Position numbers and translations under genes: made by a program. A stretch of DNA of 64,000 nt from Exobasidium rhododendri (taxonomy: Eukaryota; Basidiomycota; Exobasidiomycetes; Exobasidiales; Exobasidiaceae), in contig CP110632.1 of assembly GCA_026210745.1 (NCBI GenBank), positions 1,364,001-1,428,000 on the forward strand. The letters run 5' to 3'. Shown piece after piece: positions 1 through 64,000 of this stretch. Position 1 is the first letter of the stretch. Each line of letters starts with the position of its first letter. The notes beneath the pieces are model-generated. The model had not been told where the DNA came from. It searched no databases and was given only the letters and a program-made list of their open reading frames with translations.

Positions 1-604
1 CTCTTCTCTGAGCTGCTTGTAATAGACGCTTGCTGTTTATCACAGAGAAGGCACAGAGCCAGCACTATCATTCACCCGAGAGCATCGTCAGTGGGCAGTC
101 TTGTATGTTCCCCGCACACAAGCACTCACAGGTCAACGTCTTTCCAAAGCCGACGTCATCGGCCAGAATGCCGCCCCGTACTAGATGAGAGGGGCTCTGA
201 ATGCTATGGTTTTTCGCCTTTCCCTCCCGTGAGCGTTTCTGCTCGGACTCTTCGGGACCAGACGTCTTGTCTCTGGAGTGTGTCCCACTCTCTCTCTCAA
301 TACACCACTGCAGAGCTTGCAGCTGGTGCTCCAAGAAAGACGAGACAAAGAATCTCTTGATGTGTTGCTCATCGTCAAAGAGTGGCATGTATGCATGTAC
401 ATCTCTTTTGATGTCTACGTGATATTCTTCTACTTCGATTCCGTTGACATGCTGACGTTGAGGTAAGAGAGATCGTCCCGACATCACCGATCCTGGAGCG
501 GCCAGCCTTACCACTGGGCTGAGGTAGATGAAGTAAACCTGTGTATGCGCTCCACCGACGTCAGCAAGGAAGGCCATCAACTCTCTCACATCGACAGCAT
601 TCAC
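1..604 (-). CDS. SNF2-family helicase, N-terminal part (runs off the left edge)
   Basis: The translated segment ends in GGILADDVGFGKTLT, which matches the Walker A block of SNF2/Rad5-type ATPases (usual form GGILADEMGLGKTL). It is preceded by LEHQLQALQWCIERE, like the helical Q-motif region that binds substrate in these proteins. A GTGAGTG donor follows the Walker block, so the exon ends near 130; a plausible next exon covers 1-32 (acceptor AACAG). The protein would be a nuclear DNA-dependent ATPase for chromatin remodelling or damage tolerance; the subfamily cannot be fixed from this fragment. The DEMG-to-DDVG change is unusual but keeps the P-loop GKT. The Met at 604 may not be the true start, because an upstream exon could lie in 605-986. 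Confidence 0.7.
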
Positions 605-986
605 CGTATAGGCCGCAGAGGGAGATCAGATCGCTGCAGAATGATAGAGTACCTGCTAGCCTTGCTGAGAGGAGAGGGAGAGGTGAAGGAAGTAAGTGAA
701 GGAAGAAAAGGAAGGAAGGCGAGGAAGGAGGAGGGGTGTGTGTCGAGCTCAAGTGCACATAGCTTGCTCTGAATGCTAGTCCTGCTTGACTTTAGTTGAC
801 ACGACTCAAGCGACGCCCTTTCCCTCTCTCGTTCCATTTTCGGCTCCGTCGTCGTGTTCGATTGACGTTTATTTTCCCACACTCTACCAAGCTGCCATAA
901 AAGTGCGCAGACAGAACTGTGTTGAATTCAGCAGACGCTTAGAGGGGCGATACAGGCGGCAGTACTGCTACTAACAGATTAAGAAG
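605..986. other. Intergenic stretch between helicase and GH92 genes
   Basis: There is no convincing coding sequence here. It probably holds the 5' end or promoter of the leftward helicase gene and the 3' flank of the GH92 gene. A purine-rich GGAAG/GGAGG stretch occurs at about 660-735. Confidence 0.4.
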
Positions 987-3748
987 TCAAAGACCCTTGC
1001 CGGCTAGGACTGTAAAGCCGCCAGTAGACAGGGAAGGAGGCAGATCAGCAGTCGTGTTGCCAAAGACCGTAGGCGTGCTGCCAAGTTGGAGGTGCAAGTG
1101 TCCACCGTTGAGAAAGAACTCCTCGTGGTTGATCCAGTTGCGAGTGAATGGTCTGCCGTCGAGAGTCGCCTGTTGGATGTACTTGTTCTTCGTGGCACCG
1201 TCGAAGCCTTGCGTTGTGAGACGAGCCACTTTGCCCGTGACTAGAGAAGTGACCTCGTAGCTTGGGAAGAGGGGCGTCGAGAGCAAGTAGACAGCTGTGC
1301 CAGCGACGGGGAACATGCCGAGAGCGGTAAAGACAATATAGGCGCCCATCGCCCCTGCATCGTCATTCCCCGCCACACCGCCGTACGAGTTGTTAAAGTA
1401 GCGATGGAGGGTGTGGAGCGACCGATCGACCGTGTGCCTGTACCCTCCCACGGCGTAGTTGTACTGGAAGTTTGGCAGGAAGCCCATCTCGTCACCTATA
1501 TCGATGTACTCTCTGTCCCAGCCGACGTTCAGCCGCCTGATGAAGCTTGCATCTCCTCCCATTAGCTTGACTAGCCTTGCCATGTCCTGTGGAAGGTAGA
1601 AAGAGTACTCGTAGCTGCTGCCTTCGTAGAATTGTGCTGTCTCGTGCTTGTACATCAGATAACATTCGCCGAACAGATACGCAGGGGAGCACTTGCGGAC
1701 ATCTTCGAGGAGGGAAAAGGTGCCGTTGGTGAAGCGTGCGTTGATGAAGCCGGTAAAGTCCTCAAACGTGCGATCAGGATTCCACAAATTAAACGAATCT
1801 TCTGATCGCTTGATGAAGTCTTTGTAGATGTCAGTCTTATTGAGTCCAGCGGCGACAAGAGCGATGCCATGGTCGTTGAACGCGTACTCTACCGTCCGTG
1901 AGGTACTTCTGCCAATCACCACTCTTCGACCCGGTGGATCGTCTCCCTTTCCCAGCTGTGGAACGTAGCCAAGCTGCCTTCTCGCCTCAATGCCGCCTCT
2001 TCCCTCCAAACCCCAGTCTTCTGGATTTACTTCTGCGTCCTTGATCATGGCCTTTAGCCCTTCCTCCCAGTCGATGCCCTTTCGTATCCCCTTGACGAAG
2101 CTGTCGGCGAGGATGGTGTCGGCGTTGCTTCCCCCTTGCGTGAGACCCTTGCAGTTCGACATTCGACAGTCAGGAAGAAAACCAACGTGTCTGTAAATGT
2201 CGATCAAGGCTCGAACTTGTTCTGCCTGCGTGTCGGGTCGCATGATCGTCATGAGCGGGTTGGTCGTTCGAAAGGAGTCCCAGGCGCAGTAGAAGGAGTC
2301 CCAATACGGTTCACTGCTTTCCCACAGCGGATTGTCGCCCGTGACGTTGTACGGTGCCAAGTGCACACGGTAGAGGGCAGAATACACGCTGATCCTTTGC
2401 TCCAAGCTGACCCCCTTCAGGCTCGGCTTGAACGTCTCGCCCATGATCTGATTCCAACGAGCTCTGCTAGCCAGGCGGATGCGCTCAAAGGAGGACTGTT
2501 CTTGCCAGTCGGGAATCTCTTCCTGCGCATACCGACAAGCCTGCTCTTTACTCTTCCAGCTCACGCCTACGCGGGTCTGTAGCGTACGATTTGCGCTATT
2601 CAGACTGCGTTCATCCAACTCGATCAAGGCGCCCATCTCGCCGTCAAAGTACTCTCCCGATTTGGTCATGAGGTTGTCAGTGAAGTTGGATCCTGCAAAG
2701 ATGCCCACCCTGCTAACGTGGGCTACCGAGGCGCACATGTGGATCGTGTAGTAGCCATCCCCAAAGGAGGGTCTGAATTTTCCTGATGCCTTCAGAGTCG
2801 CCACGCTGCTGTTCTTGTCGAGTGAAATGTCGAGCTTGCCCTTTCCAGAGAAGGACCCCTGCAAGTCAGTGGTGACGTCGAGCAGCAAAGACGGTCGACG
2901 CATGTCCTTTGAGATGACATTGGTCTCGCCGATGGCGGGGTATTGATAAGAGTGTAGGGCGACATGATCAGTGCTCGTTAGTCGAATGTCGATGCCGCTT
3001 CTCAGCTGCAGGGAGAAGAAGCCGGGACTAGTTCGTGCGCTGTCCGGTATGATGGGAGCAGAGCGGTCCTTCTTGGCTAGAAGGCATCTACTGTGACCCT
3101 GGCCGATGATGGCAGAGTAGGAGCAGAGCTGCGGCAAGACTGTCAAGGGCGGAGAGGAGTGAGTGCGAGTGCTAAGTATGGCATTTTCATTCACTCACGC
3201 CCAAAATGACCGAGACTGTTGGATCCGCCTGTTCCGTCGTCGTGTGTCTGGCTTATTCCGAATATAGGCGAATTGTTCGACACGTAGCCAGGCTGGCCAT
3301 CCACGGGGCTATCAGAGTCAGCCACGACTTGGTTCCGATCAGGGCAAGAAGTGAGCTCCTACGCTTTGCGCCAACCTCTCCCTCTCCCTCTCCCCTCTCA
3401 CTCACCCTTCACTGAACCGTACGGCGTCGAGCTGCCGGCAAAGACATGCCCTCCATTGAGTGTCCCAATCAGAGACTCGACATACTGAGCTGGCTCAAAG
3501 TCGTCTGAAAGCTGCGAGGAAGTGGAGAGCTCACGGCGAGGCAGTCTTGTGAAAATGATCGTCCGGACGGTGATTAGAAGAGCCAAGAAAAGCAACAGCA
3601 AGGTGAAGAAGGCGGTCTTGCCGTGCCTGCGAGACCAGCTGCGAGAACTTCGGGATGCCTCAAAGTAGCAAGGAATGGCGTCGCCCCGAGATGCAGTGCG
3701 AGAATGGAGCATGGCTAGGTCGACACACGCACAAAAGCACACCACCAC
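987..3748 (-). CDS. GH92 alpha-1,2-mannosidase, membrane-anchored
   Basis: There are three exons: 3748-3406, 3327-3199 and 3139-987. Spliced together they give 874 codons plus stop, in frame throughout. Exon 1 carries a basic N-terminus, a single hydrophobic anchor (FFTLLLLFLALLITV) and the GH92 opening YVESLIGTLNGGHVFAG. Exon 2 supplies ADSDSPVDGQPGYVSNN and ISQTHDDGTGG. Exon 3 holds the catalytic (alpha/alpha)6 part with WDSFYCAWDSFRTTNPL and NDDAGAMGAYIVF, both typical of the family. GH92 enzymes are calcium-dependent exo-mannosidases that trim alpha-linked mannose. The N-terminal anchor suggests a type II protein of the secretory pathway or cell surface. A second in-frame Met 12 codons downstream (MLHSRTAS) could be the real start. 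Confidence 0.9.
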
Positions 3749-4143
3749 AAGAGAATGGATGGAGAGAACAGCATCAACTCATAGCCGCAACAGCAAGAAA
3801 GAGCACGCATGAGACAGGAGGATGGCAGACCGGCCCGCTTCATCATTGCGAGACCAACTCCGCCGTCCTGAGCCTCTCCACACAATCACATCTTGAGACG
3901 CGATAGTAGTAGCAAAGAGGAAGGGGGTGGGCGTTCTGTAGAGTGGCTTTCCGTTATTTGTCTCATCATTATTTTGATCCGCGTCGCCCTTCTTCACTGC
4001 AAAAAGTGCCCCCAATTCATAAGAACTTACATGCAAGACGCGCAGAGGGTCGTGCAACACAATCTAATCCAGGCAAAGTGGAGCTGGAATTCGCCCTCTT
4101 TATTTCGGCTTCAATGACTGGTGCCAAAGGACCTTGAAGCGAG

Positions 4144-5235
4144 ATGGTGCTCTCCTCGTACCCGACATCCTTCACAAGGGCGCTGTGGACGTATCCTACA
4201 CTATTCGCCGTACTGTCTGGTGCCATCGGGCTCGGCAAGCGATCAGAGTCGCGCGACAGAAAGCACTGGCGGGATGCAGCACAACAAGCTCTCAAAGGTG
4301 TGAGCACGATACATGCTCTCTTGACGTCTTACTTGGCTGCGAGGGACGTCTTTGATAGAAAGTGGACTTCGTGAGTACAGTCCTGGGTCTGGAAGTAGTC
4401 GCGCACAGCTCAACTTGTATATTATTTCGTCCAGGCTCAATCTCATCACCACTCGCTCGAATGACGCCAATTCAGTGGTGGCCATCGAGGCCGGCTATCT
4501 CCTCCAGGACACAGTCGTCTCTGTAGTGAGTGAGGGGCTGACAAGGAGAAGATTACAATGCATACATACTGAAGTGTATGATGCTGGTGGTAGTTTCTGG
4601 ATAGTAAATGGAGCCCCGTAAATGTCCTAGTGGCAGGCAGTGACATTCATCGTGTGCGCTTCAGTAGCCTACTCTTGGCTCACCATGTCGGTCTTGGTGC
4701 GCTCCTGACTCTCTTCCTCGAGTTCGCCAGACGACAAAGGGAAAGAGGGGTGTTCTTTGTGGAGATGTTCCTACTCATGAATGCAAGCACTCCTCTCCTC
4801 AATCTAAGGTGGTTGCTGGCAAGGAGAGCTGGTCAAAGCAAGTCCTCTTCGCAGATAACAAGCATGCAGAGAATGTCAGCAATGAATGACGTCGCACTGG
4901 TCGTGACATTCTTTGCGTGTCGCATCGGTCTGTGAGTGTGTCTTCCTACGTTTGTTAACCGCTCATTGACAAGAGACGACGCCTACGACAGGATATTCTA
5001 CATGCTGTGGCTGTACGGTCTTCGTACTCGACGCTCTATTCTGCAGTCCTACTTGAGTGTGAGGAGGTCGTCAGTCTGCATTCTTTGCAGTTCATTTAAT
5101 TTACCAGCGCCCTCTACTTCGCAGATACCCATACAATGCAAGACCGGGACAGCTGCTCTGCTGATACTGAATTCACTGTGGTGGATGGGTCTCTTACGCA
5201 AGACGCTACTACGCCTTCAAAAGAGGAAGATATGA
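4144..5235 (+). CDS. TLC-domain (TRAM/LAG1/CLN8) membrane protein
   Basis: There are five exons, about 4144-4370, 4435-4529, 4637-4931, 4992-5058 and 5125-5235, giving 264 residues in frame. The TLC signature is visible as LLLAHHVGLGALLTLF, then LLMNASTPLLNLRWLL, FFACRIGL and the closing LLILNSLWWMGLL. This matches the TMEM56/TLCD-like branch (His-His, ST-P-x-LN-x-RW, then LN-x-WW). It is a multi-pass membrane protein, probably of the endoplasmic reticulum, with a lipid-related role by family analogy. It lacks the long ceramide-synthase Lag1 motif, so I do not call it a ceramide synthase. The exon 4/5 junction is the least certain. Confidence 0.75.
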
Positions 5236-5297
5236 GCACACAGATCGAATCAATAAAATTCACAAGGCAGTATTGTACAGGAGGAGATGATGGCAAT

Positions 5298-6587
5298 CTA
5301 CCTGGCCTGATTGGCGCCCGATCTCTCCAGGAGCCGCTCCATCTGCTGGGCGTCCTTGCTGCGCTTTGCTCGGATCTGCTCCTTTGTACCAGTCAGTCGT
5401 TCGTACACTGCATCACACCAGCGAAAGTATGGCGCAAATCCGGTTGTCCCCAGTCTGTGGTGCTGAGCGTGGATGATGGGGCCAGCTGTAGTCGACACAC
5501 ATCACATAGAAGAGAAACATTAGACACTTCAATCATGACTTTACTCCTGCCTACTTTGCCCGCCACTCACCGCCCCAGCCCTTCGGCAAGATCTTGTCAT
5601 ACGAGAGCACATTCAGTCCGCAGTGGTTCTGGACGAGGAACAAAACGAAAAAGGGAACAAAGAGCGTGCGTGTAAAGACATGAGCGCCGATGATCTGAAG
5701 GGCAAAGTTGGCCGTCAGGACGAGAAGAAGCCGTTCGCCTAGATCGAGCTTATTTGTGATTTGTGCGTGAATCTCTGCATGGTCGTGGTGCGTGGCATGC
5801 ATGCGGTTGTAGAGAAAGGAGACCTTGTGGAGAGAGAGGTGGACAAAGAAGAAGAGGGCGTCGTAGAGGACTAGGCTTCCCACCAGCTCCAACAGGAGAG
5901 AACGTGCCGTCGGTGGCTTGGGAGGGAGGGCACGCCAGAGCTGTAGAGGGCTGGACAATGTCATGTTGTGAACGGAAGGGGCTAGGAAGTGCGTCGTAGC
6001 GATGTTGGCCGGTCGTGCTTGGTTGAAAGGAGAAGAGGAGGAGGAGGAGTTTGCGGCAGTGACGCTGGTGGACAGCAGCAGCAGTGCAGGATCGTAATTC
6101 CCACTGGAGACCATCGCTTCCCAGGACACCCCTTTGAACTTCTTGATGAGGATCAAGTCGAGGAACAGCAGTGGCGACACATAGGTGACCAGCTCGAACA
6201 GTCGTCCTCGAAGTTTACGGACTCGGATGGTGCCGTTCTTCCAGAGATGAGATCGACCTGCACGCTGATCTATGCGTTCTGGCTGCGGCGGTCTTGGCTT
6301 GTCACTGATTGCCAGAGAGACGTAGTGGTGTTCGAAGAGAACGTACAGGCCTACTGTCCATACCGTCTCAAAGTAGGAGGCCTGTCCATACAGGAAAAGT
6401 ACAAGGATTGAGGAGTCTGACCTAGGCATACAGCGACATGACTTAAGTAACTCACCTGATAGAAGGATCGATTCAGCAGCCAATTCCACAGCCGATCCAC
6501 CGCCGGCTGCAGCAGGCTCGATGCCAGCAGGGCTGCAGCTGCTACTAAAACCAGCACAGCGCGTATCCTCGTTACATTCGAGTCCAT
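5298..6587 (-). CDS. Sterol desaturase / fatty acid hydroxylase superfamily protein
   Basis: There are three exons (6587-6456, 6381-5571, 5485-5298), giving 376 residues in frame. The di-iron histidine boxes are present: HLSLH (HX3H), HATHH (HX2HH) and, after the second intron, HAQHH (HX2HH). Hydrophobic segments occur near the N-terminus, around the first box and between boxes 2 and 3, as in ERG3/CH25H-like membrane hydroxylases. It would use two irons and O2 to hydroxylate or desaturate a lipid in the endoplasmic reticulum. It lies head-to-head with the arsM-like gene across about 490 bp, so a shared promoter is possible. The substrate is unknown, and membership of the arsenic cluster is speculative. 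Confidence 0.85.
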
Positions 6588-7076
6588 CCTGTTGAGAACG
6601 TTGAGAGCTTCGAGGAGATCGAGGTCGTAGAGCTGGGTGGGTTTGGCAGGGGTGGTTGATTGTGGACGGAGACGCTAGCTGACGCGAGTGTGCATAAATG
6701 CGAAAGAGGCGGCCGATCCGACCTGCATTCACTTTATCATCGCCTTAGAGTGCGAAGACTGGGGATGGCAGAGGAAGACGAGCAGCTGAGGCACTTTACG
6801 AACCAGCATCACTAGACAGGCACAGGATGGAACTGCATTGAAATGGAAGTGTCGATCACTTGGGAGACCCAGGATGATCCGGGAAGCGCAGCTCGTCTCA
6901 CCCACTCAAACACCGCTCTTCCCATGCACGCCAGACAGATCTAATCTGATTCTTTCTCTGATTTCCAAAACAAACAGATTCTATGAGAAGAGAGAAGCGC
7001 GCGCCACTATCATTGACACTTTCTCCCCTCAAGCAGAGTGTAGGATAGCTTACACACACTTCCAGTACCCTCGACA
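6588..7076. promoter_or_regulatory. Divergent intergenic region, hydroxylase / arsM-like
   Basis: A 489-bp gap separates two start codons on opposite strands, so it must hold both promoters. No transcription-factor site could be assigned with confidence. Confidence 0.4.
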
Positions 7077-8177
7077 ATGACAGCTGCGATCTCGTCATCG
7101 CACGAGGTAGCTGCCACACCCAGCAACGCCTCGACGCTGCAATCCGCGCAAGACTACTACGGACGAGTGATACAGAAGACGAGTGACCTGCGCACATCGG
7201 CGTGCTGCTCTATTCCCTCGAGTGATGCACGGATTCGGGCGGCATTGAAGCGGGTCCATCCTGACGTCTCTGAACGATACTACGGCTGTGGCTCACCCAT
7301 CCCCCCACTGCTCGACAATACGACTGTGCTCGATCTAGGGTGTGGAACAGGGCGAGACTGTTTTGTTCTCTCTCAACTGGCGGGGTCAGGCAGTCGAGTG
7401 ATCGGCATCGATGCAACAGAGTCACAGTTGGACATTGGTCGTGCCGCTCTGGACTGGCATCAAAGGGAGAACATTGGCTCGTCATCAATCGAATTCATCC
7501 GCGGCGACATGTCGAACATGAGAGAGATAATACACGACGCCAGTGTCGACGTGGTCGTGTCGAACTGCGTCCTCAACCTGACCTCGGACAAGGAGGCGGT
7601 GTTTGGGGAAATTGCACGAGTGCTGCGACCGGGTGGTGAGTTGCTCTTCGCCGACATCTTTGCCAGTGAAATCCTCGATCCAAGCTTGCTCCTCGATCCA
7701 GTCTTGCATGGGGAGTGTCTGGCGGGAGCGCACTACTTGCCCCAATTACAGGAACAGCTTCACTCCTTGGGGCTCTCCAAGGTCTTCGTCATGACAAGCA
7801 CCCCCGTTGAAGTCCACGAGGAGGCTCTCCGCAACAAGCTCGGTGCAGACATCGCCTTCACTTCCCTCACCGTTCGAGCATTCAAGAGCAGCACTACACC
7901 AGAGAGTAACAGCGTCGAGAAGGAGGTACAGGCAGTGTTCAGTGGTGATGAGAATAACAACTCCTTCACACTGGATCAGCAGACCATCTTTTGCTGCCGT
8001 GGCGATCGGAAGGAGGTCCCTGGAGATGTGTTCAAGGTCCTCTCGCAGTCGCGCTACAGCTCCCTCTTCCACGTTCAAGGGCAGGAGGAAGCTCAAGCGC
8101 AGTCCGGCGAGACATCCTCCTCCGAAAAAGCCACTGCGCTGGCGAATGAATCAAGGAAGACTGGCCGCTGCTGCTGA
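7077..8177 (+). CDS. arsM: Arsenite S-adenosylmethionine methyltransferase (ArsM/AS3MT type)
   Basis: This intronless 366-residue protein methylates trivalent arsenic with SAM. SAM motif I is VLDLGCGTGRD (residues 84-94), followed by VIGIDATESQLDIGR. The four cysteines of the family are all in place: CC at 43-44, Cys71 in RYYGCGSPIP, Cys164 in VSNCVLNL and Cys214 in HGECLAGAHY. They correspond to the As(III)-binding set known from algal ArsM (near 44, 72, 174 and 224). A Cys pair closes the C-terminus (GRCC). The stop is 8 bp from the stop of the convergent GT2 gene. With ArsS and the two glycosyltransferase-like genes next door, it probably supplies dimethylarsenic for arsenosugar synthesis rather than acting only in detoxification. 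The start codon is well placed; residues 1-25 are poorly conserved. Confidence 0.93.
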   Translation: MTAAISSSHEVAATPSNASTLQSAQDYYGRVIQKTSDLRTSACCSIPSSDARIRAALKRVHPDVSERYYGCGSPIPPLLDNTTVLDLGCGTGRDCFVLSQLAGSGSRVIGIDATESQLDIGRAALDWHQRENIGSSSIEFIRGDMSNMREIIHDASVDVVVSNCVLNLTSDKEAVFGEIARVLRPGGELLFADIFASEILDPSLLLDPVLHGECLAGAHYLPQLQEQLHSLGLSKVFVMTSTPVEVHEEALRNKLGADIAFTSLTVRAFKSSTTPESNSVEKEVQAVFSGDENNNSFTLDQQTIFCCRGDRKEVPGDVFKVLSQSRYSSLFHVQGQEEAQAQSGETSSSEKATALANESRKTGRCC

Positions 8178-8184
8178 AATCGCT

Positions 8185-8988
8185 CTATGCCACCTTGATG
8201 CTCTTGCCATAATACCATTCATAGATCGTCGTGGGTGAGACACCGGCCGTCCAGGCCAGCATGTAGAATTGATTGCAAATTGTATTCCACCAGACACCCT
8301 TGCGCACCCATCGTCTCGGACTTGTAGTGACTTCCATGGGTAGGATGTGAACGCAGGTGGGCTCTAGTTTAAATAAGAGAGACTTTCGCCATTGCTTCCT
8401 TCCAGAGATGATGCTATAGGACATCTTGTATCGCTTGAGTAGATCAACGTCCTCCATCATCGGAATGTCGGCGAACCCGCCCATCCTCTCGTACTCTTCG
8501 CGACGTACAAAGTAGGCCTGGTCGCCGTATGGTAGATGTGCTACACTCGCTCGTACATTGGCGGCCCACAGCATGATCCTGAGTGACAGTGTGACGGGCG
8601 TCGGGAGAGAAAGTCTGAAGCATCCCAGCAAAGGTTGAACGTCCTTCTTTTCATCCATGAGCCTACAGATGGCCGTGTCCCAGCCTTGTGGCAGCAGGGT
8701 GTCGGCATGTAGAAACACGAGAATCGGGGAAGAGGTCATCTTAGCACCGCATATAAGCTGTCTTCCTCTTGATGGCCTCTCCAGACAAGTGTACGATATG
8801 GCGTTGGGGTACCTCTTGCCTACGTGAGCTACAATCTTGCTCGTCCCGTTTTGTCCGCTCTCTGCATCAACGACAAAGATACGAGGATATTCTCCAAGGG
8901 TGGAAGTCTCCATCACACGGATCAGCGTCCTCTCGATGGCTTCGGCCTCATTGTAGCAGGGTATGACGACGCTGATGGACGGTGCCAT
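8185..8988 (-). CDS. GT2-family glycosyltransferase of the arsenosugar type (TIGR04283-like)
   Basis: This is a single exon of 267 residues from Met 8988; an upstream in-frame Met at 9033 would add 15 residues. The N-terminus ISVVIPCYNEAEAIERTL is the GT-A nucleotide-sugar fold. It is followed by a VVDAES segment, the SRGRQLICGAK block, ILVFLHADTLLPQGW (the DxD-like HADT typical of this branch) and GGFADIPMMEDVDLLKR. This arrangement is that of the bacterial family NCBI calls arsenosugar biosynthesis glycosyltransferase TIGR04283, recognised from memory. The gene is convergent with arsM (8-bp gap) and divergent from the DUF2064 gene. I infer transfer of a sugar or polyol unit in organoarsenical assembly; the actual substrate is unknown. 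No membrane segment is evident. Confidence 0.85.
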   Translation of the reverse strand: MAPSISVVIPCYNEAEAIERTLIRVMETSTLGEYPRIFVVDAESGQNGTSKIVAHVGKRYPNAISYTCLERPSRGRQLICGAKMTSSPILVFLHADTLLPQGWDTAICRLMDEKKDVQPLLGCFRLSLPTPVTLSLRIMLWAANVRASVAHLPYGDQAYFVRREEYERMGGFADIPMMEDVDLLKRYKMSYSIISGRKQWRKSLLFKLEPTCVHILPMEVTTSPRRWVRKGVWWNTICNQFYMLAWTAGVSPTTIYEWYYGKSIKVA

Positions 8989-9110
8989 GACACTATCCCT
9001 GCAAAAGGGGAGAAGAGTGGAGGAGACCAACACCCCTTCTCAGAAAGCTTCTTTTGAAAAGTTGCGCGTCAAGTCTTTGTCTTCTTTCTGTTACGACCTC
9101 ATTGGGATTG
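8989..9110. promoter_or_regulatory. Short bidirectional promoter, GT2 / DUF2064 genes
   Basis: Only about 120 bp separate the preferred start codons of two oppositely directed arsenosugar-type genes. With the longer alternative starts the gap shrinks to 20 bp. This implies a shared promoter and co-expression of the pair. Confidence 0.5.
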
Positions 9111-9848
9111 ATGGCAGCTCGTCACCATCTCCTCCTGTTCGCAAAGTACCCCTACCATGGAAAGGTCAAGACACGACTAGAGCCTCTCTTCGGCAAGGCT
9201 AATGCTCAGAAGTTTGCAGAGACCGCGCTTCTTGAAGTGCTGAAGTACTTTGGACGCTTGCAAGGGGACACAGTGGAAGACGTGGCTGTAAAATGCGTAT
9301 GGATGTATGCTCCTCTGGCGGCTGGTGAAGACGTGCAGCGGTTGTTAGAGGGGAACAATCTCTCCACAATATGGGAGGCATGGCCACAAGATGATGGAGC
9401 GCCGGATCTCGGAGCTCGACTGTCGACTGCTGTTCAAAGAGCTGCTCGTGACCATACAGGTGGTCACTCTACAAAACGCACCTGCACTCTGATCGGAAGC
9501 GACTGCTTCGAGCTCACTCTAGATCATATCATCTCAAGCATCCAAACAGCCTCAAGGGGTCGTCCGATGCTCTTACCAGCCGTTGATGGAGGATACGTAT
9601 CGCTGTCACTGCCCCAGCCTGCCTCGATCTCATCGTTCGACAACATCAGATGGTCCACCGCAGAGACAGCCAGCGATCAGAAGTCTCAGTTGGAGCAAGG
9701 AGGCTACACAGTGGAATTAGGGGTCACTCTATCCGACGTGGATGAGCCCAGCGACGTCCGTATGCTTTCCACAATGAGTGAAAATACAGCGCGAGCCACA
9801 CACCTCCGGGCCAACTATCCCCGCACACTTGCCTTTACTCAAGCATAA
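9111..9848 (+). CDS. DUF2064 glycosyltransferase-like protein (TIGR04282, arsenosugar type)
   Basis: This intronless protein has 245 residues from Met 9111; Met 9054 would add 19. It opens with HHLLLFAKYPYHGKVKTRL, the family's nucleotide-binding signature (FxKxPxxGxxKTRL). It continues with IGSDCFELTLDHI (GxDCPxL region), PAVDGGYVSLSL (the DGGY block) and SDVDEPSDVRML (DVDxxxDL). These are the hallmarks of the CofC-like/DUF2064 family that co-occurs with ArsM, ArsS and the GT2 protein in bacterial arsenosugar operons. It may activate or transfer a nucleotide-bound sugar or glycerol unit. Its direct adjacency to the GT2 gene on one side and ArsS on the other supports the assignment. The shorter start fits bacterial homologues better. 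Confidence 0.87.
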   Translation: MAARHHLLLFAKYPYHGKVKTRLEPLFGKANAQKFAETALLEVLKYFGRLQGDTVEDVAVKCVWMYAPLAAGEDVQRLLEGNNLSTIWEAWPQDDGAPDLGARLSTAVQRAARDHTGGHSTKRTCTLIGSDCFELTLDHIISSIQTASRGRPMLLPAVDGGYVSLSLPQPASISSFDNIRWSTAETASDQKSQLEQGGYTVELGVTLSDVDEPSDVRMLSTMSENTARATHLRANYPRTLAFTQA

Positions 9849-9879
9849 TTCAGCAAAGAGGTTGATGAGTAAGGGTACA

Positions 9880-11586
9880 CTACGCTTCAGCAAGGCTTCC
9901 TCCACATGAAGAGCCAGTCCCCGCCGTGCAGCCATAGCAATGTTTGGCAGTCTTGATCGGCTGCTGCGCCAGCACATCTAGGGAGTCTGAGAAGAGAACA
10001 GTGAGCACACGAGAGAGGAATATGTGTATATAGAGTGGGAGTAGAAACTGACCTAGTGTCCATATGTCTGCCCTTTCCGAATTCATAGGCATGTCAAGAG
10101 CGGCGTTGAAGTCACAATCGAACAGCTTGCCATCCCATTGAACGTTGATCGTCTCTCGGCACATCAGGCCGGATAGAGTGGACGGATTGAACGTCTTTGC
10201 CAGTAATTGAAAGTACTCGCTGAGCTTGCCACTCTGGAAGAGATCGTCAGCGAATCGTTTGATGGGCATGTTTGTGATGGCGAATAGAGAATTGAATGTG
10301 ATGCCTTGATTCGTGTGTAGTTGATTGCGATACTCTTCCTCGAGCGAGGCCTGACTCGGAGGCAAGGAAGCGCCACTGGGATTGTAGACCAGGTCCAGCT
10401 GCAGCCCCGTCCCCTCCTTGCCGTACCCTACGTCGTTGAGCAGACGGATGGCCTCGACGCTGGCGTAAAAGTACAGGGGAAGGATCAGTGTTTATAGTGA
10501 TGACGTTCGATAGCCCCCCTTCTTTCTCTCTCACCTATCTTGGTGCACCCTCTTTCCCCTCTGCTTGTCCGTTGTCTCTTCTGTGTAGCAAGGAAGAGAA
10601 GCTACAACGTGTACCTGTTGATCTGCCAGGAACTCTACGAGATCTTCTTGACCTTTCTCGAACAGAACAACGAGATTGCATCGATCGATCACTTGCTTTC
10701 CCAGCGAGCGTGCCTGTTTTAAGAATAATAAAGTGGACAAGAGTCAGAGGCCGTTTTGGTTGCTCGACTCCTTATTCCAAAGCTCCTCACCGCCTTCACA
10801 AGATGTCGAAAGTGCAGATTCAGCTCGGGCGCACCGCCGGTGATATCTACTACCTCGATCGACGGACTGCAGAGGCGGATTATTCAGCTCCTGCTTCATC
10901 TCTTGTTGAACTAAAGAGACTCACGATCTTCGCAACAATTCGATACACCTTTCCACGGTCTGAGGGGATAAGTGCCCGTCAGCAGACATCTCTACCTTGA
11001 TCAGCGTCCCAGTGACTCACTCTAAGGTCCATGTTCTCCCTTCTCTTCGATGGCCCTGATTCAACGTGGCAATGGCGGCAGGTGAGATTGCAGAGCTTGC
11101 CAATGTTGATCTGCAGCACGGTGGGCATGGCTGAGCAGACATAGGATGTGACTTATTCAGCATATAATCGAGAAGAGGTAAATCTACCGGGGGCCCTTCT
11201 CACCTCGTCGCAGAGGAGCACGCTCGATTTCAGCCACTCTTTGACCGAATGGCGAGACGGCTGCAGTCGCCTCATTCATTGCCTGTGGAAGTGTTGTGGT
11301 TGCATTGAAGAGGCTCCCTGTCAGCCCCTACCCTTCTTCATGCTTATGATGATTTATGATAATAACTCACCAGCGCTCGCTGTTCTTCTTTTCGTGCCTC
11401 TCGTCGCTGCACCACACTGATTGACTCGCGGAATGTGAGTGGTTCAGCCGCGGAGAACTTGAGTCGCCGACGTTGTGCCGCTTCTTGTCTGGTCGAAGTG
11501 GAAGATGAGCGCAAGCTGATAGCTCTACTCGCACAGAAGGTTGTTCGCCTCATTGTCGCTCCTGCCCACATCGTCGTACTCGCCAT
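9880..11586 (-). CDS. arsS: ArsS-type radical SAM enzyme of arsenosugar biosynthesis, probably mitochondrial
   Basis: There are eight exons: 11586-11371, 11327-11204, 11130-11021, 10959-10925, 10866-10791, 10713-10535, 10459-10053 and 9986-9880. Together they total 417 codons plus stop, in frame. After APLRR comes VLQINIGKLC NLTCRHC, the CX3CX2C 4Fe-4S/SAM motif. It is followed by HVESGP, VVDITGGAPELN, QVIDRCNLVVL and VASLPCYTEETTDKQRGK. The C-terminal DUF3641-like part has ITNMPIKRF, LSGLMCRETINVQWDG, LFDCDFN and HCYGCTAGTGSSCGG. ArsS converts the methylated arsenic product towards 5'-deoxyadenosyl-type dimethylarsinoyl compounds; this role is known from cyanobacteria. The N-terminus (MRRTTFCASRAISLRSSS, Arg/Ser-rich, no acids) looks like a mitochondrial presequence, sensible for an Fe-S enzyme. 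The exon 1/2 junction (43-nt intron, weak acceptor GGGTAG) is the least certain. Confidence 0.92.
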
Positions 11587-11756
11587 CGCAGCCGATCTCC
11601 TCTATCTCCGATGCAGTGGTGGTGCAGTAGGGAGGAGACGAGTGCACGCACTGTAAAACTCAAGGCAGGTCTGCGAATCTTGAATGTCTGTGCGCGTTAG
11701 ATCGAAAGTCCATCCCCACAATTCACTACACCGTCTGGGAAGATCCTCTCCCTTAG
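11587..11756. promoter_or_regulatory. Bidirectional promoter, arsS / P450
   Basis: A 170-bp gap lies between opposite start codons. Both promoters must be here or overlap the 5' ends of the genes. No TATA box is clear. Confidence 0.45.
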
Positions 11757-13298
11757 ATGGCAGTCTTCTCGTGGCTCAGGGGTCAGTCAGCACAGGAGGG
11801 TGCTCTTCCTCCACCACCTGGTCGACGCAGTGCTGTACCGCTGCTCGGACAAACCTTGTCGTTCCATGGTGCAGCCCATGATGAAGTGACGTCGCTAGTC
11901 GAGGCCACCGAATGTTCTTCGGTGCGACTCAACATCATCGCTCGGAATGTCGCACTCGTGACAGCCTATGAGGACGCTTGCATTGTGCTTGAGCAAAATT
12001 GGGACGTGGTACCAACAGTGTCGAGAGCACAGGCATACGAGCAGCTCATGTCCGCCTTCTACTCTTCACCAAATCTGCTCTTGGAAGACGAAGGCCAAGA
12101 GGGCTCCAAGGAACATCGACAATATTGGGAGACGTCCATTCACTATGCTCTACAAGAGAGTGATGTACAGAGCAGAGTCGCAGGTATGGTAGACAGCTGG
12201 CTAGAGAGGACGACAAGGGATAATTGCTTGACAGAGGATCTGTACGACGCATGCAAGAGCCTTGGCCACGATCTTGCCTTGGGAACGTTCTTGTCCTTGG
12301 ATAGCGGCAGCATGAAGAGCGGCCAGGATGGTCCGTCTCACGTTGATCTTCTCAGGTGGAGCGAGGAGATGCTCAGAGGCCAATTTACTCTGCCTGTTGG
12401 GTGAGTGCAATGCGAGGCATTAAAAGCGTTAGCCATCCCATCTCAAACGCTGCCCTGTCATCTTAAAAGGATCAACATTGGCGTCTTTCAGAACGCCTTT
12501 TCTCGAGGACAGGCAGCCAAGGCTCGATTTGACAAGGTGGTGGAAGAGCGACTGAGTGGAGGAGAGGCTGTACGTCTTTGTCCCTTCGCAGCTAACCCAT
12601 CGAATGGGTTGAGTACCGCCTCGCTCATATCACACCACTCCATGTTCTCTTCGAGTCTGGTAGTGAAAGGATTTGCTTCACTGGCCACAGCTCTTCTCCT
12701 ACAGCTTTTCAGGCAGGATGGGGACAACGACGAGACGCTCGCAAGTCAGCTCTGCTCCTCCGACGAAGAGTCATTCGCATCTCTACTCGACAGCATCATC
12801 ACCGAGACCGAGCGACTATCGCCGCCCATCATTGGCGTCATGCGAAGGGTTGTGGAGCCAAGAGGTCTCGATCTGATTGCATCTGGTACAAATGTTCCCC
12901 TGGGCTGGGATGTGTGGCCTTACTTTCCGCTTGCCAACAGAGACACGACTGCGTTCGGCAGTGACGCCTGCACTTTCAAGGCAGATCGGTACCTGGCGGC
13001 TCACAAGACTCCCGCGCCTTTGACGTTTGGAGTTGGAGTGAAGAATTGTCCAGGACGAGATGTTGTGCGGCTTTGGCTGAGAGAATTGGTCGCCTCTCTC
13101 CTAGGTAGAAGGACCACGAAGAAGTCGTTTCATCTTCAATTCGACGCTCGAGGAGGGCTTGATCGGGGTGTGCAAAGCTGGCTCGGCTGGCTCTCTGTCG
13201 ATCAGGCTGCTTCATGGAAGGATGTCAAGCAGCTGCCAACGCAGCGACCTAGAGAAGCAATACAGGCTCAATTCGTAGCGAGGAGCATCCCCCCTTGA
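11757..13298 (+). CDS. Cytochrome P450, soluble-looking and divergent
   Basis: There are two exons (11757-12400, 12470-13298), giving 490 residues in frame. The heme-binding loop is FGVGVKNCPG (FxxGxxxCxG), and the K-helix ExxR is ETERLSPP. The N-terminus has a proline-rich hinge (GALPPPPGRR) and PLLGQTLSFHG but no membrane anchor, which is unusual for a fungal P450. In the region expected for helix I (SSLVVKGFASLATALL) I see no acid-alcohol pair (AGxD/ET), so O2 activation may be unconventional or peroxide-driven. It lies head-to-head with arsS (170 bp) and tail-to-tail with the small CxxC gene (78 bp), so it is embedded in the arsenic cluster. I infer an oxidative tailoring step on an organoarsenical or its sugar. 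Substrate and CYP family are not recognised. Confidence 0.85.
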
Positions 13299-13375
13299 CC
13301 CTGCACTCCCCACGTCTCTGTCCTTGTATATATAGTGTAGTGAAGGGTATAGTGTAAATTTATCAAGGCGAATTC

Positions 13376-14000
13376 TTACAGCTTTGCATCACCGTCTTGC
13401 GGCTGGAGTGCCGCTCTGATGGCGTCCACCATCAGGCCCGCCCTCTGCTCGTCGATCGAGACCGTCTGACCTGGTCTGGCCAAGGCGCAAATATTAATCT
13501 GATCGCGAGACACAAGTTCTCGCACATCTTTCCCATCATCAAATAGTACTGTCGGTAGGCGAGTGCTGCTCTGCTTGGTGTATGTACGTAGCTGGAGATG
13601 TTTGCGTCAGTGACAATCTCTAAGAATACACTCAGTACCCCCTCCCCCACACACACACAAACGCACCCTCTCATCGAGCTCATCACGATGCAACTGATCG
13701 ACCCTGATGTTCAGACTCGACTGCAGCTTCTCCTTTGAGCTTTTCCAGGCAGTCGTCTCCGTCAAGCTTAGACCGCCATGAGTGATGTCGCAATTTCCGC
13801 ACACCGGCTGGCTCTGCTCTGCCTCTTCCGAACTGCTGCTGTGGAAGAGCTTCTTGTATGCATCTGAGAAGACGATGCGTGTTAATGACTCACTTGATCA
13901 AATTCGCCGTCTTCTACTCACACCTTAGCTTGCCAGAGATACTCCCGTCTGCATTGTAGACGATGACGACTCGCCTCTGATTATCTGCCGAATCTGCCAT
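13376..14000 (-). CDS. Small CxxC protein of unknown function in the arsenic cluster
   Basis: There are three exons (14000-13922, 13863-13667, 13570-13376), giving 156 residues in frame. The N-terminus is VVIVYNADGSISGKLRYAYKKL. Then come PVCGNCDITHGGLSLTETTAW (a CxxC followed by DITHGG), VDQLHRDELDER, and LPTVLFDDGKDVRELVSRDQI. I recall short bacterial proteins with the same order (YNAD, CxxC-D-TH, HRDE), usually hypothetical; I cannot name a function. The paired cysteines could bind a metal or arsenite or act in thiol chemistry. The C-terminal half resembles the 'price-the-substrate' beta segment seen in thioredoxin-like small proteins only superficially. It is divergent from the TauD-type gene (306 bp). 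The presence of introns shows it is an established nuclear gene. Confidence 0.8.
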
Positions 14001-14306
14001 AGATGCTGTTTTGCAGTGGTGCTCAACACCTTTCACTAGACTTCCCTAACGCGGGGCAGCACAAAACATCAGCAAGATGCAGTCCGAGAGCGAGGTGTGA
14101 TTACAAAAGGCAGCTTATGTCCGCTCGCACAAGCCAGTCGGCTTTGCAGAACAATATTTCATTAAAAATCGACGAGCACGCCATATTAGATGACGTGAGT
14201 GACCGTCTGCATCGCTCGTATGCTCTGCGGGAGCCAAGGACAGTGAGAATGATGTGCAATTCTTCACTATCCTCTTCTTCATCTTCATTCACATTGAAGT
14301 GTCAAA
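14001..14306. promoter_or_regulatory. Divergent promoter region, CxxC protein / dioxygenase
   Basis: A 306-bp gap lies between opposite starts. It contains TGACGTGA at about 14193-14200, which resembles a CRE/bZIP half-site; functional meaning is untested. Confidence 0.4.
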
Positions 14307-15865
14307 ATGCTATCCACACTGACATCTCAGCCATCCCATTTTGCCAACGCGGACTCCAATGGACACGGCGGCAATGATGGGGGAAACAGCTACTCTGATC
14401 AGATTCAAGCGCAAAGGAACCTGAAGAGCGCAGCGAACGTCCTCACTTCGGGTCAGAAGGACGCCGACTTGGACCTCATAACTCCTTACAAGGACTTACC
14501 AAAGGAGATCAAAGGAGACACCGTCTGGCATCCGGAGACGTACAGAGGAGAAGCCAACAAGAATCGTTGGGTGCATACATGGACCGCAGAGGAAGTTCAG
14601 CAGCTCGAGGAAGCCAGCGCGCTGTGGAGAGACAGTGGAAGGGAGTTGGGAGAGATCGAGCGATCCACCTTCCCCTTGCCGGCCTCACTGATTGCGACAC
14701 TTTCCATCCTCCGAGAAAGACTAGTACATGGCGTCGGCTTCTACCTCTTCAAGGGCCTGCCCACACAACGATGGGGAACTCACCTGAGCGCAATTGCCTA
14801 CCTCGGCCTCGGATCATACCTAGGCAACGTCAACTCTCAAAACGGCAAAGGCCATGTCCTTGGTCACGTCAAGGATCTTGGAAACGATCCTACCCAGATC
14901 GACAAAGTCAGAATCTACTCGACCAACGCAAGGCAATTCTTCCACACCGACTCAAGTGGTGGCTTGGTCGGTCTTTTGTGTCTTCACAAGGCTCTTGAGG
15001 GAGGTGAGAGCGACATTGCATCCAGTCACCTTGTCTGGAATGAGCTGCAGAAGAATCGACCAGACGTAGCAGAAACGTTGGCCACTCCCAATTGGTACTA
15101 TGACCGAAAGGGAGAAGTCAGTCAAGGCGAGAATGGCTGGGTGAAGAAGCCTGTCGTCTGGCTAGCAAAGGGAGCGCCGGATCATCATCTGTCACTCCAG
15201 TGGGATCCCTACTAGTGAGTCTCGATTCTGGTGGACTTGTGATTGTGCTGCTGACTCTTTTACCTCCCTCTCAAGCATCCGATCGATTGGTCGTCATGTC
15301 GAAGCTGGGCTCATTCCCGCCGTCACCCCTGAGCAAACAGAGGCCATGAAGGTGCTGGAAGAGACTGCTCAGACGGTCGCCTTACATATGGTCCTCGACA
15401 TTGGTGATGTGAGTGAACTCTCTTAAAAGGTAGTCTTTGATGACGTACGTCTGACTCATATCCTTCTCAACCAGATCCAATTCGTCAGCGATCACCACGT
15501 CTTGCACGCTCGTACAGCGTGAGTAGCAGCATGGGACACAGGCAAAGCGTGTAGTCTCGCACTGAACCTTTCTCTCTTCTTTTGATTCAGCTACCGCGAT
15601 CACGCCCCTCCAGCCCCTCGCCGTCATCTTCTTCGACTTTGGCTGGCTGTCCCAGAGGGGCCAGATCCTCTCAACCAGGGCTGGACATCAGGATGGAAGA
15701 CCGTCTATTCTGACTCGACGCACGAGAGACGAGGTGGCATTCAAGGTGAGCAGAAGACGGCCCACTTCGCTTTGTACTCGCTCGTTATTTGTGACTAATA
15801 TCATGCTTCCTCTTCTCCTTACAGTCAACAGCACGCCTCCCAAGTGCCCTCTTGACGGCGAATGA
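14307..15865 (+). CDS. TauD/TfdA-type Fe(II)/2-oxoglutarate dioxygenase
   Basis: There are five exons (14307-15214, 15276-15408, 15475-15518, 15591-15745, 15825-15865), giving 426 residues in frame. The iron ligands are HTD in QFFHTDSSG and a distal His in HHVLHARTAYRDH. The 2-oxoglutarate-binding arginine lies in RRHLLRLWLAVPEG. It belongs to the fungal TauD-like proteins that often act on small organic substrates or are annotated 'clavaminate synthase-like'. It is divergently paired with the small CxxC gene and so sits at the right edge of the arsenic cluster. It could hydroxylate or cleave a carbon next to a heteroatom; a role in arsenic chemistry is inference from position only. Confidence 0.88.
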
Positions 15866-16816
15866 GCAATCGGCTGTGTTCATTATTCCCCTTTTTAAAC
15901 TACATGACCGCACATTAATCCATGATCTCCTATACATTCATGCAGGTACAGTATGAATAATGTTTGAAGGTCGTGAGAGGGCCCCAAAGCACGCTTGGCC
16001 TAGTAAGATGCACAGGGGGGAGAATGGTAACGAGCTCGATTTACATTAAGAAGGAAGGTGTTGCACCCATTATCATCCCCTTGCTAAGAACGGTAGAGCT
16101 GCGCACAAAAGGGCCCAATGTAGATGGCGACAAAGCTACCAGTAAGGAGTGACTTTCCCTTGATCGTGCGTGTACGACGAGTTCACTGTCCCTCACATTC
16201 GCATCATCAAGGGCAACGACCGAGCGGCGGGATCGAAACAAACAGCCATAAAGAGGTGTCTGATCTCGACTTCCCTTCTGAATGCTTTCTGTAAGCCCAC
16301 TCCGTCGTATTCCCGTGGGGAATGGTAGGCCACGCCGGTCCTCTACTTATGTATACACACAGCGCGCGATCGGCGGGGTGCATGCGGTGAATTGCCGGTA
16401 TTCTCGCAACTTGCTGCTGACGCCGACGCCGAGGAGACAGGAGAGACTGACTGTACGGGCCTTTGGCAAGTTTCGTGCGCGGAAGGAACCCATTTAGATG
16501 CCTGTATGCGGTGCGTACATAAAAGGAAGAGAGCCCTACAAGGTACCCTCTTCTTTCGCCCAATAAATCTACGCAATGATAAATTTTCTTCCCCTTCTTT
16601 TCCGCTCCTCGGCCGGATAATAAGATCCTGAGCCCCCATTGTTCGAGCTTGCAATGTAGTGCACAAAATCTCTTACTTGGGCTACGCGACCGTCACAACC
16701 GCCGCCCTCCATGCTCCACATAGCCCTTCCTTGGATAAAAAGCAAAACCTAAAGTTGGGATCGAGTGTAGTGAGTGACCTTCTTGCTCCATTACCCATCT
16801 TCCACGGTCTTCAGCA
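15866..16816. other. Intergenic region with no recognisable gene
   Basis: No ORF here resembles a protein. It includes the 3' flank of the dioxygenase and the upstream region of the amidohydrolase, with a possible TATA-like GGATAAAAAG at about 16733. Confidence 0.4.
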
Positions 16817-17758
16817 ATGGTCGCTCTTAACAAAATCGATGTCCACCATCACTACTTCCCTGCTTCTACTATGAAGCAATGGAAGGGCGTCACAGACTGG
16901 CCCATGCCAAAAGACTTCAAGATGTGGACACCCGAGATGAGCGTCGAGGCCATGGACCGCCTAGGCGTTCAGAAGGCGATTCTCTCCGCACCTAACTCGT
17001 CCGCCTACGCACACGAAACCAACGTGGAGGCAAGTAAGGTTGTGGCTGGGAATCCTGAAAGGTTCGGCTTCTTCGCCACCTTACCACTTGGAGTGGAATC
17101 AATGGAGGCTGTTCTGGAAGAGATCAGATTCGCATTCGACGACCTGAAGGCGGACGGCATTGCTATTGTCAGTTCGTATGGCACAGGCGCGGATGCAAAG
17201 TACATGGGCCACGACGACTTTGACCCCATGTGGAAGGAGCTGAACAAGAGAAAAGCAATCGTCTTCCTCCACGGCGATCAGACAAAGTCGGCAAACGCGA
17301 GTCCTGGCAACGTTCTCCCCGTTCCCATCGTCGAGGTACCGAATGAAACGTACAAGTCTGCTTCGGACCTCGTAACCAGCGGCAGGAAGAGAAAGTACCC
17401 GGACGTCAAGATCATTCTGTCACACTCCGGAGGGAGCACACCATTCCTTGCCTGCCGAGTAGCGGTACTGTCAAACTACGTCGGCATGACAAAGTACGAG
17501 AAGAGTTTATCAGTCGACGAGATCCTCGAGGACTTCAAGTCGTTCTACTACGAAACAGCGTTGAGTGGATACGATGTGAACTTGGCCGCCTTGACTAAGT
17601 TTGTCGCCAAGGACCACATCCTGTTCGGAACAGACATCCCTGCCGTCACAGTCGACATGGCACAGTGGTTCACCAAGAACGTCGATGAGTACTTTGCCGG
17701 AGACGAAGCCATGAAACAAGCCGTCTTCAAGGGCAACTTCGAAAAGCTGCTGCAGTAG
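16817..17758 (+). CDS. Amidohydrolase-2 family protein (ACMSD / gamma-resorcylate decarboxylase-like)
   Basis: This single exon encodes 313 residues. The metal-binding HxH is in KIDVHHHYFP, with further ligands His in IVFLHGDQT, His in IILSHSGGSTPF and Asp in LFGTDIPAV. This is the ACMSD-like branch of the amidohydrolase superfamily, a TIM barrel that binds one zinc or manganese and typically decarboxylates aromatic or muconate acids. The length fits the family. The short N-terminus beginning at the first beta strand suits a cytosolic enzyme. No partner gene nearby fixes the pathway; the adjacent Pdr transporter may be unrelated. Confidence 0.88.
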   Translation: MVALNKIDVHHHYFPASTMKQWKGVTDWPMPKDFKMWTPEMSVEAMDRLGVQKAILSAPNSSAYAHETNVEASKVVAGNPERFGFFATLPLGVESMEAVLEEIRFAFDDLKADGIAIVSSYGTGADAKYMGHDDFDPMWKELNKRKAIVFLHGDQTKSANASPGNVLPVPIVEVPNETYKSASDLVTSGRKRKYPDVKIILSHSGGSTPFLACRVAVLSNYVGMTKYEKSLSVDEILEDFKSFYYETALSGYDVNLAALTKFVAKDHILFGTDIPAVTVDMAQWFTKNVDEYFAGDEAMKQAVFKGNFEKLLQ

Positions 17759-19262
17759 TGAGTGGTGCGAAAGCATCCCAACCTCCTCTACAAAGCATCC
17801 TTTCCATTTTGTACTTCTTGTAGCTTGCGTGTCAAAAAAATTTAAATTCCTGTACAGCATCGCATACTTCGAAAGCGGATGTGCGACCCTATCTCAGATC
17901 CACTCGAGAGAAGGAGAAATTTCCAACTTCTTATTTTACCCCGCCAGATCCAGGGATGAAGGAAGGACATTAACAGAAAATTAAATAAGCTTTGTTTGCG
18001 ATGGAGGGGCAATGCAAGCCACTTGACTCAATCTCGCCTTTCCGCTGATCACAACCTTGGCACTAGGTCACAGTCTCTTACGAAGCTGACGTAGATCTCG
18101 TCATACGATTGAATTACTGTGTGTGTGGCTCCCCAATGGGAGGCCGGTGGTTGTCTGGCGGTGGACCGGGAAGGATTAGACGCAAATTCTCCTTCCGTTG
18201 AACGAGGTGGGCTCTGCTCATTTCAAACTCACTCACCCCCGATCCCTCTTTCCTTCAAGTAGGAGATCTCGACTGTACGGCCGAGGGATTTTGCGAGGGG
18301 CCACCCGGAGGGACTAAGAGCGCAAGAGCGCAAGAAGAAGGGGACTAGATTCACAAAAACCATTTAAATGCCAAAAAGATAAAGTCATCTTTGTGTTAGT
18401 CGTTGTGGAGAAATCTTCAAGCGGAGTAAAGTAGACCGAAGGGACCTTAAGCAATGGACCAGCACACTTTATCACTTGGAAGGCAGAGAATAGTTCCGAG
18501 GGAATTTACCAGTCTCGAAGGGAATGTTTACTGCTGCCGCTCTGTGCCTGTTATAAGTCTTTATCTAAAGGCGCGAGTGACTAGGCTGGATTTAGAAGCA
18601 ATCTATTAATGAAGGGGGACGACCTTTTTTTACACACGACAGTGGGACCCTTCGCGGTGGGACCACTTAATTCTACTTGTTATTACAGTATTACATTGAA
18701 AGTACAGTAGGAAATTTCACATCTGAAATTTTTGTGGCCCCGGTACGAATGCCTATTTTTTTATGCAGCGCGAATTCTTAGAATAAGTGAGCTAAAGCTG
18801 TTGTACCTCTATCAAAGCGACATGCGTCTTCTTTTATTATTTGAAGAATGAGAACACCGAATACAATATTGAATTGTGGCTAAAAAGGCGCGTTTTGGGA
18901 CGTGGACACCACTCGCCCATCAGTTGCGGCCCAGATCCTTCCGCTTTGGGGCACTTGGAAAGGAGGCCAGCGGGACGCAACAAGCCCACACAAGTTTCGA
19001 TGCCACTTGGACGCCATAGGGGGGAGGGGGACACCGATGGGAGGAGAGAGGGGGAATGTGTGTAAGTGGGAAATTTCTCCCGGATGCTGAAGCCGACGAA
19101 GATTGATCCGTAACCAGAGTAAGGCGTGCCTATATAGGGTAGTAGTATGATTCGAGGTTCCTCCAGCTCTTCATCTTCATCTTTGCCCGCGCTCCCTCCT
19201 TCGTACACTTCTGTTACATAGCAACCTAGGCGAGCCTCTCACCCGCGCTCTATCGTGCTAAG
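17759..19262. promoter_or_regulatory. Long upstream region of the ABC transporter gene
   Basis: This 1.5-kb stretch is without a supported gene. A TATA-like TATATAGGG lies at 19131-19139, about 125 bp before the ABC start codon. Long regulatory regions are common ahead of inducible Pdr-type genes. I could not assign specific sites. Confidence 0.45.
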
Positions 19263-22200
19263 ATGGCGCAATCTACGGGAGCATCCGTCGTTTCACCGAT
19301 GGCAGCCAACTCTGGCGACACCATCATGCGCTCGCTGACTAACCGAAGCCAACGAGACGAAGAGCATCAACAGAGCGACCGACAGTACCACTCCGAAAAG
19401 CAACAAGCTCCAGAGAGTACAAGTGACTCTGTCTCGACTCACAATAAATCCGATTCCGCGCCAGCTACACTCACCGACGACACATGGGCAATGACGGACG
19501 AGCTGAAAGAGTTTTCAGCAACATACACCAAAAATGCGTCAATGGTGCGAAAGTTGGGAGTGACGTTCAAGAACCTCACGCTGAAAGGCATGAACACGGG
19601 CCACGTCTACCAAGAGACTGCCCTTTCTCAATTCGTCCCTCGATTCAACAAGAAGGGATCGGGACAACATAAGGTCATCCTTGACAACATCACAGGAAAC
19701 GTCAAGCCTGGTGAGATGTTGCTCGTGCTCGGTCGACCGGGTGCTGGTTGCACTTCCTTGCTTCGAATGCTTTCCAATCATCGAAATGGATACGGTGAGA
19801 TCACTGGTGATGTGAGATTCGGTAACATGACACCAGAGGAGGCGCTCTTGTACCGTGGTCAAATCATCATGAACACCGAAGAGGAAATCTTCTTTCCCAA
19901 CTTGACCGTCGGACAGACGATCGACTTTGCTACCCGAATGAAAACTCCTTTCCACCTCCCAGAAGGCTCTCACAAACCCCCTCAAGCGGCCAGATTTGCG
20001 CGAGACTTCTTATTGAAGGCTATGGGCATAGAACACACGGCAAACACAAAGGTCGGCAACGAATACGTGCGCGGTGTATCCGGTGGTGAAAGGAAGCGAG
20101 TCTCGATTCTAGAATGCATGGCTGCGCGTGGAAGTGTGTACTGTTGGGATAATTCGACGAGAGGTCTCGACGCAAGCACAGCATTGGAGTGGACAAAGTG
20201 CATTCGAGCAATGACGGATGTTCTTGGTTTGAGTACGATCGTCACATTGTACCAAGCCGGAAACGGCATCTACGATCAATTCGACAAAGTCCTCGTCCTC
20301 GATGAAGGAAAGCAGCTCTTCTTTGGAACAAAGGATGAAGCCGTCCCCTTCATGAACAAGCTTGGATTCTACTGTGATCCAGCTGCCAACAAGGGTGACT
20401 TTTTGACCGGTATCTGCGTACCCACCGAACGTCAGATCATCTCTGGTCACGAGTCGACCTTCCCTCGCACCAACGGCGAGATCCGGGAGCGCTTCCTGCA
20501 AGACACCTTGTCGACAAAGTTGGCCGATGAACTCGACCTGCCTGAGTCAAAAGAGTACGCGCAGAACACGCACGATGTACAAGAGATCGTTCACCACGAA
20601 AAGGCAAAGAGTCTCAACAAGAAGTCTGTCTTGACTACCAGTCTTTGGAATCAGGTCCTCATCTGTACCGCAAGACAGTACCAGATCGTTTGGGGAGACA
20701 AGGCGACGTTCCTGATCACGCAGATCTGTGCCTTTATCCAGGCTCTCGTCGCCGGATCTCTCTTCTACAATGCCTCCAAAGACTCGAACGGCCTGTTCAT
20801 CAAGAGTGGTGCCCTCTTCTTTTCCGTCCTTTACAATGCCCTCATGTCCATGTCGGAAGTCACCGACTCGTTCACGGGTAGACCCGTCATGGCGAAGCAT
20901 CGTTCATTTGCCTTTTACCACCCTGCTGCATTTGTCTTCGCTCAAATTTGCGCCGACGTTCCCGTCAAACTCTTCCAGGTAACCCACTTTGGAATCATCA
21001 TCTACTTCATGGTCGGACTTACCTACTCGGCTACATACTTTTTCACCTACTGGATCATCATCTTTGCCACTACGATGTGCATCACGTCCATGTTCAGGGC
21101 GGTCGGAGCGGCTTTTAAAACTTTTGACTCTGCTTCCAAGGTCTCCGGTCTCTTGTTGAGTATTTTGATCATGTACACGGGATACCTGATTTCGTTTCCC
21201 AAGATGCACCCTTGGTTCAAGTGGATCTTCTGGATCGACCCAATGGCCTACGCCTTCGAAGCGATCCTCGGAAACGAATTCAAGAGCAAGATCATTGAGT
21301 GTGTCGATGCCAACATCATCCCACGAGGTACCGGTTACACCAATGCAGCCTTCCAATCGTGCGCCGGTGTGACGGGTGCTACGCAAGGCGCCACTTCGCT
21401 GACGGGAGATGAGTACTTGGCCGGTCTATCGTACAAGGTCTCGCACATCTGGAGGAATTTTGGAATTGTTTGGGCGTTCTGGGTTCTATTCGTAGCCATC
21501 ACCGTCTTCTTCACTTGCCGATGGGAACAAGAAGCCGCCAACGACAAGCTCCTCATCCCTCGATCGAAGGCCCATCTCGTCTTTGCAGCGGAAAACGCGC
21601 ATGACGTGGAGGGACATGCATCTCACGATCAAGAAAAGCCCATCAGCGACGAAAAACGAATGAAGAAGTCCGGCTCGGAAGAAGACACTACTAACGGAGG
21701 AGCGAACAAAGGAGCAGAGCTGATCAAGAACACTTCGGTCATGGTCTGGAAAGATTTGACTTACACGGTAAAGACTCCCCAAGGTGATCGAGTGCTGCTC
21801 GACAAGGTGCAAGGATGGATCAAGCCAGGTATGTTGGGAGCATTGATGGGATCTTCCGGAGCCGGAAAGACTACCCTCCTGGACGTCTTGGCTCAGAGGA
21901 AGACCGACGGTACAATTCATGGACACATTCTCGTCGACGGTCGCCCTCTGTCTGTCTCTTTCCAACGATCTGCCGGATACTGTGAACAACTCGATGTCCA
22001 CGAGCCCTTCACCACCGTCCGAGAAGCTCTTGAATTCTCTGCACTTCTTCGACAACCTAGAGATGTTCCAGTGGAGGAGAAGCTGGCCTACGTTGACACC
22101 ATCCTTGACTTGTTGGAGTTGCACGATTTGGAGCACACCTTGGTAGGAAAGATCGGAACTGGTCTTAGTATTGAGCAGCGAAAGCGTGTCACCATCGGAG

Positions 22201-23734
22201 TTGAACTAGTATCCAAACCTAGTATCCTGATCTTCCTGGACGAGCCTACTTCTGGTCTGGACGGACAGGCTGCCTACAACACTGTTCGATTCTTGCGAAA
22301 GCTTGCTGATGTCGGCCAGGCGATCTTGGTCACCATTCATCAGCCTTCCGCACAACTGTTTGCGCAATTCGACTCCCTACTTCTCCTTTCCAAGGGCGGA
22401 AAGACGGTCTACTTTGGTGATATCGGAGACAAGGCTGCCACGGTCAAAAACTACTTCAAGGAAAGGGGCGCACCTTGTCCAGACGGATCCAATCCAGCTG
22501 AACACATGATCGACGTTGTGTCCGGAACACTGTCCCAAGGCAAAGACTGGAACAAGATTTGGCTAGAGTCGAAGGAGTGCGAGAAGGTGTCAGCAGAAGT
22601 CGAGAGAACAAACCAGGAAGCGCTCAGCAAACCCCCTGGATACAAAGAGGACGGTCATGAGTTTGCCACTTCGCTTTGGTACCAAACAAAGGTGGTCTCT
22701 ACTCGATTCAATCTTGCGCTATACCGTAACACCGATTATATCAACAACAAGTTCATGCTTCACATCGCTTCCGCGCTCTTCAACGGCTTCACCTACTGGA
22801 TGATCGGTGACAGTGTTTCTGATCTACAGCTCCGACTCTTTGCCATCTTCAATTTCATCTTTGTCGCACCTGGTGTCATTGCTCAGCTGCAGCCTCTGTT
22901 CATCGACCGAAGAAACATCTACGAAGCAAGGGAAAAGAAGTCAAAAATGTACCACTGGGCTCCCTTCACTACCGGATTGATTGTCAGTGAATTGCCTTAC
23001 CTGGTCTTGTGTGGTATCCTCTACTTCGTTTGTTGGTATTTCACCGTTGGCTTCGATGGCAGAGCCAAGTTTGCTGGCTCGACGGTCTTTGTCATGATCA
23101 TGTACGAGTTTGTCTACACTGGTATTGGACAGTTTATTGCAGGTGAGTTTCAAATCATTCTCCAGCGGCGACTGATATATCGATTCATATCTCATGCTGA
23201 CATTGCCCTACTCTCCCCCCTCTTCCCCTCTTACCAGCCTACGCGCCCAACGCCGTCTTTGCCTCGCTTGTCAACCCGCTCGTCATTGGTACGCTGGTCT
23301 CATTCTGTGGTGTACTTGTGCCCTATGCTCAGATTCAAGAATTCTGGCGATACTGGATCTACTACCTCAATCCCTTCAATTACCTCATGGGTTCTCTGCT
23401 CGTCTTTTCGACTTGGTTCCAAGAAGTCACGTGTGATGCCAGTGAATTCGCCCTCTTCGACACGCCAGACGGTCAGACCTGTGCTTCCTACTTGGCGTCG
23501 TACCTCAACTCTTCTGAAGGGTCTGCGGCCAATCTCATCAATCCAGAGGCAACTTCGGGCTGCAGAGTGTGTGAATACACACAGGGAAGCGACTACCTCA
23601 AGACGATCAATCTGAATGATTACTACTACGGATGGAGAGATGCCGCCATCGTCGTCATCTTTGCCTTCTCCTCGTACGGTATGGTGTACCTTCTCATGAA
23701 GCTCAAGACCAAGAAGAGCAAGACAGCCGACTAG
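19263..23734 (+). CDS. Pdr-type full-size ABC transporter (ABCG)
   Basis: There are two exons (19263-23142, 23238-23734), giving 1458 residues in frame. The layout is the reversed (NBD-TMD)2 of Pdr5/Cdr1. NBD1 has the degenerate Walker [13 protein letters not shown] (Cys for Lys), signature [11 protein letters not shown] and Walker [18 protein letters not shown]2 has canonical [11 protein letters not shown], the altered signature [12 protein letters not shown] and [13 protein letters not shown]. This asymmetric pair of ATP sites is typical of fungal Pdr proteins. Two sets of six membrane spans follow the NBDs, with the large last extracellular loop containing cysteine pairs (near the [10 protein letters not shown] segment). 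It should be a plasma-membrane drug or lipid exporter. Reading on past 23142 without splicing would replace the last membrane segments with an unrelated tail. Confidence 0.95.
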
Positions 23735-24063
23735 TTCTTCCTACCCTATCAGTTTTCTGATGTTCATTATTCCGTATTTCATCTTCCGCACATTGTTCTT
23801 ATCATTCATACTTTTATTGTTAACATCAACCGTCTCCTTTCTTTTGCTCGTCATACATTATAATTAGAAGAATAGAACTTAATACAAAATCACACACGCA
23901 CTGAGCCTAAAGGTGCTGCGAAGCGGATGATGATGTGTAATAGTACCGGATTGACTCAAGACGTGTCATGTTACAAAGGGTCAAGGGAGAGGGGGGGCGC
24001 TTTGATGATAAGTCTCGAGGAGATCGCTCGTCACCTTTGGCTCGATTGCTTCCAGAATCGCGC

Positions 24064-24830
24064 TCAATTCTTTCCAGACTCTCTCTCCCGTCTCCTCCCC
24101 CTCTTTGCTCCTGACAAAGTCGGAGGTCTCCTCGTTGTGAATTTGTCCATCATGGAAGTACTGACCGTTGATTCGGGTCCTGCAGTGACGGCAAGCACGA
24201 GAGCTCGACTGCCCACATCCGTTCTGCGGCCCAACGTTTTCTTCAAAATGTAGCCCACCCAGCTACTCGGCGTTTCACGAGTCAATTCCGACTGACAGAA
24301 GCCTGGATTGATCAAGTTCATCGTCACTTTATCCTTGCCTTTACTTGTCAAGATCGGCACGAGATGTCGAACGACGAGGATCTCGAGAAGTTTGCTCGTC
24401 ATGTATCGCTCCGCCATGGAATTCTCTGATGGTGACTCATTCAAGGCCTTGAATATGTTCGTTTCGTTTTTCTCTGGAAACTTACTCCAACAATGCGTTC
24501 GGGAAGTGACAATCGTGATTCGTGGGTTTAGTGAGGAGTCTGGATGCTTCCGGGCTGATTCTTCCATGGTAGAGTATAGCATGAATGCCAGCTAGGAATG
24601 TCCCAATCACATTGACCTTGAGCGAGCTCTCGTATCCTTCCACGGAAGAGTACTTGGTCGTCGCAATCCCAGCATTCAGGAGTAGTATGTCCAGTCTTGA
24701 CAGCGTCGTCTTCACTCTCTTGACAAACGCCTTGATCGACTCGTTCAACGACATGTCTCCAAAGCCCAGACTTCCATGACAGACTCCTTGCATCCGGTAC
24801 TACGCTCGATGTCCACCCTCGCCATCGTTG
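24064..24830 (-). pseudogene. Decayed short-chain dehydrogenase (SDR) gene
   Basis: The SDR core is recognisable but broken. LDILLLNAGIATTKYS and GYESSLKVNVIGTFL (NAG and NVxGTF blocks) are in one frame. ARKHPDSSLNPRITIVTS, AERYMTSKLLEI (YxxxK, here YMTSK) and LINPGFCQSELTRE are in another. The switch occurs near 24590-24610 with no room for an intron. A second shift lies near 24750, where EVWAL and DMSLNES are out of register. The N-terminal Rossmann GxxxGxG is missing upstream. At least two frameshifts plus truncation point to a pseudogene related to fungal retinol-dehydrogenase-like SDRs. Confidence 0.75.
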
Positions 24831-25062
24831 CGATTTTTCACACTGTTACATCTACACGACCATAGCACCGGTTTAAGCAGTAGAGGGGTCGTAGAAAGTC
24901 TCACGAATCCAAGGCATCTGTAATATAATCTATTCATCTTGGGTTTGGCAGTGAAAGAACAACTCCTATCTATGAGATATGGAGCAGGGCCCAAGCAAAG
25001 CAACGGCAGGGATGCAAACGTAGTATGGAAATGAGTAAAAGATAGTACAAGTGGGCAGCAGG

Positions 25063-27040
25063 TCAACATCCGGAACGCAGAGAATTCTTCGGCCAGGCGT
25101 AGGCCGTCGAATTCCAGGTAGTGGCGTTGGGGTTCTGGTAGACATCGGTATGGTTGCTGATGTACGCTGCAGTAGGGTAGTCCGCTGGATCGCAAGACAG
25201 CTTCTCCTTGCCCTTTTCTTGATAGATTCGAACGTAGTCGAACTTCAATTGAGCCGGGAAAGAGACTCCCGTATCGGTAAAGTCGACGGTTTGAAAGCTA
25301 GTCGACATGCCCAAGTTCATGATGATCGCCATCGGCTCTACTGGGATGTTCCTCTGCGAAATCTCCATGACGGTACTCGCAGGAACAGTGGCACCTGTGA
25401 CTGTCCATGTGGGTAGCCCATCGACGTACCATGTCACGAAGCCGCCGCCATTCAAGTCCCAATCGGGCTCATACTCGACGCCAAACTTGACCCACTTCTC
25501 TGAATCAGGTGCGTCGTAGTCGGCAAAGCCACGCTGAGGGATCAGAGAAACGGCAGAGACGGACTCTTGGTACACGCCTCCTACATACGTATTGATTATG
25601 GTGTCGTCACCGATAATGGTCGCAGCCGGCGTGCTGTTTACCCAGTAGTACGCTTCGTCGAAAGGCGCAATCTGCATCGACTGACTTGCGTAGCTGTTCT
25701 TGACGCCACTCTCCGTCTTGATCTGCGCTTCCAGTATGTCCAGCTCCGGCGAACTCCTGCCGACCTTTACGTTGGGACCTGGATGATCTTCGCCAGCACA
25801 TGTACACGAAGGTGTCCGCATGCCAGGCAACTCGGATATGTTCCCCCCTTTCGTGTATTCTCCTGATGACTTGACCGCCTGGATTGGTCCACCTGCGGCG
25901 TTTGTCTGGTTCGGCAGGATGCCCGTGTCACAGCCTTGATAGGAGTAGGGCCACATGCCGTCGGTGGTGGCTAGATAGCCAGGTCTTCCCAAGTTGCCCA
26001 TCAGCCAGGCAGCAGGCCAGTAGCCAGAGGTGGTGTGGGAACCCGGCTGGATGATGGAGAATTCAATGTAGCCACCCTGAAAGCACAGCTTGTTCCAGCT
26101 CTGAAGCATGCCCGATTGAAAGTTGAGATCGTGGGTAGGATGATCTGTCATGGTGATCACGAGTGCTCCGCCGGTCGTGTTGATATTTTCAGGTGAGTAC
26201 CATTCGTAGTCCTGAGTAGCCCCGTACCAGATGTCGACCGCCTCCCACTGATATAAAATGTTTACAAGACATGGTCAGGGAAGAGTTCCTCTAAGAGGTG
26301 AACTCTCTGCTACTACTACTCACATTCTGATCGTCGCCGGGCCAAAAGGTGCGACCGTCCGTCTCGAACTCGTCGGAGAATTGCAGGTTGTAGGACTTGC
26401 CCGAGGCGGTGGATGTAAATGTGGTTGCCGAGGAGGGGGTGTCTGAATCGATGAGCGATCGCAAGGCAGTCAATACGCCGACTTGCCCAGTCCCGTTTGT
26501 GCCGCCCAGGTTGTAGCTGCCGCTTGTGCTTGTGCTGCTCTTGAGAAAGTGATAGAGGATCGGATAGCCGGCAAACAGCATGAGTAGACCGGCAACGAGA
26601 CAGAATAGTGTCAAGACATTGAGGAACCCTCGCAGGGAGATGGCGTGTGAATGCTGGTCGACTCCTCTTGGATCATGCAGGTAGTCATCTGCCTCCTCTG
26701 TCTTGGTATCCCGCATACCCCACGCTGCGACGTCTTCCAATGCTGCACTGTTGGCCTTTCGTCCGCCTTCGTTTTCGATAAGACGTTCTCCACTCGATTC
26801 CACACTGCTCTGGTCATCGTCGTAGCTGTTGTGCCGTGTCGTCGTTGTCGTCCTCCTCTGCTGATTCAGGGCCGAGTATGGTCCCAGGTCGCTCTCGCCA
26901 GGGAAGGATTCGGAGGAAGTGCCTCCAAATCTCGACACATCCTGGCTCGAGTAGTAGTTGCCATTACCACTGCTCTCATTGGCATAGGACGGAGACGCGG
27001 GCAGTGGTGAAAGCAGGTCGTGGCCATCCCTGGACGACAT
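25063..27040 (-). CDS. GH16 Kre6/Skn1-type beta-glucan synthesis protein
   Basis: There are two exons (27040-26324, 26247-25063), giving 633 residues in frame. The first part is a long Ser/Asn-rich cytosolic tail, then one membrane anchor (LNVLTLFCLVAGLLMLFAGY): a type II protein. The luminal part is GH16: LQFSDEFETDGRTFWPGDDQN, the W-rich core, and SSPELDILEAQ with the catalytic ExDxxE-like glutamates. It ends with PADYPTAAYISNH and an AWPKNSLRSGC tail. Kre6 and Skn1 act in the Golgi/ER or at the plasma membrane and are needed for beta-1,6-glucan of the cell wall. The start at MSSRDG is chosen because the upstream in-frame extension is hydrophobic low-complexity sequence that does not fit a type II tail. 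Confidence 0.92.
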
Positions 27041-30000
27041 TTCTCTCCTTATCGAACGTGGATCTCTGTGGGAAGAAAGAAGATCGAGTGCGTGTGTATA
27101 GCCAGGAAGAAAGGGGAAGCGGGGCAAGGTAGTAGAGCAGCTCAAGCAGATAGACGTGTGTACCGGAAGCAGCTTAAAGATAAAAGAGACAGAGAGAGAG
27201 AGAGAAGGGGGCCTCAACGTACGCTCTCCCAGTCTCGCAATCTTAGTGTCGAGCTTGTGCCATGGTGAAATTCTCCTTCGGTTCCTTCCTTTGCGGCGGT
27301 GCTCCTTTACGGCATAGAGCTGTCCCCCAAAACGATTGGACTAGGGCGCAAGATCAGCAGGCATGCGTGCATCTGCGACATATTCGTACTCTATGTTGAG
27401 TGTGCGTGCATGTAACAGGAAACCTTGAACAGATTGGGATGGTCGACCGGTTCTATAAATAAACGCAATACTACAATCCCACGTCCCCCCATCGGTAATT
27501 GTTTGGCGGTGTGGTACCACACCGAAATCTTAGACTATACTCGATTCGCGTCTCGCGTCTCTCTCTCTCCCCCTGTGTCACACTTTTTCGGAGTGTTGGA
27601 CTGTACTTTTATTTGTCATTGCTTTGAATTTCTTCGCTTCCGCCGGAAGAAAGCCACCGTTCGGCACATACTTTATATAAATAAAGGGGGCGACTTGGAC
27701 AAATTTCCTTGCTTTGAATAAATTGCTCCGACTGCCTAAATATAGTTCTACCAAATCCTTTGCTGTCCTGGCTATACTTACTGTCCTCTACTCCCCTTCC
27801 TACTGGAGTGGGACTGTACACTATTATCATCTTCTAATCAGAGGCAGAAAAAGGCACAACGTTTCCTCGAAATGTGCCTCGTTAGTCGGACTTGACAGGA
27901 GGCAGAGTGCACAGACTTGTCAGGCCGATGTCGGAAACGTTTTCTCTCCTTGCAAGAAGGGCCTCGGTCTCTGTATAGTCAGTCCTGTAGTGGTGTAGCA
28001 TTGTAATAGATTTACTAGTGACAAGAGCTAGCCCTGTCCGACCTTCTTTGACATCTGGACAGTGAAATTCCCACCATGCTAATTACTCAATGCTAATTAC
28101 TCAACGTTGCGGTGGGGTCGGCGGCATAAATGTATTCAGGCTTCGGTCGATGTCAGGGAAGGAAAGTGAGCCGGTCACTCACACCGACCCCCTTTTGACA
28201 AATACGACGCATCATGTACACCTGGCTGGTTGCGTAGTCGTTGAGTTAGACGCACTACTAGAGCACGCTGGTGCAGAGGAAGGGGAAAGGAAGATGCAAC
28301 TAGATCGACAGAAGAAGGACGGCTGCCTCTGATGTTCCTTCTAGTCTGCTTCTTTCTCTTTTTTCCGCTACTGCATCTCACCCTTTAACAATAGTCGTGA
28401 TCAGGACGCGCCCGATGTTGCATGCACTGATGGATCACGAGGGCCATACATGCAGCAGAGTCCGCCGTGTCCCTCGTCTGACTGCCGCTCTACATCGATA
28501 TCCTACCTTTCAACATGGATTGGGACTGAATCATCCCGTTTCTTGGCACAAAAGCGTCAGTCGCCATCGATTGGGAGGGAAGGAAGGCTTTCAGAGGAAG
28601 ATGATGGGCGGTAAATGTAGCTTCCAGTCGTCGAGCCTCTTCTCTTCATCGCCCATGGGGATGTTTGGGTACGATTGTCTCATGAAGGGACAGTCTGGGA
28701 GTATAGCTCGTTGAAGGATCAGTGAACGTGAGGTGTAGGAGGAGGGATAGATCGAAATTCGAAGTAGTCGCGACATCTCTGGCTCCATCTTCGTGTCAAC
28801 GTTTTCGCAGCAGTCGCTATTCTGGCCATGGGCGAGCGCAGGCTATTTTACAGGTGTCCCATGATGACTACATCGTTGCAAGATTAGATTAGTGAGTGAG
28901 TGTGAGGTGAATCTTCTCAGGTGAACGCATCGAGGTGACACATTCGAGCTGCCGAGCTGGATGCCTAGGTGAGGAATCGGTGGATAGAAGGCGAGAGAGA
29001 AAAGGAGATCTGTCTCAGATAATCTTTTAGCCGAGTGGCTTTTTCAGCTTGACAGCTGCTCCTCCGCATCAAAGACCACAGCCTGTGTCCTCTTTGCAGT
29101 AAGAAGAGGTGCGCTTTCAGAAAAAGCACTCGACCATTGTCCGACATCTCGCCCCCGCATGGCGTGGAAATCCGCGCCGTACCTACAGCAGGCGACTGAG
29201 ATCGCACTGCCGGGAGCAAAGGACTGCATAGCCCAAAGCTCGCACTACTACACCACCGTCGATGAGGATCTGCTTTCCTGCCCAAGACGCCACTTGCTCC
29301 CTTCCCCCCTGCCAAAGGTACTTCTACCCCACTGGCTTGGCATCAGTAGCCCTTGCAGCAACCTTTCTAATTCATGCGCGCACATTCGAGGTACGACCAA
29401 GAGGTGGAATATATTCTTCATCGCTTACGTTGTAGCGGCGGGGAGGAGTGCCGAGGATGTGGGTGAACGGGTGCGCAAAGACATCGCAGGCGATCGATGC
29501 ACGCGCACAATGAGGGAAAAGCGGGGGAGCGCGGATAAAAGTAGGACCGGCCGGCTAAACGATATCGTCGCCTCAATAGTATGTCCAGGTCGCCCTCGAA
29601 TATACGTGCCACGTGTGCATCTGTATCGTGATCCCCCCCTGAATAGCACAATCAACCCCGCAGCAGGCTAAACTATCATCCATTCCCACTAACCCCTTCC
29701 TCTTTCCACCCCACCCATCTCTACCTGTGCTGCGATTGTGCCGTCCTGCTTTGCTTTGCGTCCGCTTCCAAAGACAAGGAGTCGCTCCCTCCTCCTCTTC
29801 CAAGCCAACGCAAAGGTATAAAGACAATCAACTCACTCTCGAGAACTTGTGCGGGGCCCCATCATCTGCATCACCTTCTATCATCTCTACATCTCCTACC
29901 ATCCTTCACCCTCCCCCCCCCAAGGACCTTCACTGGCTACTCCTCCATCCAGCGCACCAAAAGCCCCAAGCAAGCACCGGGCAACGTAAAGTCTCACTAT

Positions 30001-30209
30001 ACACCTTCGTGAGTTGAGAAACTGCAACGGTCAGGTCACGCGATTATGTAATCTGAGACAGGTGGACATAATGCCGGCGCGGCCTCTGCCCAATGTCAAT
30101 TCTGGCGATTTAGACATTCTTGGCTGACGTTGGATTTTTTACCGGACTCTTTCTGCAGAGACGCCCTCTCACCCCACCCCCCCTCTTTCATCGGTCCAAC
30201 TTCTCACCC
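27041..30209. other. 3.2-kb region without a supported gene
   Basis: Only short, unrelated ORFs are present on either strand. It must contain the promoter of the leftward GH16 gene and of the rightward MFS transporter, whose 5' flank (about 29690-30210) is strongly CT-rich. TATATAAATAAA occurs at about 27672-27683 and an 18-bp perfect palindrome at 27507-27524. A non-coding RNA or a fast-evolving small-protein gene cannot be excluded. Confidence 0.35.
27507..27524. repeat. 18-bp perfect palindrome
   Basis: CGGTGTGGTACCACACCG is its own reverse complement. The CGG-N12-CCG ends recall sites of fungal zinc-cluster regulators; that reading is inference. Confidence 0.6.
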
Positions 30210-31986
30210 ATGGTCCACCTCAAGAGGATCGAGGACCGACCTACACCGTCTGCGATCTACAACTGGCGTGTATATACCTTGGCAGCCATTGCAGCATGGG
30301 CAGCCGTTGCGATCGGGTATGACTCTGCCTTTGTTGGCACGGCCATCACCCTCAAGGGCTTCACCAAGGACTTCGGTACGCTCTCGAAAGACACCAGCGC
30401 GAATCTCGTCTCAACATACCAAGCGGGCGCCTTCTTTGGTTCGTTTGCCGGCTACCCGCTAGGACACTTCATCGGACGAAGGTGGGGTCTCACCATTGCC
30501 GCTATTGTCTTCACGATCGGAGCCATCATCATGACGATCGCCAGTCCTAGCACCGGTTTGGCGCCCATCTACGCTGGAAGAGCCATTGCTGGTCTTGCTA
30601 TTGGTGCGGCATCGAACTTGACACCCATGTACATTGCCGAGATTGCACCCCCTGCCATTCGAGGTCAATTGGTCGGCATGTACGAGATCGGTTGGCAGAT
30701 CGGAGGTGAGTTTTGTCTGGTGTGGCGCGCGTCGAAGAAGAAATTTTCAGCGCGCCCATCATGCTCCCGACTTTGCTCGTCCATTTGCTGACCATCCCAA
30801 CCCGTTTTTTCTCCTTCAATGGCATCCAGGTATCGTTGGGTTCTTCATTTCGTACAGTGTCTCGACTACTCTAGAGCCTAGTACGGAGCAATGGAGGATC
30901 CCTTTCGCCGTCCAGATCATCCCAGGAGGTCTTTTCGCTCTTACTGCACCATTCTTGATCGAATCGCCTCGATGGCTGCTCTCTCGTGGTCGAAATGAAG
31001 CTGCTGCCGTCGCTCTAGCCAAGATTCGTAACTTGGATCGATCAGAGCCTTACTTTGTGGAAGAACTCAGTGACATGAACAATGCCCTTGCTGCTCAACG
31101 TCAAGCTTGTGGTGGAGACGGGTTCTGGTCACCCTTCCGAGCCGTCTTTACCGATCGAAAGATGCTGTGGCGACTCTTCCTCACCAGCTCTCTGTTTGCT
31201 TTCCAGAATGGAACCGGTATCAACGCCATCAACTACTACAGCCCCACCGTCTTCAAGAGCTTGGGCATTACTGGCTCCAACACGGGTCTCCTCACCACTG
31301 GAATCTTCGGAGTCATCAAGACGTTGGGCGCTCTTATTTGGATCTTCTTCCTCATCGACCGACTGGGACGAAGGAAGATCTTCATGATCGGTGCTGCTGG
31401 TGGAAGTGTCTCCATGTTGGCCATTGCCATCTACGTTGCCGTGGACAAGCCTGCCGTTCGAGCGGCTGCCGGTATCACCACCTTGAACTCGCCTGGAAGA
31501 TTCGCCATTGCCTGCTTCTACATCTGGACAATCTTCTACGGAACGACGTACAACGGAACTCCATGGGTCGTCGCTTCCGAGATCTTCCCTCTTCATGCAC
31601 GAGCGATTGGACAGACGTGCGGTGCCTCGAGCAACTGGCTCTACAACTTCGCCATTGCCCGATCAACGCCCACAGCCTTCGCCAACATCGGATGGGGCTT
31701 CTACCTCATCTTTTCATGCCTCATGCTCATCTCCATCCCATACATCTACTTCTTGTTGCCAGAGACGAAAGGGGTGCCGCTGGAGAAGATGGACGAGCTC
31801 TTTGCCATCAGGCCTGTTCACAACGCTGGCCCGATCCTCTTGGCTCGACTGCAACACGAACGAATGACCCACCCCAACAACGTCAACTCGCTCGGTCGAA
31901 ATAACACCAAGCACTCCAGCTCTGGCGAACACACTCCCGAAAAGGACTCCAGGGCCAGCTTGGAGCTCAACACGGCCACGGCTTGA
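30210..31986 (+). CDS. MFS sugar / quinate-type transporter
   Basis: There are two exons (30210-30705, 30830-31986), giving 550 residues in frame. Sugar-porter signatures are visible: GRRWG after TM2, PESPRWLLSRGR at the TM6 loop, NGTGINAINYYSPTVFKSLG in TM7, DRLGRRK, and PETKGVPLEKMDELF after TM12. The NGTGINAINYYSP form is closest to the quinate permease/hexose group, from memory. It should be a 12-span plasma-membrane proton symporter. Starting at MVHLKRIEDR fits the usual short N-terminus; the upstream in-frame Met (30120) lies in a CT-rich leader and is less likely. Confidence 0.93.
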
Positions 31987-32434
31987 GATTCTGTTGCCAA
32001 GCTGTACAATATATCTATCTCTCCTCTGCCGCTTGCTGCTGCAAATTCTGCTTTTCTCCTCTCTCTCTCTCTCTCTCTTGCCATGTATTACAATAGTCTC
32101 ACATACGTTTCGGTCTATCTCAGTCACTAGGAAGAATTGCATGTCTTTTTATATCTCATGAAGTACATTGTGTGCGCGTGTATTTGTATGTGGTCTGAAG
32201 CAGTAGAAAGCAGGCGAGTGTATAGGTACAGGAGCAATGATCATCCGAAGAGGGGGGGTATACGCAGAAAGGGGGAGCCAGTAGAAGTGAGGACGTGTAT
32301 GATGTCCAAAGTGCAGTGATTCGGGGGGAAAGCAAAAAGTGATGTGCGCGAGTGGAGATGGCTTCCAAGAGCATGGAATAGTGGCATGCGGTGGGTGGAC
32401 GGTGTGTTCCCACCAAGGGCCGTCGTTCTTGCTG
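31987..32434. other. Convergent 3' region between MFS transporter and histidine kinase
   Basis: This is the 3' flank of two convergent genes. It contains a (CT)n tract at about 32060-32079 and no coding sequence. Confidence 0.5.
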
Positions 32435-35400
32435 CTACTCGGAGATAGAAGGATAATTCTGGCCATCGAAAAGATTCATCGGAGGCTTAAACGTACCACT
32501 GTACGAATGACTCCGTGACGCAGGCACCGGTCGCCCAATGTCGCTGTTCTCTTCCTGCAGAATACTTCTCCTTCGATGAATTTCCTCGGCGGATGAGCGT
32601 CTGTACGCGAGCAACGAAGCGACTGCCACGAGTCGATCGCCGTGTTGATGGTAGTAGCGATGCTCATCAGAGGAGTCTCCTGGATCGCGACTTGATGACA
32701 GCCAATCGTCTTTCCACATCGAGGTGTTCTGGCTGCAGAACAGGTCGTCGTTGTGTGTGGACGACTTTGTCTTGGGTGACGATGTACCTTTCGACGACGA
32801 CGACAAGGAGGCCATGTCTTGCACATCACCTCTGTTTGTGGAAGCGCTGACTGATAGAGCCTGCCTGAATGAATCACGCTTTCCCTCTGCTCTATTATCG
32901 GCGACCGCCATCCCGGAGGCGGCCTTTTCTTCAAGCGTGGAAAACTTTCGGAGACCGCTTCGAGCGCTTTGATCAAATAGCCACTTGCAGACGACGCTCT
33001 CCAGCGCAGATCTCTTCACCGGCTTCGAAAGATAGTCTACCATGCCAGCTTCCAACGCCCTCTCCCGATCCCCTATGATGGCACTGGCGGTCAGGGCAAT
33101 GATCGGCAGAGCTTCGTACTTTGGATTCCTCGACGATCGAATCTTGCGAGTGGCTTCATACCCATCGCATTCCGGCATCTGACAGTCCATCAAGATCAAG
33201 TCAAACTCCCTCGCCTTCAACTCTTCCAACGCCAAGAGACCGTTCTTGGCAATTCTGCAATTAAATCCCATCCGCTCCACATTCTGAATCGCAATGCGCG
33301 CATTGATGGCGTTGTCTTCTGCGATTAAGATCCAGATGTCTCTCCGCTGTCGGGGGCTGAATCGCTCATGAATGTACGGTATATCTTCTACTTGCAAGTC
33401 ATTCCTACCGCCTCTGTAAGACGATCTTCTCGCCCCTTGTTCGGCCTTGAAGAAGGGAATACTGAACCATGCATGACTGCCTTGACCCTCTACCGAATTC
33501 AAGCCAATCTTGCCGTTCATCAACTTGACCAACTTCTTCGAGATACTCAGGCCTAGTCCAGTCCCTCCGAACCGTCTTGCAGTGGAGGAATCGGCTTGCT
33601 GGAAAGGTTGGAACAATTTCGATAGGTGGGAAGCGCTAATCCCACAGCCGGTATCTTGGATGTTGAAGCAGATCTCCAGCATGTCGTTGTTCTCAGACAC
33701 TCTATTCACCTTCAGACTGATGTGTCCCTTGGCTGTGAACTTGATCGCGTTGGTGAGCAGGTTCGTGATGACCTGCTTCAACCTTCCCACGTCCCCGATC
33801 AAGAGCCCGCTGTAGTCCAACTCTGCGAGCGTCTCTTGAAATTCGAGTTGCAAGCCCTTCTTCCGAGTGGCAAAGGTCAGCATCCTTTTGGCATCCTTGA
33901 TCAACAACTCCAAGTCGAACGGCTCCTGCTCCACTTCTAGTCTGCCAATCTCCACCTTGGAAAAGTCAAGGACATCGTTGATGACAGTCATCAGTCCTTC
34001 TGCCGACCGCTGGATCGTCTCTCCGTAGTCTCGCACTTTCGACGTCAAGTTCAGTTCATCAAGCAAAAGCTCAGCCAAGCCAATCACTCCCGCAATTGGC
34101 GTGCGAATCTCATGCGACATGTTCGCCAGAAATTCAGACTTGAGCCGACTTGCTTCTCGGGCTGCTTCTTCGGATGCTAGTGCAATCGACTTTTCCATCA
34201 GCGTCCTTTCAATTTCAGACTGCGCCTTCTTTCTGTCGGTGATGTCCAATGACGTCCCCACCACACCGATGATGTCCCCTTCCTTTATCTTGTCGTCGAC
34301 GATTCCGGCAATAGGCAGGCTGTACGATTTGCTGTTGCGCTGTGCCTTCAAGGGCGTGAAGCAGGATCGATTCCACTTGCCTTCGACTTCCGTCTCTTCC
34401 TCCACAGTCTCGCCAGCAAGCGCTCTGTTGATATTCGCACGAAGAGTCGGCCATTGCAGCACTTCGTAGACCGATATGCCTAAGATGTCCTTCTCCTCCC
34501 CTCCCTCCGTACCTTGTTTGCTCTCTCCAGAAGCATCTCTACGACGCAGCTCTTTGAGGTATCGAAGTGAACTTATGCCTGGTCCCTTTGCAAACGTTAT
34601 GATGCCCTCACGATCCACCGACCAGATCGTCACATGAGCATGACGAATGACACTCTCCACCTGCTCGTGTGCTCTCTGACTGTCCCTCAAGGCTTCCAGG
34701 TGGTCGTGAACGTCTGTGCAGGTGCCAAACCAATTCGACACGTTTCCGCTGGCATCTTTGATCGGAAGTGCTCGAACCTGAAGCCACCTATATACGTCGT
34801 CGTGCCGCTTGAATCGATAGGCTGCCTCGAACGTCTCCTTCTTCTCTATCGCCATCCTCCATTGGCGTATAAGATTCTCTACGTCATTCGGATGAAAGTA
34901 AGGAAGCCATGCTTCTGTATTGGACGTCTCCCGCGATGCGCCAGAAAATGTATACCACGAGTCGTTGTACCACTCTTTGTCTCCATCGGGCGACGTCACA
35001 AAAGCCATTTGAGGCAGTGCATTGCATGTTTGCTTGAAGTAGATGTCACCTTGCATCTCTGCCTCTAGTCTCGCCCTTTCCCGCTCTGCAATAATGTCCC
35101 TCATGGTGACCACACCCCCTATATGTTCTCCTGTCCCACCATTCTCCCGCACCGGTACACTAGTCACTTCGAACAGACCTTTGCGACCGTCTAGCTTGGA
35201 AATTGATCCCATCAACATGACCGGTGGGTATTCACCGAGAATAGCAGATCTATAGATAGGCCAGTCAGAATCTTGTATGACATTCTGATAATGCTCATCG
35301 GTTAAAACAACACAGTCTCCTAACCAGCTCAGGTCTAGATCTTCCTCCAGCACTTCATCCTCCGCGCCCATTTCATCAATATACTCCCTACCTCGTAATC

Positions 35401-36106
35401 TTGCAAACACCTCCATGCATGCTTTATTTCGACCCACTACCTTTCCCTGTTTGTTCACAGCTAGGAGAGCTACACCAAATTGCTGAGAGATGTACTCTTT
35501 CAACACGTCATTTCCCCTCTTTCTCTTCTTGGCGCTGTTTGGCTCTTCCTCCCGCCTTTTGAATCCTGCTCTTGCGCAAGGTGTCATGGCGATGGTAAAG
35601 GAGGCATCTTGAGGTCGCCTTGGTGGCCTGCCTAATTTCACTTCACGCATTTTCTCGATGGCACTGGACGACGACGTTTCCGACTGATACCAGGCAGATA
35701 TCGACAAGTCAGCCCATTCGCTTTCTTGCCCCTCTCTCGGGTTGATCTCCAATCGGATGTTGTGAGGTGTCGATAGCAGTGCCGAGCTCTTGGCAAAAGC
35801 CTCTGATGCTTCAGCAAGGGCGACCTCCAGCTTGCCCCTCGAACACTGTGGAAAGTACTGCTCTACTTGGCGACCTACGCTAGAAGAATTACTGACGTCG
35901 AGGGCCGCTTCAGCTAGACCGCTGAGCAGCTGAATGCGCCGGCTCGAGTCGAGTACTATCAGGGCCATTGGTGCAGAGTAGAGTGCCCCTGTGGAGTCGT
36001 TCGAAATCCTGTCTGATAGAGCTCCTTGCTCTGCGTTCGAGGACTCTCCGTGCGAAGAAGACACATGAGAATGGACCGCTCGCCTGCCTTTACAGGGTGA
36101 CGACAT
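32435..36106 (-). CDS. Hybrid histidine kinase with PAS domains
   Basis: This intronless protein has 1223 residues. The N-terminal half has PAS-like regions at about 205-330, 360-470 (FFKQTCNALPQMAF to NWFGTCTDVHDHL, the PAS/PAC type) and 490-635. The HisKA H-box is NMSHEIRTPIAGVIG (phospho-His near residue 662). The HATPase has NLLTNAIKF (N box), DTGCGIS (G1), FQPFQQAD and GGTGLGLSIS (G2). A receiver domain follows, ILIAEDNAINARIA with the phospho-Asp in LILMDCQMPECDGY (about 973) and LSKPV. A Ser-rich tail completes it. There are no membrane spans, so it is a cytosolic sensor feeding a His-Asp relay through Ypd1 to Ssk1/Skn7-type regulators. It resembles the fungal group with stacked PAS domains (e.g. 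TcsA-like); the signal is unknown. Confidence 0.94.
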   Translation of the reverse strand: MSSPCKGRRAVHSHVSSSHGESSNAEQGALSDRISNDSTGALYSAPMALIVLDSSRRIQLLSGLAEAALDVSNSSSVGRQVEQYFPQCSRGKLEVALAEASEAFAKSSALLSTPHNIRLEINPREGQESEWADLSISAWYQSETSSSSAIEKMREVKLGRPPRRPQDASFTIAMTPCARAGFKRREEEPNSAKKRKRGNDVLKEYISQQFGVALLAVNKQGKVVGRNKACMEVFARLRGREYIDEMGAEDEVLEEDLDLSWLGDCVVLTDEHYQNVIQDSDWPIYRSAILGEYPPVMLMGSISKLDGRKGLFEVTSVPVRENGGTGEHIGGVVTMRDIIAERERARLEAEMQGDIYFKQTCNALPQMAFVTSPDGDKEWYNDSWYTFSGASRETSNTEAWLPYFHPNDVENLIRQWRMAIEKKETFEAAYRFKRHDDVYRWLQVRALPIKDASGNVSNWFGTCTDVHDHLEALRDSQRAHEQVESVIRHAHVTIWSVDREGIITFAKGPGISSLRYLKELRRRDASGESKQGTEGGEEKDILGISVYEVLQWPTLRANINRALAGETVEEETEVEGKWNRSCFTPLKAQRNSKSYSLPIAGIVDDKIKEGDIIGVVGTSLDITDRKKAQSEIERTLMEKSIALASEEAAREASRLKSEFLANMSHEIRTPIAGVIGLAELLLDELNLTSKVRDYGETIQRSAEGLMTVINDVLDFSKVEIGRLEVEQEPFDLELLIKDAKRMLTFATRKKGLQLEFQETLAELDYSGLLIGDVGRLKQVITNLLTNAIKFTAKGHISLKVNRVSENNDMLEICFNIQDTGCGISASHLSKLFQPFQQADSSTARRFGGTGLGLSISKKLVKLMNGKIGLNSVEGQGSHAWFSIPFFKAEQGARRSSYRGGRNDLQVEDIPYIHERFSPRQRRDIWILIAEDNAINARIAIQNVERMGFNCRIAKNGLLALEELKAREFDLILMDCQMPECDGYEATRKIRSSRNPKYEALPIIALTASAIIGDRERALEAGMVDYLSKPVKRSALESVVCKWLFDQSARSGLRKFSTLEEKAASGMAVADNRAEGKRDSFRQALSVSASTNRGDVQDMASLSSSSKGTSSPKTKSSTHNDDLFCSQNTSMWKDDWLSSSRDPGDSSDEHRYYHQHGDRLVAVASLLAYRRSSAEEIHRRRSILQEENSDIGRPVPASRSHSYSGTFKPPMNLFDGQNYPSISE

Positions 36107-36829
36107 TGAAGCTGATGTTGGCAGGGAAGAATTGTAAGAGGAAAAGCACGATCTCTAGCTCGTCACCATTTCTGCCAACAGCCGTCGTTGGGAGGAAGGA
36201 GAGTTAGCGCCCGAATGCAACGGCAGACGAAAGAAAAAACAACGACTCCGTCTCGCCTGCCCCTTTGTATACTGTACCCACGTCAACATTCTAGACACTC
36301 TCTCCAGGCCCCCCCAATTGTGGCGCTTTATTTTCAAATTCTATATTAAACCTTTGACACTTCCCAACCCGCCGTTCTGGCAGCAAATGTATGATTACGG
36401 CTGTTTATTAAATCAAAATCCACGGAGAACTGTCACGCCCTTAAGAATTTACTTATAAGGATTAGTTTCGTGATGTACCAGAGATGTGCGGAATGGGCCG
36501 ACGTTTACGTTTGCGCCGCATTCGCGTTTAGCTTCGATTTGCTCGTGAGAAGGAATGGGAATTTCCTCGGGAGAGGCGCGCCACAGGAAGGAAAAAAAAA
36601 AAAAAAGACATGTTCCAACTCTACATGCAAAACAAGATAAGGGACCTATTGCCAAGCTCGTCTTCGCAAGGGCTTTTCCCATGACAAGACCATAGAAGAC
36701 ACTCAGATCGCATCGTCAATTTTACCCACGATCCAGGGGCGTGTACACTCGCAGCAATTTGGCTTTCTCGATGCGTTGCATTTAAGGAAGTGGGGTACAT
36801 CACAAAAGGTCCTTGGTGAAAATTTCTGT
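36107..36829. other. Intergenic region
   Basis: Upstream flank of the histidine kinase and 3' flank of the GFA gene. An uninterrupted A tract lies at about 36592-36606. No coding signal was recognised. Confidence 0.4.
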
Positions 36830-37643
36830 TCACAGGTGCATCATACCTGCAATCTGCTCTGCGCCAGGAACAGGCTGCATGGGGGGCAGAGTTCACAGGA
36901 GTATATTCAGTAAAGAAGAACAGAAGAGGACGCTTCCCATCACCACGACTCACCGTCTCCCAAGAGTTCTGTTCACTGGTGTACATTTCGATCACAGGAG
37001 CGATGTACTTGCCTGCTTGCTCCTGAGCGAAGAGACCGTACTTGACTATCGCTTTGCCTGGTGTCCTGTCGGCATACGTAGCAATAGGTGTACCGCACTT
37101 TGTACAGAATGTTCGGTGGATGACGGCTTTGTTGGAGGTGTTGTCATCGTCGTCTGTGGCACGCACGATTGAAAAAATATGATCAGGACTTTGTCAAGGA
37201 TTAGCTGCTCGTCCTCGATCCTCACATGTGGTGCGCTGGCCCTCCACCTTGACGTGCTCTGCGTCCAACATCATGATGATGGTACCGGCTGCCAGGAAAT
37301 GTGTAATGCTCTATATCAGCTTCATGGTAGGTCTTTCTCCCTTCACATGGTAACTCACTCGCACTGCTGGCAGACTGGCAGTTTCTACACCGACCAACGA
37401 GACGAGGAGAACTCTTCGTCAGAAGATAGTAAGGAGATAGACAAGGAATATACCTGCACTTACGAGCAGTGACAATCTGTTGTGGCAGGAAAGATCAGGG
37501 AGGAGCGAAAGGTCAGAAGGTGCTGCTCTGTTCAAATTCCTCACAGGAATGCACGATAACTCACAAATCGGCTTAAAAGGCAGGGCTGCATCATCGATAG
37601 TAACCTTGACACTGTTGCAGAGGCAATGACCGTGAAGTGGCAT
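36830..37643 (-). CDS. GFA / CENP-V family zinc protein
   Basis: There are six exons (37643-37565, 37476-37464, 37384-37359, 37288-37226, 37153-36954, 36874-36830), giving 141 residues in frame, the usual family length. Zinc ligands are CLC in GHCLCNSVKV, CHCSNC (built across the 13-nt exon 2 and exon 3) and FCTKCGTPI. The end is PVPGAEQIAGMMHL. Family members bind two zincs and are related to glutathione-dependent formaldehyde-activating enzyme; many fungal paralogues have no known substrate. Exon 2 is only 13 nt, yet it carries two of the conserved ligands, which argues that the splicing is real. The start MPLHGH is preferred over a Met two codons upstream. Confidence 0.85.
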
Positions 37644-38947
37644 ATTCACTGATTAGCAAGATCTGAGGAGAATATAGATTAGAGAGGAGCTGGGGTGATC
37701 GGGAGTGGAGAATACCATCTGAGGAGGGTCTGCTTTATATCTTCAGTGCGTTCGGCCTCTTCGTCTCGTCTGCTTCCGGGATCGGGCCTCCACAACCGGT
37801 GTCCTAGTCTGAACCTTTAAAGTAGATCTTCAGAGGAGCCCACAGCGGCGGAAACCCATGAGGGCGAAAAATTTCTACACGAAGGATTGCTTTGAAATTT
37901 CGAATTGCAGGGATGGAACGTCCCGCGCGTGGCCCATCCTTTCACTAATGCGCGTTTTGTAGAGAATGAAGCTCCATCTCCACGAGGTTATGCCACGTGT
38001 TCTCTTCTAGACAGGGCGCGCGCTTCAGCCCGAGGATCCGATCTTGCTTCTTTTTGTCGAGAGCCAGAAACGACGCCAGTAGTGGAGGGGGGCGCAAGAT
38101 TGATCGCTCTAATTAGTAATACCTGCGCTTGAGCAACGATGATGTTGTTCCCAGCCCAAGGGAGGGCATTTCATATACGATGAGCTCCGCCCCTGGGACT
38201 TAACTAGACTTCCGACTCAGCAACTTTATTCCTTCTTGACCATACGAGCGGAAAGGAGAAAGCTCGGCAGAACTATCAAGTATTCAAAGTCAGAAAGGAG
38301 GTCAGGGCAGCAGAGGACTATTCAAAGCCTGTAAGCCTGATGCGACACACAATGAACCAGGTGGAGGAAAAGATGCTCAAAATCTGGGGTACACTGGGTA
38401 TACGCCCCAAGTAAGGGTATTATGCGAGGATAAAGTTCGTCCCCGCTCTCTTAGCTCGTCGTTTCCTTCTTACACAAAAATCCCCCCACATGGTGTTAGT
38501 ATGCACATGCGCGTCAGTAGTGTCTGAGGGCGTCACCTGAGATCGACTAAGAGCACCTCCCCCGTCTAGGAAGCAAATCCTTAGCGCGAGTTAGTCAAAA
38601 TGCAAATCGACCCATGCGCCCACAACCCCCACATCTATATTCTCCTTTTCTAATGTAATATTCTGAGAGCAATCTATGCTGCTCCTGTTCCTAAGTCGCA
38701 GGATTGTTTTTGACGCTCCGAACCAGTGACCAGAGAAAGTCCTTGGCATACTTATATAACACCGCCTGCGCATGAATGTTTCCCTTGACCCGTCTGATTC
38801 TCCTCCCATCTTTGTTTTTTGGAAAGATTTGGTCCCTCCTGTACGAGACGACATCCTTTCTTCCACTACTTGATATTGCTCTGCACCGTCTCTTCTGATA
38901 TTGCTCTGCACCGTCTCTCCTGATATTGCTCTGCACCGTCTGTCAGG
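37644..38947. promoter_or_regulatory. Shared upstream region, GFA gene and MFS transporter
   Basis: This 1.3-kb divergent region has no supported gene. Its right end carries three 25-bp direct repeats that stop 2 bp before the transporter's start codon. Confidence 0.45.
38871..38945 (+). repeat. Three 25-bp tandem repeats next to a start codon
   Basis: Units begin at 38871, 38896 and 38921 with the core TGATATTGCTCTGCACCGTC; only the last 5 bases vary. The array ends 2 bp before the ATG at 38948, so it lies in the 5' UTR or core promoter. Confidence 0.9.
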
Positions 38948-40819
38948 ATGGCTGACCTGAAATCGCACAGCGACGAGAAGAACCTCGAAACGAATTACAA
39001 GACCTCCGACACCGACAGTGATGTTGCCTTGCCTGACATCGATCTCAACCACAACGTGGAAGGGAAGATTCGCAACCCTCTATCCGGCATCTCTCGAGCA
39101 CATCTCTTCGCCAATGTAGAAGCATTTGCCATGGAGAAGAACCTGACTGAACACACGGATCTACTCAAGCGAGGAGCGTTGCTTGCACAAGATCCAGTCA
39201 ATTATGCTACCATGGACGATTTGCGCGAAGACGAAAAGGCGGCCATCCAGCACGAGAATGCTCATAAGTGGTCACACCCCTTCACACTCTATGCCACAAT
39301 CGTCACTTGCAGTATTGGCGCAGCCACACAAGGATGGGATCAAACGGGAAGTAACGGAGCAAACTTGAGCTTCCCGACCGAATTCGGCATTGAGAACGAG
39401 CCGTGGTTAGAGGGAATCGTCAATGCTGCTCCGTATCTTGCCAGTGCTGGACTTGGATGCTGGCTTTCCGACCCGATCAACAACCTGGTAGGTCGACGAG
39501 GATGCATCTTTATCACCGCCTTGATCTTGATCGCCACACCTATCGCCTCTGGTTTCACTCACTCGTGGGGTGCTCTTCTCGCTGTCCGTCTTGTTCTTGG
39601 CGTTGGAATGGGCGCAAAAGGTTCCACCGTGCCCATTTTTGCTGCCGAGAATTCTCCTGCTTCCATTCGAGGTGCGTTGGTCATGTCGTGGCAGCTGTGG
39701 ACTGCTTTCGGGATCTTTGCAGGCTTCTGTGCAAATTTAGCCGTGGCCGACACGGGCAAAATCGCCTGGCGTCTACAACTTGGGTCAGCATTCATTCCTG
39801 CTCTACCGCTCGCCTTTGGAATCTTCTTTTGCCCGGAGTCGCCTCGTTGGCTGATGAAGAAGAATAGATACCCCAAGGCATTCCGATCGCTTCTTCGCCT
39901 TCGTCACCATGAAATCCAAGCTGCCAGAGATCTCTACTTTGTGCACGTCATGCTCGAGGAGGAGAGGAAGATCATCAAGCCCACCAACTATTTTATGCGA
40001 TTCGCCGAGCTTTTCACCATCCCCCGCGTCCGAAGGGCAACTATCGCCAGTGGAGTCGTCATGCTTGCACAGCAAATGTGTGGAATCAACATCATCGCCT
40101 TCTACTCCAGTACCATCTTTGTCCGATCTGGCTTCACAGAGCGTCAAGCGCTCAAGGCTAGTCTGGGCTTCGGAGCTATCAACTTCCTCTTTGCTTTCCC
40201 CGCCGTCTTCACCATCGACACTTTCGGAAGACGATCTCTCTTATTGTTCACCTTCCCCAACATGGCCTGGTCTTTGCTAGTGGCAGGATGCGGAACTTTA
40301 ATCGATCGAAATGCACCCGTAGGTACACTGACTCCTGCGAGACTCGGCGTCGTCGCCACTTTCATCTACATCTTCGCCATGTTCTACTCACCAGGTGAAG
40401 GTCCAGTGCCGTTCACCTACTCTGCCGAAGTCTTTCCACTTGCGCAAAGAGAGCAGGGTATGGGATGGGCCGTCACGGTTTGTCTTGGATTCGCCGCTCT
40501 CCTCTCCATCACACTCTTCAAGATGCTCGACGTATTCCAACCATGGGGCACATTTTTTTTCTATGCTGGTCTTAACGTCCTCGCGGCCTGCCTCATCGCT
40601 ATGTTTTGTCCGGAGACAAAAGCCTATACTCTAGAGGAGCTCGACTATGTTTTCAGCGTACCTCACAAGACTTTCATCGATCACCAATTCAGGAAGGAGT
40701 TGCCGTACTTCTTCCAGCACACAATCCTTCGCCGCAATGTTCCTCGGCCTGAACCTCTAATCAAGTTCGAGAAAGCACTTCCCAGAATAAGTGCAAAGAC
40801 AGCAGAACAGGCTGCTTGA
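38948..40819 (+). CDS. MFS sugar/polyol transporter
   Basis: This single exon encodes 623 residues. A long acidic N-terminal tail (about 110 residues) precedes TM1 with GWDQTGSNGANLSFP. Sugar-porter motifs follow: GRRGCIF after TM2, PESPRWLMKKNR, QQMCGINIIAFYSSTIF (TM7), DTFGRRS and PETKAYTLEELDYVFSVP after TM12. The C-terminal block FSVPHKTFIDHQFRKELPYF is typical of a fungal clade of sugar/polyol porters. Partial copies of this gene family occur at 41028-41137 and 55231-55451. Repeats abut the start codon. Substrate not assigned. Confidence 0.93.
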   Translation: MADLKSHSDEKNLETNYKTSDTDSDVALPDIDLNHNVEGKIRNPLSGISRAHLFANVEAFAMEKNLTEHTDLLKRGALLAQDPVNYATMDDLREDEKAAIQHENAHKWSHPFTLYATIVTCSIGAATQGWDQTGSNGANLSFPTEFGIENEPWLEGIVNAAPYLASAGLGCWLSDPINNLVGRRGCIFITALILIATPIASGFTHSWGALLAVRLVLGVGMGAKGSTVPIFAAENSPASIRGALVMSWQLWTAFGIFAGFCANLAVADTGKIAWRLQLGSAFIPALPLAFGIFFCPESPRWLMKKNRYPKAFRSLLRLRHHEIQAARDLYFVHVMLEEERKIIKPTNYFMRFAELFTIPRVRRATIASGVVMLAQQMCGINIIAFYSSTIFVRSGFTERQALKASLGFGAINFLFAFPAVFTIDTFGRRSLLLFTFPNMAWSLLVAGCGTLIDRNAPVGTLTPARLGVVATFIYIFAMFYSPGEGPVPFTYSAEVFPLAQREQGMGWAVTVCLGFAALLSITLFKMLDVFQPWGTFFFYAGLNVLAACLIAMFCPETKAYTLEELDYVFSVPHKTFIDHQFRKELPYFFQHTILRRNVPRPEPLIKFEKALPRISAKTAEQAA

Positions 40820-41027
40820 TTTGGAAGCATTGTATTTTAAAAAGAGAGAAGAAGGAGTTGCGACCGTTACATGTATTGAGTTGTTCATTGAATGATACTG
40901 CTTCGATCTTTCTTGCCGAAAATCTATAGAATAGCGCGATGCTGTGAAGGCGTTCGAATCGTAGGGCGTACTTCTTCGTCTGGGCCGGGCTGAGAGAACT
41001 CTCGTAAGTGTCGCACCCTGTCCTGTA

Positions 41028-41137
41028 TTCGCCGCTCTCCTCTCCATCACACTCTTCAAGATGCTCGACGTATTCCAACCATGGGGCACATTCTTTTTCT
41101 ATGCTGGTCTCAATGTACGGGCTTACGTATTCGCTAT
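41028..41137 (+). pseudogene. Fragment of an MFS transporter gene (TM11-12 region)
   Basis: The first 90 nt nearly match 40489-40575 of the intact gene: FAALLSITLFKMLDVFQPWG and FFFYAGLNV are preserved with only a few base changes. Similarity fades after the AATGT at 41118 and returns at CGCTATG (41131-41137). No upstream part of a second gene is present between 40820 and 41027. It is either a remnant of a paralogue or a recent local duplication/gene conversion. Confidence 0.85.
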
Positions 41138-41250
41138 GCTACTTCTCCTTCACTCTGTACAGTATCGTGCTCTTGTATGAATTCGCATAATGCCAACGAT
41201 AACACTGAGCCGTAAGTCTTAAGCGATCGTATTTCATTTATGCTACTCAG

Positions 41251-44200
41251 CTACTCTTCTACATCGGCTCCATCATCTTCGTGCTCGTCATCATCACTGC
41301 CCTCTTCCACTTCTAGGCGGGCCCGTTTGGCGGCGCCTCTACGCTCGGTAATCTTTGCTTCTTTGTCGTAGCGAGCCAGCGTAGTCACATTGCCATCCCA
41401 GTGTGACAAGGCGATGTTCTTGTGCCCACTCCTGCCAAATACGGCGATGTTATGAGCATCGACGAAGTGATTGCCAAAATCTCGCGTACTGCCACATTCC
41501 TCCACGCAAGACGGTATCGGGCAGCTCAGGACAGGCTTCTCGTTCTGATTGCTATCGGCCTCCTCCTTTGCTAACTTGATGATGTGCAATTGCATGTGTG
41601 AAGCCAAGTCAGCGTTGTCGCGGTAGCTGACGAAGAAAGAGAGGCTGTCAATGATAGAGCATCGGAAGGAGGACCGGCCTACAATGCACTCACGTAAAGG
41701 CCCTTTCCTCTGCGACGATTGTCTCATCGTGCAGACAGATGGGGCATCGTCCGGGCTGAACAACTATTTTGCCATCATAGACGACGCTATAGTCCACGAT
41801 TTGCTCTTGAGAGAGCGCCTGTAGATGTAAAGAGCAATGATCGCGCCAGGCACTTTGAGGCGTCACGAAAATTCTGCACTCATCGCAATACTTCGAGCAT
41901 TGCATCACCAAGTGCTTCATGTTCTTTGCACTCTGAAGACCTGGCAATAGCTGATGTTCTTGCTGGTAGTGAATGCGCATCTCGCCAGCGTTGTCGCATG
42001 TGTAGTCGCAAGAGGCAAACCAACACTTGCCAAGGAAGACTAGTCTGCCGCCGATAAGCTTTTGCATTCGAGTGTGGAAATGCAAATGCTTAGCCATTAC
42101 AAAGATGTCGCTAGCATCGACCTTACCGCAGTTGCTACGCTTGGTCGTCGTTGGGCATGGGCAGGCTGTCAATTCTTGCATGTTTTTCACAAGCTGACTG
42201 CGGGCCATCCAATCCTCAGCATGTCTTTCCAGTTCGCAATTCTGACGATGCGAAACGACTCTGCGAGGCGATATGTCCGTTGCTGAGCAGAGTCCGCACC
42301 CTCCCGGGGGATGCGAGTGGCCCACTGACTCGCGAAAAGGCTTTCCAAGCAGCATCTTGCTGTCGATGATCCGCAGCATAAGCTCGCATGGTGACAGAGG
42401 TGCTTCTGCTGTACCTAATAGCGTGCGGACCATCTCGTTGCGTCGACTCGCTTGCTGGACTGATGGTAGCTGCTGCCAATCGGAAGTTTGCTGTGTGGCT
42501 GAAGTTGCTGTCGAGTCTCGCGAAGCTGCCCTTGCCTTACCTTTGTTGCTCACTCTTGCGACTGCGTCGTCCTGCTCGAAGAGATTGCTTGGAATGCCCT
42601 CGCTTGCGACGACTGCGTCGCACTGCTCGTTACCAACGCCCTGCTCGAAGAGATTGCACTGCTCGAAGAGATTGCTTGACGTGGAATTGCCGCTCCAGCT
42701 TGTGCTTGCAGAAGTAGTCATGCTATCGATGCTTGTGTGACTACTGCCACTTGTGTCTGCTAGGTACGCATTGCTCTCTAAGTTTGCATCATCGCCATCG
42801 TTGTCGTCGTCGGCCTCGGAGTCCATTGCTTCTAAGTGCTCAGCCACGTCCATGATGGCGTCGACGTCGTCCTGCATCGTCTCTTGAGCAGTCAGACTAG
42901 GCATTGCCCTCTCAGCCAGTAACGCATCTGCTTCGTCCAGTGTCGCTATCGGATCTATAGCGCTGTCAGATGCGGAGTCCTCCTCGCGTACGATGCCCTC
43001 CTTCGTCGCACCCTCAAACAGCCTATCCACGACGCCCTGCCATTGCTCCCGATCATTTTCAGCCACGCACTTCTCCAGTTCCTGCTGATATGCGTTTTTT
43101 GCTAGCCTTTGTACAAGGCTATTGCAGTCGCTTTGTAGTTGCAGGTATTCGAGAGCATCTGCGTCGCAATCTATAATGCCTTGCTTCAGTGTTGCATTGG
43201 GGTTCTTGGCCTTGTACGAGTCTCGTGCTGCATTCCTCTGCTGAGTGAGCTCCTCGACATCTTCGCGGGCTGAGATTGCTGCTCGTCCAGCCACAGAGAG
43301 GGTCTTGGGCAAAGAGTACACTCGGCTCAATCGCTCCGTTGCCTGAATGATGCTCCGCTCTTCTTCCGAGCCTTTGACGAGTCCTTGCAAATCGACTTGA
43401 GCGGTGCGAGAGATGTATGCTCCAAAGACCTTGCTACTCAGATTATGGCCCATCATAAGCTTTCGGTCCTCTGCTGTGACTCCCTGGCAATTGAGGATGT
43501 TGCCAGACATTCTGCGCCAGACGTAAGCGGTATGGCGATTCACGATGCCTGCTCCAAGTCCCGCCAGTTCCAGCAGGTTTCCGAACCATTGCTGTGTTGC
43601 TGGCATATTGCTAACGAGGATGTCGCTCTGCGACCTAGCAAAGCGACGAAAAACAAAGCAGCGAAGACCTTCTGCTTTCAAGCGAATGGGCAGTGTGGTG
43701 CCGGGTGGCTGTTTGCTGACTGAAGAACAGCAACGTAGGATATCAGCGGCCGATGTCTCTAGCATTCCTTGTATCTCTGCTAGCCCCAGCAGATCCAGTA
43801 TTGGGCAGAGAAGCGGACGCTCCTTGTCGAGCCGAACGATGGTGCTTTTGAAAGAGCTGTCGTCCAGTCGCTTTCCTTTGAGTAGGCGATTGCATACTCT
43901 GGCTGCCAGCGTGCACTCTCCTCCTTTGCAGGTGACGTAGAAAAGCTCGATGTCGCACCATCGCAGACCGTCTTGCTGGTCTCCCTCCCAGCCGGGCGAA
44001 TGAATGAGCTCGCCAGGGCGAGACACTGTATAAGCGAGCATCTTGAGTGTGCCTGTGAAAGCGAGTCGCTCCTCTGCACTTCGAAACGGCAGTGCTTCCG
44101 AATAGACAGCACTGAGAATTGCCTCGAAGTCCACAGGCATTCCCACAGGCTTCGGTCGAGATGCTGTGATGAGGCTCAGCTCTGTCGCAAGGGCTGACTC

Positions 44201-44704
44201 GATGTAAGCAAAGACCAGTCTGCGAGTTTCTTTGCTGATCTCTGCCGATCGTGGATGGCGAACGACTGCTGACATCGTTTGGCGAATCAGCGAGAGCACA
44301 GTAGAGAGCTTGAGTGGGTCAGCAACGCCTAGGTCTGCTTGTGCACCTCTACTGCGGACACTGCCCACTCGAACGGAGGCAAACCATTTTGCGAAGCGTT
44401 GCCATTGCATAGTGCTGATAGGGCTGAGAGAGCCAGGGGGGTGGCGAGTGTCAGCGGGAAGATCCGGTGCGAGGTAGACTGCAGGATCGGAGCCACTGGC
44501 AGTGAAGAAGCTACGCAGGAGGGACAGGCATCGCTGGTGCATTCGCACTGTTTGGGGAGCCAGCAATTTACCAAAATGCAGACCATCGAGACCAGCCATG
44601 TCGTCCTGAATTGCAGCAGTGGTGTTGTCGATGCCTCGCTGCGCTGCGATCTGTGCCTCTCGTGCTCGGGCTCGGGCCTCCTGTTGCTCTTTGTTGCGAG
44701 CCAT
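41251..44704 (-). CDS. DUF3435-like tyrosine recombinase with C-terminal zinc fingers
   Basis: There are two exons (44704-41694, 41626-41251), giving 1128 residues in frame. The N-terminal core-binding part starts at LLAPQTVRMHQRCLSLLRSF. The catalytic domain shows TVSRPGELIHS (first Arg, about residue 229), WCDIELFYV, LLCPILDLLGLAEIQ, YVWRRMSGNIL (YxxR, about 393) and MMGHNLSSKVFGAYIS (GH and the candidate Tyr nucleophile, about 430). This order matches the DUF3435/Crypton-type recombinases that include Starship captains. C-terminally there are several CxxC/H zinc-finger-like units, for example CWFASCDYTCDNAGEMRIHY and CPIPSCVEECGSTRDFGNHF; one is split by the intron. A low-complexity part repeats NLFEQ three times. 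An in-frame extension to 44995 exists, but MARNKEQQEARARAR is the more natural start. Confidence 0.75.
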
Positions 44705-45909
44705 GTTGAGTAAGCCGCGGATGAGAGTCAGCCGGAGAACGAAGCGGAGTGAGTGAGCAATTCGGCGGAAGGTGGAACGGAGCGGTGAGCACGTAAATTG
44801 CGGCGTCAGCGCTACTCGGTAAGCGAGCCTTGTACATAAAATATATATGATCGGCGCGGTTTTTCCTTGGTCGCCTGGACTTGGTGGGCAGATTGCAATC
44901 AATTGGACATTGCTTAGCAGTATGATGGACAATGGGCACCTCTTTGCACTAGATGTACTGGCTTTCGAGCCTACATTGCCATTCAGGTCCATCAATACAC
45001 AGCAATATCATGATAGAGGCTTGACTGATGCCGACTTCAATACATAGGAGTCGCCTGGACTCTATTGTTATCCAGACAGGTCAAGTCAAATCCAGACTCT
45101 GTCATTACATATGAGGTGACCTTCATAATATCTTACACAGATATGTCACAGATCGTATGCACTGATTCATCTCCATCTCTTTGGATCCTCCCTGCTTTGT
45201 TTTGTTCACTACACCAGGAATAGGAGCCACTCTCCCTGATTCGGACATGTGCAGTGGGTGAGCTCCATGTAAGGTTGACGTCTGCGAGAATTCCGACGTT
45301 CTAGCTTTTGAGTCTGCACGCCATACCTTTGCTCCGTAATCTCCAACTAATACTTGGGTGCGGAAAATGGAGTCTAGAATGCGCCTTCCATGCAAGACAA
45401 GCTTATCTACGCGTTTTTGAGAAATTTTCTCCAGTATAGATACACTCTCATTAAACACACGAACCACTCACCAATTACGTGATCTGATTGGCGGAGGATA
45501 CAATATCGAAAGCTTGAAACGGTCTTAGGTCCAAAAGACCCATGTCAGTACTATGTAGACTGTATGGAGCAGAGGCCATGCCACTGCAGCACGCAGCCAT
45601 TCAGTCTAAATCGCAATTCTCCTTAGCCGATATCATTGACTGCCAACGAGAAAGACCTCTACGATGAAGACCTGCAAAGATTCGTAGATACGATACAGTG
45701 GAGTGCAAAGCTATTCGGATTGAATATAATGTGTCGCCATCTACGCCAAATTAAGCTCTCACATGATGGAATGTGTGGCAGAAGTCCTAGTGGTAGGCGG
45801 AAGAGTAAGCGGCGTAGGGCGAGGTGAAGGAGACAGTCGCAGAGTAAGCGGGCAGTAGTGGCGCACTCTTACTTGCCACTCTGCACACGAATATACGTAC
45901 AAGAGTCAC
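44705..45909. other. Region upstream of the recombinase, no clear gene
   Basis: A short minus-strand ORF at 45123-45467 and a plus-strand ORF at 45636-45827 do not resemble known proteins. The 12-mer GTCGCCTGGACT occurs at about 44870 and again at about 45051 as a direct repeat, the second inside a near-palindrome GAGTCGCCTGGACTC. Confidence 0.4.
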
Positions 45910-46100
45910 AAAGCGTCTCGATCATTCCCAAGTATCGCCTATTTGCGAAGAATGATACAATCAACTCAAGCCTAGGTCACCCTGCGATTGCCTCGAGCGA
46001 TGAGGTGACAACTGAAGCATGAGTCTTCCGCACTGCGTACTTTGAGACGAAGTTCAACCGAAAGCTCCAATACACTGCTTTCCCCGCGCAATTTTGCATA
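45910..46100 (+). pseudogene. Degenerate Argonaute PAZ-region fragment (copy 1)
   Basis: Two segments match the better-preserved Argonaute relic about 1 kb downstream. ATCATTCCCAAGTATCG matches the IIPKHR segment, and TACTTTGAGACGAAGTTCA matches the YSETKFNRK segment. The sequence between them is scrambled and no frame stays open. It appears to be an older, more decayed copy of the same gene region. Confidence 0.6.
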
Positions 46101-46442
46101 CGAGCCTATCCCTGCATGAGAAGACGGCAAGATATACGTGCAAATCTCTGAGATCGCTTTTTTTCGAGCTACGACGAGAGGAGAAGCGGGAATCACCCCG
46201 CAAGCACTTGGATGCCTGTGACTACGACGGAAGAAAGAACGTGTACACACCTGTGAAGTTTGACTTTCAGTAACACACAATCCTCGTCGAGTTACCGAGT
46301 TGCGCCCGTGGCGGCAGCGCAAATCGACAAAGATTCGAGGTGAGCCCAGAGAGATGGACCGTTGCGCGCACAGTGATGTCACGCTCGTTACACATTCCAC
46401 GCTCCTCCTTCTCCGACGCTTCGGCTGTTAGGTAACACTGAA

Positions 46443-48049
46443 GGAAGTCGACCAAACTGACCCAAACATCATCCAATTGTTTTGCCAAAAGGATCGACAA
46501 ACCATTCAAGCTGCAAGTTCCTCCACCGTCGATGGACTCTCCTTGACGCTCCAGTCGGGTGAGGTCGCACTACGTCACGGTCCAAGTCGTGATCCGAATC
46601 TCAAGATCCATGGCGTTGGTGGTCGACGATTCTTTAGATGACGCCTTCGGTACCGATTGCGAATGGAGCTGAGATCTGCAAAGGATTCTTCCAGTCTCTT
46701 CGACCTGCCCAGATGGGTTTGATCTTGAACCTCGACGTTGCCTTCCGTTGCTTCCTCTCCGGAGGTCCTTTCCTGGAGGTCGCTGCAAAGATCCTCGGAG
46801 TGGGTAGCAGCGGCGGCGGCGGTGGAGGAGGTCGAGGTGGACGCGGTGGAAGAGGCGGTAGCAGAGGCGGCTATGGAGGCGGCTATGGAGGCGGTCACGG
46901 TGCAGCCCCTGTCATGCTTCAGACTCTGACCACGCATGAGCAACAAGCACTACGCAAGAAGTTACAAGGAGTCTCAATCATCCCCAAGCATCGACCAAAC
47001 GCGAAAGCGGAAAAGTTTACTGGCTTCACACCAAAGTCAGCTCGCAACACCTACTTTGAGCAAAAGGACGGCAATGCAGTCAAGAACATCTCCGTCATGG
47101 AGTACTCTGAGACGAAATTCAACCGCAAGATTTGCTTTCCCAACTTGCCTTGTGCTATGTTGAATCGAAAGACGTTTATTCCATTGGAGTTTTGCAAAGT
47201 GCTCAGTGGAACACCGGTACCGCTTCAACGCATGACACCAGCGATGACGCAAGACATGATTTGTGAAAGTGCTTTGAAGCCACCGATGCGATTGGAACGA
47301 AATCGAGAGATCCGGTACAAGAATGCGTATGAATCAAGCAAGCTGCTTCAAGCCTTTGACATGAAGATTGCTGCCGAGCCGGTACAGGTGGAAGCAAGAA
47401 CCTTGTCTTCCCCTCAGATCACGTATGGACGGGATCACAGAATGCAGGCTCGAGATGGATCGTGGAACTTGATGAATGCTCAATTTGTCGCCTCGGGAGA
47501 TGTTCTGCAGACGGTAGTCTTGCTCAATTGCGCACATCGTTCGGCCGCTCAGTGCCATCAGTTTGCCGAGCGACAGATGCAAGAGTGCAAGAAGCTTGGT
47601 ATGCATATCAATGTGCGACAAATGCACTACGAGGAATGTCCAGCTGATCCACAGGCGGTGCTCAACGCTATGAAAGAGGCCGGTCGAGCAGCATATGCTC
47701 TGGGCGGCAAAACAAAGGCGGCGGAGGAATCTACTCACGCCATCTGAAGGTCTGACGGGACTGTAGCTCTGAGCTTTTGCCGATCTTGATCATCGTGTTT
47801 CGTGATGGAGTGTCGGAGGGAGAGTACCAGAGCGTCAGCAACCTGGAAGTCACGTCACTCAAGCAGGCTGCCTCGAAGGTGAGAAGTTGTGGCGATGAAC
47901 GACAGTGGCGAGTGATTGACAAGCCTACCCGTTCTTTGTTCCCTTTTCTCTCACAATTGAAGCCAGGGTACAACCCAAAGGTCACCTTCATCGTCTGTGG
48001 GAAGCTCCATTGTATGCGCTTCAGTATCAAGAGCCCAGCAGACACAGAC
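46443..48049 (+). pseudogene. Argonaute gene relic (linker, PAZ, L2, partial MID/PIWI)
   Basis: The upstream piece VALRHGPSRDPNL with VGGRRFF matches the Argonaute DUF1785 (L1) region but ends in a frame break at about 46630. The next frame continues with PIANGAEICKGFFQSLRP, LNLDVAFRCFLSGGP, a Gly/Arg-rich insert (RGG-like), then PAZ and L2 blocks: LPCAMLNRKTFIPLEFCKV, TPAMTQDMICESALKPPMR and ARTLSSPQITYGRDH. The ORF stops after KEAGRAAYALGGK. A last piece, IIVFRDGVSEGEYQSV and GYNPKVTFIVCGK, is PIWI, but the stretch with the first catalytic Asp is missing and the sequence ends before the later catalytic residues. Frame breaks, an internal deletion and truncation make a slicer-active product impossible. 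Confidence 0.8.
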
Positions 48050-48726
48050 TAAAAGCATTAAATACTCAGCTGTACATACTCATGCATTTGACATCTTTGT
48101 GCAGACGCAAGCATGTCTCGTTGGAAATGCTCGACATGCCCTCTACCAGATTGTCAGGGATGGGTTGAAGTTCAGCAGCAACAGATCGCAGACGTCGCGC
48201 AAAATTTTGAGCTACACATACACACATGCGACTCCGGACATCGTTTCCCCATTCAATTGACTGGTATGGTGAACAGTGAAATGAGCTTTGCTATAGTGAT
48301 CAATGTACCAATGCAAGACCACCTTTCCTCCCTTTGTTTTCCAGCCCTGTCCCTTGCTTCAGAGGGACGGGCATTCATCTACGGCATCGAAGTAAAACGC
48401 ACAAAGTCTTACCTGATCTGGAACACATCACCAAACAGCTGCGACGGAGACAGACGGGCAAACATTACACCCGTGAAACATGATCTGTGAGAGGATCGAG
48501 GCGACTAATATCGACGGAAGTCAAGGAAAGTCTCGGCATCCGAATCACACTCGATCAAGCTCATGGTTTTCGTATTGCATCTTACTGTTGATGAAGGCGT
48601 GGGCGTTGTCTCACGGTAAGAAATCCCTGTGCTACATTGAAGGCCCCTCTCTTTCCTACTGGAGGCTACGTGCAAAGATCATTGAGTGAAGTGAAAAGGT
48701 CGAGGTACAGGTAGCCGCGTATCTTA
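48050..48726. other. Region between Argonaute relic and TIR transposon
   Basis: The ORF at 48113-48490 has no recognisable domain and starts just after the relic, so it may be out-of-frame decay. No supported gene. Confidence 0.35.
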
Positions 48727-48755
48727 CCATGCGCGACGGCTATTAGGCACACGTG
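48727..48755 (+). repeat. Left terminal inverted repeat
   Basis: 29 bp, matching the right repeat in inverse orientation with one mismatch (CTATTAGG here, CTAATAGG in the reverse complement of the other). Confidence 0.92.
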
Positions 48756-49856
48756 CGTTTTTTCCCCACTAGACAGCACACTTAGCAAATCATGCTGTAA
48801 CAGCATGACCGCCGCCCCAATGTATCATAGCTCCTAATGAAATAGAATTGTATGGTAATTCTGAACCAATTTATTTGAAACCAAAAGTGTGAAACATGCC
48901 GTTGTGAGGGACCTGCTCTAAGTGTGAAATTTGGCCTATTGTAAAAAAGGCGCTAATTTGGCTTCATGAAACCTGCAGTCCGGAGGGTGTATCGATGGCC
49001 ACCACGGTGCTACCATGCCATCGTCCGAAGGGCTTGAGATTCTGATACGTTGTAGGAAAATATAGTATTATATATATGAAGTGTGAGAAAAAATGATGCA
49101 TCACATATGAAAGAGAGGAGATATAAGGGGAGCAAACCACTACGCCAGAAGGGTCCGATATTTAAGTTTGAGGGCCAGAAAATTTGCGATCATTACCGAA
49201 CAAGGTATTCCTCAACCCAACGACGTGCTAGAGCCTGGTCTTCTTGACTAAACAAGTCAAGAGTGGCATTACTATCATCCTGCTCATTTGTATTTGCCAT
49301 TTCGTTATCAGAAAGATCCATCTCATCGCCATCGATACCAACCTCCTGATTTTCACCATCATTTCCACCCGACTGACCATTGTTGTCCGCCAAGACGTCT
49401 TCATTGTCATCCAATGTACGAGTAGACCCTTGTGACATCTGAAGTAATGTTTCAACCTGTTTTCTTGGTCTTCTGGCCCTTTTAGGGGGAGCATTGGGCT
49501 GCTCAAGAGGGTCCACCACAGCTGCTTCAGCTTCTATTAAAATACGACTTGTTTCCCGCTGCTGCTCTGCTTCCAAGCATTGACGTCTTAATTCCATGAA
49601 CTTGTCGCCAAGCTCAGTTCGTTCTGTTTCAGCAAAGGTCCTGCCCACCAGATCCAGCATCTGTCCGTACGGCGTCTCCATGTCGATGAAAGAAGGGGGC
49701 GTCACGGTCATCTCCACGATCTTCTTGGGATCGTGAATTCTATGTGTACTTACAGCACCGCGATTGACAGGCCATACTCCAGTGACCTCGAATGCCTTTT
49801 TGATCAAATCCATGGTCCATACTTCCTTTCGTGCCTTGTCCCATCGTCTGACGGGG

Positions 49857-49870
49857 AAAAATGATGGCGT
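49857..49870 (-). repeat. Intronic motif copy 1 (AAAAATGATGGCGT on + strand)
   Basis: Shares 14 nt with the copies at 50276 and 51366. On the coding (minus) strand it reads ACGCCATCATTTTT just upstream of a splice acceptor. Confidence 0.8.
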
Positions 49871-50275
49871 AGTGGCGCAATTTAATCACCATGATTCAAT
49901 AAACTAGAGCAATGCCTTGCACACTCACACGGGGAAGTTAAGCCTATTGACAGCCCATTTTTTCCTTATCCTGTGCTTCACATTGGCACCATAGAGCTGT
50001 TTCATTGGCCCAAATAGCACCTTATCAAGTCCTTGAAGCTCGTCGGTGCAGTTTGGCGGATAGGTGACGATGTCGATATTATTCTCGCTGAAATAATCAA
50101 GTGTATCGGGACTGACATGCATGCTGACATTGTCCTGCCAAATGAGAAATTCAATCAGTACAAATACTAGTCCTCCTCCTCAGCTACCATTTGAGCTTTG
50201 ATTCATGCTTCTAGCCCTATCACAGACGTCACAACTCGAAGTCGTGCTTGTCATGCTCCCAAATTTACGCGTCTC

Positions 50276-50290
50276 AAAAAATGATGGCGT
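50276..50290 (-). repeat. Intronic motif copy 2
   Basis: Same motif, just after a GTGAGT donor on the minus strand. Confidence 0.8.
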
Positions 50291-50604
50291 TTCACTCACC
50301 ATGACAAGAAGGGCTCAATTGATGCGAGATCCAATGCCTGCATGCTTTGCAAGGTGATCGATGAATCTCTGCATCATTTCATTTGTATTGTAGCCCTTTT
50401 CATTTTGATACAGAGCTGTGTGCGGGGGCAATTGAACAAATTTGTCATGCCGAAGGACACTTCTCTCGCTTCCTTTGAAAATAATAAAGGATGGGATCAT
50501 TTCACCGTCTGCTCAAATACACTCAACCACAGTGCATGAACTTCTGTTGCAGTTGTCTATATAGAGCAGAACAAAGCATTAGATCGACTCCTAAACAAAG
50601 ATCA

Positions 50605-50636
50605 AGGGACCATTGCGCAATTGCGCAATGGTCCCT
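50605..50636. repeat. 32-bp perfect palindrome inside the transposon
   Basis: The half-site AGGGACCATTGCGCAA is followed at once by its reverse complement. It lies in a probable intron of the transposase gene. Confidence 0.9.
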
Positions 50637-51365
50637 CAATAATAAAAATAGCATGACTCACCCGATGCTTGCGGCGCTCGCTTTGTGTGACTTCTTGCTG
50701 CCGATCCAATCATTCTCTCTTTGATCATTGCCGTAGCAATCCATGCTGAGGTTTCGTCCATTCCATATATGGTACTTGCATTGTGTTTGCCTTCGCGGAC
50801 GGCCGTTTTGAGCTGACAGATCTTACCGTGAGATTAATGCTCTGAATGACCATGGCTCGATCGATTGCACTCACATTGAAGAAGTATTGGTCCAATCGCT
50901 CTGGAGTCATTGCGAATGCCTTTGGCAGGGTAGTACCCATACCCCAATAGGTTTTAACTAAGGGATTACGCTCCAAGAAGCGGTCAAGCCAATGTTTGCC
51001 GAGGTCATGCTGTATATTACTGCGGACCAATATCAATTGAGCTTTTTCCTTTACTTTGGCCGCCGTGAGACTGTAGTGACAGCTTTCTTTATGCAAAATG
51101 TATTGAGACAATGTAGCTTCACATGCTGGAGTCAATATTTGACGCTTCTGAGCATGCTCTTGCCGTGTTACGGCCCCTCAAAGCCGTGAGCGAATAACCG
51201 ACACCGTGACATCGAATTCCCTTGCTGCGGCTCGTAGCGACAACGTACCCTCTCTTACTTTTTCCACAGCCTCGAGTGCCTTCTCATTGTAGCTTTCTCT
51301 CATTTTTTTATCCACTATGCGGCGAGACGAGCAAGATTTCAGCATTTTGCCGCGACCCGTCCTGT

Positions 51366-51380
51366 AAAAAATGATGGCGT
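51366..51380 (-). repeat. Intronic motif copy 3
   Basis: Same motif, directly before a CAG acceptor on the minus strand; shares 18 nt with copy 1. Confidence 0.8.
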
Positions 51381-51591
51381 AGTGTGTGCTGACTACCGGT
51401 ATATTTTGGACCACGCGCATTCTCAGACACCATGACTTCTCTTATAGTAAAATTTCATCAAATTGCATCAGAGCGTCTAACATACATAGGGGGGTTGATC
51501 TGATAGGCGTGCATGGTCATACCTGCGCCATCGAAGGGCGCAAATGGGAACTAGGAGAGCCGCAATTGGGCGTTGTACAATTTCATGCGAA

Positions 51592-51620
51592 CACGTGTGC
51601 CTATTAGCCGTCGCGCATGG
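51592..51620 (-). repeat. Right terminal inverted repeat
   Basis: 29 bp, the inverse partner of the left repeat; followed directly by the TA duplication. Confidence 0.92.
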
Positions 51621-51622
51621 TA

Positions 51623-51720
51623 GTGTGCTAATAATCGTACACCTCGAGCTGTGTGATTAATCGCACGCGTCTGGCTGTGCGAATAATCGTACACCTCTGG
51701 CTGTGCGAATAATCGCACAG
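51623..51720. repeat. 26-28-bp tandem array beside the transposon
   Basis: Units start at 51623, 51651, 51677 and 51703 with the core GTGCGAATAATCG. Each unit also contains a short inverted repeat (GTGCGA...TCGCAC). The array abuts the right TA of the transposon. Confidence 0.8.
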
Positions 51721-52114
51721 CTGCCTTCTAACATTCCCCCCCCCCCTCCTCTCGACAAACTCATTAGAAATACACGCCTTTCTCTTTCACCAAAGCTTTC
51801 TCATTTGTGGTAGTTCAAGCCACTATAGTAATATAAAAATTGTAACATATGTAAGCAAATTTACATACAGTATTCAAAGAATAAATTAGACGCGTCGATA
51901 TTTTGAATAATTATAGCACCGGAGAAGTCGGAGCGCGTGGCAGAAACGACGCCCAAATCAGATCGTACAACGATCGTTGTCCGGCATTTTCCCGACGACG
52001 GGCAAGAAGAAGCAGAAGCATGATCTCATTGTAGCGATGAATGGAATAAGCCCGATACAAATGAGCGAGAGAATAGAAGCTGAGAAAGGGAATGGCTATA
52101 CATGTGCCCACCGT

Positions 52115-54341
52115 TCAGATTGCACGCATCTTCACCTTCAATGCCCGATGGTTAAGCTCCTTCTTCTTTGCAGGCTTGACCTTCGGTCGCAGCACGGGCG
52201 GTAGTGTTCGCACGAATTGATCCAATTGCTTGCGTTTCACTGCCTTGAGCTGTCCTAGCTTGAAGCCTTTCGAATTGCTCTCCTCGATCGTGAGGCCCGT
52301 AGTCATTTTGCCCATTTGATTTGGCAGCGATTGCATGAATCCAGCGCCAAGCTCCTCCTCCCCTGGCGCAACAAAGCCGGATCTTGAGCAAGTGGCGAGC
52401 AAAGTAGCAAACTCCTCAAAAGGCACGAGCCAATGATTAGCGGTCTGGCGACAGTCTTGAAAGCTGTTCTCAACGAGCACAACATATCGCTGGCAGACCC
52501 CCGGCGGCGTTTCTCCCAACCGCTTAGCCGGTACTGCAGAATTTCCAGCGGTGATGTAAGCATGCAAAGTGGCACAGCGACTTGCTGAGACAATGGGCGT
52601 AGATGATAAAGCCCAAACAATCTTGAAAGCGTGCGTGGCGATGAGTTCGCCATCCACCCGTCTCTCACGCAGTGAAGCGGAGACCCATGGCTGACTGTGC
52701 AGAAAAAGCGTGCCAGTGACAACATACTGCTCCTCAAAGACTGGGCAGCTTGCTCTAATTCTTGCCTCGAAGAACGTCCAAAGATGCTCGTTCATCTTGG
52801 CGTTCTGAGCAAAGACGTTGCTCAGCAGCATGGTGTCCTGCACCTTTTCTGCGTGCTGTTCGCGCGGCGAGCTGTACTCCACAATGCCTGATTCCGTACG
52901 AGCCCTGAATTTGTTGTCTGCCCAGACAGACGAAGCGCCATCAAGCAATCCGGTGAGCCAAGACAGACTTGCTGGATCCACCGCAAATGCCGCATTTCCC
53001 TGTGGCTGCACATGTCCGCGTCCTGCACAATGTGACGGTCAGCCCAGCTCTAGACTCTGACTGCTCTATTCACTTACCAAGCTTGTCCTTTTCGGGCAGA
53101 GCCAAGTTTGCCGTTGAAACAGCGTTGGAAGGCAGGCAGACCACACGAGGATCAGCTTTGAAGGCTGGTCCAGGCCCGTAATTAGCTGGCATTGGCATCG
53201 ATGCTCGGGGAGGGTAGCGAAGTACCTCTAGCGCTCCAATGCACTGACGAGTGCTGTGGTCGAAGACGCCAATGCTACCCATGTTCTGCAAAGTTTGATA
53301 ACTTGCCAAGGTAGCGACTGCGGTCGTCTGCTGAACTTGAGCCTGCTCGTTCTTGTCTGCCATTCGCTCGTCGCAAGATTGTTGCAGCCACTTGATCACA
53401 GCCAAAGCCTGACGCTGAGCTACTTTACGCAGCTCATCGTGTCCGATGTGAGCGGTACGATGCTGATGCATCGTCCACCTCGCATCGGACAAAGCCTCCA
53501 ACACGCTCACGATAGCGGAATGCTCAGCTTGAGCTCCCTCTGCCTGGACGGACTCCTTTGCCCTTCTTCCCATTTGCCGAATCCACTTCTTGCTCTTGCC
53601 CTTGAGAAAAGCCTTTGTACTCACGCTGAGCTCCATTCCAGCTCGGAAGGAGAGCACGTCTGCGATGGGGAGGTGCTGCCAGAATCCGCTTGATGGCAAC
53701 ACGCACAAAGATAAGCGCTCGAAAATCTCCATTGCTGGGACGATGAGTGCTGCTGTTGCAGGACACTCGACAAGGCCATGCAAGGAGATAGCAAGCTCTC
53801 CTAGCAGCTCACTAAGTTGCAAGCCGAGATATCTGGGCAATGCGATCTGGGCGGCCGTTTTCAGTGTGCTGGCATGGTTGATAAAGCGACGGACCACATA
53901 CGAGGCTCTTGTCTGCATGGGTCGTTGAGGCATTGGATTTGCTTGATTAGCCTTGCGTTGAAGCTCGTAATGCAAATGCTGCAAGACCATGTTGACGCCT
54001 TCGACTAGAGTGGCCAGATGAAGGAGCTCGAAAGCGATGACAAGGAGCTCCCCGGCCTGACTTGCTGCGGACGGGATTGCCACGGGACGGATGCTGAAGC
54101 CAATAAGAAATCGCAATTGCTCTGCGATCGTAGCAGTGTTGATGCTTGCTGCGGTTCCTCCTGCTGCTTTGATCGTTGCGAATGCTTCTTCTAGGACGGC
54201 CTCCAATTCAGCCATTGATGGGATTGCTACCAATTCAGCCGGAGGGGGGGGAGTTGCTGGCTCCTGTGCAGCAGGAGTGGCCACTCGAGAGAAGAGCTTC
54301 TTTGCGGAGAGTCGAGCCTCACGAATAAGCCCAGAAATCAT
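52115..54341 (-). CDS. Unknown 723-residue protein of the insertion region
   Basis: There are two exons (54341-53078, 53022-52115), giving 723 residues in frame; an upstream Met at 54389 adds 16. I recognise no domain. The N-terminal half is Ala/Leu-rich and mostly helical (PSMAELEAVLEEAFATIKAA), with a basic stretch KAFLKGKSKKWIRQMGRRAK. The second half has WLTGLLDGASSVWADNKF, a beta-rich middle, and ends in a Lys-rich tail (LRPKVKPAKKKELNHRALK) suggestive of nucleic-acid binding or nuclear targeting. It shares orientation and a one-intron structure with the recombinase 7 kb away. An accessory protein of the element is a reasonable guess, not a demonstrated one. Confidence 0.7.
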
Positions 54342-54470
54342 GGCTGCGGTCAGACTCAGCGATGATGAAGAGCAAAGGAGATGTAGCAAAGCTGAGGAGA
54401 TGGTGAGCTCTTCTAAGATCGCTCGCCACTATTCTATGCAGAGGTACGAAAAGCTATCTTGTTTTGCGTC

Positions 54471-54530
54471 TCTTTGTTTGTGCTGTCTTTGTTTGTGCTT
54501 TCTTTGTTCGTGCTTTCTTTGTTCGTGCTC
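54471..54530 (+). repeat. Four 15-bp tandem repeats
   Basis: Units of TCTTTGTTYGTGCTN at 54471, 54486, 54501 and 54516, upstream of the unknown minus-strand gene. A related GCTCGCTCATTGTTCT repeat follows at about 54580-54625. Confidence 0.85.
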
Positions 54531-55174
54531 TCTTGGGCGCCCTCCTCCCCACACCCGCTCGCCCTCCATTGTTCTCTGCTCGCTTATTGTTCTGCTCGCT
54601 CATTGTTCTGCTCGTTGTCGCTACTCAGCGACACTCGGGATTTGCCTTTGTAAGCCAGCAATACTCTTACGCGGTACACCGCTTACTCGCTAATTGCACC
54701 ATTCATGTGCTTTTGGGGCTGTCTCTTTGTCTGCACATGTATTCGACTGCGCTCATGCTCACACATACAATGGCCAGCCCAATTGTGACGATGCTACAAA
54801 GTATCATAGCCAAAATGTCTGTGCCGGTCAGACCCGAGAGCTCATCTCATTAGGATGCCCTCCAGTCCACGCAGCGGTCGTATACGCCCACGCAAACCTT
54901 ATCTTCGCATATCAGCCCAAATTTAGAGCCCCCCCCCCCCGCGTTTTTTCTTAAAGGCCGTGCGTCTCCTCTCACTGTGTGCATTATGTCTAAAGGCCGC
55001 GCGTCTCATTGGGTGAGCCAAATCCTCCTCCACCCCGGGTCCCAGCCACTAATCAACAGGCCGCGTGTCAATCTGAATGCATTATACCGCCGCTGCCACG
55101 TCCGATCGGAGTATTCTCGGAACACGGTCGAGGACGCGTGCCAAATTCTTCGTCTCGGGCATCTTATTTTTTCG

Positions 55175-55223
55175 GTTGGAACTTTTATCATGTCGTCTCC
55201 GACGACATGAAAAAAGTTCCAAC
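55175..55223. repeat. 49-bp hairpin at the right junction
   Basis: Two 23-nt arms (GTTGGAACTTTT... and its inverse) separated by 3 nt, with one mismatch. It ends 7 bp before transporter homology resumes at 55231, so it may mark the element's end. Confidence 0.85.
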
Positions 55224-55230
55224 ATCTTCC

Positions 55231-55451
55231 TTTTTGTGCCAGAGACGAAGCAACTGACGCTGGAGGAGCTGGACTATGTCTTCAGTGTGCCTCACAAGAC
55301 CTTCATCAGCCACCAATTCAAGAAGGAGCTGCCGTACTTTTTCCAACACACTGTCCTTCGACGAAACGTCCCCAGACCCGAACCGCTGATCAATTTCGAG
55401 AAGCCTATTGCGAGGGAGCATCATCATGTTGCTAAAGATCAAATTGCATGA
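55231..55451 (+). pseudogene. C-terminal fragment of an MFS sugar transporter
   Basis: VPETKQLTLEELDYVFSVP, PHKTFISHQFKKELPYFF and RRNVPRPEPLINFEKP closely match the end of the transporter at 38948-40819, then a stop. At DNA level it has many synonymous changes, so it derives from a separate paralogue rather than a recent copy. No N-terminal part precedes it; the sequence before it is the hairpin. Confidence 0.9.
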
Positions 55452-56427
55452 GTTGGATGTACACAAAAATACGACGCAAACGAAGACGAAAAGAGGAGGG
55501 ACGGGGAGGAGGAGGAGGAACCGTGACACGTAATTTCATCTTCTCTGTTTTCATACTTTACTCGCTTCTTTTGTCTTCTGTCTGGTGATCATGTACAGAG
55601 CTGAGCAACGATTGGACGGAATTGAATACCCATTGCGATGCAGAGATTCAGTGACGAGTGCCGGTAGCATGTCGACGGCTCCAATTCATCGTCACTCTTC
55701 GTATCTATGCTAGGATCCGACCGGCGGCTGATCCGTGGTGGCCTGTGCGTCGTCGCGTTTGGCTGTGCAAGTTTTTTTAGAGTTTTATCTTATCGTCGTT
55801 CTCTCCCTTTTCTATCGCGCATGTAAATAAGAACCTTAATTTTGTTTCTATATAGAAACACGGACACATTCACCTCTGTTCGTTGCTTGTACAGCCCGGT
55901 ATCTGTTGACGTTTTTCGATCGATTTCGTATAGATACAGTACGCTACGCTACGGTGGGCAGCCCGTTTGCACTGCTTTTTTGTCCGTCTAGCCCGCTTTA
56001 CGAGTCAAACAATGAGATCGCAAGTTGCCGCCCCCCCTCCTTTCCACACTCAAAGTCAAAAGTCAATTCGTTCGGCCTTATTCACCTTTCTATATACGAC
56101 TTTTTAGCCTCTTTTCGCTGACGCGGACACTGACTGCCCTTATCGCGCATATCGTCATCACATCATAGACCAAGCTAAAGGAGAGGAAAGGCTAGCTTAA
56201 TTAAATTAGAGACGGTGTTTGTGATGGATAAAAAGAGAAGAGTAATAGGGGCTTCCCCTTCGAGGGAGAGGGCTAGCAAAGGGACAGTATATGTAGTAGT
56301 AGTATCGCATGATAGAAAAGTGACACACCCTGTTTTGCAAGAAATTACCTCCTTTTTTAACTCTCCTAGTAGCCCAGGCAATTGCATCATTACATCATAG
56401 TCGGGGCGATTCCAGTGAGAAATAGAC
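55452..56427. other. Intergenic region
   Basis: 3' flank of the transporter fragment and upstream region of the aspartic protease. No gene recognised. A possible TATA-like CTATATAG occurs at about 55848. Confidence 0.4.
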
Positions 56428-57979
56428 ATGAGCAGCAGCAGCGAACAGGGCCAGCAGACATGGTTTGACTACGCAGGTGAAAGTGTGACTGGCTTGGCCA
56501 ATGTTGCCTATATAAAGAGCAAGGAGGCGGTAACTTGGCTCGCAAACGCAACCCACCTCGATATTTCCTCCCTCTCCAATATCCTCCCCACCACCACCTC
56601 CGCCACCGACACCCCCCGATCCTCCTCCAAGATGTCGAAAGTCGAGATCAGTAAGAAGTCAAACATATTCTGCAAGAAAGGCAGTCGAGAAGTCGACTGG
56701 GCCAAGGTGGCTAAGCATCTAGACCGTGTCCACACCAAGGTCCAGCGCAACTTTGACACGTTCAAAGCCACCTCAGGAAAAGAGCACCAACTGCGCTCTA
56801 CGAAGCATACCCCCAAGAAGGCACCCACCACCTCCACAGGAGACAAGGCCGCTGCCTCGACTGGCACCGTCGCCCTCACCGACGAGACGGAAGAACTCTG
56901 GCACGGCGCCATCTCCTTTGGAGGACAGACGATCCAAGTCGACTTTGACACTGGCTCGTCCGACGTCATCATCAACAAGGGCGCATACACCCCTGGCTCT
57001 TCGGCACAGAACACAAATAAGACGTTCAGCACAGCGTACGGTGATGGAACGACTGCCAAGGGTGAAGTCTACTTGGACACCTTGGAGATCGCAGGACTCA
57101 GCGCTCCCAACGCCGCCATTGGTTTGTCCAGCACCACCTTCCTGCAAGCCTCCGAGGGAGACAACGGTATCGCCGGAATGGGTGAGAACATTTCCATCGT
57201 CTAAGCTATAGTCTAGCAAATTTTAACCCACACCCTTCTCCCCTTTTTGACTTTCAGCCTACCCTGCCCTTGCTCAGCTCGGACAGCCTCCCTTCTTCGA
57301 CTCCTTGATCAGCGCAGGCGTCCTCCAAGAGTCCGTCTTCACCTTCACCCTCGCCGACACCGGCTCTGGATTGTTCCTCGGAGGAATCCCGTCGAATGTC
57401 ACCAATCCTACCTACGTCAGCGTAGATTCTTCCCAAGGATTCTGGGGTGTGACTGGATCCATCAACGGCACGAGCACGGCCGGTATCTTGGACACTGGAA
57501 CGACCTTGATTGTGGTGAGTGGCTGTTTGCCGGTGCAGCTTCGTAGACCTCTTCTGAGTGCTGATCATCGCCTGCTTCCTTCTGTACCATACAGGCCCCT
57601 GTCGACACGGCCACTGCTCTCTTCAAGAAGCTCGGATTGACTACGAGCACTCAGGATGGCTCCATCTATGGTCTCTACGATGCCAGCAGCCCTCCCACCA
57701 TCACAATCGAGTTTGGCGGATTCTCTCAGGTCCTATCCTCTGCCACCACCTCTTTTGGTACGCAGAACGGCCAGGAAGTCTTGTCCATTGTAGGAAGCGA
57801 TGTCGGAGCGTGAGTGCCTTCTCCGCTTTGCTCCGTCACTGAAAAGGAGCGAAACGACGTACTGACCATGTTCTTGTGTTCTTGTCAGCGAGTTTGTCAT
57901 CTTCGGCGACAGCTTCCTGCGAAATGTGAATGCAGTCTTTGACCGACAGAACAACCGAGCCGGATTCACTTCCCAGTAG
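56428..57979 (+). CDS. Pepsin-type (A1) aspartic protease
   Basis: There are four exons (56428-57181, 57258-57514, 57595-57809, 57889-57979), giving 438 residues in frame. Catalytic aspartates lie in VDFDTGSSDVIIN and GILDTGTTLIV. The flap Tyr is in STAYGDGTTAKGEV, and the closing FGDSFLRNVNAVFDRQNNRAGF is the usual C-terminus. Fungal A1 proteases are normally secreted with a propeptide. Here residues 1-100 are hydrophilic and Ser/Thr-rich with a Lys-rich pro-like segment (AKVAKHLDRVHTKVQRNFDTF) but no signal peptide at this start. Either an upstream exon is missed or secretion is unconventional. Basic residues before the mature region could be processing sites. Confidence 0.9.
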
Positions 57980-58260
57980 ATCAGTCAACGATCATTGTAG
58001 ATCCCACGACTGTCTAGCAATGTAATAGGCCGTGCATTGACAATCTTTCGAGTTGTTGTGATTTACAGGAGGAGGTGTCGCCGTTGTCCCTGCTGAGATC
58101 GCTCGCTCTCCTCCTATGGCTAGCGTCTAAGAGTCTCCCCCACATGAACGCGATTTAGTCCCCCCCCCCCACGTCGAAGGAATTACTGACCCCCGTACTG
58201 ACACTTGGAAGGATTTAGGTTGAGCCCCACCCTACCCTCAAACTTCCACTTGCATAGAAC

Positions 58261-60122
58261 ATGCCGTCGTACAAAGTCGCAGTCATCCCCGGCGACGGGA
58301 TCGGAAAGGAGGTCATGATACCCGGTTTGAAGGCGTTGGAAGCATGCGCAAAGATCTACGATTTTCAATTGGATTTCACACATTTTGACTTTGCTTGCTG
58401 CGACTACTACGAGAAGCATGGACAGATGCTACCGGATGACTGGGTGCAGATACTGAAACCATTTGATGCGATCTTCTTTGGAGCAGTGGGGGATCCCAAG
58501 GTGTGTTAGCTGATCGTCACATACAGGCATCGATTAGTGATAAGGGCAAGGGAGACTGACTCTGCGGTCCAACAGCGAGTCCCCGATCACATCAGCCTGT
58601 GGGGTTCACTTCTCAGCGTGAGTTCAGGTGTGGACAGAGTAGTCTCGCAGCAAAGCTGATGATATCCATGTATGCGCCAACAGTTCAGGAGGCAATTCGA
58701 CCAGTACGTCAACATTCGACCAGTGCGACTCATACCGGGCATCCCGTAAGTCAGACAGGTGCTTGCGGGTGATGAGGACTCCTATTAGACTGACCAAGTG
58801 TGTAGTTGCCCTCTTCGAGATCCTGGGAATGTTGGTGAGTGCCTTGAGTCGTACTATGTTGTGTCGGGAGCTCATCTTTATATTTGGCCTTGACAGACAT
58901 GTGGATAGTTCGGGTGAGTGGGGATCCTCTTTCTCTCATGACAGACCTTGAGAGCCTTACGGATCTTTTCGCCCTGCAGGAGAACACAGAGGGAGAGTAT
59001 TCGAATGCAGGAGGCAGGATATTCGAAGGCACCGAGAGAGAGATCGTGAGCTTTCTAGCTTTTTTTGAGTGTGGTCATGGCTTGTCGCTTATCTTGAGAT
59101 GAATGGATGCGCAGGTCATACAAGAGACGATCATGACGAGGGTGGGCGTAGACGTGAGTGGAAAGGGGCATCGCATCGCATCGCATCGCATCCCATCCCA
59201 TCAACGACTTGAGAGGCTCACACAGTCCCACACTCGCTGCAGCGCATCCTCAAGTTCGCTTTTGACTTGGCTCAGTCTCGACCGCGCAAGAAGCTGACAA
59301 GTGCAAGTGCGTGTTAAGCTGCAGAAGATCGAAGTACTTGTGTGTGTTTGTGTGTGCGTGTAAACTGACCCTTCTCCGCCTCTTCCAGCCAAGAGCAACG
59401 GTATCTCCATCACGATGCCCTTTTGGGATGAGCGGGTGAAGGAGATGAGCAAAAAGTACGCTGATGTTACTGTAGGCGAGTGGAGAGCTCATCGTTCAGC
59501 CTCCTCGTCTACCGCTGGCTGACGTCTTCTTCTCTCTCGGAGTAGAGCAATACCACATCGACATCCTGACCGCACATTTTGTGCAGAGACCGGCAAGCTT
59601 TGACGTGGTAGTGGGGAGTGAGTGTGGGGAGAGGCGGGGGGAGCGGAGGAGTGGAGAGACCGTGCTCATCCCCGACTACAATTTCCCGAACAGGCAACCT
59701 CTTTGGCGACATTCTTAGTGACTTGGGAGTGAGTTGCACCCTTTATCACCATCACAAAAGAGGTCAAGCTGACCAGTCTCTTTACTTCCCTTCCACAGCC
59801 TGGATGCATGGGATCCCTGGGACTAGCGGCCAGCGGCAACATCAACCCGACTCGAGAGTGGCCTTCCTTGTTTGAGCCGGTGCATGGTTCAGCCAATGAT
59901 ATCATGGGACTAGGCTTAGCGAATCCTGTGGGTCAAGTGGAAGCCGGCGCCATGATGCTCCGTCATCTGGGTCAAGAGGAAGCAGCCGATGCCATTGTAC
60001 ACGCAGTCAATGTGGTGTTGGGTAGAAGCAACAAGGAAGAGCTGACGAAAGATTTGGGAGGGCACGGGAGCACCACCTCGCTGGGGGATGCCATAATTGC
60101 AGCGATCAAGATGAAGCAGTAG
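58261..60122 (+). CDS. Tartrate dehydrogenase/decarboxylase-like (isopropylmalate DH superfamily)
   Basis: There are twelve exons: 58261-58500, 58576-58617, 58684-58745, 58806-58834, 58897-58913, 58980-59045, 59115-59153, 59243-59306, 59389-59475, 59546-59617, 59694-59728 and 59799-60122. They give 358 residues in frame, the normal family length. It opens with VAVIPGDGIGKEV, then LWGSLL, FRRQFDQYVNIRPVRL, WIVRENTEGEYSNAGGR, EQYHIDILTAHFV, GSNLFGDILSDLGPG and LFEPVHGSANDI. The RPVRL/ENTEGEYS set favours the tartrate/D-malate dehydrogenase branch (NAD+ and Mn2+) over Leu2. Exon 5 is just 17 nt. The intron after 59475 begins with GC rather than GT; using it restores V-EQYHIDIL. Confidence 0.9.
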
Positions 60123-60233
60123 CAATGGTATATGTGATGATATTTCAAGGGGGAGGCAGTAAAGACGGCGCGATAGAGAGAGAAGAGAAAAAGATAGGAT
60201 GGTGGGGTGGTAGTGGAGCGAAGAGCTGGTTGC

Positions 60234-62187
60234 TCATCGGTAGTCTGCGCAAGGATCAGTGCCGAATCGGGACCACGGTGCAGCCGTGCTGGTGATGTTG
60301 GTGATCCAGCCTGGGAGGGGGAAGAGACAGAGAAGGAGGTAAGAATTAGTCGTAATACAAATGATAGCCGTTGAAGCACATCGACCCGCTCACCGTATTC
60401 CAACCCAGCCTGATACGACCAGTCCAAGTCGTTGCTATTCTTCCAAGCCCAGAAGATCCAACCGGCGCCTTTCTCAAAGGTGGCTGTCTGAACAGCGTAG
60501 TTCTGCGCCATGAAAGCCATGTACTTTTTACTGTAAGGGTACGCTGGACCATCTGGGAAAGTAAACGGGGCATCTGATAGATCGCGATCGGAAGCGAGAT
60601 CACCGTTGGGCCCATTCACAGACCACTCTCCTGCAATTGTTGGGTAATTTGCGTTGCTTTGAGTCATTGTACTCTCCAAGGCACAGACCTCTTTGAGACG
60701 AGCAGCATCTCCGATTACCTTTTCTTGAGCGGAGTAGACAAAGTACGGATGAGTGTCGAGCAGAACTCGATTGGACGGTGTTCCCGTGAAGAAGCCTTCC
60801 CAATGCAGGGGACCCAAGAAGCTGACAAAGTCAAAGAAGAGGAACAAATTTTCCCATGAATTTGCGTGAAAGTCCTTTTACTTTCTTATACAGACTCACC
60901 CATCATGCATAGCTAGCAAAAGACTTGTCAAAGCTGTCGAATTTGGAGGTCGAGCAACAGCGTTACGCGCCCATGGGTAGTACTCGTTGATCAGGGTAGC
61001 AACGGCCGGTACTGTACTTGCAGCTGGCTCATTCACGGCCTCAATTGCAGTCACTGTACCTTTCCACTCTGGCTGAGAGAACAGCGTGGCAAGTCGGTTG
61101 AACGTGTACTGAGTTTGTGTGTAGTATTCGGGGTTGCTAGCCCAGTCGATTGCGCCGGCATGACCGCTATTATCGTAGCCGTTTTGCGAGCCAGGGACGG
61201 AGTGAATGTCCACCCAGACTTTCAAACCGTGAGTTTTTGCCCAGCCGCAAGCTTGAATGAGTTTGTCGAATTGATTCAGCGTCAAGTAAGGTGCAGTCGC
61301 GCCCTGTGGGGAAGATAGTCCATGTGTGAGACGTCTGCTCGGCGTGTGCCGTTACTACATCGAGCGCTCACCTTTGCTTCTGCAAATGCCCAGTACGGGA
61401 AGGGGATCCGGAGATGATTCAAACCAGCGGCCTTGATGTCGATGAAGTCCTGCTCGGTGATCCAGGTCTCGTAGTGTTTCTTAAGGACGTAGGAAGCCCA
61501 GCTGTATTCACTATATTGGCCTGCCGTCCATTCGTCAACGATGGGATTGGCATGGGGAGCATTAATTGCATGATTGTTGAGAGCAGCCGAAAGAGTGCTG
61601 TCCATCCAGAGCTCAAAGAGAAGCCAGTTGCCAAGATTCACTCCACGGACTTTGTCGTTCTTGTAGTCGAACCCAGAACCAGCTGGCAATAGAGCAGATA
61701 TCGTCGAATTCCCCTCGTCTCCTCCTTCTTCTTCTTCTTCTTCGCCTCCTCCAAAGACGATCCTGCGGCCGCCCTCTTTGAGTTTCAGAAAATGATCATC
61801 GCCGATTGGGTTGAATGTGAAGCGCGCTACGTCGTCTGCGTATTGTTGTTTTGAGGTGAAATATGGCGAAAACAGTCGATTGATTGCTAGTAAGTCAATA
61901 CCAACACTTTCGACGAACGTCTCTATCCTGTTCAACAGAAATTGAGCCCATTGTGGTCGCGTTGGCTCAAAGCCTTGCAGTTGATACTCTTGCGTGTATT
62001 TGTGGGTGTAGAATTCAGGATGCAGTCGAGGGTTGGGAAGGTCTGGCACTGGCTCAGGTTTGGAATACATTGCTCTGTAGCGACTAATACCCCGCAGTGT
62101 GCGAACGCGAGGGAGTGCATCTGTGGGCGACACAGAAAGGATGAGTGCGACTGCGATGGCAGCTGCAACCGTAGACGAGAACCTCAT
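60234..62187 (-). CDS. GH5 exo-beta-1,3-glucanase, secreted
   Basis: There are four exons (62187-61372, 61303-60900, 60821-60394, 60310-60234), giving 574 residues in frame. The N-terminus MRFSSTVAAAIAVALILSVS is a signal peptide. A roughly 170-residue extension with a poly-Glu run precedes the catalytic module, which starts at VRGVNLGNWLLFELWM. The acid/base Glu is in AIEAVNEPAAS and the nucleophile Glu in IAGEWSVNG. WVDIHSVPGSQNGYDNSG and VLLDTHPYFVYS are typical of Exg1-like GH5. It releases glucose from beta-1,3-glucan ends in the cell wall. The long N-terminal extension is unusual for this family. Met 62187 is preferred over one three codons upstream (62196). Confidence 0.92.
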
Positions 62188-63110
62188 AGTGGGCAAAAAG
62201 AAAATAAGAATAAAAGAAAAGGAGGAGAAGGAGGGTTAGAAGAAGAAAAAGGACGGTGAACGAAGCAGTGATGGGCAACAGACCCGCTTGACAGTCATCT
62301 GACTCTATCCCGCTTTATATCCGTCTACGTAGCATTATGTTCCTCTCTCTCTCTCAGGCTCATAAGCTAATAGCCAGACAAAAGGGCACACGGCAGCGGC
62401 ACTATGCCCCCGTCAGATGGAGGGTTCAAGTGGAATCTAATCATGGAGCCCGCTGCGTAGACTTTTTAAGACGGGGCGTCTGACTGCTCCGGCATCTGTC
62501 CTTGTCAATGAAGCCATCCCGAGTATAGAGCTGAGAGGAGGAACAAGGTACTGAACGTCTGGCTTGGGAAAAACTTTAGTGGTAGAAAACAGGAAGGTGA
62601 ACGGAGGGTGCCTGAGTAGCCCTTGTTTCGTGTTGGGTGGGTCGGCGCCCGTCCTTTTACAAAGAAGTCAATACAACGCGAGCGCGAAAGTGATGGGAAT
62701 AGCTTACTTTTTCTCGTGCATCGGGTGATTTAATAAAGAGAAGGAAAAATAGTGATCTTCACATCAGTGCAGCTGTTGGCAGACGATCTAAGCCCCTTTT
62801 TCTCTCGCTGCGTTGTGACTTCAGAAGGGTGGATGCGATTCAGGGGCAGGCAGACTCCTTACTGAGCAGCAAGTTTGCATAATGTCAGTACAATTAATCG
62901 AGTACTATCCCACGCTATCATGTTGTCAAAGGCAAACTTCGGCGTCAGACGATGCACTGTCACATGAAGAGGGGACAGGAGGATCAGGGACACAATTGGC
63001 GATCTTTATTAGTGGACGGGGCAAATGGAAGAAAGACTACAAGAAGATAAGAGAAAGACAACTTGCGGATATAACATGATACGGGAGAAAGAAAGAAGAA
63101 AAGAAAGTTC
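62188..63110. other. Intergenic region
   Basis: Upstream of the glucanase and downstream of the MFS gene. No supported gene; the short ORF at 62882-63079 has no recognisable features. Confidence 0.4.
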
Positions 63111-64000
63111 TTACTGCTTGACCTCGTAGTTGTGAGCGAATTTAGAGTACTTGCGAAGAACATGACCGTAGCGATATAGTCCCCACATTGGCAGCATGAG
63201 CGCTAAGGAAAGTCCTGCAAGTAAGGTATAGCCCTTTCCAAGTCCTAGATTAACGAATATGGCCCTTGCAAAGATGGGAAATACGGATGCTATCAGGGAA
63301 CGAATGAGGTCGTTGGCTGTAAAGACGGAGGCTTGATGTTCTGGGTACGTAAAGGCCAAGTAGACGAGGATGGACTGGAATAGGTAGAACGTTGGAATGA
63401 CGTAAAGGCCTTGTGCGATTAAGGGCGACCAGTAGGAGATACTGGCCTTTGCTGTCCAACCTGTCCAAAGCAGACTGAGCAAGACTAGCGGTGAACTGAG
63501 CAGAGCGAGAATGACCCGATCTTCTGGATCGATGATTCCTTTCTGCAATTTGCGGATGAAGCGTGGGTCGAAGAAGTAGACGAGGTAGCAGATGTACCCA
63601 ATGAGAGCAACAGCGCCAAAAACACCCAAAGCGAGGAAGGGCAAGGTCTGTTCTGCAATACTCCAATGATAAATTTCACCGTATACGATGGGCACTGCTT
63701 CAAAGGCGCAATAGAAGATGGCGTAGATGAGACCGAGTAAGACACTTGAGTATAGAACGATTGGCTCGAATGAGATTCGAATCGGCATGTAGAGGCCCTC
63801 CACGAAAAAGTGCGTTGCAGAGAGTTTGGACTGGTTGATTTCACCTTGACTTCGAAGGCGATTGTCACCCGTCAACTTGCGCAATCGTTGTGCTCTTCGG
63901 TAGAGAATGTTGGCGGGTAGGGTCTCTGGAAGGAAGAACAAGACGTTGATGAGACCGAGACCACTCAGGGCGACGAACAGGTAGAGTGGTAGACGCCAGC
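63111..64000 (-). CDS. MFS transporter (DHA1 polyamine/drug type), C-terminal part
   Basis: The frame is open to the right edge of the window, so the N-terminal half is missing. The visible part begins within TM6 (LPLYLFVALSGLGLINVLFF) with the loop motif LPETLPANILYRRAQRLRK. It has TM7-TM12 and ends in YRYGHVLRKYSKFAHNYEVKQ. PETxxxxILxxRAxRLR and the E-P-I-V loop before TM7 are typical of fungal DHA1 Tpo/Flr-like exporters. It should sit in the plasma membrane. Confidence 0.85.
   Translation of the reverse strand, partial: WRLPLYLFVALSGLGLINVLFFLPETLPANILYRRAQRLRKLTGDNRLRSQGEINQSKLSATHFFVEGLYMPIRISFEPIVLYSSVLLGLIYAIFYCAFEAVPIVYGEIYHWSIAEQTLPFLALGVFGAVALIGYICYLVYFFDPRFIRKLQKGIIDPEDRVILALLSSPLVLLSLLWTGWTAKASISYWSPLIAQGLYVIPTFYLFQSILVYLAFTYPEHQASVFTANDLIRSLIASVFPIFARAIFVNLGLGKGYTLLAGLSLALMLPMWGLYRYGHVLRKYSKFAHNYEVKQ

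Follow-up and report, generated by a model that had tools for sequence, protein, structure and literature searches.

In the cyanobacterium Synechocystis, ArsM and ArsS act by methylation followed by radical adenosylation (Xue 2019 and Cheng 2021, as cited in the available text of PMC8552651 and PMC12159101). The locus described here would share this order, whereas it is fungal, has introns and places GT2 and DUF2064 genes beside the pair. The arsinothricin cluster arsQML of Burkholderia gladioli also pairs an ArsM with a radical SAM enzyme that forms a C-As bond (available text of PMC8552651). That enzyme transfers a 3-amino-3-carboxypropyl group (PMC12159101, portion available), whereas the present one is an ArsS scoring above the TIGR04167 cut-off.

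No description of a fungal ArsS or of a fungal arsenosugar cluster was found in the openly licensed papers searched, in agreement with the initial annotation, which knew of no such cluster. Arsenosugars themselves are reported from some fungi. One fungal study treats them as possible precursors of arsenobetaine (available text of PMC13314834), and in Ophiocordyceps an arsenosugar was the guess for one chromatographic peak (PMC6278644, likewise in part). A compact fungal cluster would provide named genes for one fungal source of these compounds.

The window is the whole stretch of 64,000 nucleotides of Exobasidium rhododendri CBS 101457 DNA that was analysed. At positions 7077–13298 this plant-gall fungus carries five genes, with the strand alternating from gene to gene:

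7077..8177, + strand: ArsM-type arsenite S-adenosylmethionine methyltransferase, 366 aa, one exon, CC at the C-terminus
8185..8988, - strand: GT2 (GT-A) glycosyltransferase, TIGR04283-like, 267 aa, one exon
8989..9110, no strand: intergenic, 122 bases, from which GT2 and DUF2064 diverge, possibly a shared promoter
9111..9848, + strand: DUF2064 protein, TIGR04282-like, CofC-like nucleotidyltransferase fold, 245 aa, one exon
9880..11586, - strand: ArsS radical SAM enzyme, 402 aa, 8 exons
11586-11371, 11282-11204, 11130-11021, 10959-10925, 10866-10791, 10713-10535, 10459-10053, 9986-9880, - strand: ArsS exons
11021..11130, - strand: ArsS exon 3, bearing the CX3CX2C cluster motif (CNLTCRHC)
11587..11756, no strand: intergenic, 170 bases, from which ArsS and P450 diverge, possibly a shared promoter
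11757..13298, + strand: cytochrome P450, exons 11757-12400 and 12470-13298, 490 aa, one intron

The gene models bear out the earlier description of five genes, P450 included, in a eukaryotic, intron-containing locus. ArsS has seven introns of 58–88 bases each, all GT-AG, while the ArsM, GT2 and DUF2064 genes are intron-free. In a comparison of the three divergent intergenic stretches, no candidate regulatory word of at least 7 bases was common to all three. A genome-wide search for the ArsM, ArsS and GT2 families gave strong matches within the cluster only; every other match was below 30 bits. Since the four families are rare and are also adjacent in some bacterial operons, their meeting here by chance is unlikely.

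ArsM scores 144.8 bits against the PRK11873 arsenite methyltransferase model (cut-off 263) and 85 bits against NF038099, the arsenosugar ArsM subfamily, well below the cut-off of 400; it is therefore classed as a general ArsM outside that subfamily. Its residues C43, C71, C164 and C214 align with C44, C72 and two later cysteines of the solved arsenic methyltransferase 4kw7, and the same four arsenic-site positions are cysteine in all seven bacterial ArsMs taken from ArsS loci. The spliced ArsS matches the NCBI entry "hypothetical protein CBS101457_005576 [Exobasidium rhododendri]" at 100% identity across 402 aa. It scores 429 bits against TIGR04167, above the curated cut-off of 300, and carries CNLTCRHC and CYGCTAGTGSSC. 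Thus both the four arsenic-binding cysteines of ArsM and the CX3CX2C of ArsS, as first annotated, hold up. A C-terminal C-x-[GA]-CTAG-x-GSSC is present in 118 of the 120 ArsS relatives listed, which are the best 120 of 8000 matches and include the window's own protein.

The ArsS tree places the protein in a clade of eukaryotic-looking proteins (SH-aLRT 95) together with those of Lithohypha guttulata, Lipomyces kononenkoae, Coccidioides immitis and EukProt "Clim", a code which we take to be Corallochytrium limacisporum. The proteins share an N-terminal extension ahead of the core, presequence-like in the window ArsS. The databases label these relatives as hypothetical, uncharacterized or radical SAM/Cys-rich proteins.

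The GT2 protein matches the Pfam GT2 model and has the GT-A fold. Its best match is the arsenosugar family TIGR04283, at 173.3 bits just below the cut-off of 182. The DUF2064 protein reaches the PF09837 gathering score and has a CofC-like nucleotidyltransferase fold; its best match is the arsenosugar family TIGR04282, at 109.5 bits likewise just below the cut-off of 134. With both scores under the curated cut-offs, the proteins are classed as TIGR04283-like and TIGR04282-like, so the families named by the initial annotation stand as nearest matches and not as full memberships. Their counterparts in the bacterial operon L019 likewise miss the cut-offs (GT2 160.9 against 182, DUF2064 119.6 against 134). 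In fold comparisons with VIA-align, the DUF2064 model matches sugar/alditol-phosphate nucleotidyltransferases of CofC/IspD/GlmU-like fold. Judged by this modelled fold, the protein is better read as a putative nucleotidyltransferase than as a glycosyltransferase; of the "two glycosyltransferase-like proteins" proposed earlier, the description fits the GT2. Fusions of GT2 with DUF2064 exist.

Bacterial ArsS loci allow a comparison. All four families occur together in 3 of 57 loci (L019, from Alphaproteobacteria CG1_02_46_17, L072 and L090), so that the families do co-occur in some bacterial operons, as was first claimed, yet not universally. GT2 and DUF2064 both lie near ArsS in 8 of the 57, and partner genes were present in 0 of 20 control regions. 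These counts leave out the 30 best-scoring ArsS loci, each known only as less than 4 kb, and some of the 57 stop early at contig ends. At least one of the three partners was found in 9 of 40 loci against 0 of 20 controls (p 0.023). Of 398 genomes searched, 117 carried ArsS, and from these the 40 were hand-picked, mostly for contig space and not at random; enrichment of single genes in this set was not significant (p about 0.16 each). With the neighbourhood search loosened to E 1e-3, the further matches were all weak (20–31 bits).

In the three four-family loci, as in the fungus, the families lie within about 6.5 kb or less. The bacterial loci hold additional genes without counterpart in the fungal cluster, namely an MTA phosphorylase (L019 and L072) and DUF3047 (L072 and L090). 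A CDP-alcohol phosphatidyltransferase-like gene occurs in L019, and phosphate-uptake-like genes in L019 and L072. In their place the fungal cluster carries a P450, the phosphorylase of the fungus being encoded elsewhere.

On balance, the locus is somewhat more likely than not to be a fungal arsenosugar biosynthesis cluster, which we propose to work in five steps. ArsM would methylate arsenite to dimethylarsenite. ArsS would then join the 5'-deoxyadenosyl radical of SAM to dimethylarsenic, giving 5'-deoxy-5'-dimethylarsinoyl-adenosine. These two reactions are reported for homologues of the present proteins (available text of PMC8552651 and PMC12159101), and ArsM and ArsS are by analogy likely makers of the adenosyl-dimethylarsenic precursor, which was also the initial proposal. 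Because dimethylarsinoyl-adenosine resembles 5'-methylthioadenosine, we propose that in the third step an MTA phosphorylase, encoded elsewhere in the fungus, replaces adenine by phosphate to yield 5-dimethylarsinoyl-alpha-ribose-1-phosphate. The DUF2064 protein could convert this arsenoribose-1-phosphate into a nucleotide-activated arsenoribose, and the GT2 could move the arsenoribosyl group, with inversion, onto glycerol or a glycerol-containing acceptor to form a beta-riboside. Arsenosugars are beta-ribosides. No demonstration of steps three to five was found in the literature searched. Against this reading stand the sub-cut-off scores of ArsM, GT2 and DUF2064, the presence of all four families in no more than 3 of 57 bacterial loci, the non-significant enrichment of single genes and the lack of a common word in the divergent intergenic stretches. 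As for the P450, it may modify either product or precursor, or be a bystander. The cluster suggests that fungi own genes for making arsenosugars and hints at how the sugar steps proceed; together with the MTA phosphorylase operon and the DUF2064 fold, it turns these steps into three enzymes that can be purified and into a direct prediction.

An arsenoriboside might also arise by other chemistry, in which adenine is released by a hydrolase or by the GT2 and the DUF2064 protein and GT2 act otherwise, for instance in making the acceptor or a lipid-linked form. The MTA phosphorylase link is indeed thin, since this gene neighbours ArsS in just 3 of the 57 bacterial loci (L019, L072 and L074) and lies about 5 kb away in L074. 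Moreover, a fold by itself reveals no substrate, and the GT2-DUF2064 fusions leave the order of steps unstated. We nevertheless consider such chemistry rather unlikely: two of the three four-family loci (L019 and L072) contain the phosphorylase, and the DUF2064 protein shares its fold with sugar/alditol-phosphate nucleotidyltransferases.

An extension of the five-step arsenosugar pathway concerns the P450. Its second exon scores 40.1 bits against PF00067 (cut-off 22.8), and it contains an ExxR motif (ETER) and an FxxGxxxCxG heme-ligand motif (FGVGVKNCPG). P450s usually carry an acid-threonine pair in the I-helix. Here the pair is absent from the I-helix region, which reads SSSLVVKGFAS, with K281 unchanged in all 10 sequences aligned. 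Some known P450s also depart from this pair, so membership of the superfamily is upheld. The family is distinctive: all ten aligned sequences have SSLxVK within the I-helix region and KQLPTQ close to the end. Of 8000 scored candidates 57 passed the protein search, the named ones being fungal (Hortaea, Salinomyces, Vermiconidia, Alternaria, Cladonia and others). None of the 57 is identical to the P450 model; the NCBI gene model may thus differ from ours. A ten-sequence profile compared with the PDB retrieved CYP120, taxadiene 5-alpha hydroxylase and sterol 14-alpha demethylases. Neither the profile nor the 57 relatives yielded a link to arsenic.

A speculative, fairly improbable route would have the DUF2064 protein make NDP-(5-dimethylarsinoyl)ribose out of the product of phosphorolysis and the GT2 transfer it, the P450 then yielding an organoarsenical not yet seen. 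If true, the NDP-arsenoribose route would also explain how bacteria and algae carry out the sugar steps. A related reading, compatible with the arsenosugar pathway, is that a P450 whose family lacks the acid-threonine pair converts either the arsenosugar or its adenosyl precursor into a new fungal organoarsenical. The distance of 170 bases between the P450 start and the divergent start of ArsS and the distinctive family agree with this, but position is the only tie of the P450 to the cluster, and its named relatives do not overlap the named ArsS fungi (ArsS list, best 120 of 8000). We regard this reading as unlikely and a role of the P450 in the pathway as unproven; of the earlier suggestion that the P450 implies a new product, what stands is the gene and its place.

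It is more doubtful still that ArsM and ArsS end at dimethylarsinoyl-adenosine, as a detoxification product or arsenolipid precursor, with GT2 and DUF2064 as co-regulated neighbours serving another glycan. Lithohypha, Lipomyces and Coccidioides, named among the best 120 ArsS matches, are absent from the GT2 matches listed (best 120 of 232); an ArsS in fungi may thus function in the absence of this GT2 as well. Against this stand the joint presence of GT2 and DUF2064 near bacterial ArsS (8 of 57 loci, none of 20 controls) and a second eukaryotic-looking source with both ArsS (P0004) and GT2 (P0130), on contigs of equal length (12350).

Finally, a bacterial operon acquired recently, or contamination by bacterial DNA, would suit the three intron-free genes and is very improbable. 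It is contradicted for ArsS by its introns, presequence-like N terminus, eukaryotic clade and composition, and for GT2 by its composition and its place in a clade of 25 eukaryote-like entries (support 100); ArsM and DUF2064 may have come by a later transfer. The base composition of the cluster resembles that of adjoining genes, and the cluster sits on a contig of 4.98 Mb.

Five genes of Exobasidium rhododendri, a basidiomycete of the class Exobasidiomycetes, form the arsenosugar-type cluster:

7077–8177, plus strand: ArsM, single exon
8185–8988, minus strand: GT2 protein, single exon
9111–9848, plus strand: DUF2064 protein, single exon
11586 to 9880, minus strand: ArsS, eight exons; the seven introns are all GT-AG and 58–88 bases long
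11757–12400 and 12470–13298, plus strand: P450, two exons

The spliced ArsS exhibits 100% identity to NCBI hypothetical protein CBS101457_005576 (Exobasidium rhododendri) over all 402 residues. The genes alternate in orientation. ArsM and GT2 end 7 bases apart and DUF2064 and ArsS 31 bases apart; the start-to-start distance is 122 bases for GT2 and DUF2064 and 170 for ArsS and P450. No word of at least 7 bases common to all three divergent intergenic stretches was found. An open frame with a fatty-acid hydroxylase domain (PF04116) lies at 5554–6744 on the minus strand, divergent from ArsM.

The initial annotation assigned four of the proteins to the families of bacterial arsenosugar operons. 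Against the curated NCBIfam cut-offs this held for ArsS (TIGR04167, 429 bits, cut-off 300) and failed for GT2 (TIGR04283, 173.3 bits, cut-off 182), the DUF2064 protein (TIGR04282, 109.5 bits, cut-off 134) and ArsM, whose best model is PRK11873 (144.8 bits, cut-off 263) and which scores 85 bits with the arsenosugar ArsM model NF038099 (cut-off 400). These three are nearest to the named models and formally outside them. The counterparts in L019, an ArsS locus of Alphaproteobacteria CG1_02_46_17, are likewise under the cut-offs (GT2 160.9, DUF2064 119.6, ArsM 189 bits), and its ArsS, like the fungal one, is over (461.7 bits). The four ArsM cysteines noted previously are residues 43, 71, 164 and 214; they align with those of a solved arsenic methyltransferase, and are cysteine in 7/7 bacterial ArsMs near ArsS, 6/7 of which also share the C-terminal CC of the fungal protein. 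The genome has 17.65 Mb in four contigs, and the window occupies positions 1364001–1428000 of one of them. No second ArsM, ArsS or GT2 family match above 30 bits was found in this genome. Two Acr3-like arsenite pumps, one over the family cut-off, are encoded outside the cluster.

Among the best 120 of 8000 ArsS matches, the closest named relatives are from Lithohypha guttulata (60%), Lipomyces kononenkoae (56%) and Coccidioides immitis (53%); a EukProt protein coded 'Clim', which we take to be Corallochytrium, displays 48%. Eighteen rows were hand-picked as eukaryote candidates, chiefly by an N-terminal extension. In a tree of 91 rows, 17 of the 18 form one set together with protein P0013 (SH-aLRT 95), and candidate P0033 falls outside it. 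P0004 is sister to the Exobasidium protein (support 92), and has an in-frame stretch at the site of Exobasidium ArsS intron 1, which we infer to be a retained intron. In the GT2 tree, 25 of 26 rows labelled eukaryote-like, the present GT2 included, form one set apart from the other rows (support 100), with P0147 outside. The genes for P0004 and the GT2 protein P0130 share a source and each lie on one contig of 12350 bases there; this suggests that the two may be neighbours. The red alga Purpureofilum is among the GT2 matches listed; its protein groups with a GT2-DUF2064 protein, away from the fungal set. Horizontal transfer of ArsM genes, with eukaryotes among the recipients, is already known (PMC5552862, PMC5398495).

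Of 15 eukaryotic ArsS candidates examined, 12 have at least 4 basic and at most 2 acidic residues within the first 35. Mitochondrial presequences share this pattern of many basic and few acidic residues. Judged from the N terminus, eukaryotic ArsS may work in mitochondria. An RxExRK-type motif precedes the ArsS core in 10/15 eukaryotic candidates versus 0/105 other rows among the best 120 of 8000. P0001 (residues 1–70) and other eukaryotic ArsS proteins have a presequence-like N terminus, which this motif follows in the 10/15.

The bacterial comparison covers 57 ArsS loci, 17 from a genome-contig scan and 40 regions drawn from 117 ArsS-bearing genomes (398 genomes searched), leaving out the 30 best-scoring of the 117, which were loci shorter than 4 kb. 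Partner genes were called with home-made profiles at E 1e-10; several loci end at contig ends, and the counts are lower bounds. ArsM was found near ArsS in 7/57, GT2 in 8/57, DUF2064 in 11/57 and methylthioadenosine (MTA) phosphorylase in 3/57. GT2 and DUF2064 occur together in 8/57, and all four families (ArsS, ArsM, GT2 and DUF2064) together in three (L019, L072 and L090). The partners ArsM, GT2, DUF2064 and MTA phosphorylase were found in 0/20 control regions, which came from a part of these genomes. Single genes did not differ significantly between the 40 loci and 20 controls (p about 0.16), and any of ArsM, GT2 or DUF2064 was present in 9/40 versus 0/20 (p 0.023). The gene contents of two loci are:

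L019, 4774–14139: in order ArsS, ArsM, MTA phosphorylase (282.7 bits, over its cut-off), GT2, DUF2064, CDP-alcohol phosphatidyltransferase-like gene, a gene without match, arsenate-reductase-like gene; also phosphate-transporter-like gene(s)
L072: phosphate-uptake-like genes, ArsM, DUF3047, DUF2064, GT2, VTT/FAD oxidoreductase, ArsS, divergent phosphorylase-superfamily gene

L019 is a candidate for a complete arsenosugar-lipid operon. Next to ArsS in L017, L019 and L072 lie a VTT-domain membrane protein and an FAD oxidoreductase, which by sequence form one frame in L017 and L072 and two genes in L019. GT2 and DUF2064 are fused into one protein in 27 of the best 120 of 232 GT2 relatives.

The ArsM and ArsS reactions are reported for homologues in PMC8552651 and PMC12159101 (citing Xue 2019 and Cheng 2021). 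Their proposed product, dimethylarsinoyl-adenosine, is a methylthioadenosine analogue and hence a candidate phosphorylase substrate, whose phosphorolysis would yield arsenoribose-1-phosphate; this step is suggested by the presence of a phosphorylase gene in both L019 and L072. The CofC-like DUF2064 enzyme would activate arsenoribose-1-phosphate, and GT2 would transfer the activated arsenoribose. In this scheme the phosphorylase would invert the configuration to alpha and GT2 would restore beta. Such a double inversion agrees with the title of PMC6656958, which names a beta-ribofuranoside. E. rhododendri has a phosphorylase match (240.8 bits in one frame, cut-off 274.85) on a different contig; therefore the cluster need not carry one. 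In openly licensed papers, judged by title and start of abstract, no description of a fungal ArsS or arsenosugar cluster was found, a weak negative.

The P450 contains the ExxR and heme-cysteine motifs. The usual P450 I-helix has an acid-threonine pair. Alignment of this P450 with nine relatives reveals a family without that pair, in which S276, S277, L278, V280 and K281, and KQLPTQ near the C terminus, are invariant (10/10). In place of the pair, this fungal family has a conserved lysine in its I-helix region. The closest relative is P0241, with 58% over 56% of the query; the named ones after it are ascomycete proteins (31–38%). The P450 is linked to arsenic by position alone.

Two further open frames lie in the window:

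41693–44770, minus strand: long frame with DUF3435 (PF11917, 105.8 bits), perhaps from a recombinase-type mobile element
46638–47744, plus strand: frame encoding PAZ and Argonaute linker domains, probably either a fragment or a single exon of an Argonaute gene
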